64,000 nucleotides of DNA from positions 1 to 64,000 of the forward strand of contig JABWCF010000011.1 of NCBI GenBank assembly GCA_013359255.1, given 5' to 3'. The notes below the pieces were generated by a model. It was not told the DNA's origin, ran no database searches, and saw only the letters and a program-made list of their open reading frames with translations. Source of the stretch: Flavobacteriales bacterium (GTDB taxonomy: Bacteria; Bacteroidota; Bacteroidia; Flavobacteriales_E; Vicingaceae). Each line of letters begins with the position of its first letter. The stretch's first letter is position 1. A program made the translations under genes and the position numbers. Positions 1-64,000 of this stretch are shown here, one piece after another.

Positions 1-549
1 GTTAAAGGGTACTCCGGGCGGGTTTCCGCCTTGTGTGGTTTGTGAGGGGGTAATAGATATAATGGAATTATTTTCTGCCCCTACAATAAGCAAGCCTGAA
101 CGTACAGAGGCCAATGGCTCGTAAGTAGTTATATAATACTCATTCCCTAATACAGGTGTGGGTAAAATAATAGTAGCATCAGTAGTATATGCCTGATCGT
201 TAAATGCGTAAACGCTTACCGGATCATTTGCTACAATGTGTATCGCCTGAGGTTGTATCGTTTGATTAACCGTAACAATAGGATTATACATATTCGGTAT
301 AGTAATTTGAGTAGTGGTATTTTGCGTAACTGTAAAATTTTGTGTCCAACCTTGTCCGGGCATAGAAATGACTCCCGATGTATTTACATCACAGGTAATA
401 GAAACCATTGCAGTAGCAGCTCCAATGTTGGGCATAAAAGAAAACCAGAAATCTTGTCCCTGAGTAGAGTATTGTGCTTGTACGCAATTTGAGCTTCCTG
501 AAAAGAAAACAGTAAGGCTGATAATGATAATTAAAAATTTGTTTTTCAT
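1..549 (-). CDS. Partial secreted protein, IgGFc-binding-like N-terminal region (3' end outside window)
   Basis: The minus-strand frame is open from the ATG at 549-547 to the window edge, giving 183 residues without a stop. The N-terminus is a signal peptide (basic MKNK, then a hydrophobic stretch, then VQAQ). It is followed by the GQDFWFSFMPN motif, which resembles the start of IgGFc-binding-type domains found in many Bacteroidota surface proteins. The visible part is rich in Thr, Ile and Val beta-strand patterns. It is probably a large exported adhesin-like protein whose C-terminus, perhaps a T9SS sorting domain, lies beyond position 1. It is divergent from the ABC transporter at 673. The domain assignment is from motif memory only. 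Confidence 0.7.
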   Translation of the reverse strand, partial: MKNKFLIIIISLTVFFSGSSNCVQAQYSTQGQDFWFSFMPNIGAATAMVSITCDVNTSGVISMPGQGWTQNFTVTQNTTTQITIPNMYNPIVTVNQTIQPQAIHIVANDPVSVYAFNDQAYTTDATIILPTPVLGNEYYITTYEPLASVRSGLLIVGAENNSIISITPSQTTQGGNPPGVPFN

Positions 550-645
550 ATGGTTTAGGTATATTAGTTTGTGTTATGAGTTTCCAATTCCGCAACTCAG
601 ACGTTACTATTATCTTAATAGTTGCAATGATAAAAATAATAATTC

Positions 646-653
646 TATTTTTG
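646..653 (+). promoter_or_regulatory. Bacteroidota -7 promoter element (TATTTTTG)
   Basis: Exact match to TAnnTTTG, with a TTG at 622-624 about 21 bases upstream as a possible -33 element. Transcription would start near 658, about 15 bases before the TTG start of the ABC transporter, which supports that unusual start. Confidence 0.5.
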
Positions 654-672
654 CCACAAATCATAGAAAATA

Positions 673-2460
673 TTGGCAAAAAAATCAAATAAGGAAGAGT
701 TACCTAAAGCAAAACTTTCTAAAGAAAACCTTGCAAAAACATTTCGACTTTTTTCCTTTATAAAACCACTGCGGTGGAAATTTATACTCGGCTTGTTTTT
801 TTTGGGTGTTACCGGAGCAACCGCTCTTGCATTTCCTAAATTAATGGGTGATTTGATTAAATCGGCCGAACTATCCAACAGCGAAATAAATAAAATTGGC
901 ATTATTCTTCTCTTTGTTTTTGCTATACAATCGGTAGCTTCTTATTTTAGAGTTGTACTGTTTGTTTCTGTTACAGAAAACATGTTAGCAGCCATACGTC
1001 AGTCGGCATATTCCAATCTTATTAAAATGCCCATGTCGTTCTTTTCCCAAAGAAAAGTAGGAGAACTGAATAGTAGAATTGCCGCAGATATTAGTCAGAT
1101 TCAAGACACTTTTACTACCAATATTGCCGAATTTCTCAGACAAATTATTATCATCATAGGAGGTATCATTGCCATTTTTATAACCTCTGTTAAACTATCT
1201 GTATTTATGTTGGCAACCGTTCCGGTGGTAGCTATTATTGCTGTGTTATTTGGCAAATACATACGCAAACTTTCTAAACAAGCTCAGGATATGGTTGCCG
1301 AATCGAACAATATTGTGGGAGAAACGCTGCAAGGCATTGCCAATGTAAAAGCATTTACGAACGAATGGTTTGAAATTTTACGCTACAACAACAGCACAAA
1401 CAAAGTAAAAGATATTGCCATAAAAGGCGGTAAAGCAAGAGGGGCTTTTTTCTCTTTTATTATTTTTTGCTTGTTTGGGGCAATCATTTTACTGGTTTGG
1501 TATGCGGTAAAACTTCAAAATGCAGGGGAATTAACACAAGATGAACTAGTAAAATTTATACTCTATACTATTTTCATTGGTGCATCTATTGGGGGAATTT
1601 CGGAGCAATATGCTCAAATACAAAAAGCTGTAGGTGCCACTGAAAGAGTATTTGATATTATTGACAGTACCCCTGAGAATATTTCAGCAAACGAAAATAT
1701 CACACACACACCATTAGAAGGGAATGTATCTTTTCATCATGTTTCCTTTTCTTACTCATCGAGAAAAGATACAACGGTTTTAAACGACATAAATTTTGAA
1801 GTAAAAAAAGGAGAAAATATTGCTATTGTTGGACCAAGCGGATCTGGAAAATCCACATTAGTTTCTTTGGTACTTCGCTTTTACAACCCTGATTCCGGAA
1901 AAATTTTATTTGATGGTAAAGATAGTTCTACCTATTCCTTAAACTTCTTACGGAAACAGATGGCCATTGTGCCCCAAGATGTGTTGCTCTTCGGAGGAAG
2001 TATTAAAGAAAATATATTATATGGAAAACCTAATGCTACCGAAGAAGAATTGATTGATGCTGCCAAAAATGCAAATGCACACGAATTTATAATGGGTTTT
2101 CCCGAAAAATATAACACCTTAGTTGGAGAAAGAGGCATTCAGCTTTCAGGAGGGCAACGTCAACGCATTGCAATAGCCCGAGCAGTATTGAAAAATCCGG
2201 CTATACTACTGTTAGATGAAGCCACTAGTTCGCTCGATTCAGAATCGGAGCGTTTGGTGCAAGATGCCTTAAATAAATTGATGCAAAACAGAACCTCATT
2301 TGTTATTGCTCATCGTTTATCTACCATTCGCTTTGCCGATAAAATTATTGTAATAGACAAAGGAAAAATTATTGAAACCGGCACACACGAAGAGTTAATT
2401 TCTAAAAACGAGGGAGTATATAAACACCTTAGTAAGCTTCAGTTTCACAACTGGCAATAG
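673..2460 (+). CDS. ABC transporter, fused permease and ATPase (MsbA/exporter type)
   Basis: This 595-residue half-transporter has an ABC exporter membrane domain (about residues 30-320, six predicted spans) followed by the nucleotide-binding domain. Walker A GPSGSGKST is near residue 387, the signature LSGGQRQRIAIARA near 490, Walker B AILLLDEATS near 510, and the H-loop IAHRLST near 545. It would work as a homodimer exporting a lipid, drug or peptide across the inner membrane. The start is TTG at 673: an in-frame TAG at 664-666 blocks extension and the first internal Met is about 56 residues in. The next genes are convergent glycosyltransferases, so a lipid or glycan substrate is possible, but the family cannot be resolved further here. 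Confidence 0.93.
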   Translation: MAKKSNKEELPKAKLSKENLAKTFRLFSFIKPLRWKFILGLFFLGVTGATALAFPKLMGDLIKSAELSNSEINKIGIILLFVFAIQSVASYFRVVLFVSVTENMLAAIRQSAYSNLIKMPMSFFSQRKVGELNSRIAADISQIQDTFTTNIAEFLRQIIIIIGGIIAIFITSVKLSVFMLATVPVVAIIAVLFGKYIRKLSKQAQDMVAESNNIVGETLQGIANVKAFTNEWFEILRYNNSTNKVKDIAIKGGKARGAFFSFIIFCLFGAIILLVWYAVKLQNAGELTQDELVKFILYTIFIGASIGGISEQYAQIQKAVGATERVFDIIDSTPENISANENITHTPLEGNVSFHHVSFSYSSRKDTTVLNDINFEVKKGENIAIVGPSGSGKSTLVSLVLRFYNPDSGKILFDGKDSSTYSLNFLRKQMAIVPQDVLLFGGSIKENILYGKPNATEEELIDAAKNANAHEFIMGFPEKYNTLVGERGIQLSGGQRQRIAIARAVLKNPAILLLDEATSSLDSESERLVQDALNKLMQNRTSFVIAHRLSTIRFADKIIVIDKGKIIETGTHEELISKNEGVYKHLSKLQFHNWQ

Positions 2461-2464
2461 CATT

Positions 2465-3598
2465 TTAAAGGTTAGAGTAAAAGTTTATTATTTCCTCTGT
2501 CATTTTTTTCCACGAAAAACGATTTTTTTCTTTTTTTACTCCTTCAGAAAATTGTTCCTTTCGGTTATGAATAAAAAAATCACAAAGCGACTTGGCAATC
2601 ATATCGGGGTTTACCTCTACCACATAACCTGATGTAAGGTGTGTAACCATTTCAGGCAATCCTCCTACATGGGTTACCAGCATTGGCACATCAAACTGAT
2701 AGGCAATTTGGGTAACACCACTTTGGGTAGCTGTTTTGTAGGGTTGAACCACCAAATCGGCTGCCGAAAAAAAATATTTTACTTCTTCGTCCGGAATAAA
2801 TTCGTTAAAAAAAATAACATTGTTTTTTAATGAAAGGGCTTCAACCAGATTACGGTATTTAAGTTCATCTTCGTAAAACTCTCCGGCTACAATTAATTTG
2901 ATATTTAATTTACGAACCTGCTCGTTACTCATAGCCTCCAAAAGTAAATCTAGGCCTTTATAGGAACGTATAAATCCGAAAAACAGTATTACCCTTTCGT
3001 TTTCATATATATTTAATTTTTTTCTGGCCATACTGGTTTTCACCTTAGTGCCATACTGCTCGTACAGCGGATGTTGATGAAACAGTGCCTTGGGCTGTTT
3101 TAAAAATTTTCTTAAATCATCTTCTACCGAACGGGACATTACAATAAATGCATGACAAGATTTTACAAAATAGCGAGTAAGAAGTTGGTCGCCCATTCTT
3201 TTTTCATGAGGAATAATATTATCTGCCAATGCTATCACTTTGGTTTTGTGGTTTGTTTTTATTACACGGGCAATGGTGCCAAGGCAAGGAGCCATAAAGG
3301 GTAACCAGTACCGAACAATTACCAAATCGGGGTTTTCACTTTTAATTTTCAATCCGGTAAGCAACCAGTTGAAAGGGTTGATTGAATTTATTTTTGTATG
3401 AATAATTATATTAGAAGGAGCTTTTGAGGAACTATATTGAGTTTTTCCGGGAAATAAAAAATGAGGATACTGTAATGAAAAGGAAATAATTTCCACGCTA
3501 TGTCCCTTGTTTTGGAGTGCAAGGGCTAGCCTTTCGTTAAATGCGGCAATTCCGCCCCGCAGAGGAAAAGCAGGGCCAATTATTTTTATTTTCAGCAT
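2465..3598 (-). CDS. Glycosyltransferase family 4 protein
   Basis: 377 residues with the GT-B layout of GT4 enzymes. The N-terminal Rossmann half begins GPAFPLRGGIAAFNERLA, with a Gly-rich donor loop. The C-terminal half has the RVILFFGFIRSYKGLDLLLEA segment near residue 210 and a donor-binding region around VVQPYKTATQSGVTQIAY. It should transfer a sugar from a nucleotide donor to a lipid or glycan acceptor at the inner membrane. It follows the GT2 gene at 3614 by 15 bases and converges on the ABC transporter. The acceptor is unknown. Confidence 0.9.
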   Translation of the reverse strand: MLKIKIIGPAFPLRGGIAAFNERLALALQNKGHSVEIISFSLQYPHFLFPGKTQYSSSKAPSNIIIHTKINSINPFNWLLTGLKIKSENPDLVIVRYWLPFMAPCLGTIARVIKTNHKTKVIALADNIIPHEKRMGDQLLTRYFVKSCHAFIVMSRSVEDDLRKFLKQPKALFHQHPLYEQYGTKVKTSMARKKLNIYENERVILFFGFIRSYKGLDLLLEAMSNEQVRKLNIKLIVAGEFYEDELKYRNLVEALSLKNNVIFFNEFIPDEEVKYFFSAADLVVQPYKTATQSGVTQIAYQFDVPMLVTHVGGLPEMVTHLTSGYVVEVNPDMIAKSLCDFFIHNRKEQFSEGVKKEKNRFSWKKMTEEIINFYSNL

Positions 3599-3613
3599 TT
3601 GTAAAAAGCAATT

Positions 3614-4567
3614 TTATGTTAGCTTTTCCGCAATCAGATATTGATTGCGAGTTGGGGAATTACGAGAAATAAGTTCGCCTAAAAATCCTGCTAAAAAAAG
3701 TTGTGTTCCTAAAATCATGGTAACTAATGAAAGATAAAAAACAGGCCTGTCTGCAATCAGCACACCTTTTGGGTTAATAAAAAGTTTATCTATTCCTAAG
3801 TACAGGGTAATTAAAAAACCTATTACAAACATAATGGTTCCTAAAAATCCAAATAAATGCATAGGGCTTTTTCCAAAGCGAGAAACAAAAACGATTGACA
3901 ACAAATCGAGAAAGCCGTTTACAAATCGCTCTAAGCCAAACTTGGTTGTGCCGTATTTTCGCTCTTGGTGGGCTACTGCTTTTTCTCCAATTTTAGTAAA
4001 CCCTGCCCATTTAGCAATAACCGGAATATAGCGGTGCATTTCACCATATACTTCAATACTTTTTATTACTTCGTGCTTGTAGGCTTTCAGACCGCAGTTA
4101 AAATCGTGCAAATAAATGCCCGACATTTTTCGAGTAGCCCAGTTAAAAAGTTTGGTAGGAAGTGTTTTTGAAAGTGGGTCGTATCGCTTTTTTTTCCAGC
4201 CCGAAACCAAATCAAAGCCTTGCTCGGTAATCATTTTATAAAGTTCAGGTATTTCTTCGGGGCTATCCTGCAAATCGGCATCCATTGTAATTATAACTTT
4301 TCCGCAGGCTTGTTCGAAACCGGTGTTTAAGGCTGCCGATTTTCCGTAATTTCTTCTAAATCGTATGCCTTTAAAATGGGGGTTTAATTGATTTAAGCGA
4401 CTGATTACTTCCCACGACTTATCTTTGCTCCCGTCATCAATAAATAACACCTCGTAAGTAAATTGATGTTGTTGCATCACTTTGTCTATCCACTGAGCCA
4501 GTTCGGGCAAAGATTCTTCTTCGTTGTAAAGCGGAATAACTACTGATATATAAGGCGAATTATTCAT
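3614..4567 (-). CDS. Glycosyltransferase family 2, polyprenyl-phosphate type (DPM/GtrB-like)
   Basis: 317 residues from the ATG at 4567-4565. A longer reading from 4597 is possible, but it overlaps the upstream gene by 38 bases, while the chosen start gives an 8-base ATGAATAA overlap. The GT-A domain begins ISVVIPLYNEEESLPEL and has the metal-binding MDADLQDSPEE motif. The C-terminus carries two predicted membrane helices (around residues 228-255 and 277-303), typical of enzymes that load sugars onto undecaprenyl phosphate. It is probably co-transcribed with the DUF4199 gene upstream and the GT4 gene downstream. The sugar cannot be told. Confidence 0.9.
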   Translation of the reverse strand: MNNSPYISVVIPLYNEEESLPELAQWIDKVMQQHQFTYEVLFIDDGSKDKSWEVISRLNQLNPHFKGIRFRRNYGKSAALNTGFEQACGKVIITMDADLQDSPEEIPELYKMITEQGFDLVSGWKKKRYDPLSKTLPTKLFNWATRKMSGIYLHDFNCGLKAYKHEVIKSIEVYGEMHRYIPVIAKWAGFTKIGEKAVAHQERKYGTTKFGLERFVNGFLDLLSIVFVSRFGKSPMHLFGFLGTIMFVIGFLITLYLGIDKLFINPKGVLIADRPVFYLSLVTMILGTQLFLAGFLGELISRNSPTRNQYLIAEKLT

Positions 4568-5144
4568 TTGCGGTATCTGAACCATCGGGATTTTCATTAT
4601 TTTCGGTTATTTCAAAATCCGGTTTCTTTTTGAAGATAAGCCCCATTATTCCTGAAAGCAAAGCTCCAAAGATTAATCCGTAGAAGTAGCCTTTCAGTTG
4701 AGCTCCTGGAGAATAACCGGCTGCCATGCCTTTCATTTCGTCTAATGCTTTTTCTATTTCCGATTCGGGAACACCCATTTTATACATAAAGGTTTCTGTT
4801 TTTAATATTACCGCCTCTTCTATTTGCATGGGTAAGTCGGGCACAAGAACATGGTAAAAGGTAATATTGAAAGAGGTGGTTAGTATTCCGGAAATGGCGT
4901 AAATAAAAAAACATACCGAAAAAATATCCATAAAACCTACATATCCTCCCTGCTTTTTGCGCCAATGGTAAGCAATATAGGCTAAAAAAGAAATAATAAA
5001 AAGAAAAACCACAATTCCTATCCACCAACTTACTAAGTATTCTATACCCATTATGTATAAAAGCAAATTAATGATGATTTGAACTAAACCGAATATTAGT
5101 CCAAACTTGAGAACATATTCTTTTATATCGGAGAATTTAAGCAT
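4560..5144 (-). CDS. DUF4199 domain-containing membrane protein
   Basis: 194 residues with about four hydrophobic segments: two near the N-terminus (residues 10-60), one around 70-100, and one around 150-172 before a charged acidic tail ending DGSDTANE. This matches the DUF4199 family, common in Bacteroidota and often next to polyprenyl-phosphate glycosyltransferases, as here. Function is unknown. The stop overlaps the start of the GT2 gene by 8 bases, suggesting translational coupling. Confidence 0.8.
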   Translation of the reverse strand: MLKFSDIKEYVLKFGLIFGLVQIIINLLLYIMGIEYLVSWWIGIVVFLFIISFLAYIAYHWRKKQGGYVGFMDIFSVCFFIYAISGILTTSFNITFYHVLVPDLPMQIEEAVILKTETFMYKMGVPESEIEKALDEMKGMAAGYSPGAQLKGYFYGLIFGALLSGIMGLIFKKKPDFEITENNENPDGSDTANE

Positions 5145-5206
5145 CAGTTATAAGGTATTAAAATACGCTTCAAACATAAGCATAAAAAAATTGTTTGAAA
5201 AATTAG

Positions 5207-5214
5207 TACATTTG
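5207..5214 (+). promoter_or_regulatory. -7 promoter element for SRP RNA (TACATTTG)
   Basis: Exact TAnnTTTG match ending five bases before the 5' end of the SRP RNA stem. No convincing -33 element at the usual spacing. Confidence 0.6.
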
Positions 5215-5218
5215 CATC

Positions 5219-5314
5219 GGGTAAGTCTTATACGACCAGCTCCTGTTTAATCCCCCAGGTTCGGAAGGAAGCAAGGGCAAATGGTTGTAGCGGTGCGATA
5301 TAAGTAGCTTACCC
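5219..5314 (+). ncRNA. ffs: Small signal recognition particle RNA (4.5S type)
   Basis: The segment contains the conserved domain IV core CAGGTTCGGAAGGAAGCA with its GGAA tetraloop. It is closed by a terminal helix: GGGTAAG at 5219-5225 pairs with CTTACCC at 5308-5314, and TCTTAT pairs with ATATAAG further in. The RNA binds Ffh and directs co-translational membrane targeting. At about 96 bases it is the compact bacterial form. A -7 promoter box lies just upstream. It sits between the convergent end of the ccm operon and the DUF4199 gene. Confidence 0.93.
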
Positions 5315-5327
5315 ATTTTTTATGCCT

Positions 5328-7730
5328 TTATTTTGGCTTTACGGTATTTTTTATACGGTAATATGCAGCCGTTATACTTCCTAAAATCATAAGTAAACAT
5401 CCTATCCATAGTATATTTATCCAAGGAAAAATAATAGCCTGCATAATAATAAACTCGCTTTCTTTGGTTTCGCTTTCTGTTACCAAAAGTTCTATACTCC
5501 CATTATTCACATTTATATTTTGGAAGTAGAGGGTAAGTCCTAGCACGGGAATTGAATCCGGAATATTTTTTAGTACGTTACCGCTTATTACCATAACCGG
5601 ATTGCAGTAGTACAGAGAATTGGAAAGTGTTTTTACCTGCAGGTGAGCCCCCACAGCAATGTCGTTCTCTGTTAAATTATATTTTTTTTTGTCAATAGAT
5701 TTGTCTAAATACTCCAATACAAGCATACTATTGTTGGTAAAAACGGTATCGCCTACCCCAATATTCAACTGTTTTTGTTTTGGATTTTCTTGCTCATTTG
5801 CCTCCTCTAAATCGGCATAAGAAACATACGTAAAAATGTCTTTATACAAAAAGTGACGAGTATCGGGTTCGGGCACATTTCCCATTAATTTATTCGTTTG
5901 TATGCGTGGGCGTAAGTTAAATTGGTGTACAAATTCGTTTTTATTTTTTTTAAAATAGGCTACGTTATAGTAGATATTTATGCCTTCTTTTTCTTGTCCG
6001 GTGTACGAAACATAATAATCTCCCATAGGAAGGGTATCGCCACGCACCAACATAATATTTTCGGCATTTGCATCGGTTCCGGGTTCGCTTCGCATTTGAA
6101 TATTTACGCCCGAAGAGTTTACCGATATAATTTGTTTTTTTCCGGTAGAAATTAGAGCCCCTAGCATAATTAAAGCAAAGCCCACATGTGCAATAGAGGC
6201 TCCGGCTTTTTTAGCTTTACCACTTACCACTCGTAACCAAAAATCGGCATTAGAAAGTGTGGCAAATAGCGAGGCAAACAATAACAAGATATGCAACACA
6301 TATTTTATTTGCAAAAAATAAACAATGAGTATAGTAGCTGTAAGTGATGCGAAAAAACTGATTGCTATTTTTTTGAAAAACCATTTCCATTCGGTGCTGT
6401 GGTGTTTAAAAAACTGAGAACCTGCTAATATGAAACAAACAATAATGGCAAAAGGAATTTGCCACGCATTGTAATGCATAACTGCATTGTTGGGTGGTGC
6501 CATTTCTGTATTAAAAATTTTATTAAATACAGGAATAGAAGTGGTGGCTATAATTTGTAAGGCTGATAAAAATAACACAAGAGAGCCAATGAACATCCAA
6601 AATTCTCTGGAAGAAATTTTTTCTTCTTCCGTTTGCTTTGGAAATAATTTCCTTCGGTAGAATAAAATGAATACCGATAAAAAAACAAATACACTCATAA
6701 AAACAATAAGCTGACCCGGCAAGCCATCGGCAAAAGAATGTACGGAGGTTTCGCCCAACACTCCGCTGCGGGTTAGGTACGTAGAATATAATACCAATAA
6801 AAAAGAAAGAAACACAAACAAAAACATAAGCAAAATACTTTGAGGCTTTTTTTTGTTGACCAACATTAAATGTGCAGCACCTACCATTATAAGCCAAGGC
6901 ACAAGCGAGGCATTTTCTACAGGATCCCATGCCCAAAAACCACCAAAACTAAGTGCTTCGTAAGCCCATGCCCCACCCATTAATATGCCTGCTCCCAAAA
7001 AAGCAACACCTATAAACATCCATGGTAAAGAGGGTAAAATCCATTCGGTTATTTTCTTTTTCCATAAGCCAGCTATAGCAAAGGCAAAAGGAATAAGAGT
7101 TGAAGCAAAACCTAAAAATAAAACCGGAGGATGAATAGTCATCCAATAGTTCTGTAACAAGGGGTTTAAACCTCGTCCATCGAGTGATGCTAAATAATTT
7201 GGATTATTTACAAAAGGGAGGTTTACCATATCGGGGTGGTCTCTCAGAAGCAAAAAAGGACTGCTGCCAATTTTGATACCAAATACATATACTCCCAATA
7301 ACATTGAAATAAGAAAAACTTGTACTAATGCCACTACCGACATAACCGGAGCCTGCCATTTACCTGAAGTAAACAGCACAATGATTCCGAGTACTATGTG
7401 CCAAAATGCCCAAAGCAAAAAACTACCTTCCTGCCCCTCCCAAAAACACGATAAAATGTACCGGAAAGGCAATGCATTAGATGAATGTTGCCAAACATAA
7501 TGGTACTCGTACATATGTGCAAGTAGCATATAAAATAAGGTGGCGATAATTCCTAGTACAGAAAATGAATGAAGCAAAAATGAGTAAACGCCCAAATTCT
7601 TCCAGCCATCATTATTTGTATTGCTGGCTTTAAAAAAAGATAAGGCCGAAAAAAAAGCAGCGACAAATGCAAGTGCTACAAATGTATTCCCTATAAATCC
7701 AGGTAAAAGATGCTCTCCCACATACTCCAT
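5328..7730 (-). CDS. ccmF: CcmF/CcsA-type cytochrome c heme lyase subunit
   Basis: 800-residue polytopic membrane protein. The WWD-type heme-handling motif reads GGFWAWDPVENASLVPW, with conserved His in the adjacent loops (NYWMTIHPPVLFLG). About 14-15 hydrophobic segments occur, with a soluble periplasmic region at roughly residues 540-740 and a last helix near the C-terminus. The protein attaches heme to apocytochrome c in the periplasm. It is the last gene of ccmBCDEF, 14 bases after ccmE. Bacteroidota annotations often call it CcsA, but length and layout fit CcmF. Confidence 0.92.
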   Translation of the reverse strand: MEYVGEHLLPGFIGNTFVALAFVAAFFSALSFFKASNTNNDGWKNLGVYSFLLHSFSVLGIIATLFYMLLAHMYEYHYVWQHSSNALPFRYILSCFWEGQEGSFLLWAFWHIVLGIIVLFTSGKWQAPVMSVVALVQVFLISMLLGVYVFGIKIGSSPFLLLRDHPDMVNLPFVNNPNYLASLDGRGLNPLLQNYWMTIHPPVLFLGFASTLIPFAFAIAGLWKKKITEWILPSLPWMFIGVAFLGAGILMGGAWAYEALSFGGFWAWDPVENASLVPWLIMVGAAHLMLVNKKKPQSILLMFLFVFLSFLLVLYSTYLTRSGVLGETSVHSFADGLPGQLIVFMSVFVFLSVFILFYRRKLFPKQTEEEKISSREFWMFIGSLVLFLSALQIIATTSIPVFNKIFNTEMAPPNNAVMHYNAWQIPFAIIVCFILAGSQFFKHHSTEWKWFFKKIAISFFASLTATILIVYFLQIKYVLHILLLFASLFATLSNADFWLRVVSGKAKKAGASIAHVGFALIMLGALISTGKKQIISVNSSGVNIQMRSEPGTDANAENIMLVRGDTLPMGDYYVSYTGQEKEGINIYYNVAYFKKNKNEFVHQFNLRPRIQTNKLMGNVPEPDTRHFLYKDIFTYVSYADLEEANEQENPKQKQLNIGVGDTVFTNNSMLVLEYLDKSIDKKKYNLTENDIAVGAHLQVKTLSNSLYYCNPVMVISGNVLKNIPDSIPVLGLTLYFQNINVNNGSIELLVTESETKESEFIIMQAIIFPWINILWIGCLLMILGSITAAYYRIKNTVKPK

Positions 7731-7744
7731 TTCGTAATGCTAAA

Positions 7745-8143
7745 TTAAGGTTCGGTAGAAACTTCTACCATTTCGCCATTATTATATTTTGAAGGGCATT
7801 TCATTAATATTTTCTCGGCATAAAAATATTCGTCTTGCATCTGTCCGGTTAATACAATCTGTTCCGAACGTTCAAAATCCTGTGGTTTCGCTCCCTTGTA
7901 GTGCACCTTACATTCTTTTCCGTTTTTGTCTACCATATAAAAGGTAAAAAGATTGGCATTTTCCTGAGGGTTGTACACTAATTCTTTTTCTTTATTTAAA
8001 ACTCCTACCACTTGAAATGTTTTTCCTTTGGCCTGTTCTGCCTTAGAAAAATCAACAAAAGTGCTTGAATCGGCAAGAGTAGTAATAATAACTCCCACAG
8101 CAACAGCTATAATGGCAATGGCTATGATGTGCGTTTTTTTCAT
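7745..8143 (-). CDS. ccmE: Cytochrome c maturation heme chaperone CcmE, CxxxY variant
   Basis: 132 residues: an N-terminal membrane anchor (residues 5-23) then an OB-fold periplasmic domain. CcmE receives heme from CcmC and passes it to CcmF through a covalent bond, usually to His in an HxxxY motif. Here the corresponding C-terminal motif reads KCPSKY, placing Cys116 four residues before Tyr120, so this is the CxxxY form. The start overlaps the end of the CcmD-like gene by four bases. Confidence 0.92.
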   Translation of the reverse strand: MKKTHIIAIAIIAVAVGVIITTLADSSTFVDFSKAEQAKGKTFQVVGVLNKEKELVYNPQENANLFTFYMVDKNGKECKVHYKGAKPQDFERSEQIVLTGQMQDEYFYAEKILMKCPSKYNNGEMVEVSTEP

Positions 8144-8352
8144 TTCTGCTTTTGATTAGATTTTTCGATTTTATCAATTTTTCTGTCTAAAAAAAACAGA
8201 TAAGCAAAAATGCCTGCTAACACAATTCCTGCCACAGTGATTACTACATATATTTTTCCTTCTTTTCGGAAAACATCCGCCATTTCGGGTTCTTGTGCTT
8301 TTAATACAAGCGATGTTAAAAGCAAAAAACAAAGGGTTAATATTTTACTCAT
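8140..8352 (-). CDS. ccmD: CcmD family protein
   Basis: 70 residues with a signal-like N-terminus (LCFLLLTSLVLKAQ), a second membrane helix (VVITVAGIVLAGIFAYLFFL) and a basic tail (DRKIDKIEKSNQKQK). CcmD is a small membrane protein that helps release heme-loaded CcmE from the CcmABC complex. Identification rests on size, single-helix-plus-basic-tail shape and position between ccmC and ccmE. Confidence 0.82.
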   Translation of the reverse strand: MSKILTLCFLLLTSLVLKAQEPEMADVFRKEGKIYVVITVAGIVLAGIFAYLFFLDRKIDKIEKSNQKQK

Positions 8353-8372
8353 CTTTCAAATAATCTATCTGT

Positions 8373-9053
8373 TCAACAATGGATTGCTTCGTTTTGTTTT
8401 AAATTTTCTATTTTTTTTAATCGAATTTTTAGTTGCATAATCCAAATTCCTAATAGAATAAATCCTATTAAAGCAGGATAAAAAACCATTCGGAGTTGGC
8501 TATCCATATCGTACGTATTAAATCCCGGGTTCCCCCCTTTTCCCGGGTGTAAAGAATCTGTCATTCTTGGTAGTACGCCAATAAAAACCAACATCATTAC
8601 AAAGGCAAAAATATTGTAAACAGCCGAAATTCTTGCTTTCTTTTGTTCTTCTTCAACAGAGTTTCTTAAAACAATATATGCCAAATAAGCCAGCATAGTA
8701 ACTGCGGCACCATTCAACTGGGCATCATTTGTCCACCATGCTCCCCATGTGTAGCGAGCCCATACCGAACCGGTAAGTAACCCTAGTATTCCAAAAAAAA
8801 CTCCGGTATTTACAGCTTCGGAAGCTGTTATATCATGAGACTGATTTTGGGAAGAGAGATATCGAATGCTGTTAATCACTGATATTAGAAGCAATACAAT
8901 CATAGAAAACCACATAGTAACATGAAAAAATAAATTTCTGATGGTTTCATTTAAAATGGGCATACGAGGAACTTCAATTAAAAAACCAGCCATCATTGTG
9001 TAAAACAATAAGAGCATACAAACTATTTTCCACCCATGCTTCTTTATTTCCAT
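8373..9053 (-). CDS. ccmC: Heme-handling protein CcmC (CcsA family)
   Basis: 226 residues from the ATG at 9053-9051. A reading from 9152 would add 33 residues with no family similarity and overlap ccmB. Six membrane helices surround a WWD motif that reads WGAWWTNDAQLNG, differing from the more usual WGxWWxWD by an Asn before the Asp. Conserved His residues (FFHVTMW and DSLHPG) are the expected heme ligands. It loads heme onto CcmE. It lies 53 bases downstream of ccmB and 20 bases before ccmD. Confidence 0.9.
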   Translation of the reverse strand: MEIKKHGWKIVCMLLLFYTMMAGFLIEVPRMPILNETIRNLFFHVTMWFSMIVLLLISVINSIRYLSSQNQSHDITASEAVNTGVFFGILGLLTGSVWARYTWGAWWTNDAQLNGAAVTMLAYLAYIVLRNSVEEEQKKARISAVYNIFAFVMMLVFIGVLPRMTDSLHPGKGGNPGFNTYDMDSQLRMVFYPALIGFILLGIWIMQLKIRLKKIENLKQNEAIHC

Positions 9054-9106
9054 TCTATTAAATTTTGTTTCATAAATAACTACTTTAGTGTAATAAATAC
9101 CGCCAC

Positions 9107-9766
9107 TTATTCTCGCCAAAGATAAGGAAATAACAAATAAGCCATAGCCCAAATTATTACTGTTAAAGCGAGTAATACGTACAAATAATGTTGAACATCA
9201 GCTACAGAAACACCCATTACCGAAGCATTACAAAGCCTAAGCAATGTTAAGAGAAGAGGCAATAAAACAGGAAAACCCAGTACAGCCACCAAGGTGCTGT
9301 TTTGAGATGACTTTGAAGAAATAGACGATATAAAAGTAAACAAAGAGGCTATCCCAGTGTTTCCAAGCCATAGAGAACATAAAAAAAGCCATTTATTACT
9401 AACGGCATCACCCATTAAAACGGAATATACCAGCCATGTAAGTAAACTAACAACTCCGGTAAGCATACCATTGTATATTATTTTAGAAATAATAATTCCC
9501 TGCGGACTACTTAATGTGTACAAATACAGATAACGATTCGAATTTTCTCTCACGAAACTTTTTTGCAAGGCATTGGCCGATGCGAACAGCATAATAAGCC
9601 AAAACAAAGAAACCCATGTTTGCGGCTGAGTATCGCCCTTGGTAGAGATATACACCACATATACGGTAGAAATAACATACAATAATATCCCATTGAATGC
9701 AAAGCGTTGGCGATTCTCTAACTTCAATTCCTGCCACAATAAGTATTTTATTTCTTTCAGTAACAT
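9107..9766 (-). CDS. ccmB: Heme exporter protein CcmB
   Basis: 219-residue membrane protein with six hydrophobic segments. It begins with the family-typical amphipathic KEIKYLLWQELKLENRQRFA. CcmB is the permease partner of the ATPase CcmA in the complex that releases holo-CcmE. No ccmA is adjacent: the gene upstream is a divergent glutathione peroxidase. A -7 box at 9782-9775 would start transcription only a few bases before the ATG. Confidence 0.9.
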   Translation of the reverse strand: MLLKEIKYLLWQELKLENRQRFAFNGILLYVISTVYVVYISTKGDTQPQTWVSLFWLIMLFASANALQKSFVRENSNRYLYLYTLSSPQGIIISKIIYNGMLTGVVSLLTWLVYSVLMGDAVSNKWLFLCSLWLGNTGIASLFTFISSISSKSSQNSTLVAVLGFPVLLPLLLTLLRLCNASVMGVSVADVQHYLYVLLALTVIIWAMAYLLFPYLWRE

Positions 9767-9774
9767 TGTAGGAA

Positions 9775-9782
9775 CAAAAGTA
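9775..9782 (-). promoter_or_regulatory. -7 promoter element for the ccm operon (TACTTTTG)
   Basis: Read on the minus strand this is TACTTTTG, matching TAnnTTTG. A start about five bases downstream would fall near 9770, only about four bases before the ccmB ATG at 9766. Confidence 0.45.
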
Positions 9783-9815
9783 CAGTATAAATGTTATTGA
9801 AAATAAAGTATAAAA

Positions 9816-10364
9816 ATGAAAAACATTATCTTCTCTGTTTTACTTGTATTTAATATTTACAGCATGGCTCAAACACAAGAAAGGAAAACTTTTTACGATT
9901 TTAATGTCCTACAATCAGATGGTAAAGAAATTAATTTATCTTCCTTTAAAGGAAAAAAGATATTAGTAGTGAATGTAGCTTCTCTTTGTGGATTAACCCC
10001 TCAATACGAGCAGTTGCAAGAGTTGTATGAAAAATACAAACATCAAAATTTTACTATTATTGCCTTTCCGGCCAATAACTTTGGAGCACAAGAACCAGGC
10101 TCAAATGAAGAAATTGCCCTATTCTGTTCTAAAAACTACGGAGTTACTTTTCCTGTAATGGCTAAAATTTCTGTAAAAGGGCAAGATATTCATCCCGTAT
10201 ACCAATGGCTTACACAAAAAACAGAGAATGGAATATTCGATTCGGAAGTAAAATGGAATTTTCAGAAATATTTGATTAACGAAAACGGACATCTGTTTGA
10301 GGTTATAAGTCCAACGGAAAATCCTTTGTCTGATAAAATCATATTCTGGATAGAAAATAAATAA
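9816..10364 (+). CDS. Glutathione peroxidase family protein, exported
   Basis: 182 residues with an N-terminal signal peptide ending SMAQ. The thioredoxin-fold peroxidase has its peroxidatic Cys58 in the ASLCGLTPQY motif, Gln and Trp partners in AFPANNFGAQEPGS and VKWNFQKYL, and a family-typical C-terminus. It reduces peroxides, most likely using thioredoxin-type reductants as in other bacterial Cys-type members. The signal peptide places it in the periplasm. A degraded copy of its 3' end lies at 13063-13170. Confidence 0.92.
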   Translation: MKNIIFSVLLVFNIYSMAQTQERKTFYDFNVLQSDGKEINLSSFKGKKILVVNVASLCGLTPQYEQLQELYEKYKHQNFTIIAFPANNFGAQEPGSNEEIALFCSKNYGVTFPVMAKISVKGQDIHPVYQWLTQKTENGIFDSEVKWNFQKYLINENGHLFEVISPTENPLSDKIIFWIENK

Positions 10365-10430
10365 TCAGCCCTCATTAATTCACTAATTTTCTGTATGTCC
10401 TTTTCTCTGATATTAATCAGTTTTAAAAAA

Positions 10431-10448
10431 ATACCTTAAACAAGGTAT
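10431..10448 (+). repeat. Hairpin downstream of glutathione peroxidase, repeated at 13217
   Basis: Perfect 7-base inverted repeat ATACCTT/AAGGTAT with an AAAC loop, preceded by an A-rich run. A related element with the same ATACC/GGTAT stem lies at 13217-13234 downstream of the peroxidase remnant. There is no strong U-tract, so a terminator role is uncertain. Confidence 0.5.
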
Positions 10449-10497
10449 GACCTCTGTTGATTCTTGAATACACTCCATCGGTTGAGTCTTGTGAGTA

Positions 10498-11337
10498 TTA
10501 TTGTTTTAATAATTTAATTGTTTTTATGTTAAAATCACCTTGTGTTAATCTGCATAAATACAAACCTGCCGGCAGTGTGCTTATATTTAGTTGTTGGTAA
10601 TTGCTTTTTATACTTGTTTGCCGTATTTCTTTGCCGGTAATATCGTAAATGTACAAAATAGTTTGCTCTTTATTGTAGGTGGTTTCTATGTGTAGTACAT
10701 CTTGTGCAGGGTTGGGGTAAAGTGTAAAAACAAATTCGTTTGGCATTTCTTCTGTTATACCCACCGAACAGTTGGCTACATCGCAGCCAAGGCTATCGAG
10801 TTTTATAAGCCACATATTTTGCTGCCACAGCGAGAGGTTGGTTAACTCGCCAATAATTACAAAACCTTTATCGGGGGTTTCTTTTAAATCGCGAAAATAA
10901 TTATGGTTATTACCCCCGTATTTATTGTAAAAACGCTGCCAGTGTATATTGCCGTTTATATCAAACTTTACCAACCATGCGTTTACTGCACTAGGGTTAA
11001 TGGTATCGCGGTATGACCCAATTACTGCATAATTACCATCTGAAAGAGAGTAAACCCAGTCAAAACCGTTCTTATTTATATTACCGATTAACTTCTCCCA
11101 AATAAGATTTCCTGTGGCATCTATTCTTCGTATTGCACCATCCATCCATTGCTGATTTGAATTATACATGCCTAAACCTGACAAAATATACCCACCGTCT
11201 GGCGTTAAAGCAATGCCTGCACCTGCATCATTGCCTGTACTCCCATACAATTTACTCCACATAAAATTGCCCATACTATCTACTTTTATTATATGCATAT
11301 CATTTTGACCTAAAGTACCTCCCCCCATTGGGTGCAA
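10498..11337 (-). CDS. C-terminal part of frameshifted T9SS substrate (beta-propeller repeats, type A sorting domain)
   Basis: 279-residue frame that starts inside a gene and continues the protein encoded by 11310-11981 in another frame. It holds repeats of the pattern DGGYILSG ... RIDATGNLIWEK, as in bacterial beta-propeller repeat proteins. The last 75 residues form a T9SS type A sorting domain (LYPNPAQDVLHIE ... YDITGKEIR ... AGLYLCRLTQG). The junction is the run of six C at 11321-11326 (G on the coding strand). With seven bases the frames join through GCTQWGGGTLGQND. Without the join this half has no signal peptide and would not be exported. The nominal start at 11337 is TTG and probably not used. 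Confidence 0.75.
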   Translation of the reverse strand: MHPMGGGTLGQNDMHIIKVDSMGNFMWSKLYGSTGNDAGAGIALTPDGGYILSGLGMYNSNQQWMDGAIRRIDATGNLIWEKLIGNINKNGFDWVYSLSDGNYAVIGSYRDTINPSAVNAWLVKFDINGNIHWQRFYNKYGGNNHNYFRDLKETPDKGFVIIGELTNLSLWQQNMWLIKLDSLGCDVANCSVGITEEMPNEFVFTLYPNPAQDVLHIETTYNKEQTILYIYDITGKEIRQTSIKSNYQQLNISTLPAGLYLCRLTQGDFNIKTIKLLKQ

Positions 11338-11981
11338 CCTAACAAATACCCCCCGTCTGCTGCTTTGGCAAGGCTATATGCATATACATCTCCGGCATTG
11401 GGGTAGGTTTTTTCCCAAAGTACATTTCCGTCTTTATCTAAGCGGAGTAGCATGGCTCGCATATTGACACTGTATTTATTGGTAATGCCGCATACCACAA
11501 AACCGCTATCGGCTTCTTGGCAGATGTCATATCCATAAGTTTTTTTATTGGGTGCATATAATAAATTTTTAAAAAAAATGGTATCTCCACTGCTATCGAA
11601 CATAATGAGTGCTACTTGTGTACTATCCTCATAATAATTCACTGTATCAAGCACGGCTGCACCAACTGATATATAATTATCATTGTACGTTTTAATGGTT
11701 TTAAAAAGATAGGTGCTATACTTGCTGTTGTATATTTTCGTATAAAGAATATCACCGTTTAATGTTATATTCGAAAAGACCGTTTTCCACTTATACTTTA
11801 TACCGGGTATATTTACGTCATCAATTATATTGCTAACAGAACTGTAATAATTAATATTACAAAACACACTGCCACCTACTGCCTGATGCAAAGGGAAATG
11901 ATAATCCTTACTAAAGTATGTTTGTGCATGCACCTTGTACACAGAAAAAACAAACAGGGAAACTAATACAAACGTACGCAT
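11310..11981 (-). CDS. N-terminal part of frameshifted T9SS substrate
   Basis: 223 residues with a signal peptide (MRTFVLVSLFVFSVYKVHAQ) and the start of the propeller-repeat region (RLDKDGNVLWEKTYPN, then AADGGYLLGC). The frame runs into a premature stop after WGEVL, just past the six-base poly-G run at 11326-11321. As it stands the product lacks the T9SS sorting domain and would stay in the periplasm. Together with 10498-11337 it makes one protein of about 490 residues. No specific function is recognised. Confidence 0.75.
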   Translation of the reverse strand: MRTFVLVSLFVFSVYKVHAQTYFSKDYHFPLHQAVGGSVFCNINYYSSVSNIIDDVNIPGIKYKWKTVFSNITLNGDILYTKIYNSKYSTYLFKTIKTYNDNYISVGAAVLDTVNYYEDSTQVALIMFDSSGDTIFFKNLLYAPNKKTYGYDICQEADSGFVVCGITNKYSVNMRAMLLRLDKDGNVLWEKTYPNAGDVYAYSLAKAADGGYLLGCTQWGEVL

Positions 11982-12007
11982 GGTAAAGTAGATTAGTGTT
12001 TAGTAGC

Positions 12008-12424
12008 TTAATTTACTTTTACTAGTTTATCTTTAGCAAGCAGCCTTCCGTTTTGCAGCAACCTACATAAATATATACCGGGCAAAAATTCATTCTCGCT
12101 TAAAATAACTATTGCTTTGCCAATTACTTTTTCTTCTATTAGTATTTTTCCGGTAACATCCGTAATCTGCAACACAGCACTCTCTTCTTCTGCAAGGCTT
12201 ATTTCTATTTGTGTGCTTCCGGTAAAGGGATTTGGGTAACATTTTAGCAGGGCTGCTGCTTTGTTTTTTTCGGGTGCAATCGGCTCTCTGCCTTTCCTTA
12301 GGTTATTGCCTGTATTGAGTGGCTCGGCATAAGCAAAAATATCTTCATCGTAAACCAAATTGAAGAGGTTTTGTGCATTCACTGCCAAGTGGCTTTGGGT
12401 AAGGGATAAATTTCTAAGCAACAT
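12008..12424 (-). CDS. C-terminal part of second frameshifted T9SS substrate (type A sorting domain)
   Basis: 138 residues from the first ATG; the frame is open upstream to the poly-G run at 12458-12452. The last 75 residues are a type A sorting domain (CYPNPFTGSTQIEIS ... VTDVTGKILIEE ... PGIYLCRLLQNGRLL). The segment before it has no recognised domain. It continues the protein of 12444-12911 if the run has six bases instead of seven, joining through YSEGGYFSLSTPDSMLLRN. It lies 26 bases upstream of the first frameshifted gene, in the same direction. Confidence 0.72.
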   Translation of the reverse strand: MLLRNLSLTQSHLAVNAQNLFNLVYDEDIFAYAEPLNTGNNLRKGREPIAPEKNKAAALLKCYPNPFTGSTQIEISLAEEESAVLQITDVTGKILIEEKVIGKAIVILSENEFLPGIYLCRLLQNGRLLAKDKLVKVN

Positions 12425-12443
12425 ACTGTCCGGTGTACTTAGG

Positions 12444-12911
12444 CTAAAATACCCCCCCTTCGCTGTATTTTACCCGAAATAGCAGGGTGTATAAATCGCA
12501 GAAATTTCGCAATCTTTTTCCTCTTAAGGTATCTGTCGTCTGCATCAGGGAATCAGCTGACTGACTAATAGCGGCCAAATGTGCACAGGCGGTAGCTGTA
12601 TCGGAGCCGTACTGAAAGCAGATGGGCACAATGGCACAGCGGGCTTCTGTATTACCTTGCTCGGATAAATACGCCACAGCACTATCTATGTAAGAGGAAT
12701 CTAAATAATAGCGAAAGATGGAATTAATGACAGTATCCCCATCCAAATACTCGAGTACATACGTTTTAGAACTATTCATGCAAGGGTTTCCTCCTACACT
12801 TGAGTGTCGCAGATGCCAATAAGTAGAATCCGGAAAATGAATAAACCCCTGCCCATTAGCAGCCGTGTAAAGAAAAAACAAGTGCAGGATAAAAAAATAG
12901 TATTTTTTCAT
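12444..12911 (-). CDS. N-terminal part of second frameshifted T9SS substrate
   Basis: 155 residues with a signal peptide (MKKYYFFILHLFFLYTAANGQ) and a soluble region with several Cys. It ends at a premature stop after the seven-base poly-G run (12458-12452), giving the tail SEGGVF. The intact protein would have about 307 residues and a C-terminal sorting domain. I recognise no catalytic domain. It sits beside the first frameshifted T9SS gene and the peroxidase remnant. Confidence 0.72.
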   Translation of the reverse strand: MKKYYFFILHLFFLYTAANGQGFIHFPDSTYWHLRHSSVGGNPCMNSSKTYVLEYLDGDTVINSIFRYYLDSSYIDSAVAYLSEQGNTEARCAIVPICFQYGSDTATACAHLAAISQSADSLMQTTDTLRGKRLRNFCDLYTLLFRVKYSEGGVF

Positions 12912-13062
12912 AGGCTAAAACTTGCACTAAGGTATTAAAAATAAACCGAAAAGAAAAGATTTATTTGCTTTTATGAGATTATGAATACTCGCTCGGTTAC
13001 TTTTCAGTAAAAAGTTTATTGTTTTTAGAAATTTGAAATATTCATTACAATGTAAGAAATAA

Positions 13063-13170
13063 AATTTTCAAAAATATTTGATAAACGAAAAAGGAGAATT
13101 GCACGAAGTAGTAGATTCTATAGAAAGTCCATTTTCTGAAACCATCATTAAGTGGTTAGAGAACAAATAA
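13063..13170 (+). pseudogene. 3' remnant of a second glutathione peroxidase
   Basis: One frame encodes 35 residues plus a stop, beginning NFQKYLINEKGELHEVV and ending ETIIKWLENK. The intact peroxidase at 9816 ends NFQKYLINENGHLFEVI ... DKIIFWIENK, so this is clearly its paralogue. The 5' four fifths, including the catalytic Cys, are missing, and a TAA lies directly upstream in frame. The rest of the 12912-13296 gap holds only AT-rich sequence, the hairpin at 13217 and the promoter of the next gene. Confidence 0.85.
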
Positions 13171-13216
13171 AAATCTCCACTTTTCTTCATTCATGATTTT
13201 TATCAGTTATTGTAAA

Positions 13217-13234
13217 ATACCCTAAATGTGGTAT
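13217..13234 (+). repeat. Hairpin related to 10431-10448
   Basis: ATACC (13217-13221) and GGTAT (13230-13234) form a short stem. The preceding bases (TATCAGTT ... TAAAATACC) also resemble the sequence before the first copy, so the duplication extends past the peroxidase coding region. Confidence 0.45.
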
Positions 13235-13256
13235 TGCTTCGTTATATAGCCAAATA

Positions 13257-13264
13257 TACTTTTG
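13257..13264 (+). promoter_or_regulatory. -7 promoter element for TonB-dependent receptor (TACTTTTG)
   Basis: Exact TAnnTTTG match with a TTG at 13234-13236 about 20 bases upstream. The predicted start near 13270 leaves a leader of about 32 bases before the ATG at 13302. Confidence 0.5.
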
Positions 13265-13301
13265 TTTCGTTATTTATATTTAATCTAAATAAAAATTGCA
13301 A

Positions 13302-16001
13302 ATGAAAAAGGTTTTTATCTATCTAATTACATTTTTCTCTTTTACAGCTACGTTATACGCACAAAATTCTTGTATTAAAGGAAAAGTGATAAGCCAATCA
13401 GGAAAGGAATCCTTGCCCGGAGTAAACATTATACAAGCCAATGGAAAAGGTGTTTTTACCGACCATGCAGGTTTCTTCTCTATTTGCAAACTGGAAAAGG
13501 GGACTCTCAGTATTATTCTCTCGTTTATAGGATACGAAAAAAGGATTATAGAGAATATAGAAATCAATTCTTCTGAGGCTATCATTGATTTAGGAAAAAT
13601 TGAATTAAAAGAAACTTCTATTCAAATACCGGAAATCAATGTGGTCAGCACTTATTCATCCGACAATATTTTCAGCAACCGACAAACAAGTACCAGCAAC
13701 ACTATTAGTAAAAAAGAACTAGAACTTACACGCCCAATTGGCACCGAAGAAACATTGAAAAAAGTTGCCGGCATTAATGTGTCGGGCGATATGGGAATAT
13801 CAAATCGTTTGAATATTGGCATCAGAGGCTCTTATCCTCGCAGAAGCGAAAAACTACTTGTATTGGAAGATGGAAGCCCTATTGCCCCTGCCCCGTATTT
13901 GGCTCCCGAAATGTATTACAATCCACCAACAGACCGCTTAGATGGCATTGAAATAATTAAAGGGGCAGATATATTAACCTATGGCTCCAATACCATGTAT
14001 GGCGTGGTAAATTATATCACCAAACTTCCACCTTCAAAACCTACCCTTGGTATACATTTAAGTTCCGGAGAAAATGGCTATATGTCCCAACTTGTTACAT
14101 ATGGGGGAACATGGAACCATACCGGAGCCGAACTGCAAATTTTAAACAAAAGTTTTGACGGTTTTCAGGAAAACTCTCAATCGAATATTTTAAACACCAC
14201 ATTAAAATTGTATAGCGAAATAAGTAAAAAGCAATCCATTTATTTCAAACTCAATTATCATCAAGAAAAATCAAAGGCCTCGTACAGCTCTTTAACCCCA
14301 TTTTCTTATAATCTAAATCCAAAGGCCAACCCTTTCGATGCCGATGATTTAAGTACCTTTCGCTATGCCGTAGATTTAGGACATCAATTAGAATTGAATA
14401 AAAACTGGGTGCTTTCTACTAAAATATATGCTACACAATTTCAGCGCGATTGGTGGAGACAAGAAAATACCCTTATAAAAGCTAAAACCGCTAAATCATA
14501 TCTTGGCGAAGAATTGATAAACGACAGATATAGTTACCTATCTGAACAATCTTTTGGAGATAATGATTGGATACGAGTGGGTCGTTTAACCAACGGACGA
14601 GAAAGCACTCGAGCTAGAAATCGTTTATTCAAAACAGCCGGTTTACAAGAAACCATTAAGTATAACTGGCAGGCAGGTAATCTTTCCGGAAAAATGGAAA
14701 TAGGTGGCAAAATACATCTTGAACAATTTAATGATATTGAAATTACAAATGATTCTTCTCGTTTTGCAAAAAGCGGAAAACTCGTTAAAGATAATAAATT
14801 TACCCTATGGGCTGCTTCTGCTTACATCAAACATACCTTATCGTATAAAAAAATAAATATTACCCCTACTGTTCGCTACGAAAATATTGAAATGCATCGA
14901 TTCGATCAATTAGCCATTTCACAAAACCCATTGAATAATGGCACTCCTTATTTTGGCAGCACCAAAAACACCTTTAATACCCTATTAGGCGGCATTGCTT
15001 CCTCTTACCATCTTATTCAGAATGATAAAAATTTCCTTACACTCTATGGAGGATTTTACCAGGGATACACTCCTCCAACTTCCGGGTTTGGTTTCTTAAC
15101 TGTAAATGATGGAGTGGTAAACACAAAACCCAAAGCAGAAGACCCTATAAACATAAAACCCGAAACCAGCTTAAATTATGAAATAGGTTCCAGAGGATAC
15201 ATTATAAATAATTTTATAGCAACTCAATTCACATGGTTTTCGAATAATATAAGCAATTTTTATTCGGCAGGTCGAAGTGAAGCCTTTCAGAGTTTAGGAA
15301 AAATAAATATTTCCGGAGCAGAAATGGTGATGCAAATAAATCTGCACAACTTGTTACCCATGGGAAAACACGAACTTACTCTTGGCTCTTCGGCCACACT
15401 AATGAAATCAAAAATACTTGGGGGCACCATTTTAGACGGAGATTTACTTAAAGCCAAACATACCGATATTAGTAAACAAGAAATAATAGATAAAATAAAT
15501 GCAGCACCTTTAGGCTACCTTGTGTATGTAAATGGAGCCAATGGAAGCGATAGTTTGCTTTCCAGACCACTTGAAACAACCGATTTTAACAACATAAAAA
15601 AAATAGAAATGGTTTTTGGTCAAAATAGAATAAAAAACAACCGTGTTCCGTATGTTCCTCAGTGTATTTTAAATTTTAGTGTTACCTATTCCTATAAAGG
15701 ATTTAGTATTGGGGCTAATTACAATATAGTTGAATCGCAATACACAGATTACATTAACCTTGATACCGAAACAGCCGAAGGAGCTATGGGCAAACTTCCA
15801 TCCTATCGTACCATAGATGCAACCATTTCTTACCACTTTATAACTTCAGAAAAAAAATGGCTAAAAGGCTTAACACTTTACATGAGCGGAAAAAACTTAA
15901 ATAATGCAATCTACAAGGCTTCTAGATTGCACCGAGTTTCTTCAGGAATTATGCCAGGTGGTTTCAGACAAGTAATAGGCGGTATAAAATGGAATTTTTA
16001 A
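13302..16001 (+). CDS. TonB-dependent outer membrane receptor (FecA-like, CarboxypepD_reg-like N-terminus)
   Basis: 899 residues with a signal peptide (MKKVFIYLITFFSFTATLYAQ), then a carboxypeptidase-regulatory-like domain (about residues 22-105, GKVISQSGKESLPGVNI). Next come the plug (TRPIGTEETLKKVAGINV, IRGSYPRRSEKLLVLEDG, IEIIKGADILTYGSNTMYG) and a 22-strand-type barrel ending in Phe (GIKWNF). It imports a ligand, commonly a siderophore or other iron compound, using TonB energy. The plug resembles FecA-type receptors, but no iron genes are adjacent. The ATG at 13302 is preferred over an in-frame TTG six bases earlier. Confidence 0.92.
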   Translation: MKKVFIYLITFFSFTATLYAQNSCIKGKVISQSGKESLPGVNIIQANGKGVFTDHAGFFSICKLEKGTLSIILSFIGYEKRIIENIEINSSEAIIDLGKIELKETSIQIPEINVVSTYSSDNIFSNRQTSTSNTISKKELELTRPIGTEETLKKVAGINVSGDMGISNRLNIGIRGSYPRRSEKLLVLEDGSPIAPAPYLAPEMYYNPPTDRLDGIEIIKGADILTYGSNTMYGVVNYITKLPPSKPTLGIHLSSGENGYMSQLVTYGGTWNHTGAELQILNKSFDGFQENSQSNILNTTLKLYSEISKKQSIYFKLNYHQEKSKASYSSLTPFSYNLNPKANPFDADDLSTFRYAVDLGHQLELNKNWVLSTKIYATQFQRDWWRQENTLIKAKTAKSYLGEELINDRYSYLSEQSFGDNDWIRVGRLTNGRESTRARNRLFKTAGLQETIKYNWQAGNLSGKMEIGGKIHLEQFNDIEITNDSSRFAKSGKLVKDNKFTLWAASAYIKHTLSYKKINITPTVRYENIEMHRFDQLAISQNPLNNGTPYFGSTKNTFNTLLGGIASSYHLIQNDKNFLTLYGGFYQGYTPPTSGFGFLTVNDGVVNTKPKAEDPINIKPETSLNYEIGSRGYIINNFIATQFTWFSNNISNFYSAGRSEAFQSLGKINISGAEMVMQINLHNLLPMGKHELTLGSSATLMKSKILGGTILDGDLLKAKHTDISKQEIIDKINAAPLGYLVYVNGANGSDSLLSRPLETTDFNNIKKIEMVFGQNRIKNNRVPYVPQCILNFSVTYSYKGFSIGANYNIVESQYTDYINLDTETAEGAMGKLPSYRTIDATISYHFITSEKKWLKGLTLYMSGKNLNNAIYKASRLHRVSSGIMPGGFRQVIGGIKWNF

Positions 16002-16010
16002 TTCACTCAA

Positions 16011-16889
16011 TTAAACAGCACTCATTGTTTCTACTTCAGCTACAATTTTCTTTACCAAACCCTGCAGTACTTTTCCGGGGCCTACTTCTATAAAAGTAGT
16101 AGCTCCATCGGTTGCCATTTGCCTAACCGACTGTGTCCAGCGAACTGGAGCGGTTAATTGTATTATTAAGTTTTGTTTTATTTCTAAAGGATTAAGTACG
16201 GCCTTAGCAGTAACATTTTGATAAACGGGACAAATTGGAGTATTAAACAGTGTATCATTAATAGCTGCTTCCAATTCTGCACGTGCCGATTCCATTAAAG
16301 GAGAATGAAAAGCCCCTCCAACCGGCAGCAGCATAGCACGCTTTGCTCCTGCCACTTTAAGAGCCTCACATGCTTTGTTTACTGCTTCTGTGGCTCCTGA
16401 TATTACTAACTGCCCCGGGCAATTATAATTTGCTGCTACTACCACTCCTTCCACAGAGGCACATACCTCTTCTACCTTTGTATCCTCTAAACCAAGCACA
16501 GCAGCCATTGTAGAAGGTTGTGCCTCGCATGCTTTTTGCATGGCCATAGCGCGTTTGCTTACTAATTGTAATGCATCTTCAAACTGTAATGTTTTGTTAG
16601 CCACTAAAGCCGAAAATTCTCCCAAGGAATGCCCGGCAACCATATTGGGCTGAAAAAACTCTCCAAGTGTTTTGGCCAATATTACTGAGTGTAGAAAAAT
16701 GGCAGGTTGGGTAACTTTGGTTTGTTTTAATTCTTCTTCGGTACCCATGAACATAATATCGGTAATACGAAAACCAAGTATTTCATTTGCTTTCTCAAAC
16801 CATTCTTTTGCCATTGGGTTATTATCGTATAACTCTTTGCCCATTCCTGAAAATTGAGAACCTTGCCCGGGAAAAATATATGCTTTCAT
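16011..16889 (-). CDS. fabD: Malonyl-CoA:ACP transacylase
   Basis: 292 residues, normal for FabD. It begins with FPGQGSQFSGMGKEL, has the nucleophile Ser88 in GHSLGEF and the catalytic His195 in GGAFHSPLM. It moves malonyl from CoA to acyl carrier protein for fatty acid synthesis in the cytoplasm. A GC-poor hairpin terminator at 16921-16948 separates it from the zinc peptidase gene upstream. It is convergent with the TonB receptor. Confidence 0.96.
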   Translation of the reverse strand: MKAYIFPGQGSQFSGMGKELYDNNPMAKEWFEKANEILGFRITDIMFMGTEEELKQTKVTQPAIFLHSVILAKTLGEFFQPNMVAGHSLGEFSALVANKTLQFEDALQLVSKRAMAMQKACEAQPSTMAAVLGLEDTKVEEVCASVEGVVVAANYNCPGQLVISGATEAVNKACEALKVAGAKRAMLLPVGGAFHSPLMESARAELEAAINDTLFNTPICPVYQNVTAKAVLNPLEIKQNLIIQLTAPVRWTQSVRQMATDGATTFIEVGPGKVLQGLVKKIVAEVETMSAV

Positions 16890-16914
16890 CTTAGTGTTGT
16901 TTAATTTTTCGTAA

Positions 16915-16950
16915 AAATAAAAAAACTATCCTAAGTAGAATAGTTTTTAA
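16915..16950 (-). terminator. Rho-independent terminator after the zinc peptidase gene
   Basis: On the minus strand AAAAACTAT and ATAGTTTTT form a 9-base stem with a 10-base loop, followed by a T-rich tail. The stem is AT-rich, so termination may be partial and allow some read-through into fabD. Confidence 0.55.
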
Positions 16951-16972
16951 TAGTTGGAAATTTCGGCTTTAT

Positions 16973-17683
16973 TTAATCTCTTCTGTTTAATAAAGAAATG
17001 TAGTATAATAAAGTGGCCAGTGAGCCTAATGCTGCAACAACATAAGTTGCAGCCGCCCATGTTAAAGCATCTTTTGCTCCCGCATATTCTTTTTTATTTA
17101 CAATACCTTTTCTTTCAATCCAAACTAAAGCTCTGTTACTTGCATCGAATTCTACCGGAAGAGTAATAAACGTAAAGGCGGTCATTACTCCATAGGCTGC
17201 TATTATTACATAAAGCATGGAATCTAGTGGAAATGCTTTAAATACAAAGTATCCGCCAAAAATACTTACCATTACAATGATATTAATAATCTTAGCACTG
17301 GCATTTTGTATTGGAACCATAGCAGAACGTAATTTTAACATACTATAGGAAGTAGCGTGTTGTACTGCATGTCCTGTTTCATGGGCTGCCACGGCTGCAG
17401 CTGCTGCATTCCGTCCGTTGTACACATCGTAACTAAGATTTATAGTTTTGTTTAAGGGATTGTAATGATCGGTTAATTGCCCCTCTACCGATACTACTTT
17501 TACATCGGAAATCTGATGATCGTAAAGCATTTTTTCAGCAATTTCTTTTCCGGAAAGATTAGTATACAAAGGCATTTTGGAATATTTGGAAAATTTTCCT
17601 TTTAAAATAAATTGCACAATCATGCCAATAATCATAAACACAATTCCTATAATAATTACCGGACTTGAAAAAAATGGATTCAT
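16973..17683 (-). CDS. Neutral zinc metallopeptidase, YugP type
   Basis: 236 residues. An N-terminal membrane helix (residues 8-30) precedes a catalytic region with the zincin motif HETGHAVQHA near residue 101, and two or three hydrophobic segments follow. This matches the family of membrane-bound zinc peptidases typified by YugP. The substrate is unknown. It lies between folE and fabD on the same strand, 73 bases after folE. Confidence 0.88.
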   Translation of the reverse strand: MNPFFSSPVIIIGIVFMIIGMIVQFILKGKFSKYSKMPLYTNLSGKEIAEKMLYDHQISDVKVVSVEGQLTDHYNPLNKTINLSYDVYNGRNAAAAAVAAHETGHAVQHATSYSMLKLRSAMVPIQNASAKIINIIVMVSIFGGYFVFKAFPLDSMLYVIIAAYGVMTAFTFITLPVEFDASNRALVWIERKGIVNKKEYAGAKDALTWAAATYVVAALGSLATLLYYISLLNRRD

Positions 17684-17756
17684 AATTTTATTTAGTTTGA
17701 GTTTATATTACACCATTCAATTTTTATTCCAATTAAAAAAATACGCCAAACTGTCA

Positions 17757-18392
17757 TTAACTTAATTTTGCAGAAATCAGATGTATAAATTCTTCTCGCG
17801 TACTTTCTTTTCTAAATTCGCCTGTAAAGGCCGAAGTGGTGGTAACTGAATTTTGTTTTTGCACTCCTCTCATTTGCATACATAAGTGCCTTGCTTCTAT
17901 TACAACAGCTACGCCAATGGGGTTAAGAGTATTTTGAATGCAATCTTTTATTTGATCGGTTAAACGCTCCTGTACTTGTAATCTGCGGGCAAAAACATCG
18001 GCTACGCGTGCTATTTTACTCAATCCAACAATCCACCCGTTAGGGATATATGCAATGTGTGCTTTACCTATGAAAGGCAACATATGGTGTTCGCACATCG
18101 AAAAGATTTCGATGTCTTTTACTATTACCATGTGTTTGTGGTTTTCTTTAAACATAGCCGATCGTAAAATAGCCTCCGGATTCAGGTCGTAACCATGGGT
18201 TAAGTATTGCATGGCTTTAGCAACGCGTTCTGGGGTTTTCTGTAAGCCTTCCCTCGTTGTATCTTCGCCAATGGTTTTAAGAATATTCCGGTAATTTTCC
18301 GAAAGTGCATTTATTTTTTCGGTGTTGTAACGGTCTATTCTCTCGTATCCTTCAACATCGTCATCATGAATGTGTAAGTGTGTGTCCGACAT
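17757..18392 (-). CDS. folE: GTP cyclohydrolase I
   Basis: 211 residues. The N-terminus is His- and Asp-rich, followed by the FolE core: [19 protein letters not shown], the zinc-binding Cys and His in [39 protein letters not shown] and [13 protein letters not shown] with the second zinc Cys. It converts GTP to dihydroneopterin triphosphate, used for folate and, via QueD, for queuosine. It begins 18 bases after queD ends, which suggests an operon feeding the QueD step. Confidence 0.96.
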
Positions 18393-18410
18393 ATTCTCTA
18401 TTTTAAATGA

Positions 18411-18824
18411 TTACTTACCGAAATATTCTGCAAAATTATTTTCGGTTTCAAAAAGTTTTATGCAATGTAACTTTCCTCCCATTTTTTCAATTTCTTTTTC
18501 TAACTCATTCCATATAGTAATGGTTAAGTTTTCGGTAGAAGGAATGATGTTACTTAAAAAAGGAACATCAAGATTTAAGTTTTTATGATCTATTTTGCTC
18601 AGTATTTTCTCTTCAATTAATTTACTTAATACAGAAAGATTCATTACAAATCCTGTTTGTTTATCTGGCACCCCTTTTACCGTTACGTATAACTCGTAGT
18701 TATGACCATGCCAGTTGGGATTGCTACATTTTCCGAAAATAGATAAATTTTCATCTTCAGTCCACTCCTCGTTATAAAGTTTGTGGGCTGCACAAAAACG
18801 CTCTCTTCGGGTGATGTATACCAC
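18411..18824 (-). CDS. queD: 6-carboxytetrahydropterin synthase QueD (PTPS family)
   Basis: 137 residues with the PTPS zinc and catalytic motifs: FCAAHKLYN near the start, the Cys in IFGKCSNPNWHGHNYEL with its HGH zinc ligands, and a conserved Glu near the C-terminus (LFETENN). It makes 6-carboxy-tetrahydropterin from dihydroneopterin triphosphate, the second step towards preQ0 and queuosine. Its neighbour folE supplies the substrate. A -7 box at 18854-18847 lies upstream, back to back with the mqnB promoter. Confidence 0.93.
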   Translation of the reverse strand: MVYITRRERFCAAHKLYNEEWTEDENLSIFGKCSNPNWHGHNYELYVTVKGVPDKQTGFVMNLSVLSKLIEEKILSKIDHKNLNLDVPFLSNIIPSTENLTITIWNELEKEIEKMGGKLHCIKLFETENNFAEYFGK

Positions 18825-18846
18825 TTTTTAGTTTTTCAATTTACAA

Positions 18847-18854
18847 CAAATGTA
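18847..18854 (-). promoter_or_regulatory. -7 promoter element for queD-folE (TACATTTG)
   Basis: Exact TAnnTTTG match on the minus strand. The start would be near 18841, about 17 bases before the queD ATG. Confidence 0.5.
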
Positions 18855-18882
18855 GTAGCACAGAAGCTAAAATCCTAATTCG

Positions 18883-18890
18883 TATCTTTG
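18883..18890 (+). promoter_or_regulatory. -7 promoter element for mqnB-mqnD (TATCTTTG)
   Basis: Exact TAnnTTTG match, divergent from the queD promoter 28 bases away. The start near 18896 gives a leader of about 56 bases. Confidence 0.5.
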
Positions 18891-18951
18891 TGTAAGATTT
18901 TAAACGAACATTTTTATAACCAAAATGTTTAGGAAAAAATAGATTTTTAAC

Positions 18952-19632
18952 ATGAAAATACTCATTGCTTCGGCTACAAAAATAGAAATAGAGCCTCTAT
19001 TGGCAAATTTTGTAGAAAGAAACCAAGTAAATCAGAAACTAAGAGAATACTCATTTAAAAACCTAGATATTGATGTGTTGGTAACCGGTGTAGGCATGGT
19101 GCCTACGGCCTTTTGGTTGGCCGACACCTTAAGTCGCAACACCTACCAATTAGCACTAAACATTGGTATTTGTGGTAGTTTTAATAATACAATACCTTTA
19201 GGAGAGGTACTTAATATTACCAGCGATTGCTTTAGCGAAATGGGAGCCGAGGATGGAGAAAGTTTTTTAGCCATGGCCGATTTAGATTTGCTGGAAGACG
19301 ATGATTTCTCTTTTAACAAAGGACAAATTAAAAATGTGTTTTCTTTCGAACATAAGGCTATCTCTTCTTTAAAGAAAGCAAGCGGTATAACCGTAAACAA
19401 AGTGCACGGAGAAGTAAATTCCATTGAGTTAACCAAACAGCTATTCTGCCCTGATGTGGAGAGTATGGAAGGAGCCGCCTTTTTTTATGCCTGTTTAACA
19501 CATCAACTTAAAAACATTCAACTTCGAGCCGTTTCTAACTATATTGAAAAACGCAATAAAGAAAACTGGAATATACCATTAGCCGTAAACAATGTTTGCA
19601 ACACTTCGTTTCAATTGCTACAACATCTATGA
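18952..19632 (+). CDS. mqnB: Futalosine hydrolase
   Basis: 226 residues of the nucleoside phosphorylase/MTA hydrolase fold: MKILIASATKIEIEPL, VLVTGVGMVPTAFWLA, LNIGICGSF, and the base-binding VESMEGAAFFYA motif. Linkage to mqnD with a 4-base ATGA overlap identifies it as futalosine hydrolase, which removes hypoxanthine from futalosine in the alternative menaquinone pathway. In isolation it could be read as an MTA/SAH nucleosidase, but the context argues against that. Confidence 0.92.
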   Translation: MKILIASATKIEIEPLLANFVERNQVNQKLREYSFKNLDIDVLVTGVGMVPTAFWLADTLSRNTYQLALNIGICGSFNNTIPLGEVLNITSDCFSEMGAEDGESFLAMADLDLLEDDDFSFNKGQIKNVFSFEHKAISSLKKASGITVNKVHGEVNSIELTKQLFCPDVESMEGAAFFYACLTHQLKNIQLRAVSNYIEKRNKENWNIPLAVNNVCNTSFQLLQHL

Positions 19633-20477
19633 GTAAAAAATTAAAATTAGGGTTTTCTCCTTGTCCTAACGACACCTTTATGTTTCATGCTTTGGTGCAT
19701 AAACTGGTAGATACCGAAGGGCTTGAGTTTGATGTATTGCTTGCCGATGTAGAAGAGTTAAATCGTAAAGCCTTTAACGAGGATTTAGATATTACCAAAA
19801 TAAGCTACCATGCATTAGGAATTTTACTGAACAAGTATTATTTACTAAATACCGGAAGTGCTTTGGGAAAAAATTGTGGACCTATACTTATATCCAAGAA
19901 TGAGATTTCGAATGAAGCAGAATTTGTAAATCCTTTAACCATTGCCATTCCCGGAAAATATACCACCGCTAACTTTTTATTAAGCATCGCCTACCCCGAT
20001 GCGAAAAATAAATTCGAAGTAGTATTCTCTGATATTGAAAATCAAGTTGTGAATGGAAAATTTGATGCAGGTGTTATTATTCACGAAAACCGCTTTACGT
20101 ACCAGGAAAAAGGATTGCATAAAATAATAGATTTAGGTGAGTATTGGGAAGAAACTACTAACAGTTTAATTCCCTTAGGAGGAATTGCAGCTTCCAGAAA
20201 TCTACCTTCTGAAACAATTAATAAATTTGAAAGAGTACTAAAACGTAGTATAGAATATGCTTTCGATAATCCTTCGGCAGCCATTACCTACATCAGAAAA
20301 CATGCTCAGGAAATGGAAGAAGAAGTAATGTATAACCACATTCGCTTATATGTAAACCGGTATTCTATTGAACTCGGATATGAAGGGCAAGAAGCTGTTC
20401 GTAAGATGTTTCTCATAGCACAAGAGAAAGGTATTATTCCTATTTTCGAAGGCGATTTTTTTTCACCACAACTTTAA
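19629..20477 (+). CDS. mqnD: 1,4-dihydroxy-6-naphthoate synthase
   Basis: 282 residues from the ATG at 19629, which overlaps the mqnB stop as ATGA. An upstream TTG at 19596 is less likely. The family signature GFSPCPNDTFMFHALVH is at the N-terminus, with substrate-binding DITKISYHALG and a periplasmic-binding-protein-like fold. It converts cyclic dehypoxanthine futalosine to 1,4-dihydroxy-6-naphthoate. It converges on the gene at 20474 with a 4-base overlap of the two stops. Confidence 0.94.
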   Translation: MSKKLKLGFSPCPNDTFMFHALVHKLVDTEGLEFDVLLADVEELNRKAFNEDLDITKISYHALGILLNKYYLLNTGSALGKNCGPILISKNEISNEAEFVNPLTIAIPGKYTTANFLLSIAYPDAKNKFEVVFSDIENQVVNGKFDAGVIIHENRFTYQEKGLHKIIDLGEYWEETTNSLIPLGGIAASRNLPSETINKFERVLKRSIEYAFDNPSAAITYIRKHAQEMEEEVMYNHIRLYVNRYSIELGYEGQEAVRKMFLIAQEKGIIPIFEGDFFSPQL

Positions 20478-21241
20478 TTCTTTAGCATTTTTTTACTTTT
20501 TATAGGGTTGAAAAAATACTGAAAATACAATCCACAATACGTTCCTTTATTACTAAATGTATGGTTGTATGGAGTTCCTTCTAAGCTATAAAAAACATCG
20601 GATTTTGCCAACGAAGTAAACCCTTGATTATAAATAACCCCCCAACCATAGGAGTGTCCATTTTTTTTACATTTTTCTCTACCTAAAATAAAGTGGGCTG
20701 TTAATGCCGAAATTGCACCGGCATAAACATGCTGAACCATATTCGCATCATTATTAGGTTGTGGCTTATCTTCTTTCAACGAAGATTTATCTGGTTTTAA
20801 AATATCGGTGCTTTCTCCATTAAACATCCATTTTACTCCCCAGCCCAAATACCATCGTTTATTTTTACAATCGAGATTAAATTTATAAACTGCCATAGCC
20901 GGTATTTCTATAATACCTATCCCTGTTCTTGTAACAGCCTCTTTATTTTTGAGATTAAAAAACGAATAATTGTTTGATATAACCTCTTCAAAACCTATTT
21001 CGGTAAAACCCATTCCAGTTTGTAGAAACCAATGCTCCGAGTATTTTTTCTGAAAAAGTAAATTTAATGCACCTGCGGCATATTGGTTATGTTTAAATCG
21101 TGCATGGGCACTGCTCATACCCCCACTATATTCGGAAGTATTACCTGTTGCTGCAATATTTAAACCAACAATCCATGGCTTATCTTGAGCAGAAACAACA
21201 GCCGAAAGAACACTCAAAATAAAAACAGTAATTTTTTTCAT
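20474..21241 (-). CDS. Predicted outer membrane beta-barrel protein, unknown function
   Basis: 255 residues with a signal peptide (MKKITVFILSVLSAVVSAQ). The body alternates polar and hydrophobic residues with many aromatic ends, as in an 8-10 strand barrel (GLNIAATGN, HWFLQTGMGFTEIGF, WYLGWGVKWMFNG, YCGLYFQYFF). I do not recognise the family. It is the next gene after the SprB-repeat adhesin on the same strand but is separated from it by a strong terminator, so it is probably transcribed alone. Confidence 0.65.
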   Translation of the reverse strand: MKKITVFILSVLSAVVSAQDKPWIVGLNIAATGNTSEYSGGMSSAHARFKHNQYAAGALNLLFQKKYSEHWFLQTGMGFTEIGFEEVISNNYSFFNLKNKEAVTRTGIGIIEIPAMAVYKFNLDCKNKRWYLGWGVKWMFNGESTDILKPDKSSLKEDKPQPNNDANMVQHVYAGAISALTAHFILGREKCKKNGHSYGWGVIYNQGFTSLAKSDVFYSLEGTPYNHTFSNKGTYCGLYFQYFFNPIKSKKMLKN

Positions 21242-21268
21242 AATAAATTGTTTTCTGTGAAATTACAA

Positions 21269-21317
21269 TACGCTAAAAAAAAGAGCCGCAAATATGCGGC
21301 TCTTTTTTTTAGCGTAT
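21269..21317. terminator. Strong hairpin terminator after the SprB-repeat adhesin
   Basis: GAGCCGC (21283-21289) and GCGGCTC (21296-21302) form the core stem, flanked by eight A and eight T, with a further TACGCT/AGCGTA pairing outside. It is symmetrical and overlaps the adhesin stop codon at 21309-21311. Confidence 0.85.
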
Positions 21318-24300
21318 TACTGACACATGTCCATCATAATGGTGTTCTTTCCCTCTGTAGTCTTTAAGTTTTACAAGATATACGTAAGTGCCAACTGGCA
21401 CCATGTTGCCTTTCACTGTTCCGTCCCAACCCGCATCTAAGGAGTTTGTCTCAAAAATTACATGTCCCCATCTATCAAAAACATACATACTATATTCCAA
21501 AATCTCTTCTCCTTTGCCATTAAACACTTCGTTTTTACCATCTCCATCGGGCGTAAAAGCGTTGGGGATATAAAATGTAAACTCTGGTAAAATGGTTACT
21601 TCTTTTGTTATTTCACTCTGACAATTCCATTTGTTATTTACATAAAGTGTAACTGCATAAACCCCTTTTTCTTTGTACAAATGAGTTGGGTTTTCAATGT
21701 TTGATGTTTCGTTATCTCCAAAACTCCATAACCATGTATCAGCTTCTTCCGAAAGATTTTTGAAACGTATGCTTCCTTCAAATACTGAAACTTCATCGGG
21801 TGTAGCTTCAAAATTAGCAACAGACTGTGGAAATACGGTAGCAACAAACTGAGTCGTATCAGACATTTTACACCCATAGGGTGTGGTAACAGTAAGTATA
21901 ACGGTATATGTGCCACTATTTTTATATGCGTAAATAGGCGATGCTTGCGAAGAGGAATTTCCATCTCCAAAATTCCATTGATATACGTATCCATTAGGAT
22001 TATTTCCCGAGTTATAACATACAAAACTAGCTTCTCCACAACCTTTTGATGATTGAGGTGAAATATCTACCATTGGTAATGGATTTACGGTTATATAAAC
22101 AGAATCAGCTTTCGTATTTCCGCATACATCGGTTACCAGTACCTTGTAGTAGGTGCTTTGTTGAGGCTTAATAATGTGCGGCCCTGCTCCCGTTCCTAGT
22201 CCATTATTCCACTGGTACTGATAATTTCCGATACCATCTAACACATTGGCCCAAACCGATACCTCTTCGCCCTCACAAACCGGAGTGGTTCCGTTTACCA
22301 ATAGCGTAATGCTATCTATGTTATTTACAGTAATAGTAATACTGACAATTGTTCCGGGACAATTATTTCCATCGTAGGCTTGCACAGAATAAGTAGTATT
22401 TTGTGTAGGAGAAACCGTTTTAACTCCTCCTACTCCTAAGCCATTACTCCACACAAACACATAGTTTCCTACACCACCTGTAGCATTGGCAATTAAATCC
22501 GTAGTGTGCTGAGGACAAATAACCGGATTGGTTGTTTGCAGAGAGGTTGTAATAACTGCCGGTTGGTTTATAAGTACAGAGGTTTGCCCTGTGCAACCGT
22601 TCGCGTCAATAACAGAGGCAAAATAATTTCCGGCTTGTAAGTTTACAGCAGTAGCTGTAGTTTGAATAGGAACTGTACTCCAAGAATAGGTGTAAGGGGC
22701 AACTCCACCGGCACCGGCTACCGTAGCACTTCCGTTATTTTGACCAAAGCAAGTTATATGTATTGTATTGGTTATATTAGCAAACACGGGAGCTGGCTGA
22801 TTTATTATTATATTGTAATTTAAAACACAACCATTTGCATCTGTAATAGTTGCCGTATAGTTTCCTGCAAAAGCATTATTTAGAGTGTATCCGTATTGAG
22901 CAGGAATGGTGTTCCAAACAACAGTATAAGGGCCTACACCACCCGAAGCACCTATGGTTACAGAACCATCGTTTAATCCATTACAACTTACTCCTTTGTA
23001 AAAGTTAATGTTGGCCAAAATAGGCATAGGCTCTGTTACGGTAACAGAAGCGGTATTTGTACAACCTGTCATATCCACAACCGTAACGGTATAGGTTCCT
23101 GCAGCCAAGCCAAAGGCTGTATCGGTATACTGAATAGGGTTTGTGTTCCACATAAAACTGTATGGAGCATTTCCTCCGAAGGGTATGGCAATAGCCATTC
23201 CATTAGAACCACCATTACAACTAACGGCCAAAGAACTTGTGCTTATACTAACAGGAGAAGGATTCATCACTGAGGCATTGTATTGCACCATGCACCCATT
23301 TGCATCGGTAACAGTTACTGTATATGTACCTGCCGATAAACCGGTAGCTGTTTGAGTGGTTTGCACCGGCACGGTATTCCAAAGGTAATTATATGGAGCT
23401 GTCCCTCCGGTGGGGTAAGCTGTTGCCATGCCATTATTTCCTCCGAAACACTGCACGTTTATAACCGAAAGAGAAGCTAATAAAGGTGCTGGTTGATTTA
23501 TTATTATAGTATCGTATTTAACACAACCCTGATTGGTTGTAACCTGAACCCAGTAAGTACCTGCTGTAAGTCCGTTGATGCCTTGGGTTATCATTCCATT
23601 AGACCATAAATAGGTATAAGGAGGTTGACCACCGTTTACATTGGCAGTGGCGGAACCGTTTGCTCCTCCAAAACAAGAAACATTAGTAGAGGTTATATTG
23701 ATATTTCCTGGCGCACCATTATTGTTTATTGTAAAGTTTTGCGTAATGGTACAACCTGAGTTATCGGTAACACTTACCCAATGATTTCCGGGTGGTAAAC
23801 CGTTATGCTGATTTCCGTTTCCTCCATTTTGCGACCATGTATAGGTAAATGGCGCCTGCCCCCCATTTACAGTAACTGTAGCGGTTCCGTTCGATGCTCC
23901 ACAATTAGAATTGGTGGTAGCTATACTTAAGGTAAATCCATTTACAGTAATACAAAAAGAGTATGTTTGCAAACCGTTATAAGGACAAGCATCGTCTTTA
24001 ACTGTAACAGTGAAGCAGTGAGGAATATTGCTAATATCATTGATTCCGGGTGTCCACGAAAATGTAGCAATGTTATTATTTACAACAAAACTTGCACCGG
24101 GTATTCCATTGTTCCATGTAAGAGTTATGTTTTGTCCGGGGTCTGGATCAAAACCTTGTATGGTAAATGTTAGATTCGCTTGGGCACATACAGAAGTATT
24201 AAAAACATTGGTGCCATTAATACCGGTAATATATGGTAATGTATTGCTGCAATTAATCGTTTTAATTTGCATATCACGCATTACGCTTCCCTTAAAAATT

Positions 24301-25091
24301 CCATCTTGGTATTCCTCAACCAACACCGCCACTACAGTAACTTGCATCATAGAAGGTGTCATGCAGATATCGCCATTTTGGGAATTAAATGTTACCGGAG
24401 GGTTTGATGCTAAAGGTTGTTGAGGAGTGTATGGCACCACGTAAGTAACCGTAGTATTAGCCCCTGTTTTAGGAGCAATGAGAGAATATGCCAAAGAGTC
24501 GTTATCTACATCATTTGCTCCATGGTTGTAGCAAAATGTTTGAAGTACACAAGGAAAAGATACCGGAGGATTTGAAAAAGTAGGAGAATTATTGCATGCA
24601 AAATCGAGGTTGTTTAATTTGGCTTCTACATAAATATTTTCTGTGCCCGGATTTTGAATAGTATTAATTACATTGTTTCTGCAGCAAAGCGTAAAACTAA
24701 ATACCCAATCGTTGCATTGAGCGGGTAAAGTTATTGTGGTAGTATACACCCACTCCTGCACACCCGGGTACATACCGCCCGAACAATTGGTTTGAATTTG
24801 ATTGCAGGTTTGGGTAATATCAACACCCGTTCCCGGAACTTTTGTAAGTGTATAATTTATATTTTGGTTGCACGAAGCAGATTGTGCATTTACTGTAACC
24901 GTATTGGGAGCGTTAACCCCACCGCAATCTCGGTAAAAAGATACATTTATTTTATATTGGTTGCCACCTAAACACTGGTAGGTTAAATCGGCCCCCTGAG
25001 CATGTGAAGCATAGGCTTCATTATGTTTTATAATAAAAGATAAGATGATAAAAATCCATATTGCTCTTAAAGTTTGTAGTTGTGTTTTCAT
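21309..25091 (-). CDS. SprB-repeat surface adhesin with gliding-motility C-terminal (T9SS type B) domain
   Basis: 1260 residues. A signal peptide ends near EAYASH. Residues about 28-280 form a Cys-rich N-terminal domain (GADLTYQC ... FYRDCGG ... FTLCCRN ... HGANDVDNDSLAYSL) shared with the adhesin at 55775. A cadherin-like domain follows, then six SprB repeats (roughly residues 390-850, pattern CFGGxNGxAxxxxxGGxxPYTYxW ... GTYxVxVTDxxGC). Two Ig-like segments and two PKD domains (WNFGDGNSSSQASPIYAY, WLWSFGDNETSNIENPTHLY) come next. It ends in the type B sorting domain (FYIPNAFTPDGDGKNEVFNG ... DRWGHVIFET ... GTYVYLVKL). It is likely exported by T9SS and carried on the surface. The start has a strong GAGG-containing leader. 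Confidence 0.92.
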   Translation of the reverse strand: MKTQLQTLRAIWIFIILSFIIKHNEAYASHAQGADLTYQCLGGNQYKINVSFYRDCGGVNAPNTVTVNAQSASCNQNINYTLTKVPGTGVDITQTCNQIQTNCSGGMYPGVQEWVYTTTITLPAQCNDWVFSFTLCCRNNVINTIQNPGTENIYVEAKLNNLDFACNNSPTFSNPPVSFPCVLQTFCYNHGANDVDNDSLAYSLIAPKTGANTTVTYVVPYTPQQPLASNPPVTFNSQNGDICMTPSMMQVTVVAVLVEEYQDGIFKGSVMRDMQIKTINCSNTLPYITGINGTNVFNTSVCAQANLTFTIQGFDPDPGQNITLTWNNGIPGASFVVNNNIATFSWTPGINDISNIPHCFTVTVKDDACPYNGLQTYSFCITVNGFTLSIATTNSNCGASNGTATVTVNGGQAPFTYTWSQNGGNGNQHNGLPPGNHWVSVTDNSGCTITQNFTINNNGAPGNINITSTNVSCFGGANGSATANVNGGQPPYTYLWSNGMITQGINGLTAGTYWVQVTTNQGCVKYDTIIINQPAPLLASLSVINVQCFGGNNGMATAYPTGGTAPYNYLWNTVPVQTTQTATGLSAGTYTVTVTDANGCMVQYNASVMNPSPVSISTSSLAVSCNGGSNGMAIAIPFGGNAPYSFMWNTNPIQYTDTAFGLAAGTYTVTVVDMTGCTNTASVTVTEPMPILANINFYKGVSCNGLNDGSVTIGASGGVGPYTVVWNTIPAQYGYTLNNAFAGNYTATITDANGCVLNYNIIINQPAPVFANITNTIHITCFGQNNGSATVAGAGGVAPYTYSWSTVPIQTTATAVNLQAGNYFASVIDANGCTGQTSVLINQPAVITTSLQTTNPVICPQHTTDLIANATGGVGNYVFVWSNGLGVGGVKTVSPTQNTTYSVQAYDGNNCPGTIVSITITVNNIDSITLLVNGTTPVCEGEEVSVWANVLDGIGNYQYQWNNGLGTGAGPHIIKPQQSTYYKVLVTDVCGNTKADSVYITVNPLPMVDISPQSSKGCGEASFVCYNSGNNPNGYVYQWNFGDGNSSSQASPIYAYKNSGTYTVILTVTTPYGCKMSDTTQFVATVFPQSVANFEATPDEVSVFEGSIRFKNLSEEADTWLWSFGDNETSNIENPTHLYKEKGVYAVTLYVNNKWNCQSEITKEVTILPEFTFYIPNAFTPDGDGKNEVFNGKGEEILEYSMYVFDRWGHVIFETNSLDAGWDGTVKGNMVPVGTYVYLVKLKDYRGKEHHYDGHVSVIR

Positions 25092-25094
25092 GGG

Positions 25095-25109
25095 TTACCT
25101 CGCTTTCTT
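25095..25109 (-). promoter_or_regulatory. Strong ribosome binding site and duplicated leader of the SprB-repeat adhesin
   Basis: The minus strand reads AAGAAAGCGAGGTAA three bases before the ATG. The same 15 bases precede the SPOR-like gene at 26030. GAGG-type sites are uncommon in this window. Confidence 0.6.
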
Positions 25110-25127
25110 TTTTATTTATTATTTGTA

Positions 25128-26030
25128 TTATTTTAAGCATAGTAGAATATCGTCTGAATAATTTATAATTTTTACATTTTCAATTCCCATTTCACTTACT
25201 TCTTCTTTTAGAAATTCTGCTTCTGCTTTGCTTGAAAGAGTGCCCAAACAGTAAAATGTTTTTTCTCCCACCTCAATTGATTTTAATCCCCATTTTTTCA
25301 ATCGCAAAAAAACAGATGCGTTGTTATTTGGCACAAAATCCTTGTATTCTCCCAATACCAAGGTGTATACCGTACCCATTGGAGCAGAAGAGCTCGAGAC
25401 TATCTTTTTAATTTCTGCCTTACCCTCTCTTTCTGTAAAAGAAATTATGTTTCTGTTGAAGCTTCGCTTCTTGCTAACATAATTTTTATTGGCAATTTCC
25501 CGTTCCAATAAATTTAGTTGAGAAATCGTAATGCGTTTTCCATTTATGTAAGCAGTTATAAACGCATCGGGTATTCCTTTTTTAATTATTTCTGCTCTAG
25601 TATTTTCTGCCTCTTGAAACGAAGTGTATTTTCCATAAGAATACCTAACCAAACCATGGCTTAACTTTTCTTCGTTCAAATTCTCGAATTGCTTTATTTT
25701 TGGGGACAAAGCAGAAGACTTATAAATACCTACTTGTACTGCGTAAAAAATTTCTTTTGTTTTTTCAATAGGCCATAAATATAAAGGAGGTTTTACCTCA
25801 AAACGAACCATCGAATCTGCCATTTCCATAGCAGAAATAGTATCGTTCTCTACCGATGTTGCAATGAAGATAGGTGAAGATATGCTATTATCCGTTTTTC
25901 CGGGGTAAGTTTTAATGATTTTACGATAAGTAAGCCCTTCTGATAAGGTATTTATAGAAGTATTTACAATTACTGTGGTTACAGAAAAAGTAAAAATGGT
26001 TGCGATAGAGTACAGTAGATGTGTTTTCAT
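25128..26030 (-). CDS. SPOR-domain-like exported protein
   Basis: 300 residues with an N-terminal signal or anchor segment (MKTHLLYSIATIFTFSVTTVIV). The middle (about residues 92-165) has a SPOR-like pattern: FYAVQVGIYKSSALSPK ... GLVRYSYGKYTSFQEAENT ... AFITAYINGKRI. A second, weaker one (about 217-299) reads TVYTLVLGEYKDFVP ... KTFYCLGTLSSKAEAE. SPOR domains bind denuded peptidoglycan. It lies 36 bases upstream of the adhesin on the same strand, and both share a nearly identical 34-base start region, so co-regulation is likely. The role is inferred. Confidence 0.72.
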   Translation of the reverse strand: MKTHLLYSIATIFTFSVTTVIVNTSINTLSEGLTYRKIIKTYPGKTDNSISSPIFIATSVENDTISAMEMADSMVRFEVKPPLYLWPIEKTKEIFYAVQVGIYKSSALSPKIKQFENLNEEKLSHGLVRYSYGKYTSFQEAENTRAEIIKKGIPDAFITAYINGKRITISQLNLLEREIANKNYVSKKRSFNRNIISFTEREGKAEIKKIVSSSSAPMGTVYTLVLGEYKDFVPNNNASVFLRLKKWGLKSIEVGEKTFYCLGTLSSKAEAEFLKEEVSEMGIENVKIINYSDDILLCLK

Positions 26031-26033
26031 AGT

Positions 26034-26048
26034 TTACCTCGCTTTCTT
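26034..26048 (-). promoter_or_regulatory. Strong ribosome binding site and duplicated leader of the SPOR-like gene
   Basis: Identical to 25095-25109 on the minus strand (AAGAAAGCGAGGTAA), again three bases before the ATG. The first codons (ATGAAAACACA) also match. Confidence 0.6.
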
Positions 26049-26185
26049 ATAGTTTATATTAAAAAGAACATTTTGCTTATAAAATACGATATTATTAATT
26101 TTTTGTTTCGTTTTAAAAATTTAAAATAGATTTTTATTCTGTTTTATATGTTTTTACAAATCTTTTATTCTGTTTATTATTTAAA

Positions 26186-26218
26186 TTTGGCAGGAGGGCT
26201 TAATATTTTATACCTTTG
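26186..26218 (+). promoter_or_regulatory. Promoter of universal stress protein gene
   Basis: TTTG at 26186-26189 and TACCTTTG at 26211-26218 match the Bacteroidota -33 and -7 elements, spaced 21 bases. The leader to the ATG at 26263 is about 40 bases. The rest of the 26049-26185 gap shows only AT-rich sequence. Confidence 0.6.
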
Positions 26219-26262
26219 CCAACCATTTAAAAAGCCTACAAAATCAACTTAAACATTTAGTT

Positions 26263-27096
26263 ATGAATAAAACCGTTTATAAAGTACTTGTACCCACCGA
26301 TTTTTCTAAAGTGGCCGATTGTGCAATGGAGCATGCAGCCAAGGTGGCAAATATATTCTCCGGTGAAATCCATTTGCTGCACGTAGTGGGAAAACAAAGC
26401 GAGGTAGAAAACGCCATAGAAAAACTAGATAAAATTGCAGAAAACACAAGCGCTAAGTATAAAGTTCCGGTTCTATCTATAGTGCGGATTGGAAATATTT
26501 TTGAAGATATTGGAGATGTAGCAGCCGAAATAAAAGCTCGCTTAATTGTAATGGGAACTCACGGAGTTAAGGGCATTCAGCATTTGGTAGGGAGTTATGC
26601 GTTAAAAGTAATTACACATTCAAAAGTACCTTTTATTGTAGTACAAGAACGAGGTGTAAGAGAAGGTTATAAAAATATTGTATTACCGGTAGATAACTCT
26701 CAGGAAACAAAACAAAAATTAAGTTTAACTGCTAATATGGCTAAACACTTTGGAGCCAAGGTACACATCTTTGCTCCCAAAGAAACAGATGAGTTTAGAA
26801 TAACTAAACTAAACCGAGATTTAACCTTTGCTAAAAATTATTTAGAAGAAAAAGAAATACCTTTTGACATACAAATAGCCGAAGATAAAAAAGGGTTTGT
26901 AAAGCAATTAATTCATTACTCAGCAAGAATAGACGCAGATTTATTAGCAGCCGTAAACACCCATGACAGCGTTGCTTTGCCCGACTTTTTGGTTGGTGGA
27001 GAAGAACAAGAGCTCATTGCCAACGATGCCGAGATCCCTGTTATGATTATGAATCCTACTCAGGAATTTATTGCCAGCAGTGTTCTGTTTACATAA
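26263..27096 (+). CDS. Universal stress protein, tandem UspA domains
   Basis: 277 residues made of two Usp domains (about 5-140 and 150-277). The first begins YKVLVPTDFSKVADCAMEHA and carries the ATP-binding-type loop MGTHGVKGIQHLVGSYALKV followed by SKVPFIVVQ. The second begins KNIVLPVDNSQETKQ and has a degenerate nucleotide loop. Such cytoplasmic proteins aid survival under starvation or redox stress. A bidirectional terminator separates it from the carbonic anhydrase gene. Confidence 0.9.
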   Translation: MNKTVYKVLVPTDFSKVADCAMEHAAKVANIFSGEIHLLHVVGKQSEVENAIEKLDKIAENTSAKYKVPVLSIVRIGNIFEDIGDVAAEIKARLIVMGTHGVKGIQHLVGSYALKVITHSKVPFIVVQERGVREGYKNIVLPVDNSQETKQKLSLTANMAKHFGAKVHIFAPKETDEFRITKLNRDLTFAKNYLEEKEIPFDIQIAEDKKGFVKQLIHYSARIDADLLAAVNTHDSVALPDFLVGGEEQELIANDAEIPVMIMNPTQEFIASSVLFT

Positions 27097-27113
27097 TCCG
27101 AAATTTTTTATAT

Positions 27114-27148
27114 AAAAAAGGGCTGAAATTTTTTCAGCCCTTTTTTTT
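27114..27148. terminator. Bidirectional rho-independent terminator
   Basis: GGGCTGAAA (27120-27128) pairs with TTTCAGCCC (27132-27140), with an A-run before and eight T after. It serves the convergent usp and carbonic anhydrase genes. Confidence 0.88.
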
Positions 27149-27172
27149 GCAATGTAACAACCTTCAACGCTT

Positions 27173-27811
27173 CTAAAAAGTTAATTGGTAAACATCATCC
27201 AATTCATCGTTTTTAGTAAAATTCACATTTAAATCATTTACTAACCCATTGCGTATACTATAAACCCAACCATGAATATGTAACTCCTGATTATTTTTCC
27301 ATGCAGCTTGGACAATAGATGTTTTTGCTAAATCATACACCTGTTCAATTACATTGATCTCAACAAAACGGTCAAATCTCTTCTCCTCATCATGTATAGT
27401 ATCTAATTCGGTATGGTGAAGGCGGTATACATCTTTAATGTGTCTTATCCAGTTGTCAATAAGTCCGATATGCTGATTTCCCATTGCCGCTTTAATACCT
27501 CCACAACCATAGTGCCCGCAAACAATAATATGCCTAACCTTTAACGCATTTACTGCATAATCTAACACACTTAGCATGTTCATGTCGGAATGTATAACCA
27601 TATTAGCAATATTACGGTGTACAAAGACTTCTCCTGGTTCAGCCCCAATTACTTCGTTTGCCGGTATGCGACTATCGGCACAGCCTATCCACAGCAAAGG
27701 TGGTTGTTGCCCTTTTGAAAGTTTTAAGAAATAATCTTTATCGATTGCCAACTTACTTTCTACCCATTTTTGGTTATTCTCTATTAATTTTTTATAAAAT
27801 GCTTTTTCCAT
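27173..27811 (-). CDS. can: Beta-class carbonic anhydrase
   Basis: 212 residues. The zinc ligands are Cys44 (CADSRIPANE, with the Asp-Arg dyad), His100 and Cys103 (CGHYGCGG). The NxxxxMV turn (HRNIANMV) is conserved. It interconverts CO2 and bicarbonate in the cytoplasm. It follows the SulP transporter by about 24 bases, a pairing that suggests bicarbonate uptake and use. Confidence 0.95.
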   Translation of the reverse strand: MEKAFYKKLIENNQKWVESKLAIDKDYFLKLSKGQQPPLLWIGCADSRIPANEVIGAEPGEVFVHRNIANMVIHSDMNMLSVLDYAVNALKVRHIIVCGHYGCGGIKAAMGNQHIGLIDNWIRHIKDVYRLHHTELDTIHDEEKRFDRFVEINVIEQVYDLAKTSIVQAAWKNNQELHIHGWVYSIRNGLVNDLNVNFTKNDELDDVYQLTF

Positions 27812-27835
27812 AATTGTATTATTTTAATGTTCGTA

Positions 27836-29395
27836 TTATGAATTGATTGATTTTTCTTTTATACCCAATGTACTTGCCGAAATATTTTTGAGTTTCGATG
27901 TGTAATTTACAAATTCCTGAATATTTTCAAGTACATCGTATGCTATAAAAAAAGTTTTTTCTCCGTCTATTATCAACGTAGAATTTTCCGGTATTTCATC
28001 TAGGGTTTTGGCAATGCTGGCTTTATTTAGAAAGGTGGTTTCTTCCGAAAGGGTTAGTTTATACACTTCTTTTCCATCTATTGTTTCCTTTGTTAATTGG
28101 GAAGGATTTAAATAGTTTCTTCTAATAACATAAAAAATAGCCACAACCATACCAATAAAAATACCTTTCAGCAAATCCGTTGAAATGATAGCAATAATGG
28201 TTACCAAAAAAGCAATAAACTGCAGTTTACTTAGCCTGTACATTTGAATAAATATTTGCGGTTTTGCTAACTTGTAACCCACCATAAGAAGTATAGCCGC
28301 TAATGCTGAAAGAGGTATAAGATTCAAAAATTTAGGAATAAAAACGGCTGATAATAGTAAAATCACTCCATGAAAAATTGTTGAAAATTTCGTTTTACCT
28401 CCTGAGTTAATATTGGCTGAGCTCCTCACAATAACTTGGGTAACGGGAAGCCCTCCAATTAATCCGGAGGCTATGTTTCCTACTCCCTGAGCAATTAGCT
28501 CTTTGTTCGTAGAGGTTCTTCGTTTCCATGGATCCAACTTGTCGGTAGCTTCCACACACAACAAACTTTCTAAACTTGCTACTATAGCTAATGTAACGGC
28601 CACAATATAAACCTCTGCATTGGTAATAAAACTAAAATCAGGCAAGGTAAAAAAACTAAAAAATTCTTTAGGTGTAGAAGCTGCAGGAAGTTGCACCAAA
28701 TGTTTTCCACTCACAACAAGTTCGGGGCTAAAAGATGTAAATAAGTAATTTACTAATATCCCTATAAACACTACAATTAAAGCCCCCGGAAGAAAAGTAA
28801 AAAGTTTAATTTTTTTCATAAAACTAGTTTCGAAAAGAATTAACACCAACAAAGAAATTAGGCTAATTACTACTGCCCCTATTGTGTTATACTTAAATGC
28901 GTAGTATAACTCTGAAAACATGTTGTGGCCATCTTTTTGCTCAATCTCAATGCTGCCTAAATAGTCTTCATCGTAACCCAGGGCATGTGGTATTTGTTTT
29001 AAAATTAATATAATACCAATGGCGGTTAACATTCCTTTTATTACAGAGCTTGGGAAGAAATAAGCAATTATTCCGGCCTTTACTACTCCTAATATAACTT
29101 GTATTATACCAGCCAATACCACGGCAAGAAGAAAGGCCTCAAAACTTCCAAGTTTCTCTATGGCGGTTAATACAATTACCACTAAGCCAGCCGCAGGACC
29201 AGAAACTCCTAATGGCGAATTACTTAGTAACCCTACAACTATTCCTCCTACTATTCCGGCTATTATTCCGGAAAAAAGCAAGTCGGGCCTTCCGGTAGAA
29301 GCTAATGCAATGCCCAAGCAAAGTGGCAGGGCTACTAAAAATACCACTAAACCAGCCGGCAAATCATTTTTTACTGATTCTAAATTTATTTTCAT
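27836..29395 (-). CDS. SulP family anion transporter, probable bicarbonate transporter
   Basis: 519 residues from the ATG at 29395-29393; a TTG three codons earlier is less likely. About 11-14 membrane helices include the SulP signature regions (LPAGLVVFLVALPLCLGIALA, GLIGGLPVTQVIVRSSANI). A short STAS-like C-terminal tail follows (about residues 430-515, including STLIIDGEKTFFIAYDVLENI). SulP proteins carry sulfate, bicarbonate or other anions. Linkage to carbonic anhydrase favours bicarbonate, with proton or sodium coupling not determinable. Confidence 0.9.
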   Translation of the reverse strand: MKINLESVKNDLPAGLVVFLVALPLCLGIALASTGRPDLLFSGIIAGIVGGIVVGLLSNSPLGVSGPAAGLVVIVLTAIEKLGSFEAFLLAVVLAGIIQVILGVVKAGIIAYFFPSSVIKGMLTAIGIILILKQIPHALGYDEDYLGSIEIEQKDGHNMFSELYYAFKYNTIGAVVISLISLLVLILFETSFMKKIKLFTFLPGALIVVFIGILVNYLFTSFSPELVVSGKHLVQLPAASTPKEFFSFFTLPDFSFITNAEVYIVAVTLAIVASLESLLCVEATDKLDPWKRRTSTNKELIAQGVGNIASGLIGGLPVTQVIVRSSANINSGGKTKFSTIFHGVILLLSAVFIPKFLNLIPLSALAAILLMVGYKLAKPQIFIQMYRLSKLQFIAFLVTIIAIISTDLLKGIFIGMVVAIFYVIRRNYLNPSQLTKETIDGKEVYKLTLSEETTFLNKASIAKTLDEIPENSTLIIDGEKTFFIAYDVLENIQEFVNYTSKLKNISASTLGIKEKSINS

Positions 29396-29476
29396 AAAGT
29401 ACAAAACTTAAGATTAATAATGAAATAATTACGAACAATGCCATAGCACTGCCGTTCAGAAAAAAGAGAAAACGAT

Positions 29477-29845
29477 TTAAAACAAAGGCGGTGGTAATAA
29501 TACTTCCTGATAAATTTTTCCGGGCAAATTAAATTTTTCTATTACCGAAAAGTGCAAATCGTAATCTTTAAAAAGAGCTAACGATTGTTCAGTAAAAAAC
29601 CAAACAATTTCATGATGAATTTCTTCGGTGGGAGGTTGGGTATTTTTAGAGTTTTCATCTAGTACTATTCCTAAATCTGTAATAGATAAAACAACTAATT
29701 CAATAACTGTTTCTACTTTATTTACATTTTTAAGAAGTGCTTTACCCGAAAAATTGACGCTGATATTAAACACCATCAACGACATAAAAATTAAAGAAAT
29801 TTTTGTAAAAAAAACTCGGGTACTATTTTGAGAAAATCCTTTCAT
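29477..29845 (-). CDS. Hypothetical exported small protein
   Basis: 122 residues from the ATG at 29845 (MKGFSQNSTRVFF); a start five codons earlier is possible. Residues 12-30 are hydrophobic, like a signal or anchor (KISLIFMSLMVFNISVNF), and the mature part ends with LLPPPLF. I do not recognise a family. The gene stands alone between the SulP transporter and paaG, 82 bases from the SulP start. Confidence 0.55.
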   Translation of the reverse strand: MKGFSQNSTRVFFTKISLIFMSLMVFNISVNFSGKALLKNVNKVETVIELVVLSITDLGIVLDENSKNTQPPTEEIHHEIVWFFTEQSLALFKDYDLHFSVIEKFNLPGKIYQEVLLPPPLF

Positions 29846-29934
29846 CTGTTCTCTACACAATGCAATAAACAGTGCGAAGATACAATAACTCTATTGAAAA
29901 AATATAAATTAATTCGTTAATAGTTGTTAATCAA

Positions 29935-30717
29935 TTACTCGCCTTTAAAAATAGGAAGTCTTTTCTCGAGAAAGGCCTTTACTCCCTCATTATAATCGAA
30001 TGATTTTCCTGCTTCGGTTTGTAACTCTTCTTCCAAATTTAATTGAGAATTTAAGTTATTTACCAATGATTGATTTAATGCTCGTTTTGTTAAGCCTATA
30101 GCCTTAGTAGGCATTGCAGCAAGTTTTTGAGCAAGCAAAACCGCTTCATTCATTAATTGGTCATCGTCTATAGACTTATAAATCATATTCATTTCTTCGG
30201 CATCAGAGGCAGAAATTTTTTCACCAAGCATCATGAGAGCACTTGCTTTTTGAATGCCTACTAAACGAGGTAACGTAAATGTTCCTCCGCTATCCGGTAT
30301 TAAACCTATTTTACTGAAAGCCTGAATGAATGAGGCTGATTTACTAGCTAACGTAATATCGCATGCTAGTGCAATATTAGCCCCCGCACCTGCTGCCACT
30401 CCATTTACGGCACAAACTACCGGCTTTTCTATGGTTCTTATTTTTAAAACAATTGGATTGTAATGTTCTTTTACAATTCGCTGGAGTTCGGGACCCTCGG
30501 ACGATATTGCTTCGGCTAAATCTTGCCCTGCACAAAAAGCCCTTCCCTCTCCTGTTATTAAAATGGCTCTTACCAATTGATTATGGTTACATTCATCTAA
30601 AACATGCTGAAGTGCTAAAGCCATATCTCGGTTAAAACTATTAAGCACATCGGGCCGATTTAACTTTATGATTCCTACGTTATTTTCTATAGAAAATTTA
30701 ATAGTGGGGTATTCCAT
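29935..30717 (-). CDS. paaG: Enoyl-CoA hydratase/isomerase family, probable ring-epoxide isomerase PaaG
   Basis: 260 residues of the crotonase fold. The oxyanion-hole segments are GEGRAFCAGQDLAE and NGVAAGAGANIALACD, and the catalytic Asp lies in GLIPDSGGTFTLPRLVG. PaaG isomerises the phenylacetyl-CoA epoxide to oxepin-CoA. Placement directly after paaABCD supports this over paaF. The ATG at 30717 is two bases after the paaD stop; a start at 30729 would overlap it. Confidence 0.9.
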   Translation of the reverse strand: MEYPTIKFSIENNVGIIKLNRPDVLNSFNRDMALALQHVLDECNHNQLVRAILITGEGRAFCAGQDLAEAISSEGPELQRIVKEHYNPIVLKIRTIEKPVVCAVNGVAAGAGANIALACDITLASKSASFIQAFSKIGLIPDSGGTFTLPRLVGIQKASALMMLGEKISASDAEEMNMIYKSIDDDQLMNEAVLLAQKLAAMPTKAIGLTKRALNQSLVNNLNSQLNLEEELQTEAGKSFDYNEGVKAFLEKRLPIFKGE

Positions 30718-30719
30718 AT

Positions 30720-31214
30720 TTAAATGCATTTAAAGTATTCAAAAGGTTCTGTGCATTGTTTACAAAAATAAAGTGCTTTGCAGGAGGTAGAGCCAAACTG
30801 ACTTTTTAACTCGGTATTCTCCGAGTGGCACTTAGGGCAATTAATTTTTTTAGGCTGACCAAATAAAAAACTTTTATCTGAAGTTCCCTGAGGGGGTGCA
30901 ATACCATATTCTTTTAGTTTCATTTTTGCGGCATCACTAATCCAATCGGTAGTCCACGCGGGCGAATAAATAGTTTTTATTTCCACATAGTTTACCCCCG
31001 CTTCTTTTGCAACAGATAAAATTTCTTGTTCAAAAAACTTCATTGCCGGACAGCCAGAATAGGTGGGCGTAATAACCACTACCACTTTATCTTGGTGCAT
31101 TTCTATATTACGCAGTACGCCAAGATCTCCTATAGAAAGAGCAGGGATTTCGGGATCCGGAATTTGTGCAATTATATTAAATAATTCTTCTTTCGTTATT
31201 GTTTTTTTTACCAT
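30720..31214 (-). CDS. paaD: Phenylacetyl-CoA epoxidase subunit PaaD (PaaJ)
   Basis: 164 residues: an N-terminal MIP18/DUF59-type domain (IPDPEIPALSIGDLGVLRNI, TPTYSGCPAMKFFEQEI) and a C-terminal four-Cys zinc finger (CPKCHSENTEL ... CKALYFCKQC). PaaD is thought to aid iron or iron-sulfur assembly in the epoxidase complex. It overlaps the end of paaC by seven bases and is followed by paaG. Confidence 0.95.
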   Translation of the reverse strand: MVKKTITKEELFNIIAQIPDPEIPALSIGDLGVLRNIEMHQDKVVVVITPTYSGCPAMKFFEQEILSVAKEAGVNYVEIKTIYSPAWTTDWISDAAKMKLKEYGIAPPQGTSDKSFLFGQPKKINCPKCHSENTELKSQFGSTSCKALYFCKQCTEPFEYFKCI

Positions 31215-31966
31215 GTTGCACTTGGATAAGCACGGGGCAAATATTGCATTTCGGCCAGTATAAAACCTAAATATTCCGAATGAACTCCCTTTCGGCTTCC
31301 TGTATGCATAAACCCTTCTTCCGGTTTTTTTAGAGTTGCTTTTTCAAAAATTTCGCAAAGCATATTATTCCATTTGGGTTTTAGTTTAGACAAATCAGGC
31401 ACCATATTTTCCTTTATTAGAATAGAATCTATTTCATTCATTTCAAAAAGCTCTCCGGTGTATGCCCATAATTCATTCATCGAATTTTGAATTCTGTTAT
31501 GACTTTCTTCGGTACCATCGCCTAAGCGAATAATCCATTCACTACAATGACGAAGATGATATTTTATTTCTTTTAATGATTTTGCAGCTAGGGAGGCCAA
31601 TGGTTCGTTGGTGCTTTTTGTTAGTTCTTCGTATAAAAAAAAATCAAACACGTCATTTAACAACTGTCTTGCCATTGTAAAAGCAAAATCTCCGTTTGGT
31701 TGTTCTACTAAAAGTGAATTATAAAATTCTCTTTCGCTTCTTTTATATGCTAAATCATCTTCGGATCTTCCTTTTCCTTCTAATTGTGCCGCATATTGAA
31801 GTAAAAATCGAGCTTGCCCTAATTTATCCAGTGCAATATTGGTAATGGCTAAATCCTCTTCGAGTATGGGGGCTTTTCCTGTCCACTCTGAAAGTCGGTG
31901 ACTAAGGATTAAACTATTATCTCCTAATCGAAGGCTATAGTTAAACAATGCTTCATTTACTGTCAT
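31208..31966 (-). CDS. paaC: Phenylacetyl-CoA epoxidase subunit PaaC (PaaI)
   Basis: 252 residues of the ferritin-like helical fold without a full di-iron site. Typical segments are RLGDNSLILSHRLSEWTGKAP near the N-terminus and EIKYHLRHCSEWIIRLGDGT. PaaC is the structural partner of PaaA in the oxygenase core. It lies between paaB (18 bases) and paaD (overlapping) in the operon. Confidence 0.95.
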   Translation of the reverse strand: MTVNEALFNYSLRLGDNSLILSHRLSEWTGKAPILEEDLAITNIALDKLGQARFLLQYAAQLEGKGRSEDDLAYKRSEREFYNSLLVEQPNGDFAFTMARQLLNDVFDFFLYEELTKSTNEPLASLAAKSLKEIKYHLRHCSEWIIRLGDGTEESHNRIQNSMNELWAYTGELFEMNEIDSILIKENMVPDLSKLKPKWNNMLCEIFEKATLKKPEEGFMHTGSRKGVHSEYLGFILAEMQYLPRAYPSATW

Positions 31967-31984
31967 TTCTGTAATTTATAAGTA

Positions 31985-32275
31985 TTATATATGTTTTGCC
32001 CCTTCAGGCATTACGTAAAATGTAGGGTGCCTGTATATTTTATCGTTACCCGGTTCGTAAAAACTTTCGGCATCGGCCGGATTTGATGCAATAATCGCAT
32101 CGGAAGGAACTACCCAAATACTATTTCCTTCTCCTCGTCTAGTATAAGTATCTCTTGCGTTTTGTAAAGCCATTTCGGCATCGGGGGCATGAACGCTTCC
32201 GGCATGTTTGTATGGCAACCCTGTTTTACTTTGTATAAAAACCTCCCATAGAGGCCATTGTTTTTCTTTATTCAT
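31985..32275 (-). CDS. paaB: Phenylacetyl-CoA epoxidase subunit PaaB (PaaH)
   Basis: 96 residues from the ATG at 32275 (MNKEKQWPLWEVFIQSKTG). A longer reading to 32323 adds a Lys-rich segment and overlaps paaA, so it is not preferred. The PaaB pattern is clear: GLPYKHAGSVHAPDAEMALQ, NARDTYTRRGEG, SIWVVPSDAIIAS. PaaB bridges PaaAC heterodimers. The start lies 10 bases after the paaA stop. Confidence 0.94.
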   Translation of the reverse strand: MNKEKQWPLWEVFIQSKTGLPYKHAGSVHAPDAEMALQNARDTYTRRGEGNSIWVVPSDAIIASNPADAESFYEPGNDKIYRHPTFYVMPEGAKHI

Positions 32276-32285
32276 GTTTTGTTTT

Positions 32286-33227
32286 TTATGCAGGTACTTT
32301 TTTATTTTTTTGTTTTTCGGCATAGGCCATGGCTGCTTCCCTTACCCATGCTCCGTTTTGGTGAGCCTGTATATGGTTTGCCATTCGTTGCTTGTTACAA
32401 GGGCCGTTTCCGTTCAGCACATTGGTAAATTCTTCCCAGTTTATTTTACCAAAATCGTAATGTTTTCGTTGTTCGTTCCATTGTAAATCGGGGTCTGGAA
32501 TGCTAAGCCCTATTACCTCAGCTTGCTGAACTGTTTTATCTATAAAGCGTTGGCGTAGCTCATCGTTACTTTCTCTTTTTATTTTCCATTTCATCGATTT
32601 TGCCGAATGAGCCGATTCTGTATCGTGTGGGCCAAACATCATTAAGGAAGGCCACCACCAGCGGTTTAAAGCATCTTGAGCCATTTGTTTTTGTTCTAGT
32701 GTTCCTTTGGCCATGTTAGCCATTATTTCGTACCCCTGGCGTTGATGAAAACTTTCTTCTTTACAAATCCGAATCATGGCTCTGGAGTATGGCCCATAAG
32801 AAGTACGTTGCAAAGAAACCTGATTTACAATGGCAGCCCCATCTACCAGCCAGCCCACTGCGCCAATATCGGCCCATGTTAATGTAGGATAATTAAAAAT
32901 GCTGGAATATTTGGCTTTTCCGGAGTGTAGTTGTTCTATCAATTCATCGCGACTTATTCCTAACGTTTCACACGCACTGTACAAATATAAGCCATGCCCT
33001 CCTTCGTCTTGAATTTTTGCCAACAAAACCGCTTTTGCTCTTAAACTTGGAGCACGAGTAATCCAATTTCCTTCGGGTTGCATACCAATTACTTCCGAAT
33101 GGGCATGTTGAGAAATTTGCCTGATTAGATTTCTCCTATACTCATCGGGCATCCAGTCTTTAGGCTCTATTTTCTCTTCGGCATCTATTTTGACCTGAAA
33201 GCTATCTTCGGGGTTCTTTTTCTCCAT
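32286..33227 (-). CDS. paaA: Phenylacetyl-CoA epoxidase catalytic subunit PaaA (PaaG in older naming)
   Basis: 313 residues of the di-iron ferritin-like oxygenase fold. The Glu/His iron ligands are in [17 protein letters not shown] and [13 protein letters not shown], and the substrate-side [15 protein letters not shown] segment is present. It inserts oxygen into phenylacetyl-CoA to form the 1,2-epoxide. It is the first gene of paaABCD-paaG; the reductase paaE is divergent, 154 bases away. Confidence 0.96.
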
Positions 33228-33333
33228 AGTTCAATGATTGGGGCTACAAGTTTAATTATAAAATTTTAAAATAAATAATTTAATAATCAGCGTTTGTAAT
33301 CTTAACAAATAACCAGAATAAATGTTTTATTCA

Positions 33334-33341
33334 TAGGTTTG
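33334..33341 (+). promoter_or_regulatory. -7 promoter element for paaE (TAGGTTTG)
   Basis: Exact TAnnTTTG match in the paaA-paaE divergent region, giving a leader of about 35 bases. I saw no clear matching element for paaA and no obvious long operator palindrome. Confidence 0.5.
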
Positions 33342-33381
33342 CAAAGTTGAACCCGAGTATCACTTTTGCTTTTTATGCCAT

Positions 33382-34446
33382 ATGTCTAAATTTTATCAAA
33401 TCAGAGTAAAAGATGTTAGAAAAGAAACATCTGATTCCGTATCGATTGGTTTTGAAATTCCGGAAAATGTAAAGCCTCTTTTTTCTTACCAAGCAGGGCA
33501 ATACATCACTCTTTCCTTGGAAATAAATAAAGAAAAACTAAGAAGAGCTTACAGTTTATGCAGCAGTCCTTCTGAAAATGACTTTCGTATTGCCGTAAAA
33601 AAAGTGCGGGGAGGAAGAGTTTCTACTTATTTAACTGAAAAATTAAAGGTAAACGATACCGTTGAATTACTGCCTCCGGCCGGAAAATTCTTAATCTCTA
33701 CACAACCCGAAAATAATACTATTTATGTAGCTTTTGCAGCAGGAAGTGGTATTACTCCCATTTTTTCTATGCTAAAGGAGGTTTTAAAAAACGAACCCCA
33801 CAGCACCTTTTACCTCTACTACTGTAACAAAAAAAATGAAGACATTATTTTTAAAGAAGAACTAAACAAACTATCCGAAAAATATGCTACCACATTTCAT
33901 CTAGCTTATATTTTTACACAAGAAGATACTGGCAACGATTTGTATCATGGCAGAATAGACGGAGAAAAAGCCATGCAACTTTTACATACGGCAAAAATAA
34001 ATGATAAGACCGCACATTATTTTATCTGCGGCCCAAACCAAATGATTAAAAGTATAAAAGAAAAACTGGAAACTACAGGTGTAGAAAAAAATCAGATTCA
34101 TTACGAATACTTTTCGTCTTTTGAAACCGAAAATAAAAAAACAGAAACTACTGAAATTCGAACAGCCAGTATAACAATAGTAATGGACGGAATAGAAACC
34201 TATTTTGAAATGCCTCGCTCGGGAAAAAATATACTTGATATGGCAATTGAAAATGGAGTAGATGCTCCCTTTTCGTGCAAAGGAGCCGTTTGTTGTACCT
34301 GTAAAGCAAAAGTAACAGAAGGAAAAGCTGGCATGGAAATGAATTACTCTTTAAGCGATGAAGAAGTTGAAAAAGGATTTATTCTTACCTGTCAGGCCTT
34401 TCCGGAAACAGACCATGTTCGGGTAGATTATGACGAAATATTTTAA
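33382..34446 (+). CDS. paaE: Phenylacetyl-CoA epoxidase reductase subunit PaaE (PaaK)
   Basis: 354 residues. The N-terminal ferredoxin-reductase part binds FAD (RRAYSLCSSP, near residue 53) and NAD(P)H (AFAAGSGITPIFSMLKEVL, near 116, and YFICGPNQMIKS). The C-terminal plant-type 2Fe-2S domain has Cys ligands in SCKGAVCCTCKAKV and LTCQAF. It passes electrons to the PaaA di-iron site. It is transcribed away from paaABCD, while in many genomes it is the fifth gene of that operon. Confidence 0.94.
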   Translation: MSKFYQIRVKDVRKETSDSVSIGFEIPENVKPLFSYQAGQYITLSLEINKEKLRRAYSLCSSPSENDFRIAVKKVRGGRVSTYLTEKLKVNDTVELLPPAGKFLISTQPENNTIYVAFAAGSGITPIFSMLKEVLKNEPHSTFYLYYCNKKNEDIIFKEELNKLSEKYATTFHLAYIFTQEDTGNDLYHGRIDGEKAMQLLHTAKINDKTAHYFICGPNQMIKSIKEKLETTGVEKNQIHYEYFSSFETENKKTETTEIRTASITIVMDGIETYFEMPRSGKNILDMAIENGVDAPFSCKGAVCCTCKAKVTEGKAGMEMNYSLSDEEVEKGFILTCQAFPETDHVRVDYDEIF

Positions 34447-34455
34447 TTTCATTGT

Positions 34456-35856
34456 ATGGAAATTGCCTTTCATGGTGCCGCACAAACTGTAACCGGAAGT
34501 AAACACCTTATTACACTACCTGATAATACCCGTGTTTTGCTAGATTGTGGTATGTTTCAAGGATTGGGAGCGGATACCCATTTATTAAATCGGCATTTTG
34601 GATTTTCTATACAAGAACTAGATTACATTATTCTCTCGCACGCTCACATAGATCACTCCGGACTAATACCCCGAATTGTAAAAGAGGGATTTAGAGGAAA
34701 AATATATTGCACCGAAGCAACCTACGATTTATGTAAAATAATGCTCATGGACAGTGCTTTTATTCAGGAAGCCGATGTTCGCTTTGTAAACAAAAGAAAA
34801 ATAAAACAAGGTAAAGATTTATTAAAGCCAATTTATAACCAGAAAGACGCAGAACTTTCTTTAAACTTTTTCTTCCCTATACCCTATAACAAACCTCATA
34901 AAATAGGAAAAAATACCGAATTTATTTTTACTAACAACGGACATATTTTAGGCAGTGCCGCCATTACCCTTAGTATGCAAGATGGCTCTAACAAAAAAGT
35001 AATTACTTACACAAGCGACATTGGACGGTACGATTCTACTCTAATGAAAAACCCCGAATCATTTCCTCAATCCGATGTTATTATTTGCGAATCGACTTAC
35101 GGAAATCGCTTGCACGATGACCAACAACATGCCGAACAAATACTACTGGATACCGTGATACACACCTGTATCAATAAAAAAGGAAAACTAATCATTCCTT
35201 CTTTTAGTTTAGGAAGAACACAGGAAATTGTTTTTATCCTAAACAAACTTCAGCTACATGGGCTTCTACCTAAAATACCTATCTATGTAGATAGCCCTTT
35301 ATCGGCTGATGCTACCGAAGTGATGCGTAAACACCTTCAGTTACTCAATGAAGATGTGCAGGAATTTATAGAATCTCGCCCCGACCCTTTTGGATTTAGC
35401 GGACTACGTTATATTACCGAAAAAACCGATTCGCAGGCACTAAACCAATCCAACAAACCCTGCATTATTATTTCCGCTTCGGGTATGGCCGAAGCAGGAA
35501 GAGTAAAACACCACATAATGCATAGCATAACCAATGAAAAAAATACCATACTTATTGTGGGTTATGCTGAGCCAAATTCTTTAGCCGGAAAACTTAGAAG
35601 CAGAGAAAAGGAAGTAAATATTTTTGGAGAACCTTTCCAGGTTAAAGCCGATATTATTATTGTAGATTCATACAGTGCCCATGCTGATTATTTAGAAATT
35701 GAAAGGTATCTGAAATGCCAATGTGCCAACAAAATAAATGCTTTTTTTTTGGTACATGGCAATAAAGAAGTGCAAGAAGATTTTAAAAAATTCTTGCAAG
35801 AAAAGGGCTTTAAAAATATTCATATCCCCACACAACACTCTGTCTATCCTATTTAA
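34456..35856 (+). CDS. Beta-CASP metallo-beta-lactamase RNA/DNA nuclease-like protein
   Basis: 466 residues. The MBL part has the zinc motif SHAHIDHSG (near residue 60) and further ligands in NGHILGSAA and TSDIGRYDS. The beta-CASP part has ESTYGNR, SFSLGRTQEIV, the SASGMAEAGRVKHH segment and a last zinc His in YSAHADY. Such enzymes are endo- or 5'-exoribonucleases, related to archaeal and CPSF-type proteins. It starts 9 bases after paaE and may be co-transcribed, but no functional link to phenylacetate is known to me. Confidence 0.88.
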   Translation: MEIAFHGAAQTVTGSKHLITLPDNTRVLLDCGMFQGLGADTHLLNRHFGFSIQELDYIILSHAHIDHSGLIPRIVKEGFRGKIYCTEATYDLCKIMLMDSAFIQEADVRFVNKRKIKQGKDLLKPIYNQKDAELSLNFFFPIPYNKPHKIGKNTEFIFTNNGHILGSAAITLSMQDGSNKKVITYTSDIGRYDSTLMKNPESFPQSDVIICESTYGNRLHDDQQHAEQILLDTVIHTCINKKGKLIIPSFSLGRTQEIVFILNKLQLHGLLPKIPIYVDSPLSADATEVMRKHLQLLNEDVQEFIESRPDPFGFSGLRYITEKTDSQALNQSNKPCIIISASGMAEAGRVKHHIMHSITNEKNTILIVGYAEPNSLAGKLRSREKEVNIFGEPFQVKADIIIVDSYSAHADYLEIERYLKCQCANKINAFFLVHGNKEVQEDFKKFLQEKGFKNIHIPTQHSVYPI

Positions 35857-35936
35857 AGTAATCAACACCTGTTCATAATTTGTGCTTCTCAGCCGCTTTA
35901 AATATTCGTAACATTGTTTTCTCTTTACAAATTGTT

Positions 35937-36179
35937 ATGACTGTAGCTGAAGCAAAACAATACCTTAACAAACACTGTTTTTTTAAACTAAAAACAGGCA
36001 AGGAAGTTTTTGGAGTTATTTGGGAAGTTTATTCCGGCAATGAAACAAATTATTTTTTTACCAGTGCCCACGAGCACGAAAAAATAAAACAAACCCAATC
36101 TGGCAGCGAGGCACTTCTTAAAACGGCACTACCCATACATTTGGAAGACATCGTTTTTGCTCAACGTTTAGTTTCTTAG
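35937..36179 (+). CDS. Hypothetical 80-residue protein
   Basis: 80 residues from the ATG at 35937 (MTVAEAKQYLNKHC); a reading from 35880 adds a Cys-rich segment that does not look coding. It is a soluble, mixed alpha/beta protein: a helix, then beta-type segments (CFFKLKTGKEVFGVIWEVY, NYFFTSA, HLEDIVFAQRL). No family is recognised. Its end overlaps the convergent gene at 36168 by 12 bases. Confidence 0.6.
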   Translation: MTVAEAKQYLNKHCFFKLKTGKEVFGVIWEVYSGNETNYFFTSAHEHEKIKQTQSGSEALLKTALPIHLEDIVFAQRLVS

Positions 36180-36950
36180 TAAGGTGATGTAGCCCGATAA
36201 ACTTTCTGTTTTATCTAATAAATCTACATACCTTATAACATAATAATACGTACCGACCGAACAATCTTTTTCTTTAAAATTCTTGCCGTTCCAAAAGCCC
36301 TCTATATCTTCCCACTCGTACATCTTTGTACCCCAACGATTGTATATTTGGCAGTGCAAATATTTTATGTTTTCGGTTTTTATTTTAAACACATTATTCA
36401 GTTCGTCTCCGTTAGGGGTAAAAACATTGGGCACTGTAATAAGTGGCTTTATACAAGGTTCGTTCAGCAAAGAGCTTACATTTACGGTAGTATTGGTTTC
36501 GCAATTATTTGCATCTAACACGGTAATGTAATACGTTCCTTCATTTACTCCATAAAATACATTACTTGTTTGAAATCCAGCTCCAATACTATATTGGTAA
36601 GGCGGCTTTCCTCCGCTGGAATAAATGGTAATACTGCCCTTTTCATCGCAATCTTTAACAGGGGTAAAGGCAGCATTGGTAGCCAACACTCCGCATGCAC
36701 CCGGAACATTTTCGGGAGTAAGTTTTGTAAATTCTTCTCTTGACTCATCCGGCAGGTTTAACCAAATAGAGCATCCCATGCATGCACCACCGGAACACCA
36801 CAAAGTGCCATCGGATTTTAAAATATATGAAAACGTCTCTCCTGCCATTATATCAATTACATCGCTGGCTACTTGTACAGGTGGATAAACATATTGATTT
36901 CCGTTGGTATTATCATACCCAAATTGCCCCCCCCCAGACTCCCCAAGCAA
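36168..36950 (-). CDS. C-terminal part of frameshifted RCC1-repeat protein (type B sorting domain)
   Basis: 260-residue frame continuing the protein of 36913-37875 after the nine-base poly-G run at 36935-36927. It begins with the last RCC1-type repeat (SYILKSDGTLWCSGGACMG), then a SprB-like segment (GGKPPYQYSIGAGF ... YYITVLDANNCE). It ends with the gliding-motility type B sorting domain (ITVPNVFTPNGDELNNVFKI ... YNRWGTKMYEWEDIEG ... GTYYYVIRYVD). With eight bases in the run the frames join through WGVWGGQFGYDN. The nominal TTG start is probably not used. Confidence 0.75.
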   Translation of the reverse strand: MLGESGGGQFGYDNTNGNQYVYPPVQVASDVIDIMAGETFSYILKSDGTLWCSGGACMGCSIWLNLPDESREEFTKLTPENVPGACGVLATNAAFTPVKDCDEKGSITIYSSGGKPPYQYSIGAGFQTSNVFYGVNEGTYYITVLDANNCETNTTVNVSSLLNEPCIKPLITVPNVFTPNGDELNNVFKIKTENIKYLHCQIYNRWGTKMYEWEDIEGFWNGKNFKEKDCSVGTYYYVIRYVDLLDKTESLSGYITLLRN

Positions 36951-37875
36951 AACAATTTTTATCCTCGTCTAAAGCCATAAAATGAGCACCATCGGCACAA
37001 CCAGAAATAGCCACTATTTTACTTAGGTTAGGCACCTTAACTGGTGAAGGTTCTATTGCACTCATTAATCCCAAAGAAATATCTCCCCATACATATACAT
37101 TTCCATCTTTATCGAGAGCTAAACTTCCCATTGTACAGGATTTTATATCTACAATGTTCGATAAACCCTGCACCTGAACAGGAACATAAGCTGTCCCATT
37201 TTGGGAGCCTATACCAAGAGCTCCAAATGGGCCATCAGAACCTACTGCCCATACGGTACCATCGTTTAAAAGCACATGGGTTGTATAATACCCGTTTGCA
37301 ACCCTTGCGGCATTGTTTATGTTTAGCATTTTTACGGGAACAGCCGAACTTGTTATATTCAACCCGTTACCAAAATTCCCAAAATCTCCATCACCAACAC
37401 TCCAAACTGTGCCATCGTTTTTCACAAAACTAACCACAGCTATACTGGCATCTAAAAATTTTACATCATTAATTACTTGTGTTGGGGTATTAAAATTTGT
37501 AAATCCAGCCTCGCCCCAAACCCAACCGGTAAAATCTTTTTTAATAGCTCCCATAATGTACCCTGTGCTGTAATAGTACACATTATCCATATTAGGAATT
37601 GCAATAGGGGTATTTGTTCCCGAAACCAAATTACCTAAGCCTAATTGATTAGTTCCATTATTTCCCCAACCTCTTAACTCATTAGGGCCATCACTGCATA
37701 AACCGGTATAACAAATACTGTAAGCAGAGTATGAACCTACCGTATAGTTGCTTGGTTTGTACCAAAGCCTTCCGCCAAAACCATCGCCTACCAAGCTATT
37801 TTGCGAATAGATTTCGGCAGATATAAAAACTGAAAACGGTACAATAAAGATTGAAAGATTAAAAAATTGTTTCAT
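36913..37875 (-). CDS. N-terminal part of frameshifted RCC1-repeat secreted protein
   Basis: 320 residues with a signal peptide (MKQFFNLSIFIVPFSVFISA) and RCC1/BNR-like propeller repeats of about 50 residues (LRGWGNNGTNQLGLGN, SFVKNDGTVWSVGDG, HVLLNDGTVWAVGSDG, LALDKDGNVYVWGD). The frame meets a premature stop after AIWV, just past the nine-base poly-G run. The truncated product lacks the sorting domain. A strong Shine-Dalgarno site lies upstream at 37891-37884. The intact protein would have about 570 residues. Confidence 0.78.
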   Translation of the reverse strand: MKQFFNLSIFIVPFSVFISAEIYSQNSLVGDGFGGRLWYKPSNYTVGSYSAYSICYTGLCSDGPNELRGWGNNGTNQLGLGNLVSGTNTPIAIPNMDNVYYYSTGYIMGAIKKDFTGWVWGEAGFTNFNTPTQVINDVKFLDASIAVVSFVKNDGTVWSVGDGDFGNFGNGLNITSSAVPVKMLNINNAARVANGYYTTHVLLNDGTVWAVGSDGPFGALGIGSQNGTAYVPVQVQGLSNIVDIKSCTMGSLALDKDGNVYVWGDISLGLMSAIEPSPVKVPNLSKIVAISGCADGAHFMALDEDKNCFAWGVWGGAIWV

Positions 37876-37883
37876 TGTAAATA

Positions 37884-37891
37884 CTCCTCCT
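37884..37891 (-). promoter_or_regulatory. Strong Shine-Dalgarno site (AGGAGGAG) of the RCC1-repeat gene
   Basis: On the minus strand AGGAGGAG lies eight bases before the ATG at 37875, one of the few canonical ribosome binding sites in the window. Confidence 0.6.
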
Positions 37892-37992
37892 AATGCAATA
37901 TGAATTTATCGAAAACTTAGTTGCATTAAAATAAAAATAACCTAGTTATAGATTTTAATTATTCTCTTTATATTTATTTACTTTGGCAAATT

Positions 37993-39150
37993 ATGGAACC
38001 ATATTATATACTAAACCACTTAGGAGAAGAACGTGAGGATTATTTTAATGCAGTAACTCCTCCTATTTTTCAATCGAGCAACTTTTGCTTTAAAAATGTA
38101 GAAGCTTTGCGAAACGGACTGAAAAATGAATTTGAAACCCCTTTTTATACACGAGGCTTTAATCCTACGGTAGGTATTTTACGTAAAAAAATTGCAGCTT
38201 TAGAAAAAGCCGAAGACGCTCTTATTTTTTCAAGTGGCAGTGCAGCCATTTCGGCTGCGGTAATCAGTTCTGTAAAACAGGGCGACCATGTTATTTGCGT
38301 AAAAAAGCCATACAGTTGGACCAATCATTTGCTAACTCATTTACTGGCAAAATTTGGAGTAGAATGTAGTATGGTTGATGGCAGAGAAATCATAAACTTT
38401 GAAAACGCCATCCGAAAAAACACCACTCTTATTTATCTGGAAAGCCCCAACTCTATGACGTTTGAAATGCAAGATTTAGAGGCTGTAGCAATACTTGCTA
38501 AAAAAAATAAGATAACCACGATCTGCGATAATAGTTATGCCTCGCCCATTAATCAAAACCCCATTACATTAGGTATTGATATCGTAGTACATTCTGCTAC
38601 AAAATTTATTAGTGGGCACAGCGATGTGGTAGCTGGGGTAATATGTAGTACCAAAGAAAAAATAAAAAAAATATTTGAACAGGAATTTATGACCCTTGGG
38701 GCCACACTATCTCCTAACGATGCATGGCTTTTAATTAAGGGTTTACGCACACTTCCTATTCGAGTAAAACAGGTAACTGAAAACAGTTTTAAAGTATTGC
38801 ATTTTTTAGAAACCCACCCAAAGATTGAGAAAATATACTTTCCATTTTCAGAAAAAAATACTCAAATTAGTTTAGCAAAAAAACAAATGAAACCTTGTGG
38901 CGGATTAATATCTATTGAGTTAAAAGTCGATAATATAGCCGCTGTAGAAAGATTTTGCAACCATTTAAAATACTTTATTATTGCTTGCTCTTGGGGAGGT
39001 TATGAATCTTTACAGTTTCCCATTTGTGCATTATACAATTCGGAGAATTATACCACCGAGCTACCATGGAATTTTGTGAGGCTTTACATTGGTTTGGAAG
39101 ATGCCGATGTGCTGATTGAAGATTTAAAACAAGCGTTAGAAAAAATGTAG
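37993..39150 (+). CDS. Trans-sulfuration PLP enzyme (cystathionine synthase/lyase family)
   Basis: 385 residues of the Cys/Met metabolism PLP family. The cofactor-contact segments are FYTRGFNPTVGILRKKIAALE and SSGSAAISAAVIS, the aspartate contact is in TICDNSYASP, and the PLP lysine is in VVHSATKFISGHSDVVAG. Members make cystathionine, cleave methionine or cystathionine, or sulfhydrylate homoserine esters; the sequence alone does not decide which. A near-match -7 motif (TTACTTTG, 37978-37985) would start transcription just before the ATG. It is monocistronic. Confidence 0.88.
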   Translation: MEPYYILNHLGEEREDYFNAVTPPIFQSSNFCFKNVEALRNGLKNEFETPFYTRGFNPTVGILRKKIAALEKAEDALIFSSGSAAISAAVISSVKQGDHVICVKKPYSWTNHLLTHLLAKFGVECSMVDGREIINFENAIRKNTTLIYLESPNSMTFEMQDLEAVAILAKKNKITTICDNSYASPINQNPITLGIDIVVHSATKFISGHSDVVAGVICSTKEKIKKIFEQEFMTLGATLSPNDAWLLIKGLRTLPIRVKQVTENSFKVLHFLETHPKIEKIYFPFSEKNTQISLAKKQMKPCGGLISIELKVDNIAAVERFCNHLKYFIIACSWGGYESLQFPICALYNSENYTTELPWNFVRLYIGLEDADVLIEDLKQALEKM

Positions 39151-39152
39151 AT

Positions 39153-39581
39153 TTATTGAATACGTTCCCAAGTTTGTGTGCGAAAAAAGAATAACAGATA
39201 ACCCCTTACTTGTAACTTATCTCCTTCTATCCACATTTTACAATCGTACACCTTACCGTTTTTTGGATCGCAAATAGTACCCGATTTATACTCACTACCC
39301 GAAGCGACCATTCCTCTAATAATTTCCATTCCCATCACTTTTTTGTTTTTTCGGTCATCAGTGCAATCCTCACAAACCGGATCTTGATCTTCATTAGGTT
39401 CGCGAAAAAGTTTTATTACTTTACCAACGTATTTACCATCGGGCTTTTTAACTATTTCTACAATAGATTTTGGTTTACCTGTATTATCATCAATAGTTTT
39501 CCATTTGCCCACAATGGTGTTTTGAGCAGAAAGAAGTACAACTGAAAAACAGAAACTGAAAAACAAATAGAATTTGAACAT
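39153..39581 (-). CDS. DUF2147 domain-containing exported protein
   Basis: 142 residues with a signal peptide (MFKFYLFFSFCFSVVLLSAQ). The DUF2147 pattern follows: IVGKWKTIDDNTGKPKSIVEI, KYVGKVIKL, an acidic Cys pair (DPVCEDCTDDRKNKKVMGM), IIRGM, and DPKNGKVYDCKMWIEGD. The function is unknown. It lies 6 bases after der and may be its operon partner. Confidence 0.87.
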   Translation of the reverse strand: MFKFYLFFSFCFSVVLLSAQNTIVGKWKTIDDNTGKPKSIVEIVKKPDGKYVGKVIKLFREPNEDQDPVCEDCTDDRKNKKVMGMEIIRGMVASGSEYKSGTICDPKNGKVYDCKMWIEGDKLQVRGYLLFFFRTQTWERIQ

Positions 39582-39587
39582 AGTTAT

Positions 39588-40895
39588 TTATTTTTTTCGC
39601 ATAAATATTTTAATGGGTACACCTGTAAAATTGTATTTTTCTCGCAATTTATTTTCTAAAAATCTTTTATAGGGTTCTTTTACATATTGGGGCAAATTGC
39701 AGAAGAATACAAATGCAGGATAATGCATGGGAAGTTGCATGCAAAATTTAATTTTTATGTATTTCCCTTTTAATGCAGGAGGAGGAAAGGCCTCAATGAT
39801 TGGCAACATTTCTTCATTTAACCGGTGAGTCGGAATTCTTGTTTTTCTATTTTCATAAACCTGAAGGGCGGCTTCTAATGTTTTTAAAACCCGCTGTTTC
39901 TCCAACACACTAGTAAAAATAACCTGCACATCGGTAAAAGGGGCTAGTTTGCTTTTTAGAGCAGTTTCAAATTCGATAGCGGTTTTTGTGTTTTTTTCAA
40001 TCAAATCCCATTTGTTAACAGCAATAACTAATCCTTTATTATTTTTTAGCACCAAACTTATGATGCTTAAATCTTGTTGTTGAATTCCTTCTTGTGCATC
40101 TATCATCATAATGCAAACATCACTATTTTCTATAGCTCGCACGGTTCTCATTACCGAATAAAATTCAAGGTCTTCGTTTACCTTGGCTTTCTTTCTTAAA
40201 CCGGCTGTATCTACCAGATAAAAATCGAAGCCAAATGCTTTATACCGTGTACTGATAGAATCTCGGGTAGTGCCAGCAATTGGTGTTACAATATTCCTTT
40301 CATTGCCGAGCAGCATATTGGTAAGCGATGATTTTCCTACGTTCGGCCTGCCTATTACAGCAAAATAAGGCACTCCAAAATCATCTTCTTTTTCGATGGG
40401 AGCACTGAATTCTTTGGTTAACTCATCTAGTAATTCTCCTGTGCCGCTGCCATTAATTGCCGAAATGCTGTACACTTCTCCTAAGCCCAAGGAATAAAAT
40501 TCGTTGGAATAAATCTGCCGTTCGGAATTATCTACTTTGTTTGAAACAACAAATATTTTCTTTTTTGATTTTCTCAATAAATCGGCCACCTTTTCGTCAA
40601 GGTCTGTTATTCCTGTATTAACATCTACCACAAAAATAATTACATCACATTCTTCTACGGCAAGTTGCACTTGCTTGCGAATTTCTTCTTCAAAAATATC
40701 ATCAGAACCGGAAATGTATCCACCAGTATCTATTACACTAAACTGTTTACCTCCCCATTCGGATAACCCGTAGTGCCTATCTCGGGTAACTCCGCTTATT
40801 TCATCAACTATTGCCGAGCGGCTTTCTGTTAATCGGTTAAATAATGTTGATTTGCCCACATTGGGTCTTCCTACTATTGCTACGATGTTTGCCAT
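39588..40895 (-). CDS. der: Ribosome biogenesis GTPase Der (EngA)
   Basis: 435 residues with two GTPase domains and a C-terminal KH-like domain. G1 motifs are [11 protein letters not shown] (residue 8) and [12 protein letters not shown] (near 182), with DTGG and DTAG G3 motifs and NKVD/NKWD G4 motifs. It acts in 50S ribosomal subunit assembly. It begins one base after era ends, so the two assembly GTPases form an operon. Confidence 0.97.
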
Positions 40896-40896
40896 T

Positions 40897-41781
40897 TTAT
40901 GTCCAGTATCCGTATCTTTTTAACTTCTGCTCTTCGTTTCGCCAGTTTTTATCTACTTTAACATGCAAGTCTAAAAAAACTTTTTTTCCTAAAAATGTTT
41001 CGATTTCTTCGCGGGCTATGGTTCCTAATTTTTTTAATGCCTCTCCTCTATGCCCAATAATTATTCCCTTTTGAGAATCCCGTTCTACCCTAATTTCTGC
41101 ACGTATAGAAAATAGTTTTTCTTTCTCTTTAAATTCAACCATTACAATTTCTGTACTATATGGAATTTCTTTATGATAAAGGTCTAACACTTTTTCGCGA
41201 ATAATTTCAGACACTAAAAATCGTTCTGTTTTATCAGTTATCTCATTATCCTCTTTAGGAAAAAAAGGAGGATGTTCCGGCAACATTTTAATTATTTTTT
41301 CCTTTACTACTTCTATATTAAAATGGTGCAAGGCTGAAATAAGAAAAACTTCTGCATTGGGCAATAAACCTTTCCAATACACTAACATTTCTTCCGTTTT
41401 ATTTGCTCTTGATGTATCTACTTTATTAAGTAGTACAAATACAGGTGTGCTTGTGTTTTTTAGAATTTCCAAAATTTTTTCGTCATTGAGTTCTTTTTCG
41501 TTTATATCAACAACGAGTAAAAATAAATCAGCATCTTGCAAGGCATTGTCTACAAAACGCATCATGCCTTCTTGTAACTTATAAGCCGGCTTAAGTAAGC
41601 CAGGAGTATCGGAATAGATTATCTGGAAATCCTTGTCGTTTACAATACCCATTATTCGATGGCGGGTTGTTTGGGCCTTTGCATTAATAATGCTAATTTT
41701 TTCGCCTACCAATAAATTAATAAGCGTTGATTTACCCGCATTGGGATTACCAATAATATTTACAAAGCCCGATTTATGCAC
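40897..41781 (-). CDS. era: GTPase Era
   Basis: 294 residues. The GTPase domain has [12 protein letters not shown] (near residue 11), TRHR in switch I, DTPGLL and NKVD. The C-terminal KH domain has the [11 protein letters not shown] loop. Era binds the 3' end of 16S rRNA and aids 30S assembly. It is first in the era-der-DUF2147 group and divergent from the tRNA pair. Confidence 0.97.
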
Positions 41782-41791
41782 TATTTTTTAT

Positions 41792-41829
41792 TACTTTTGT
41801 ATTTGCAAAGTAACTAAATATTATATTTG
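41792..41829 (+). promoter_or_regulatory. Tandem -7 elements upstream of initiator tRNA (TACTTTTG, TATATTTG)
   Basis: Two exact TAnnTTTG matches at 41792-41799 and 41822-41829. The second has a TTTG at 41802-41805 16 bases upstream and would start transcription about 62 bases before the mature tRNA. Confidence 0.5.
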
Positions 41830-41896
41830 CACCCCGATAAGCAGTATTTCACTGCACTTATTTTTAAAGTTCTGTAATAGATAAATAAAGATATAT

Positions 41897-41969
<73 letters not shown>

Positions 41970-41974
41970 CTTCC

Positions 41975-42011
41975 GAAAGCCTCGCATATTTGCGAGGCTT
42001 TCTTTATTTTT
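41975..42011 (+). terminator. Rho-independent terminator between the two tRNA genes
   Basis: GAAAGCCTCGCA (41975-41986) pairs with TGCGAGGCTTTC (41991-42002), a 12-base stem with a short loop, followed by TTTATTTTT. It ends the initiator tRNA transcript. Confidence 0.88.
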
Positions 42012-42012
42012 G
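42005..42012 (+). promoter_or_regulatory. -7 promoter element for tRNA-Arg inside the terminator U-tract (TATTTTTG)
   Basis: Exact TAnnTTTG match. Transcription would start near 42017, nine bases before the tRNA. No -33 element at normal spacing, because the hairpin occupies that place. Confidence 0.4.
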
Positions 42013-42025
42013 TGTGCACCTATTG

Positions 42026-42097
42026 GGTCCCGTAGTACAATGGATAGTACGTAAGCCTCCGGAGCTTAAGATTCAGGTTCGATTCCTGATGGGACTA
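42026..42097 (+). tRNA. tRNA-Arg (CCG)
   Basis: The 72-base cloverleaf has acceptor GGTCCCG/TGGGACT, D-stem GTAC/GTAC, anticodon stem TAAGC/GCTTA with loop CTCCGGA (anticodon CCG, reads CGG), T-arm TCAGG/CCTGA with loop TTCGATT, and discriminator A. CCA is not encoded. The first acceptor pair is a G-U wobble. Confidence 0.93.
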
Positions 42098-42123
42098 CTA
42101 AAAACAATAGACATCTTTCCTTA

Positions 42124-43152
42124 ATGAAAAAAACGGGTTTTATACTTTTCGTGTTGGTTTCTGCGATTATTTTTTCGTTTAAAACAAAAAACACAAAGAT
42201 TATCAAATGGAACAATCAAACGCATCTGTCTGATGTACTTTTTACCTTAGGAGAACCTTTTCCTCTTCATTACATTCAGCATAAAAATGCCGAATTGGTT
42301 AAAAAAGGAAAAGAGATTATTTTTTACGGACGAACCACCAACTCCAGGGATAAAAAAACAAAACGGCAAAGTAAATATTTCGTTTGTACCGATTGCCATA
42401 ATACGAAAATAGAAGATCCCTCTTTATTCTTTCCGGAACCCGAACCACGGTTGGTATTTGCCGTAAAAAACAACTTGTCATTTTTGCAAGGAACCACATT
42501 TAAAGGAATAGTAAACAGAGAAACATGGTACAATGATGATTATTACAAAAAATACGGTAAGGCCGTAGAAAACAGCAGAGATACACTAATCAACGCCATT
42601 CAACTTTGTGCTACCGAATGTTCGCAGGGACGAGAATTTGAAAAATGGGAAATAGAAGCCGTACTACACTACTTTTGGAGTTTAGACTATTCTTTAGGTG
42701 AGTTGGGACTTAACGAAAAAGAATATGAATTGCTGAATAATGCTCTTAAAGAAAAAAGAAAAGATGCCTCATTAATAAAACTGCTCAAAAGTAAGTATGC
42801 TCAAAAATCACCGGCTCTTTTTGGAGATGCACCCTACGATAAAAAGAAAGGGTACGAGAATATTACAGGCAATGCCACACACGGTGCATGGATTTACGAA
42901 AAAAGTTGCATGTTTTGCCATGATGAAAAACGGCTTAGTAATTTGAATTTAGACTATGAAAAAGTTACGTTTAAACTGTTAACAAAAAACCTTGCTCTAC
43001 ATAACGAAAAGTCGGTGTATCAGGCAATACGATATGGCACAAAACCCGTTCCCGGTAAAAGACCATATATGCCGCATTATACCATAAGTCGCATGAGCAA
43101 CCAACAGATTGAAGATTTAGTTGCTTTTATTAAAAAACAAGCCGAGGAATAA
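42124..43152 (+). CDS. c-type cytochrome with two heme-binding motifs
   Basis: 342 residues with an N-terminal signal segment (KKTGFILFVLVSAIIFSF). Heme sites are CTDCH (Cys88-His92) and CMFCH (Cys262-His266). A third Cys pair, CATEC in LCATECSQGREFEKWEIEAV, lacks His. The WEIEAVLHYFWSL segment resembles the diheme SoxA/TsdA-type cytochromes of thiosulfate metabolism, but this is from motif memory. Met residues near the C-terminus (RPYMPHY, SRMSNQQ) could be axial ligands. It is periplasmic and probably matured by the ccm system at 5328-9766. Confidence 0.8.
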   Translation: MKKTGFILFVLVSAIIFSFKTKNTKIIKWNNQTHLSDVLFTLGEPFPLHYIQHKNAELVKKGKEIIFYGRTTNSRDKKTKRQSKYFVCTDCHNTKIEDPSLFFPEPEPRLVFAVKNNLSFLQGTTFKGIVNRETWYNDDYYKKYGKAVENSRDTLINAIQLCATECSQGREFEKWEIEAVLHYFWSLDYSLGELGLNEKEYELLNNALKEKRKDASLIKLLKSKYAQKSPALFGDAPYDKKKGYENITGNATHGAWIYEKSCMFCHDEKRLSNLNLDYEKVTFKLLTKNLALHNEKSVYQAIRYGTKPVPGKRPYMPHYTISRMSNQQIEDLVAFIKKQAEE

Positions 43153-43153
43153 T

Positions 43154-44038
43154 CTATTTTAATGCAAGCAAAAGTTTCCAGGCCTCTTCTACTCTGTTTA
43201 GATTTAAGAGTACCGTAGCTTTTCTGTGAACTTCTTCTTTAGCATTTGTACTATCTTTTAGTTCCTGAAAAAATAATTCTTGTTGCTTTTTATACTCCTC
43301 TACTTCGGTCTGGGTTGGAAGTTTTTCCACATTTCCTAATTGTCCCAAATGATTACCTGTTAAAATAGCACTGTTTTTAATTTCGGCCGGAATAGCATCT
43401 ACTCCAATTCCAATTTTAGAAAGAGGTTTGTCTATTTCGAAAAGGGCATTTCCAGACGCCCTGCAATACCAGTTACCTCCCATGCGAGCCACTAAATCTA
43501 TTTTATGTGGGTCAATCATTCTGCTTTCATTCAATATTTCCTCATTGATGTGCAATAGCAACACCTCACAAATAATTAGATTTCCGGCTCCTCCTTCAGT
43601 TCCAAGTTCTATTACCTGATTTACCTTGCACTCTATTTGAACCGGACTTTCTTTTACTCTAAAGGGTTTTATTTTTTTTGACTCCAAAGGAGTAAAACCC
43701 GATTTCTCAAACTCGCTTACTCCTTTCGGGTACTCTGCACTAGCCAAAGAAACCTGATGCACCATGCTATGATTTACAATATTTATTACTACCTCGGGTA
43801 TCACTTTTACATTATCGTATGTATGCTTGGTGGTATTGGTTCTTCCGCTACGGGCTGGTGAAAAAATGAGTATCGGAGGATTTGCACTAAAAACATTAAA
43901 AAAACTAAAGGGAGCTAAATTAACATTTCCGTTTTCGTCAATAGTACTTGCAAACGCAATAGGCCTAGGCCCAACCGCCCCGAGCAAATAGGCATGAAGT
44001 TGAGGAATAGGCGTAGCATTCGGATTAATTTCTATCAT
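43154..44038 (-). CDS. Flavin reductase family protein (FMN-binding split barrel)
   Basis: 294 residues from the ATG at 44038 (MIEINPNATPIPQLHAYL). The FMN-binding split-barrel core reads GAVGPRPIAFASTIDENGNVNLAPFSFFNVFSA in sections, with SPARSGRTNTTKHTYDN and VARMGGNWYCRA. A helical tail (about residues 215-294) is extra. Members are flavin reductases or related oxidoreductases of unknown partner. It converges on the cytochrome gene with a one-base gap. Confidence 0.85.
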   Translation of the reverse strand: MIEINPNATPIPQLHAYLLGAVGPRPIAFASTIDENGNVNLAPFSFFNVFSANPPILIFSPARSGRTNTTKHTYDNVKVIPEVVINIVNHSMVHQVSLASAEYPKGVSEFEKSGFTPLESKKIKPFRVKESPVQIECKVNQVIELGTEGGAGNLIICEVLLLHINEEILNESRMIDPHKIDLVARMGGNWYCRASGNALFEIDKPLSKIGIGVDAIPAEIKNSAILTGNHLGQLGNVEKLPTQTEVEEYKKQQELFFQELKDSTNAKEEVHRKATVLLNLNRVEEAWKLLLALK

Positions 44039-44166
44039 ACTTTTTTTTACAAATTTAACACAATTAAACATGCTGAAACGACATGCTGCCTTTTAGCCTA
44101 TTCTTTAAAAAAAGTTAAAAAGGCAAACAAGTTGTTGTTGCCCAAAATACTCTAATCCCTTTTGCT

Positions 44167-44174
44167 TAGATTTG
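44167..44174 (+). promoter_or_regulatory. -7 promoter element (TAGATTTG) before the SurA-like lipoprotein gene
   Basis: Exact TAnnTTTG match whose predicted start (about 44179) coincides with the GTG start codon, suggesting a leaderless transcript. Confidence 0.45.
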
Positions 44175-44178
44175 CCTT

Positions 44179-45066
44179 GTGATAGCACAAAAACAATATA
44201 TTCTCAAGCTCTTTTTATTTGTTTGCTTTGCGACTTTTATTCTCACGATCTCTTGTAAAACGAGTAAAAACGAAGAAAACACCAAACAACCTATTGCTAC
44301 CGTGTTAGATAAAAAATTGTATATGGAGGATATTCAAAGTCTTATTCCTCTTAATTCTACCCTCGAAGATAGCATTACCATTATTGAATCATACATTAAC
44401 AACTGGATTAGAGAAAATCTTTTACTGTCAAAAGCAGAGTTAAACTTAACTTCTGAAATTAAAAACTTCGAAAAACAACTGGAGGAATACAGAAAATCGT
44501 TGCTCATTTATGCATACGAACGAGAACTCATCAACCAAACCTTAGACACCACTGTAAGCGAAAATGAGATAAGCGAGTATTACGAAAAACACAAAAGCAA
44601 TTTTGAACTGAAAGAAACCATTGTAAAAGCATTGTTTATTAAACTACATAAAAAAGCTCCTCAGCTCGATAAATTTCGCAAACTACTTAAATTAAGTGAT
44701 GAAGACAGTCAAAATAAATTACGAACATACTGCATTCAGCATGCCGAAACGTATCATTTAGACACCACCACTTGGTTTTTGCTAAACGACTTGTTACAAT
44801 TGTTGCCTGTGGAAATCTACGATATAGAAAAATTTCTGAAACAAAGTAAAATAACGGAACTAGAAAACGAAACCCACTTCTACTTTGTTAAAACAGAAAA
44901 TTACAAAATTAAGAACAGCATTTCGCCCTTGAGTTTTGTTGCCGATGATATTCGAAATATCATCATTAATCAGCGTAAGTTAAAACTTATTTCACAGGTA
45001 CGAAACGAACTTTACGAAAATGCACTGGCAAAGAAGCAGTTTGAAATTTACTTTAATCGAAAATAA
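44179..45066 (+). CDS. SurA N-terminal-like lipoprotein without a PPIase domain
   Basis: 295 residues from a GTG start. The signal ends in a lipobox (FILTISCKTS), so the protein is probably a lipoprotein. The next part is helical, with the SurA/peptidyl-prolyl isomerase chaperone pattern (SYINNWIRENLLLSKAELN, ENEISEYYEKHKSNFEL). Where a parvulin domain would sit, the sequence is divergent and lacks its motifs. It is two bases upstream of the surA-like gene, so it probably works with it in outer membrane protein folding. Confidence 0.7.
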   Translation: MIAQKQYILKLFLFVCFATFILTISCKTSKNEENTKQPIATVLDKKLYMEDIQSLIPLNSTLEDSITIIESYINNWIRENLLLSKAELNLTSEIKNFEKQLEEYRKSLLIYAYERELINQTLDTTVSENEISEYYEKHKSNFELKETIVKALFIKLHKKAPQLDKFRKLLKLSDEDSQNKLRTYCIQHAETYHLDTTTWFLLNDLLQLLPVEIYDIEKFLKQSKITELENETHFYFVKTENYKIKNSISPLSFVADDIRNIIINQRKLKLISQVRNELYENALAKKQFEIYFNRK

Positions 45067-45068
45067 AG

Positions 45069-46430
45069 ATGAGAATAATTAAACATATACTACTAACCTT
45101 GGTTTTGTTTTATTCTGCCATTACACTTTATTCGCAAAATGGGGTGGCTGTAGACCGAATTATTGCGGTAATAGGAAGCAAAGCTATTTTGCAATCAGAT
45201 TTAGAAAATCAATATCTTCAGTACCTTAATCAAGGTTATGATGTAAAAGAAGATATGCGATGTTTTGTATTGGAAGAACTTCTTTACCAAACACTACTAA
45301 CCAACCAAGCCGAATTAGATAGCGTTAAAATTACCGATGCTCAGGTAGAATCAGAACTACAACGAAGGTTACGTTATTTTATAAATCAAATCGGCTCCGA
45401 AAAAAAACTGGAAGAGTACTATAAAAAAAGTATAGCCGAAATTAAAAACGAATTCCGAGAATTAGTGAAAGAACAACTGATTATTCAAAGCTTGCAAGCT
45501 AAAATTACCGAAGGAGTTAAAATTAGCCCTGCCGAAGTAAAAGAATTTTACCATTCTATTCCTTCCGATAGTTTGCCTTTGATTAGCTCAGAAATAGAAG
45601 TGGCTCAAATTGTAGCTTATGCTTCTATACCCAGAGAACTAAAAGAAATTGCCTTAGAGAAAATAACAAGCCTTAGAGAACGAATTATAAAAGGCGAAAA
45701 TTTTTCTACCCTAGCCGTTCTTTACTCCGAAGATCAGGGATCTGCCAAACGAGGCGGAGAATTAGGCTTTGTTTCTAAATCAGACTTAGTTCCTGAATTT
45801 TCGGCTGCCGCCTTTAAACTTAAAGGAAACGAAGTAAGTGATATAGTAGAAAGTGAATATGGTTACCATATCATTCAATTAATAGACCGAAAAGGAAATC
45901 AAATAAATGTGAGACATATCCTGATAAAACCCGCTACATCACCAGATGAAATTCTTAAAGCGAAAGAACGATTAGAAAAAGTACACAAAGACATCTTAAC
46001 ACACGACACTCTTACCTTTTCCTTGGCAGCACAGTTGTATTCCGATGACAAGACCACCAAAAACAACGGTGGAGTAATTGTTAACCCGGCCAGCAGTTCA
46101 CCCCAGTTTGAAATAGAACAGTTAGAGCCCTCGGTATTTTTTGTAATAGACAAAATGAAAGTGGGAGAAATTTCACAACCCGTACCCTTTAAAACCCCTG
46201 ATGGCAGAGAGGGGTACCGACTTTTATTGCTAAAATCAAGAACAGAACCACACCGTGCCACCCTTAAAGATGATTATGCCCGCATACAAAATTTTGCTCT
46301 GTCCGAAAAACAAAATAAAATAATAAATAAATGGATTGCCGACAAAATAAACGTAACCCATATTCGCATAAATGAAGATTATACCGATTGTAAGTTTACT
46401 AACCCTTGGATAGTAGAACACCGCAAATAA
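45069..46430 (+). CDS. surA: SurA-like periplasmic peptidyl-prolyl isomerase
   Basis: 453 residues with a signal peptide (TLVLFYSAITLYSQ), an N-terminal chaperone region starting VDRIIAVIGSKAILQSDLE (residues 29-170), and two parvulin-type domains. The first (about 175-275) has SEDQGSAKRGGELGFVSKSDLVPEF and EYGYHIIQLID; the second (about 280-385) starts NVRHILIKPATSPDEI. It chaperones outer membrane proteins in the periplasm. It follows a related lipoprotein and precedes moxR. Confidence 0.93.
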   Translation: MRIIKHILLTLVLFYSAITLYSQNGVAVDRIIAVIGSKAILQSDLENQYLQYLNQGYDVKEDMRCFVLEELLYQTLLTNQAELDSVKITDAQVESELQRRLRYFINQIGSEKKLEEYYKKSIAEIKNEFRELVKEQLIIQSLQAKITEGVKISPAEVKEFYHSIPSDSLPLISSEIEVAQIVAYASIPRELKEIALEKITSLRERIIKGENFSTLAVLYSEDQGSAKRGGELGFVSKSDLVPEFSAAAFKLKGNEVSDIVESEYGYHIIQLIDRKGNQINVRHILIKPATSPDEILKAKERLEKVHKDILTHDTLTFSLAAQLYSDDKTTKNNGGVIVNPASSSPQFEIEQLEPSVFFVIDKMKVGEISQPVPFKTPDGREGYRLLLLKSRTEPHRATLKDDYARIQNFALSEKQNKIINKWIADKINVTHIRINEDYTDCKFTNPWIVEHRK

Positions 46431-46464
46431 ATTTAGTAAATTCGTTGCCTAATTATTAAAAATA

Positions 46465-47442
46465 ATGAGCCAAACTAATATTCCATCCGATGTGGAAGCT
46501 GTTAAAATACTGCTAAGTAAATATGCCCAACTTCAGCAAGAAATAAGCAAAGTAATTGTTGGGCAAAACGAAGTAGTAAAAAATGTGTTAATTTCCATTT
46601 TTAGCAATGGGCACTGTTTGCTAGTAGGGGTTCCGGGGCTAGCCAAAACCCTTTTGGTAAATACCATTTCAGATGCACTAGGCCTTTCTTTTAACAGAAT
46701 ACAATTTACTCCGGACTTAATGCCATCGGACATTATTGGTGCGGAAATTCTTGACGAAAAAAGAGAATTCAAATTTGTAAAAGGCCCTCTTTTTTCAAAC
46801 ATTATTTTGGCAGACGAAATAAACCGTACCCCACCCAAAACTCAATCGGCATTACTAGAAGCCATGCAAGAAAAAGCTGTAACCACCGGAGGAAAAAGAT
46901 ACCCTTTACCCCTCCCGTTTTTTGTATTAGCCACACAAAACCCAATAGAACAAGAGGGAACTTACCCTTTGCCGGAAGCCCAGTTAGACCGCTTTATGTT
47001 TAATATTTGGGTAGATTACCCTGCATACGAAGAAGAACTGGCTATTGTAAAAGCTACCACTGGAGGGGAAACAAAAACATTAAACAAAATTCTAACTGCC
47101 GAAGAAATTTTATTTTTTCAACAACTCGTTAGAAAAGTTCCTGTACCAGACAATGTATATGAATACACAGTAAAACTAGTTACTAAAACCCGCCCAAATA
47201 CCCCTGCAACCCCAACTTTTATTAACGACTACATTGCCTGGGGAGCTGGCCCTAGAGCTTCTCAATACCTAATTATTGGAGCCAAATGCCATGCACTTCT
47301 TAATGGCAAATTTTCGCCCGATATTGCCGATGTAAAAGCGGTTGCCATGCCCATACTTCGCCACAGACTTGTAAAAAACTATAAAGCCGAGGCCGAAGGG
47401 TATTCGATAGATGCCATTATCCAAAAATTATTAAACGAATAG
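46465..47442 (+). CDS. MoxR family AAA+ ATPase
   Basis: 325 residues. The Walker A site is GVPGLAKTLLVN (near residue 54), the MoxR segment is FTPDLMPSDIIGAEIL, Walker B is NIILADEINRTPPKTQSALL, and the sensor is ATQNPIEQEGTYPLPEAQLDRF. MoxR ATPases act as chaperones that mature enzyme complexes or regulate envelope stress, often with VWA-domain partners. No such partner is in the window. It lies 34 bases after surA. Confidence 0.94.
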   Translation: MSQTNIPSDVEAVKILLSKYAQLQQEISKVIVGQNEVVKNVLISIFSNGHCLLVGVPGLAKTLLVNTISDALGLSFNRIQFTPDLMPSDIIGAEILDEKREFKFVKGPLFSNIILADEINRTPPKTQSALLEAMQEKAVTTGGKRYPLPLPFFVLATQNPIEQEGTYPLPEAQLDRFMFNIWVDYPAYEEELAIVKATTGGETKTLNKILTAEEILFFQQLVRKVPVPDNVYEYTVKLVTKTRPNTPATPTFINDYIAWGAGPRASQYLIIGAKCHALLNGKFSPDIADVKAVAMPILRHRLVKNYKAEAEGYSIDAIIQKLLNE

Positions 47443-47493
47443 CACTCTTTTTCTTGCTTTTTTGGATTTGAAAGTTACGACCAAATTTTCTAA

Positions 47494-47501
47494 TATATTT
47501 G
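47494..47501 (+). promoter_or_regulatory. -7 promoter element for ychF (TATATTTG)
   Basis: Exact TAnnTTTG match, with a TTTG at 47467-47470 upstream. Gives a leader of about 17 bases. Confidence 0.5.
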
Positions 47502-47523
47502 CAGCCCTTAAAACTTAAAAAAT

Positions 47524-48624
47524 ATGTCGTTAAAATGCGGAATTGTTGGTCTGCCAAATGTTGGAAAATCTACCTTGTTTAATTGCCTTACCAACGCAAA
47601 AGCCCAAGCTGCTAACTTTCCGTTTTGTACAATAGAACCTAATATTGGAATTATTACTGTTCCCGATGAAAGACTTACCTATCTTGCCGAAATTGTAAAC
47701 CCACAACGTATCTTACCCACTACAGTAGAAATAGTAGATATAGCCGGACTAGTAAAAGGAGCCAGTAAAGGCGAAGGACTAGGAAATCAATTTTTAGCCA
47801 ACATCAGAGAAACTGATGCCATACTACATGTATTACGATGTTTTGACGACCCTAACGTAGTACACGTTGACGGTTCTGTAAATCCCGTTAGAGATAAAGA
47901 AATTATTGATACAGAGCTGCAACTAAAAGACTTAGATAGTGTTTCTAAAGCCATTCAAAAAGTAGAAAAACAAGCCAAAACCGGTAACGATAAGGACGCA
48001 AAGAAAAAATTTGAGATATTAAGTATTGTTAAAGAACATTTGGAAAAAGGTCTTTCTGCCCGTTCGGCCAATGTTGCTAAAGAAGATTGGACACACATTT
48101 CCGATTTATGCCTTCTAACACAAAAACCGGTAATGTATGTTTGTAATGTTGACGAGGCTTCTGTGACCGTTGGAAATAAATATGTTGAAACCGTTAAAGA
48201 AACCGTTAAAAACGAAAATGCTCAGGTGTTAGTTATTACAGCTGCCATGGAAGCCGAAATTGCAGCTCTTGAAACATACGAAGAACGAAAACTTTTTTTA
48301 CAAGATTTAGGCCTAGACGAACCCGGTGTAAACAAACTAATAAAAACAGCGTATCAACTTTTGAATCTACAAACTTATTTTACAGCCGGAGTAAAAGAAG
48401 TGCGTGCTTGGACCATAGAAAAAGGCTGGACAGCCCCACAAGCTGCAGGTGTAATTCATACCGATTTTGAAAAAGGATTTATTCGTGCCGAAGTAATAAA
48501 ATATGAAGATTTCATTTTTTATAAATCGGAAGCGGCCTGTCGAGATAACGGGAAATTAAGCATAGAAGGAAAAGAGTACGTGGTAAAAGACGGAGATATT
48601 ATGCACTTCCGATTTAATGTTTAA
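47524..48624 (+). CDS. ychF: Redox-regulated ATPase YchF
   Basis: 366 residues. The OBG-type P-loop is [12 protein letters not shown] (residue 8), with [10 protein letters not shown] in switch [21 protein letters not shown] and a non-canonical G4 region (MYVCNVDE) that favours ATP. A C-terminal TGS domain ends with [16 protein letters not shown]. YchF binds the ribosome and affects stress responses and translation start fidelity. It is monocistronic with its own promoter. Confidence 0.97.
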
Positions 48625-48692
48625 ATAAATATCTGTTTTTTCAATTATTCAGGAAATAATATTACCTTTATTTGCAAGTATCCAAAAATAAA

Positions 48693-50714
48693 GTGAAGCA
48701 GCTAGTTGTCATATTCTTTCTATTAACCGCAATTAGTAATTCTCCTACTTTTTCTCAAACCCCCGATTCACTTAGTGTTTTAATTGCCCAAAGTGCAAAC
48801 GATTCTGTAAAAGCGGCCATTCTTTTAAAACATGCCACCACCTCATTATCGCAAATACCCGATTCGGCCATTAAAATAATGCAGGAAGCATACCAATATG
48901 CTGTAAAATATGGACAATACAGTTTAATGATAGATATTAAAAGTAAAATGGGTATTCTCTCTGCAACCCATTCCGATTATCTGAATGCATTAAAATATTT
49001 TCAGCAGGCTCTAAAACTTTCTGAAGATGCCAAAGATGAACCCAAAATATCTTCTGCCTACACCAATATAGCCAACATCTACGTTTACCTTAGTATGTTT
49101 GAAAAAGCAAATGAATACTACAGTAGTTCTATTGAAATAAAAGAAAAGTTAAAAGACAAAAAAGGAATTGCCAACACACTAAACAACGTAGGTCGCATTT
49201 ACGAAAAACAAGAAAACATTTCGGCTGCTCTAGAAGCTTACGAAAAAGCCCTAAATATTTTTGAAGAACTAAACGACATAAAAGGAATTTCGGCCACCTT
49301 ATTAAATTTAGGAGGTATCTACACCATTAAAAAAAATTACAATATTGCTTTGGCCTATTTTGATAGAGCCCTTAAACTAAAACAAGAACTGAACGACCCT
49401 GTAGGCATTATGCGAGCCGAAAATAATTTGGGATTTGTGAATGTATTAACAGGTAATCATAAAAAGGGAATTGAACTTTGTCAAAAATCGCTTGGAGAAT
49501 CGAAAGAGTTGGGCCATTTAGAAGGAATTCAGTACAACTGCGAATGTTTATACGTGGCTTACGACAGAATGAAAGACAATAAAAATGCATACTTCTATTT
49601 TAAAGAATATATTGTATATAGAGATAGTGTAGTAAATACCCAAAAGCTACAAGATATTACCAGACAGGAAATGTTGCTCGACTTTACCCGCCAAATGTAC
49701 GTAGACAGTATGAGAAGAACTGAACAACAAAAAGTAAAAGAACTGGAATTACAAAAAGAAGAACTAAAAAAAGAAGAAGAATTAAAACGACAAAAACTTT
49801 ATACATACTCCGGGATTGCCGGTTTTTTATTAATGATTGTACTTGCCGTAGTGTTGTACCGAGGGTACAACACTAAAAAGAAAGCAAATGAAATGATTAC
49901 CAAACAGAAAACAGAAGTAGAATCTCAAAAAGAAATAGTACAGGAAAAAAACAAAGAAATTTTAGATAGTATTCGCTATGCACAGCGTATTCAGGAAGCC
50001 CTACTACCCGATGATAATTTTATTAAGGATTGTTTACCCGATTCTTTTATTTTTTATAAACCCAGAGATATTGTAAGTGGAGATTTTTACTGGATTAATA
50101 AAACCGCCAACAAAATACAATTTGCAGTAGTAGATTGCACCGGTCATGGCGTGCCGGGAGCTTTTATGAGTATCATCGGATACAACGGCCTTAACCGCTG
50201 CATTGGAGAATATGGCCTTACCAAACCCAACGAAATACTAGATGCACTCGGAAATATTATACGCAACGCCTTAAGCCAGCATAAACAAAATAATACTAAC
50301 GTTTACGATGGTATGGATATCGCCCTATGTAGCCTCGATACAGAAACGCTTATACTGGAATATGCGGGGGCAAACTGCCCATTGTATTTCATTCAAAACC
50401 AAAATCTGATAACCTGTAAGGCCGACATTCAACCTGTAGGTGCTTTTATTGAAAATAAACTTAAACCTTTTAAATTGCACTCTTATCAGCTACAAAAAAA
50501 CGATATAATATACTTGTTTTCCGATGGCTTTGCCGACCAATTTGGCGGTGAAAAAGGAAAGAAATTTAAGTACGAAAACTTTAGAACACTCCTTTCTTCT
50601 ATAAGCAGTAAAACGCTTACAGAACAACAACAAATAATTACTCATACTTTCGAAAACTGGAAAGGCAACTTAGAACAAGTAGATGATGTTTGCGTAATTG
50701 GCGTTAGGGTATAA
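48693..50714 (+). CDS. TPR-repeat sensor with SpoIIE-type serine phosphatase domain
   Basis: 673 residues from a GTG start at 48693 (then KQLVVIFFLLTAIS, a signal peptide). A TTG at 48672 overlaps a TTTG promoter-like motif and is less likely. About seven TPR repeats (residues 60-320, e.g. ALKYFQQALKLSEDAKDEPK) face the periplasm. A membrane helix (near residue 380) and a coiled coil follow. The PP2C/SpoIIE domain (about 430-673) has SGDFYWINK, VVDCTGHGVPGAFMS and FSDGFADQFGG with the metal Asp residues. Such proteins dephosphorylate anti-anti-sigma-like partners. No partner gene is nearby. Confidence 0.9.
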   Translation: MKQLVVIFFLLTAISNSPTFSQTPDSLSVLIAQSANDSVKAAILLKHATTSLSQIPDSAIKIMQEAYQYAVKYGQYSLMIDIKSKMGILSATHSDYLNALKYFQQALKLSEDAKDEPKISSAYTNIANIYVYLSMFEKANEYYSSSIEIKEKLKDKKGIANTLNNVGRIYEKQENISAALEAYEKALNIFEELNDIKGISATLLNLGGIYTIKKNYNIALAYFDRALKLKQELNDPVGIMRAENNLGFVNVLTGNHKKGIELCQKSLGESKELGHLEGIQYNCECLYVAYDRMKDNKNAYFYFKEYIVYRDSVVNTQKLQDITRQEMLLDFTRQMYVDSMRRTEQQKVKELELQKEELKKEEELKRQKLYTYSGIAGFLLMIVLAVVLYRGYNTKKKANEMITKQKTEVESQKEIVQEKNKEILDSIRYAQRIQEALLPDDNFIKDCLPDSFIFYKPRDIVSGDFYWINKTANKIQFAVVDCTGHGVPGAFMSIIGYNGLNRCIGEYGLTKPNEILDALGNIIRNALSQHKQNNTNVYDGMDIALCSLDTETLILEYAGANCPLYFIQNQNLITCKADIQPVGAFIENKLKPFKLHSYQLQKNDIIYLFSDGFADQFGGEKGKKFKYENFRTLLSSISSKTLTEQQQIITHTFENWKGNLEQVDDVCVIGVRV

Positions 50715-50726
50715 ACCTTATGTGTT

Positions 50727-51128
50727 TTATTCTTTAAACATTTTTAACCTTAATGCATAATAAAACAATAAACCCCAATTTGCTATTAATAAAACACCAC
50801 CTAAAGGAGTAATAGGCCCTAACACTTTAAATACTTCCATTTTAGTGATGTTTATGGTACTTAACAAGAAAATACTTCCCGAAAAAAGTACAATACCTAT
50901 ACCCGTTAAATACAATAATTTTTTTATTTTTTTTCGATTTACATCATTTAGCATTACTGATAAAAACAGCAGATACAATGCGTGATACATTAAGTAGCGG
51001 GAAGCTGTTTCAAAACTTTTAAGAGACTCAGATGATAAATGGTCTTTTAATGCATGAGCACCCAAGGCTCCGGTGGTAACGGCTATAAAAGCACAAAAGG
51101 CAGCAAGAGCTAGTATTCTGTTTTTCAT
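50727..51128 (-). CDS. DUF423 family membrane protein
   Basis: 133 residues with four predicted membrane helices and the family signature GALGAHALKDHLSS after the first helix, then ASRYLMYHALYLLFL and GPITPLGGVLLIANW. The family (YgdD-like) is widespread and of unknown function. It converges on the phosphatase gene by 12 bases. Confidence 0.92.
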   Translation of the reverse strand: MKNRILALAAFCAFIAVTTGALGAHALKDHLSSESLKSFETASRYLMYHALYLLFLSVMLNDVNRKKIKKLLYLTGIGIVLFSGSIFLLSTINITKMEVFKVLGPITPLGGVLLIANWGLLFYYALRLKMFKE

Positions 51129-51193
51129 AATAAATCAATTCCTTTTTTTCGTTTAATATTATGCTAATTTAGCCTTGAAAAGATTAATCTGCT

Positions 51194-52534
51194 ATGAAAA
51201 AAATATTTTTAATCGGTGCCGGACGTTCGGCAAGTACTCTGATAAAATATCTTGCAAAACAAGCGAAAGAAAATAATCATCACCTTTCTATTGGTGATGT
51301 TAACCTTGATTTAGCAAAGAAAGTAGTTAAAGAAAACGAACATATTCGCCTGTTTCTATTTGATATAAATAACAAGGAGCAAAGGCAAGAAGAAATAAAA
51401 AAATCTGATTTGGTAATTTCTATGCTTCCTGCATTTATGCACCATGAGGTAGCAAAAGAATGTGTTGAGTTTAACAAACACATGGTTACCGCCTCTTATG
51501 TTTCTGAAGAAATGAAAAGTTTAGAAGAAGAAGTAAAAAAAAGGGGGTTGGTTTTTATGAATGAGATTGGAGTAGACCCCGGGCTTGACCATCTTTCGGC
51601 TATGCGGGTAATTGATACTATTCGCCACCAAGGAGGCAAAATGCGAGAGTTTGAAACCTTTACCGGAGGGTTGGTTGCTCCTGAAAGCGACAACAACCCT
51701 TGGAATTATAAATTTACTTGGAATCCTCGTAATGTGGTATTGGCCGGCAGTGGGGGGCCTGTTAAATTTATTCAAGAAGGCCAGTACAAATACATTCCCT
51801 ATCAAAAACTTTTTAGAAGAACCGAAATTATTGAAATTGAAGGATACGGCAAATTCGAGGGATACGCCAACCGCGATTCTTTGAAATACAGAGAAATTTA
51901 TAATTTACAAAATATTCTTACTCTTTATAGAGGAACACTGAGGCGTCCAGGCTTTTGTCGTGCATGGGATTTATTCATTCAGTTAGGTCTTACAGACGAT
52001 TCGTATAAAATGGAAAACACAGAAAACATGACTTACAGGCAATTCCTAAATTCCTTTTTAGCCTATCACCCTTTCGACCGTGTAGAAATAAAAGTTATGC
52101 AGTATCTAGGCCTACACCAAGATGATACTGTCTTAATGGAAAAATTAGAGTGGCTCGACCTTTTTAGCAATAAAAAAATAGGATTACCGAATGCCAGTCC
52201 CGCACAAATTCTTCAACACATATTAGAACAAAAATGGAAAATGGAGGCTTCTGACAAAGATATGATTGTGATGTGGCACAAATTTGTTTTTTGGATGGAT
52301 GATGAAATACGTGAGATACAAAGTTCTATGGTTATTAAAGGCGATGACCATATTGATACCGCAATGGCAAAAACAGTAGGCCTTCCGGTAGGTATTGCTG
52401 CTAAATTAATTTTAGAAGAAAAAATTACTAAACCCGGAGTTCATATTCCTATTACAAGCGATATTTATATCCCTATACTCACTGAACTTGAAAAATATGG
52501 AATTACGTTCAATGAAAAAGTAATTTCACGGTAA
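51194..52534 (+). CDS. Saccharopine dehydrogenase family protein (Lys9-like)
   Basis: 446 residues, the length of fungal Lys9. An N-terminal Rossmann domain starts IFLIGAGRSASTLIKYLAKQ. VISMLPAFMHHEVAKECVE and MNEIGVDPGLDHLSAMR are the conserved saccharopine dehydrogenase segments, followed by FTGGLVAPESDNNPWNYKF. It probably interconverts saccharopine with aminoadipate semialdehyde and glutamate in lysine metabolism; no other lysine gene is near. A strong terminator follows. Confidence 0.92.
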   Translation: MKKIFLIGAGRSASTLIKYLAKQAKENNHHLSIGDVNLDLAKKVVKENEHIRLFLFDINNKEQRQEEIKKSDLVISMLPAFMHHEVAKECVEFNKHMVTASYVSEEMKSLEEEVKKRGLVFMNEIGVDPGLDHLSAMRVIDTIRHQGGKMREFETFTGGLVAPESDNNPWNYKFTWNPRNVVLAGSGGPVKFIQEGQYKYIPYQKLFRRTEIIEIEGYGKFEGYANRDSLKYREIYNLQNILTLYRGTLRRPGFCRAWDLFIQLGLTDDSYKMENTENMTYRQFLNSFLAYHPFDRVEIKVMQYLGLHQDDTVLMEKLEWLDLFSNKKIGLPNASPAQILQHILEQKWKMEASDKDMIVMWHKFVFWMDDEIREIQSSMVIKGDDHIDTAMAKTVGLPVGIAAKLILEEKITKPGVHIPITSDIYIPILTELEKYGITFNEKVISR

Positions 52535-52566
52535 TACTTTATTTTAAACGATTCTATACTTATAAA

Positions 52567-52606
52567 ACCAAAGCCCTTTCCATTTGAAAAAGGGCTTTGG
52601 TTTTTT
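52567..52606. terminator. Bidirectional rho-independent terminator
   Basis: CCAAAGCCCTTT (52568-52579) and AAAGGGCTTTGG (52589-52600) form a perfect 12-base stem with a 9-base loop, an A-run before and six T after. It lies between convergent genes. Confidence 0.9.
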
Positions 52607-52624
52607 ATGCCATTCTGCAATAAT

Positions 52625-54763
52625 TTATTTCCCCTTAAATATATTATTGTAATCTTGAGAAATAGGTTTAAACGCTGTTCTGCGGTTTCTCTGATGACAA
52701 TCACAATCGGTTTTTCCTGTTTCTCCGCACTCTGGATGATCCTTAAAACAATCGTCTAACAATTCAGTTTCTCCCAATCCAATTGGAAACAATCTATCTT
52801 TTTCTATGCCATTAGCCATTAAGTAATCAACCACCGACTTCGCTCTTTCTTTTGATAATTTAAGATTATAATCATCGTTACCACGTTGGTCGGTATGCGA
52901 GCGTATCTCTATGGTAAGGTTATCATTTAGTTTTAAGAATTCGATCAAATCATCAAGTATTTTTTTAGACTCAGGGCGTAGCGTGGCCTTATCGTAATCG
53001 TATTCAATTCCTGGAATTTCAATTTCACCGGCAGGTATAGGTGTTAAATAAAAATCTTGAATAATATGCTGCGATTCTGTTAATCCCATGGTAGATACGG
53101 TAGCTGCATCACCAAAGAATTTTACTTTTTGAGCTTTTATAAAAATTTGCCAGTTATGCTGCAATTCTTGGTAATAAGCTCCTTCTTCATCGGTAGTAAT
53201 AAAAAATGGTTCAAAATTTCCTTTCACATCTTTAAAAGTAATGAGGGCATTGGGTATTACCTCATCTGTTTCGGCATTGTACACCACTCCGCTAACACTA
53301 AACTCCATTTGTGCTTTACCAAAAGAATACACTTTATAACAGTATTCTGAACCTTTATAATCTTCTCCGCAATCTTTACATACATCTCTATCTGATGAAA
53401 AATATCCTCCCGATAATTCTTTGTTCATCACAAAAAATGCATCATCTTTACTAGAGTTTATGGGCCTTCCTGCATTTTTTGGCATTGCCCATGTTTCATC
53501 GTCTTCATTAAATTGGGTTTGAAAAACATCAAATCCTCCTATGCCAATATGTCCATTTGAACTAAAAAATAAAACTTTTGTATTATGGTGATAGAAAGGA
53601 GAAACCTCATCGCGTGGAGAGTTTACTACAAATCCTAAATTATAAGGCCCTTCCATACTGCCATACTCATCTATGGTGCAGTACCAAATATCCATTCCTC
53701 CCTGTCCTCCCGGACGGTTTGATGAATAAAACAGAATATCTCCTTTTTCACTTAGTGTAGGGTGCATGGATTTAAAGCCTTCTGCATTTACTTTGTTATC
53801 TAACTTCATAGGCTGTAGCCATTGATTGTTAAAAAACTTACTAACGTATATGACACATTCGCTCGAATTGAGATTTGATTTCCGTGTAAAATAAAAGGTG
53901 CTTCTATCGGGTGATAACACACCTGCTCCTTCTATGTTTTCAGAATTAATGGGCGAACCCATATTGGTAACGTATTCTAATTTTCCGTCATTAAACTCGC
54001 CCATGTAAAAATCGCTTAGAAATGAAGGATTGTTGTGTTCATTTTCTCCTGTAACATTTCCTTGTCTGGCCGATGAAAAAATTATTTTTCTCTCATCTCC
54101 AAAGTAATTAATACTGTATGAAGCGGTACCAGAATTAATTAATGAGTCTAGCAGTTTTGCCCGCATGTTAGGATTATCAGATTCAGGATCGTTGGCAAAA
54201 TAACAGCCCATCATTAACTTTTCGGCTATTAGGCTTAATTCGGGTGTAATGTAAGAAGAAGTGTCTTCTCTGAAAAGTTCAATTTGTTCTATAGCATTGT
54301 CGTATTTACCGTTTTTCATTAAACAATCGGCATACCACACTCTTTCGGCAGGAAATTGTTCCGATTTTAAATGCTTGATTTTTTCGTACCAAATTTCGGC
54401 ATTCTTGTAATCGCTATTTCTTCTGTAAGATTCGGCTATTTGATGATACACATAATGGTCATCGGGAGAGATTTCTGTTTTCTTTTCATTTTTATCTGTC
54501 TCACTTTTAACCGAAGTTGTATCGGTTGTTTTTTGCTTTCCGTTACCTTTCCAATATCTGATTTCGTACGGATAAGTATTCTGGGTATTTTCCGATGTGT
54601 TTCTTTCTACAACCAAACGGTAAAAATGTGCTGCTGATGCAAAATTTTCATTTTTGAAAGCTGCATCGCCAAGGTGTATTAATTCTCTTCTGCTTTGAGA
54701 AAAAAGTAACGAAGAAAATAGTAGTAAAAGACTAAAAATTATTCCTGCTCTCGAACGTATCAT
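52625..54763 (-). CDS. PorE-like T9SS-associated OmpA-family protein (TPR, PD40, CRD, OmpA)
   Basis: 712 residues from the ATG at 54763, which overlaps the porP-like stop as ATGA. Signal peptide (GIIFSLLLLFSSLLFSQ), TPR region (about residues 23-170), PD40 propeller (about 210-450, e.g. GAGVLSPDRSTFYFTRK, YSSNRPGGQGGMDIWY), a carboxypeptidase-regulatory-like domain (about 465-560, SGVVYNAETDEVIPNALI) and a C-terminal OmpA domain (EIRSHTDQRGNDDYN ... LSKERAKSVVDYL). This is the order reported for PorE, which links the T9SS to peptidoglycan. It is the third gene of an adhesin-PorP-PorE operon. Confidence 0.85.
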   Translation of the reverse strand: MIRSRAGIIFSLLLLFSSLLFSQSRRELIHLGDAAFKNENFASAAHFYRLVVERNTSENTQNTYPYEIRYWKGNGKQKTTDTTSVKSETDKNEKKTEISPDDHYVYHQIAESYRRNSDYKNAEIWYEKIKHLKSEQFPAERVWYADCLMKNGKYDNAIEQIELFREDTSSYITPELSLIAEKLMMGCYFANDPESDNPNMRAKLLDSLINSGTASYSINYFGDERKIIFSSARQGNVTGENEHNNPSFLSDFYMGEFNDGKLEYVTNMGSPINSENIEGAGVLSPDRSTFYFTRKSNLNSSECVIYVSKFFNNQWLQPMKLDNKVNAEGFKSMHPTLSEKGDILFYSSNRPGGQGGMDIWYCTIDEYGSMEGPYNLGFVVNSPRDEVSPFYHHNTKVLFFSSNGHIGIGGFDVFQTQFNEDDETWAMPKNAGRPINSSKDDAFFVMNKELSGGYFSSDRDVCKDCGEDYKGSEYCYKVYSFGKAQMEFSVSGVVYNAETDEVIPNALITFKDVKGNFEPFFITTDEEGAYYQELQHNWQIFIKAQKVKFFGDAATVSTMGLTESQHIIQDFYLTPIPAGEIEIPGIEYDYDKATLRPESKKILDDLIEFLKLNDNLTIEIRSHTDQRGNDDYNLKLSKERAKSVVDYLMANGIEKDRLFPIGLGETELLDDCFKDHPECGETGKTDCDCHQRNRRTAFKPISQDYNNIFKGK

Positions 54764-55761
54764 AACCTTGGGCAATTAGAAATTGGATTTGGATTTATTT
54801 TTCGGGGTATGTAAGTTAGTGAAATTTCAAAACCTCCTCTGCTGTCGGTATAGGGCTTTAATGACGATGTGTTTATGTCGTAGCTAATCCTTCCTGTATA
54901 GGCGCCTACTCTAATACCAGCTTCAATTACGGCAGCATCTTTGGATCGGAAAGTAGGGCCAAATATTAAATATGTATCGCTATTTTTAAGATAATAATGA
55001 CCTATAATGCTGTACAAAAGTTCTTTTGCATTGGTTTGATACATATTAAGAATCTTAGGTATCACTTGTATTCTTTCATTAATATTTACTTTGGTTCCTA
55101 ATTGTAACACATGCCGCATAGGTATTTTATTACTGGTATTGTAAAATGTTTCCTTGGGCTCTGTTAAATGATATGTGGTAAATCCAACAAACGGATTAAT
55201 ACGACTTTGTTCGTTCGCATAATAATACAACAACCCTGCATTTACCCCATGAATTATAAAACTTGCACCTCCTAAATTTTCTCCGCTAGGAATAGCCTGA
55301 TCAAATGTCCCCCCTCCAAAGGGTGTGTATTGTGAGGCAAAGTATAACTTCTCTTCGTTTATGCTTTTTTGTATAATACCAGCCTGAAGGCCAAGTGAAA
55401 TATGATGAACTTTATTTTTATCGACAGCAAAATCGTATGCTCCGTTTAGCATAACGCTTAATACGTTATATAAACCGGCACCGGCTCTATTATTCATAAC
55501 CATTGCACCCACCGCCCACTTTTTATTTTTAAGAGGCATATCAAAGGCTAATGCAGCTGTGGTAAAAGGCTTTGTTGCAATTGCAGACCATTGTGTTCGG
55601 TAATGCCCATGCAATCTAAATTCACCATTAAACTTACCTGCCAGTGCGGGGTTAAAATACATCGCGTTTGCATCGAATTGCGAAAGGTGAAAATCTTGTG
55701 ATTTTATTTCTGCACATATGCAGAATACCGCAAACAAACTAATTAAAACTGTCTTTCTCAT
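54760..55761 (-). CDS. PorP/SprF family T9SS outer membrane protein
   Basis: 333 residues with a signal peptide (VLISLFAVFCICAEIKSQ) and the PorP/SprF start DFHLSQFDANAMYFNPALAGKFNGEFRLH in sections. A beta-barrel pattern follows, with RAGAGLYNVLSVMLNGAYDF and FVGFTTYHLTEP. These proteins anchor or export a partner type B substrate, usually the adhesin encoded just upstream, as here (13 bases). Its end overlaps the PorE-like start. Confidence 0.93.
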   Translation of the reverse strand: MRKTVLISLFAVFCICAEIKSQDFHLSQFDANAMYFNPALAGKFNGEFRLHGHYRTQWSAIATKPFTTAALAFDMPLKNKKWAVGAMVMNNRAGAGLYNVLSVMLNGAYDFAVDKNKVHHISLGLQAGIIQKSINEEKLYFASQYTPFGGGTFDQAIPSGENLGGASFIIHGVNAGLLYYYANEQSRINPFVGFTTYHLTEPKETFYNTSNKIPMRHVLQLGTKVNINERIQVIPKILNMYQTNAKELLYSIIGHYYLKNSDTYLIFGPTFRSKDAAVIEAGIRVGAYTGRISYDINTSSLKPYTDSRGGFEISLTYIPRKINPNPISNCPRL

Positions 55762-55774
55762 TCTTCTCTTTTCT

Positions 55775-58700
55775 TTATCTTAAAAGGGTTACATCTCCTT
55801 TTATTTCGTGTTTAACATCATCAAGCGTAGTGGCTTTTACGGTGTAAACGTATACCCCAAGAGGCTGATCTACTCCTTTTCGTTTCCCATCCCAACCGTA
55901 TTTTTGGTCGTTAGATGTAAAAATTAATTCGCCCCAGTTATTGTATATATTAAACTCTAACTCTTTGAAAGGGCCTCCTAAAACGTATAGAATATCATTA
56001 ACTCCATCTCCGTTTGGCGAGAAAGCATTTGGCACACTTGGAGGCATAAATACGATTACCTCTTTGCATACACTATCTTCACAACCGGCTACATCGGTAA
56101 CACGAAGACAAACGGTAAAATTACCCGAAGAAGCATAACCGTATTGGGGATTTTGTTCATTTGAAGTTCCTGTATTATCGCCAAAATTCCAAAACCAAGC
56201 CATAATATCATCGTACGATTTATCGGTAAACGAGAATTTTTCAAAGACTTTAACCGATGCCGGAGAACTTTCAAAATCTGCAACCGGAGGGGGGTTGATA
56301 AAAATGGTTTTTGTGATAGTATCCGAACATCCATGAATAGAAGTTACTATAAGTGTTACGGTATATGTTCCCGAATTAGCATAAGTATGTATAGGATTTT
56401 GACTGGTAGAATTACTTCCATCTCCAAATGTCCAATACCATGAAGCAATTGAGCCACTTCCTATGGTAGTACTGTCAATAAATTGGCTTTCCACATCAAC
56501 ACAAATACCGTCTAAACCAAAATTTGCGTTTGGAAACGGATACACCTCTACTTGCTTGGTTATGCTATCTACACAACCATTGCTTGATGTAACAATAAGT
56601 GTAACATTATAGACTCCTGAACCACCATAAAGATGGAAAGGATTCTGTATATTACTAGTGTTTCCATCGCCAAAATTCCAACTCCATCCTACAATAGGAG
56701 CAGAAGACGTTGTGCTATCGGAGAAAAATAAAGAATCTCTAGGACATACACTTATAAAACTGAAATCGGCAACAGGCGGTGGTATTAGTAATATGGTCAC
56801 TGAATCAACTTGTGCCTTGCAACCTCCATTTCCGGTAGAGGTAAAATACAAAGTAACATAACCATTTGTATTGTCGTTCGGGCCTGCCACATAATTGGTT
56901 ATAAGCAAACTGTCATCGGGGGTAAAATAGCCATCTCCGTTGGTAGACCAATAACCTGCTCCTGTAGTTGAAGTAGCACTAATGGGAATAAGTTGCGTTC
57001 CGGCACAAGCTGTATCTCCCGATAAAATATTAACTGAAGGAGTGGAAGAGAAATATATAAATAGAGTATCGGCATCGGGTATGCAATTTCCATTTCCTAT
57101 AGAATTAAGTATAAGCATTACCCAACCGGCAGTTGTATCAGCTGAGCTTGGCATATAAAATCCGTTTAAAGCAAAAGAGTTTGGCAAAAAATAACCTGTT
57201 CCGCTGGTACTCCATTGCCCTCCGGTAGCCGTAACCACTGTGCCGCTGATAGGAATATTTGTAGAATCCTTACATACAAATAAATCAGGACCCACAGTTA
57301 CTTCAATTCCTGTGGTGTAATTTATTATTACTGTATCGGAATGCCCTGGACAAAAACCATTTTGGGTTGTAAACAAAATGAGTTGTGCAAATCCATTAGA
57401 CAATTCACCGGGAGTAGGGTCGTATCCTGCATTTAATGTAGTATTATTAGGAATAAATGTTCCCGCTCCCTGCCATATTCCACCGCCACAATTTTGCACC
57501 GAACCATTTAAGTTTATGATAGGGTTGCTAATACATGAGAAGGTATCAATACCTGCATTTGCCTTTGGCATTGCCTGAATAAACATATTTTTAGTAACTG
57601 TATCAACACAACCATCGGTATTAGAAACAATTAAAGTTACATTATAAGTTCCTCCTGTATTCCAAGCGTTAGTAGGGTTTTGTAAATTACTTGTATTTCC
57701 ATTTCCAAAATTCCACTGCCAAGTGTTTATTGAACTACCCGGTGCTGTTGTGGATGCATCTAAAAACTGTTCTATGGTATTAACACATGTTGAATCGCTA
57801 TACGTAAAATCGGCATTTGCCCACGAAAGCGTAATGGTTTTATAAACCGTATCGGCACAAGGCGTACCATATTGTGCAATAAGCATAATGGTATACGTTC
57901 CTAAGCTGGGATAAGTATGTGTTGGATTTATTTGCGTTGAAGGAGGAGAACCATCTCCAAAATCCCAATAAAAACTATTATTGTTTAAAGGTACACTTTG
58001 ATTATCGAACTGAATAGTGGTTCCGGCACAAGCATTAACAGGGCCAATATCTGCAATAGGAATAGGCGGACAGTTTACCACGTTGAATTGGAAATCTCGA
58101 TAAATTGTATTTAATAATTGGCCATTTCGGTATTCGGTGCACTTTACACCAACAACAAACTGCCCCAAAATTGGAGGCACCCCAAAAAACACACCCGTTT
58201 GTGGGTCTATACCAAAATTTCCCATTTGAGCAGGATCTAAAGGATCTAAATAAGAGTATGCTCCTGCATAGTTTACCAAAGGAAATGTAGGGAAATTTGG
58301 CCAAGGTCCCCAAGTTGGCCCTTGTTGAAAGGGACGATATAATGAATACACTAAAGAATCTCCGTCTTTGTCAGTTGCTCCATGGTCAAAGGTGAGTTGT
58401 TGTCCTTGACAAATGAATACCGGTGTATAGTTTTTCCATTGCGGGCTACTGTTGGTTAAATAGATGTTGTTGTCAGGAATGTAAGCATAAAAACTTTCTG
58501 TTTGACTAAGAGGATTGGTAAGATTTGTAATGGTACCATTTCTACAACAAAACCCATAATATAAGTGATAGCCTCCTGGATTAGGCGGCAAATTATTTAC
58601 AATTTTTGTATAAATCGCTTCCTGAACACAAATTCCAGGATTAAAGGCACAGGTATCAATTGGAGGATCTAAGATATAAGTACTGGTGAGTGGAATACTA

Positions 58701-58945
58701 ACATTTTTAGTTGGGGAAAATGTATTACCATTTAATCCATTTCTTACTTCAACTGTTAATGGATTTGGAAAAGCTGCATTACCAGGCTTACAGTCTCTGT
58801 ACAACTTTACAGTAATTCTATAGGTAGCTCCAGAAATATGCTCATAGGTTAACGATCCCCCCACGATATGAGTTGCACTAACAAATGCAGGAACAGTAAG
58901 GAGTAATAATAAAATTTTTAATCGCCAATTTGTAAGTATCTTCAT
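55775..58945 (-). CDS. PKD-repeat surface adhesin with gliding-motility (T9SS type B) sorting domain
   Basis: 1056 residues from the ATG at 58945; a TTG three codons earlier is less likely. A signal peptide is followed by a Cys-rich N-terminal domain (GGSLTYEH ... KLYRDCKPG ... YYGFCCRNG ... DHGATDKDGDSLVYSLYRP), shared with the adhesin at 21309. There are five PKD domains (e.g. WQWNFGNGNTSNLQNPTN, WSWNFGDGNTSNIQNPFHLY) and three related middle repeats (ATGGQWSTSGTGYF type). The C-terminus is the type B sorting domain (VPNAFSPNGDGVNDILYV ... NNWGELIFTSNDQKYGWDG). It heads the PorP/PorE operon and is presumably its cargo. Confidence 0.92.
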   Translation of the reverse strand: MKILTNWRLKILLLLLTVPAFVSATHIVGGSLTYEHISGATYRITVKLYRDCKPGNAAFPNPLTVEVRNGLNGNTFSPTKNVSIPLTSTYILDPPIDTCAFNPGICVQEAIYTKIVNNLPPNPGGYHLYYGFCCRNGTITNLTNPLSQTESFYAYIPDNNIYLTNSSPQWKNYTPVFICQGQQLTFDHGATDKDGDSLVYSLYRPFQQGPTWGPWPNFPTFPLVNYAGAYSYLDPLDPAQMGNFGIDPQTGVFFGVPPILGQFVVGVKCTEYRNGQLLNTIYRDFQFNVVNCPPIPIADIGPVNACAGTTIQFDNQSVPLNNNSFYWDFGDGSPPSTQINPTHTYPSLGTYTIMLIAQYGTPCADTVYKTITLSWANADFTYSDSTCVNTIEQFLDASTTAPGSSINTWQWNFGNGNTSNLQNPTNAWNTGGTYNVTLIVSNTDGCVDTVTKNMFIQAMPKANAGIDTFSCISNPIINLNGSVQNCGGGIWQGAGTFIPNNTTLNAGYDPTPGELSNGFAQLILFTTQNGFCPGHSDTVIINYTTGIEVTVGPDLFVCKDSTNIPISGTVVTATGGQWSTSGTGYFLPNSFALNGFYMPSSADTTAGWVMLILNSIGNGNCIPDADTLFIYFSSTPSVNILSGDTACAGTQLIPISATSTTGAGYWSTNGDGYFTPDDSLLITNYVAGPNDNTNGYVTLYFTSTGNGGCKAQVDSVTILLIPPPVADFSFISVCPRDSLFFSDSTTSSAPIVGWSWNFGDGNTSNIQNPFHLYGGSGVYNVTLIVTSSNGCVDSITKQVEVYPFPNANFGLDGICVDVESQFIDSTTIGSGSIASWYWTFGDGSNSTSQNPIHTYANSGTYTVTLIVTSIHGCSDTITKTIFINPPPVADFESSPASVKVFEKFSFTDKSYDDIMAWFWNFGDNTGTSNEQNPQYGYASSGNFTVCLRVTDVAGCEDSVCKEVIVFMPPSVPNAFSPNGDGVNDILYVLGGPFKELEFNIYNNWGELIFTSNDQKYGWDGKRKGVDQPLGVYVYTVKATTLDDVKHEIKGDVTLLR

Positions 58946-59120
58946 AATGGACAAAAATTTAAGACGGTAAATTTATAAAATAATATAGAAACAGCATCAT
59001 ACATCGAAAAAAAATAAGCCTTAATCTTAAAAAATGTGGCTTTTGTTTGTTTTATATTATGCTTTGTTATTACATTTGGAAATTGAAGACTAATGTAATA
59101 CAAATTTCGTTGCACGAATT

Positions 59121-61670
59121 ATGAATAGTTTAAGGTTAAAATTTTTAGGTCTCGGGGTCTTTTTTTCGGTTATTCTGAATGCCCAAATCAATGTATTATG
59201 GGATGCACAGTATACTAGTTCCGGTTTAAATCAGGATATTGCATCTATTGTTAAATTAGACGGCTCAGGAAATGTTTTTGTTTCGGGTACCTCTTTCCAA
59301 ACGGGTTCTAATAGTTATGACATTGTTACCGTAAAGTACGATAACAATGGTTTTCAAATAGGCTCTCCGGCTATTTTTAATGGTTCTGGAAACGGGATTG
59401 ATGAAGTGAGAGACCTCGCTATCGACAATTTGGGAAATGTGTACATTACAGGATTAACAACAGCAACAGGAGGTAATGTAAATTATATTACTATAAAATA
59501 TAACAACTCGCTAGCCCAACAATGGGCGGTACAACATAATGGACCCTTGGCGGGTTCATACGATGAAGCGTATGCTATTGCAGTTGATAATGCAGGATTT
59601 GTTTATGTAACCGGAGGCTCCGATTTCGTTGCTGCAGGAAGTGATTATTATACGATTAAGTACGATGCTTCGAATGGAAACATTGTTTGGGGTGTTCAGC
59701 ACAATGGCGTATCTAACAATATTGATGCAGCTACAGCTATAGCAATTGATGCAAGCGGAAATGTATATGTTACCGGACGAAGTTTTCAAACCGGACAAGA
59801 CTTAAATTACAGAACTATTATGTACAACAGTAGCGGAGTGCAGCAATGGGCTACTTCTTACAATGGCCCTGTGAACAGTTTTGATAGCCCTACAAAAGTT
59901 AAGGTAGATGGCTCCGGAAATGTGTATGTTACCGGATTTAGTTATGGAGGCCAGTTATTGGATAATGATTATGCCACTATAAAGTATAACAACTCGGGTG
60001 TACAACAGTGGGCAGAAAGGTACAATGGACCACTAAGTGAAGAAGATAATGCCTACGATTTAACTGTTGATAATAACGGGAACGTATACGTAACCGGCAG
60101 AAGTAAAGGAGTTGGAAACGGACAAAATATTACCACCATTAAGTATGGTTCCAATGGAGGTTCTCCAAAATGGTTAAATACATACAACGGCCCGGGAAAT
60201 GGTTTTGACGAAGGCAGAAACATAATGCTAGGAAACAGTGGTGCCTTGTACGTAAATGGAACCTCTGCCATATCTGGAACCAATAACGATTATATAACAT
60301 TAAAGTATGATACTTCAAATGGAAATATCGTTTGGGAAGCACGCTACAACGGCCCTGCCAATGATGCAGACCAAGCTTACTCTATGGACTTAGATGCAAA
60401 CGAAAATATATATGTTACAGGGGGAAGCAAGTTTCCGGGAAACGGATTTGATTTTAATACCATAAAATGGTGCCAGTTTGAAACCTCTGCGGGACAAGAT
60501 ACTGCTATTTGCGTAGGCGACAGTATTCAATTGAATGCGATTGGAGGTATTAGCTATTCTTGGTCTCCCTCTTTAGGACTTAGTTGCACAACCTGTCCTA
60601 ATCCATGGGCAAAACCATTAGTAACTACTATGTATGTACTCACTTCAACGAATAATTCAGGATGCACCGATAACGATACCATTACCATCACCGTAAATTC
60701 GCTTCCAATCAACAGTATTGTAGCCAATGGGCCTACTACATTCTGCCAAGGCGGTTCTGTAACACTTACCGGGCCTAATAATATGAACTGGTTGTGGCTG
60801 CCTACAAACGAAACAACACAATCTATCTTAGTATCCACTTCGGGTACTTATACCCTTATTGTAACAAACATTAATAATTGCTCTGCTTCTGCACAACAAA
60901 CAGTAACAGTAAACCCTCTACCCAATGTAGATGCAGGTCTTGACACGAATGTGTGCTACAATTCTAATATTCAATTAAATGCAACAGGAGCCTCTAATTA
61001 TATTTGGACTCCAGCTTTAGGCTTAAGTTGCACTAATTGCCCTAATCCATTGGCCGGACCTTTAAACAGCACCAAATATTTTGTTACAGGAACGGATAAC
61101 AACAACTGCTCTAAAATGGACTCGGTATATGTAACCGTAAAAGTTACACCTACTTCCAGTTTCTTAAAAACAAGTGACACGCTTTGTTTAGATATAAATC
61201 CCAACTTAGGCTTGTTGAACACTAGTTTGAACAGCACCTCTAGAATATGGTATTTTGGAGACGGAAACTCTTCAACCTCGTTAAATGCAAACCATACTTA
61301 TTCTTCTATTGGCACTTTTATTATTACGCTTGTAGCTATAAACGCAACATGTTCCGATACAGCAATAGACTCTGTTCTAGTAAAAAATTGCCTGAGTGCC
61401 ATTGGCGAAAATTCTCTTTTTTCTGATTTAACTGTTTACCCAAATCCAAGTCAGGGCTTAATTACGATTCAATTTACCGCAAAAGATAATTATCCTACTT
61501 TAGTAGAAATTGCTGACATTACCGGAAGAATAGTTTTTACACAATCGTATTCTCCTATGCACTTTAAGATGCATACTAATATAGACTTATCTGATTTTAA
61601 TCGAGGCTTGTATTTTATTATTTTATCTACAAAAGAAGGAAAGATGGTAGAAAAAATTATAATTAAATAA
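59121..61670 (+). CDS. Secreted beta-propeller (SBBP-type repeats) protein with T9SS type A sorting domain
   Basis: 849 residues with a signal peptide (LRLKFLGLGVFFSVILNAQ). Eight repeats of about 52 residues (residues 25-450) have the pattern GNVYVTGxSF ... DYxTIKYNxSGxQQWA ... YNGP. Two Ig-like segments follow with a repeated CTTCPNP/CTNCPNP motif, then a PKD-like domain (WYFGDGNSSTSLNANHTY). The type A sorting domain closes it (LTVYPNPSQGLITIQ ... IADITGRIVFTQ ... RGLYFIILSTKEGKMVEK). The molecular role is unknown. It is divergent from the PKD adhesin operon. Confidence 0.9.
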   Translation: MNSLRLKFLGLGVFFSVILNAQINVLWDAQYTSSGLNQDIASIVKLDGSGNVFVSGTSFQTGSNSYDIVTVKYDNNGFQIGSPAIFNGSGNGIDEVRDLAIDNLGNVYITGLTTATGGNVNYITIKYNNSLAQQWAVQHNGPLAGSYDEAYAIAVDNAGFVYVTGGSDFVAAGSDYYTIKYDASNGNIVWGVQHNGVSNNIDAATAIAIDASGNVYVTGRSFQTGQDLNYRTIMYNSSGVQQWATSYNGPVNSFDSPTKVKVDGSGNVYVTGFSYGGQLLDNDYATIKYNNSGVQQWAERYNGPLSEEDNAYDLTVDNNGNVYVTGRSKGVGNGQNITTIKYGSNGGSPKWLNTYNGPGNGFDEGRNIMLGNSGALYVNGTSAISGTNNDYITLKYDTSNGNIVWEARYNGPANDADQAYSMDLDANENIYVTGGSKFPGNGFDFNTIKWCQFETSAGQDTAICVGDSIQLNAIGGISYSWSPSLGLSCTTCPNPWAKPLVTTMYVLTSTNNSGCTDNDTITITVNSLPINSIVANGPTTFCQGGSVTLTGPNNMNWLWLPTNETTQSILVSTSGTYTLIVTNINNCSASAQQTVTVNPLPNVDAGLDTNVCYNSNIQLNATGASNYIWTPALGLSCTNCPNPLAGPLNSTKYFVTGTDNNNCSKMDSVYVTVKVTPTSSFLKTSDTLCLDINPNLGLLNTSLNSTSRIWYFGDGNSSTSLNANHTYSSIGTFIITLVAINATCSDTAIDSVLVKNCLSAIGENSLFSDLTVYPNPSQGLITIQFTAKDNYPTLVEIADITGRIVFTQSYSPMHFKMHTNIDLSDFNRGLYFIILSTKEGKMVEKIIIK

Positions 61671-61776
61671 ACATTTCAATTGTACAAAACAAACTAAAAT
61701 TCTTGTTTAAAAAATCGACACTCCTAATTTTAGAAAATTTTATTTAACATCTACAAACCCTAAAAACACTACCACT

Positions 61777-62925
61777 ATGAAAAGACTATTACTCTTTGCC
61801 TTTTTAACATCAACGCTTGGCACTTTTTCGCAATCAACCAGAACAACTGTTTCCAATGGAAATGCAACCAATCCTCTTATTTGGGATTGCACTTGTTTAC
61901 CTCAACCCGGAGAACATTTAGTAATTAACCACAACGTGGTTCTAGATGTAAATTGGGTGTATTTTTCAGGCTCACTTACCATTAATCAGGGAGCTTCTCT
62001 TACTCAGGATTTAACCACCAGAAATGTTTCGGTGTGGGGTACAGGAGTGCTAAACAATAAAGGTACTTTAACTATAAGAAATCTATTATTAGCTAGTAGC
62101 AGTACGCTTTCTAACACTGGAACAATAGGCGTTACCGCCAATTTACTTGTTACAACCGGTTCCACTTTTTCAAATTCCTCATTAATTAATATTTCCGATA
62201 CTCTCGGAATTCAAGGAACTATAAACAACAATGCAGGGACCATTAATGTGGCTACATTTTTAAATACCGGAACGTATAATAACAATACCAATGGCAACTT
62301 GTATGTTTCGTCAATAATATACACCAATGGCACATTTAACAACAATGGTTGGGTTACCGTTAATCTTCATTTTTTAAATTCTGAAGATGCGACAAATAAT
62401 ATGATTATGGATATTAAACAAGATTTTTATAATGGAGACAGTTTAATGAATACTGCTGAATTTATTAACAATGGATTGGTATCTGTAGGAAACAATTGGT
62501 ATAACTCTGAAGATGTTACCGGAACAGGTCAATTTTGCATTGCAAACTATACGGCCAACTCGGGAAACATTACCGGAACACTTGACTTTTGTGATAAAAC
62601 CGGTGGAAATATTGATGCCAATTCCGGCACAATAGCCGGAACAGTTACTTACTGCAATACCAATTGTAATGTAGGTGAAATAGAATTAGAAAAACAAACA
62701 GAAGTTCAGATTTACCCTAATCCCTTCGAAAAACAATTGAATATCTTAATTAATGAATCCGGAAACTTCTCCGCTCGGATATTTGATATTACCGGACAAG
62801 AATTATTTTATACTCCGATACAAAACGGAACAAATACGCTAACAGTAGAATTAAGCACAGGTATTTATTTCTGTAAAATATACAAAAACGGACAAGTTTA
62901 TATTGTATCTAAACTTGTGAAATAA
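61777..62925 (+). CDS. Secreted beta-helix-like protein with T9SS type A sorting domain
   Basis: 382 residues with a signal peptide (RLLLFAFLTSTLGTFSQ). The middle (about 50-300) is rich in Asn, Thr and Gly with short repeats (NNKGTLTIRN, SNTGTIGVTANL, NNNGWVTVNLHF) typical of a right-handed beta-helix. The last 75 residues are a type A sorting domain (VQIYPNPFEKQLNILI ... RIFDITGQELFYTPI ... TGIYFCKIYKNGQ). No catalytic motif is seen. It follows the SBBP-repeat gene by about 106 bases. Confidence 0.87.
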   Translation: MKRLLLFAFLTSTLGTFSQSTRTTVSNGNATNPLIWDCTCLPQPGEHLVINHNVVLDVNWVYFSGSLTINQGASLTQDLTTRNVSVWGTGVLNNKGTLTIRNLLLASSSTLSNTGTIGVTANLLVTTGSTFSNSSLINISDTLGIQGTINNNAGTINVATFLNTGTYNNNTNGNLYVSSIIYTNGTFNNNGWVTVNLHFLNSEDATNNMIMDIKQDFYNGDSLMNTAEFINNGLVSVGNNWYNSEDVTGTGQFCIANYTANSGNITGTLDFCDKTGGNIDANSGTIAGTVTYCNTNCNVGEIELEKQTEVQIYPNPFEKQLNILINESGNFSARIFDITGQELFYTPIQNGTNTLTVELSTGIYFCKIYKNGQVYIVSKLVK

Positions 62926-62940
62926 TAAATTATTTATTTC

Positions 62941-64000
62941 TTATATGCTTTGAGAACCCAGTAGTAATACTGGGTTCTCTATTAACCGCTTAAATGTATT
63001 TAAAAATTCTGATCCGGTTGCACCGTCAACCACCCTATGGTCGCACGATAAAGTTACTTTCATTACATTTCCGGGAACAACTGCTCCACTCTTAACCACC
63101 GGTTTTTGCTTTATGCCGCCTACGGCCAAAATGCACGCATCGGGAGGGTTTATAATAGCCGTAAACTCTTCTATTCCATACATACCTAAGTTGGAAATAG
63201 TAAAAGTATTTCCTTCCCAATCTTTAGGTTGTAATTGTTTTTGCTTTGCTTTTTCGGCCAACTGCTTAACTTCTTCTGCTATTTGACTCAATGTTTTTCC
63301 ATCGGAAAAACGTATTACGGGTACAAGTAAGCCATCGGTTACCGCAACCGCCACGCCTATATGAATATGATTATTTCTTCTTATTCTATCTCCCAACCAA
63401 GAAGAATTTACATTCGGGTGTTGACGCAAAGCTGCTGCTGTGGCTTTAATAACAAAATCGTTGAAGGATATTTTAATATGGTTTGTCTCATTGATAATCT
63501 TACGGGCTTCTATAACTCCGTCCATATCTACCTCTATAGTAAGGTAAAAATGGGGAGAAGAAAATTTGCTTTCAGAAAGTCTTTTGGCAATGGTTTTTCG
63601 CATTTGCGAAACCTCTTCTTCTACATAACTTTCGGTACTCGCATAAAAAGAAGTAGCATTTCCTCCCGAAAAACTATCTATGTCTCGTTTTACTATTCTA
63701 CCAGCCTCTCCACTACCTTTTACAAAAGATATATTTAATCCTTTTTCGGCAGCTAGTTTTCTTGCCAGTGGCGAGGCTTTATATTTTCCACTCGTAGCTA
63801 TTTTAGAACTTGATGTATTATTTTGTGTCGTGAGTAATATTGCAGGAGTAGAAGTATTTTTTTCTTTATTCTCAGGAACTGGCTGTTTTTCAATTTTCGT
63901 TTCTGAAACAACTTCTTTTTGAGAGTTTGCAACAAGAAGCGAAGTTACATCCTCTCCTTTTTCACCCAACACTGCCAGAATCGAATCTACAGCCGCTTTA
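62941..64000 (-). CDS. pdhC: Pyruvate dehydrogenase E2 (dihydrolipoamide acetyltransferase), 5' end outside window
   Basis: The frame is open to the window edge, so the gene starts beyond 64000; the TTG at 63972 is not the real start. The first visible residues (AAVDSILAVLGEKGEDVTSLL) are the end of a lipoyl domain. A linker rich in Lys, Val and Ser, the peripheral subunit-binding domain (ASPLARKLAAEKGLNISFV ... GRIVKRDIDSF) and the catalytic domain with DHRVVDGATGSEFL near the C-terminus follow. It moves acetyl groups to CoA. A branched-chain or 2-oxoglutarate E2 is possible, but the sequence looks most like the pyruvate type. Confidence 0.88.
   Translation of the reverse strand, partial: KAAVDSILAVLGEKGEDVTSLLVANSQKEVVSETKIEKQPVPENKEKNTSTPAILLTTQNNTSSSKIATSGKYKASPLARKLAAEKGLNISFVKGSGEAGRIVKRDIDSFSGGNATSFYASTESYVEEEVSQMRKTIAKRLSESKFSSPHFYLTIEVDMDGVIEARKIINETNHIKISFNDFVIKATAAALRQHPNVNSSWLGDRIRRNNHIHIGVAVAVTDGLLVPVIRFSDGKTLSQIAEEVKQLAEKAKQKQLQPKDWEGNTFTISNLGMYGIEEFTAIINPPDACILAVGGIKQKPVVKSGAVVPGNVMKVTLSCDHRVVDGATGSEFLNTFKRLIENPVLLLGSQSI

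Follow-up and report, generated by a model that had tools for sequence, protein, structure and literature searches.

A 34-base start block with a leader complementary to the 16S rRNA tail is duplicated before a SPOR-domain gene and an SprB-repeat adhesin gene in a Flavobacteriales genome

The window, that is the whole stretch of 64,000 nucleotides that was analysed (Flavobacteriales bacterium, family Vicingaceae; contig JABWCF010000011.1), carries two genes in tandem on the minus strand, with 36 bases between them. The first one, at 25128..26030, encodes a SPOR-domain protein of 300 aa (Pfam SPOR, 23.9 bits against a cut-off of 21). The second one, at 21309..25091, encodes an adhesin of 1260 aa with PKD domains, in which the SprB repeats (PF13573, 184.7 bits) and a T9SS type B sorting domain (TIGR04131, 61.6 bits) both score above the curated cut-offs. 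The gene labels of the original prediction, a SPOR gene and the SprB adhesin, thus hold as far as the domains are concerned, but orthology of the adhesin to SprB could not be demonstrated, and the protein is best described as an SprB-repeat protein. Like the gliding adhesin SprB of F. johnsoniae, it combines SprB repeats with a type B T9SS sorting domain; unlike SprB, it is 1260 aa long, contains PKD domains and stands behind a SPOR gene. The type IX secretion machine probably exports it. For the SPOR protein, no PDB relative was found by sequence at E 0.1, and the AlphaFold model (mean pLDDT 37.9, 2-sequence alignment) was too poor to confirm a SPOR fold. Among the matches listed for this protein, full-length ones came only from its own genus, those from outside the genus covered at most about 209 of the 300 residues, and many of these outside matches belong to frames at least 1,700 aa long.

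At the other end of the adhesin gene, a perfect 24-nt inverted repeat with a 4-nt loop (21267-21318) extends across the stop codon (21309-21311) and is perhaps a terminator. Directly downstream lies a gene of an outer-membrane beta-barrel family (PF13568; 20474-21241, minus strand), which could encode a partner of the adhesin; among the matches listed for it, there was none to PorP/SprF.

The starts of the two genes fall within two copies of one 34-nt block, copy 1 at 26015..26048 (SPOR gene) and copy 2 at 25076..25109 (adhesin gene), both on the minus strand. Comparison of the copies confirmed the predicted identity at 31 of 34 positions. Each copy is made of the leader AAGAAAGCGAGGTAA, the same in both, a spacer (ACT / CCC), then ATGAAAACACA, one difference, and CTAC; the differences are therefore 0/15 in the leader, 2/3 in the spacer and 1 in the first 16 coding bases. 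When the starts of 359 predicted genes, taken from a 464-kb sample of the genome, were aligned on the start codon, this pair ranked 1st of 64,261 pairs, the next-best pairs in the same sample reaching 26/34. In the whole genome of 2,923,153 bases, the 15-mer leader with up to one mismatch has two sites, which are these blocks, and the 24-position pattern from the leader to ATGAAAACA with up to three mismatches has the same two sites only. The genome search that had been proposed as a check thus found the motif in two places and not scattered, which rules out a genome-wide repeat family. A third copy of the motif at 26393 (plus strand, 2 mismatches) is situated inside a universal stress protein gene and was treated as chance.

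The likeness does not extend past the block. The flanks resembled each other no more than by chance, with 307/500 shuffles upstream and 406/500 downstream scoring at least as high as the real sequences, which rules out a gene duplication or a signal peptide shared beyond the block. The original prediction had also considered the copying of an expression and signal cassette: the initiation block does look copied, but the signal part is unsupported because the likeness stops at the block and the remaining parts of the signal peptides show no similarity.

The 16S rRNA of the organism ends in ...GGAACACCUCCUUUCUAGAG and its 3' tail is ACACCUCCUUUCU, with the position of the mature 3' end assumed from F. 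johnsoniae. The reverse complement of ACCUCCUUUCU in this tail is AGAAAGGAGGU, and the leader reads AGAAAG-C-GAGGT. The SPOR gene is thus preceded by an extended Shine-Dalgarno (SD) sequence, AGAAAGCGAGGT, at 26036..26047 with a bulged C at 26041, and the adhesin gene by the same 12 bases at 25097..25108 with the bulged C at 25102 (both minus strand). In both copies, RNAduplex gave 11 pairs (6 + 5) around the single bulged C, with an energy of -13.9 kcal/mol, and the last base of the SD lies 5 nt from the ATG. The strong SD that had been remarked upon in a lineage seldom using such sites is thereby confirmed, and even lengthened to 11 paired leader bases. Without the bulged C the leader would score -17.7 kcal/mol in RNAduplex; the bulge thus costs about 4 kcal/mol compared with the unbulged helix, a point which counts against the interpretation that we favour below.

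A pairing of -13.9 kcal/mol was reached by 10 of 100,000 leaders simulated with a first-order Markov model trained on the genome's leaders and by 21 of 71,800 mononucleotide-shuffled leaders, both sets having been built with the two block leaders included. The two block leaders were the strongest of 374 gene starts sampled in 464 kb, and none of 374 mock regions taken 53-75 bases upstream reached -12. The pattern GAAAGN{0,1}GAGG followed by ATG within 3-12 bases gave 7 matches in the genome, only two of which, those of the blocks, stand before real ORF starts; 4 of the other 5 are inside longer frames and 1 opens a single-codon frame. Two observations count on the other side. Among random 22-mers of the 464-kb sample, coding sequence included, 18/20,000 reach -13.9, so that a few equally strong sites are expected genome-wide by position alone. 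Also, comparable sites precede an hflX-like gene (-13.7, at a long spacing) and an ATPase gene (-12.0) of the sample, both named by eye.

A study on F. johnsoniae (PMC9976891) provides the background for such sites. There, bS21, bS18 and bS6 keep the anti-SD sequestered, and rpsU carries an extended SD of less than -13 kcal/mol, which is preferred by ribosomes without bS21 and constitutes an autoregulation. According to the same study, Flavobacteriales typically possess one strong SD, that of rpsU, and a screen found SD-dependent control in this order confined to rpsU; a strong rpsU SD is given for about 80% of Flavobacteriales in the literature. A ribosome-profiling study of F. johnsoniae has also been published (PMC6847099). 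The energy of our two blocks, -13.9 kcal/mol each, lies below the -13 kcal/mol of the rpsU type (RNAduplex here, free_scan for those authors), whereas the 9-13 consecutive base pairs of that type are replaced by 6 + 5 pairs with a bulged C, and the position before rpsU by positions before the SPOR and adhesin genes. The blocks share with the rpsU site of F. johnsoniae a long complementarity to the 16S tail beyond CCUCC, in a genome without a general SD excess and with Tyr54 in bS21. They differ from it in their duplication and their bulge, in the genes that they precede, in the absence of an SD from rpsU of the same genome, and in a function that is predicted only.

Indeed, rpsU of this genome (positions 1003-1197 of locus L336, contig G000:C20) has no SD (+1.5 kcal/mol). 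None of 18 rpsU leaders from its family was stronger than -9.1, and 2 of 12 from other families reached -17.7 and -20.6; this survey had loci for 30 of 37 matches, and for G045, G014 and G037 the start used in scoring was a TTG, one codon downstream of the likely ATG. The organism nevertheless combines the canonical CCUCC in its 16S tail with Tyr54 in bS21 (hand count on the protein sequence), the two marks of a Bacteroidia ribosome with a sequestered anti-SD, and such sequestration may be presumed here.

A general SD habit of the genome is unsupported, as the SD patterns had fewer matches than their reversed controls: 43 vs 53 for AAAGN{0,1}GAGG..ATG, and 46 vs 100 for AAGGAGG at 3-9 bases before ATG. 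In the 374-gene sample, the strong tail of the distribution is fuller at first ATGs than in the mock regions (13 vs 6 at -9, 4 vs 0 at -12), which suggests that a minority of genes may use SDs. When all 46 AAGGAGG matches were filtered, 7 were accepted as gene starts, and their genes were assigned with NCBIfam and Pfam to L6 (rplF), bS18 (rpsR), an S30AE hibernation factor, an HU/IHF-family protein, an Hsp20-family protein, an ECF-type sigma factor and gldK. The SDs before rpsR and rplF recall those before rpsR (bS18) and ribosomal genes in some Bacteroidia (PMC8710568 and PMC9976891); unlike there, SDs are also found here before gldK, the hibernation factor, the HU/IHF-family, Hsp20-family and ECF sigma genes and the SPOR/adhesin operon. 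An SD-bearing hibernation factor was also detected in G004, which belongs to another genus. The AAGGAGG matches of four other genomes were fetched in part (18 in one set; 42 in another, with 6 gene starts by the filter), and the list of SD genes is incomplete, the pattern search catching only the SD shapes named.

The gldK gene of the genome (identified by TIGR03525; positions 7002-8288 of locus L327, contig G000:C14) has an SD of -13.1. An SD of -12 or stronger was present in 17 of 21 gldK leaders read in the family, the weaker ones being those of G005 (g5), G006, G010 and G020. The 17 leaders come from just 5 of the 8 genera read (2/2 in g1, 6/6 in g4, 3/4 in g5, 5/5 in g13, 1/1 in g14), so that the 21 leaders do not represent independent cases. 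The gldK of G007, from a further genus, scored -11.1. In other families, 0/8 leaders reached -12 and two reached -10. The survey comprised 30 GldK loci of 60 genomes, 29 of them with a start (G043 had none); with G007 counted in, 22 of the 37 family genomes were covered.

In 9 of the 12 gldKLMN operons compared (loci L327 and L328-L339), gldK is preceded by an SD that reaches -11. Of the 11 operons showing gldN, 5 have an SD before this gene that reaches -12 (genera g4, g5 and g13). No SD was detected before gldL or gldM in any of the 12 operons, the strongest value being -6.3, and gldN of the genome itself has none (-2.3). NCBIfam confirmed gldL, gldM and gldN in this genome and in G004, as well as gldN in four other SD-bearing genomes; the remaining gldL, gldM and gldN were named by eye from operon order and N-termini. 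All relatives were scored with the 16S tail of the window organism, from which that of G004 differs; with its own 16S tail, gldK and gldN of G004 both give -15.1. PorK and PorN, the Porphyromonas counterparts of GldK and GldN, build a ring with 32-36 subunits of each, and the motor contains five PorL and two PorM (PMC8754138). Among the open-access papers listed in literature searches on SDs and type IX secretion or gliding, no title or abstract opening described SDs before T9SS genes.

The comparison of the leaders in relatives, also proposed as a check, gave a divided answer: the block is unchanged in the single congener compared, but absent before the adhesin in sister genera. The congener G001 (contig CAJPFH010000025.1) shows 0 changes in the two 34-nt blocks against 69 substitutions in 1401 bases compared around them. 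This is weak evidence, as 68 invariant bases at 95% identity in one congener would occur by chance in about 3% of cases if sites were independent. Orthologues of the adhesin were found in 9 genomes of sister genera (62-68% identity over the first 200 aa), and none of the 8 with a readable start carries an SD, G014 being left out for want of an in-frame start; this counts against the interpretation favoured below. All of these 8 orthologues have the element GTTCTTT 28-34 nt before the adhesin ATG. In our genome, the 130 nt upstream of the adhesin ATG contain no GTTCTTT, and the element occurs instead at 26063..26069 (minus strand), 39 nt before the SPOR ATG. The SPOR gene was thus probably inserted behind the old adhesin leader. 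On this leader comparison, the simplest account would be that it landed between this leader and the adhesin gene, and that the initiation block then came to stand on both sides. The block may have been copied by circle integration via the shared block, by template switching, or by tandem duplication with later loss. In an adhesin orthologue from another family, that of G054, the region before the start scores -12.5 (10 pairs around a single bulged base) and has no exact GTTCTTT; this pairing, scored with the 16S tail of the window organism, may be due to chance. Also, GAAAGGAGGTGCTTATG has four copies in G001 (C5, C31, C64 and C91), some of them close to contig ends, and a single one in G024 (C61), and perhaps marks a mobile element.

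We favour, with a probability of about 0.6, the interpretation that the block is a translation initiation region built on an extended SD complementary to nearly all of the free 3' tail of 16S rRNA, apart from one bulged C, that it was kept in duplicate after the SPOR insertion, and that ribosomes with an exposed anti-SD favour it together with a small set of SD genes including gldK. The SPOR gene would have inserted between the ancestral adhesin leader, marked by GTTCTTT, and the adhesin; with the initiation block ending up on both sides of it, each gene of the two-gene operon would keep its own strong start site. If bS21, bS18 and bS6 normally hide the anti-SD here as they do in F. johnsoniae, such SD sites would respond to ribosomes with an exposed anti-SD, which should favour SD-bearing mRNAs. 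The SPOR/adhesin operon would then be translated together with gldK, for the type IX secretion ring, and with the few other SD genes. The common translational control of the two genes that had been suggested in the original prediction is plausible, and gains support because gldK also has a strong SD.

The main competitor, to which we give a distinctly smaller share, supposes that the SD does no more than boost translation from polycistronic mRNAs for exported proteins that are abundant (ring parts, adhesin and SPOR protein), with no regulation by the state of the ribosome. The operons agree with this in that gldK and gldN, whose counterparts PorK and PorN are present at 32-36 copies per ring, have SDs in several genera, whereas gldL and gldM, whose counterparts number five (PorL) and two (PorM) per motor, lack SDs in 12/12 operons. 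However, gldN of the genome itself lacks an SD. Moreover, in wild-type F. johnsoniae a strong SD gave no higher output, but slightly lowered that of a reporter, for which the authors blame other changes in the leader (PMC9976891); this last result speaks against mere strength and counts against our preferred interpretation as well. Somewhat less probable again is that the two copies are a neutral remnant of a local duplication or insertion, the SD complementarity being functionless under a sequestered anti-SD. The confinement of the block to one genus, with one congener compared, would suit such a remnant, as would the adhesin orthologues of sister genera that do without an SD. Yet the identity is concentrated in the leader (15/15) while spacer and flanks have diverged, roughly one model leader in 10,000 shows such complementarity, and gldK indicates that SDs are retained in this family.

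Two further ideas appear improbable. A regulator protein could bind the identical 15-mers that precede two genes of one operon, on DNA or RNA and without the ribosome; we consider this very unlikely, since the leader fits the 16S tail at SD distance, the second site lies inside the operon, and the RNA around the starts gave no hairpin signal or special fold (z -0.13 and 1.14). Slightly less credible still is a switch in which the blocks recombine, the 939-bp SPOR segment is excised and the leader is rejoined to the adhesin. The direct repeats do flank exactly one gene, and the deletion would restore the order of leader and adhesin seen in sister genera, but the repeats are short and both genomes compared carry the undeleted form.

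The preferred interpretation, an initiation region answering to ribosomes with an exposed anti-SD, can be extended to the whole family, although we regard this extension as speculative and rather doubtful. In the family, extended SDs would have moved to genes of surface secretion, and the GldK/GldN ring, joined in the genus studied by the SPOR protein and the adhesin, would be made selectively by ribosomes that are short of bS21 or bS18 and have their anti-SD exposed. Type IX secretion and adhesion would thus be gated by the assembly state of the ribosome or by stress; in the SPOR/adhesin operon, the second site would have arisen as a duplicate of the first. If true, an rpsU without the strong SD combined with SDs on gldK, on some gldN and on the adhesin operon would mean that SD-dependent control can be re-targeted, beyond the rpsU-only view expressed in PMC9976891. 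Such a family would also offer natural reporters for the purpose of the sequestered anti-SD. Finally, the SD pattern of gldK and gldN versus gldL and gldM suggests a way in which a T9SS operon could set the stoichiometry of ring to motor.

Strong SDs were also encountered elsewhere. An ORF of 17 codons with an SD of -13.1 lies on the minus strand of locus L297, at about position 754 of the reverse complement (G000:C20:90744), just upstream of a lipoprotein-like ORF, and possibly encodes a leader peptide. In a survey that read one locus in each of 29 genomes, out of 48 with a match, perfect extended SDs were observed in other genera of the family before a ClpS-like gene and another gene, both named by eye (L184 of G011 and L205 of G006).
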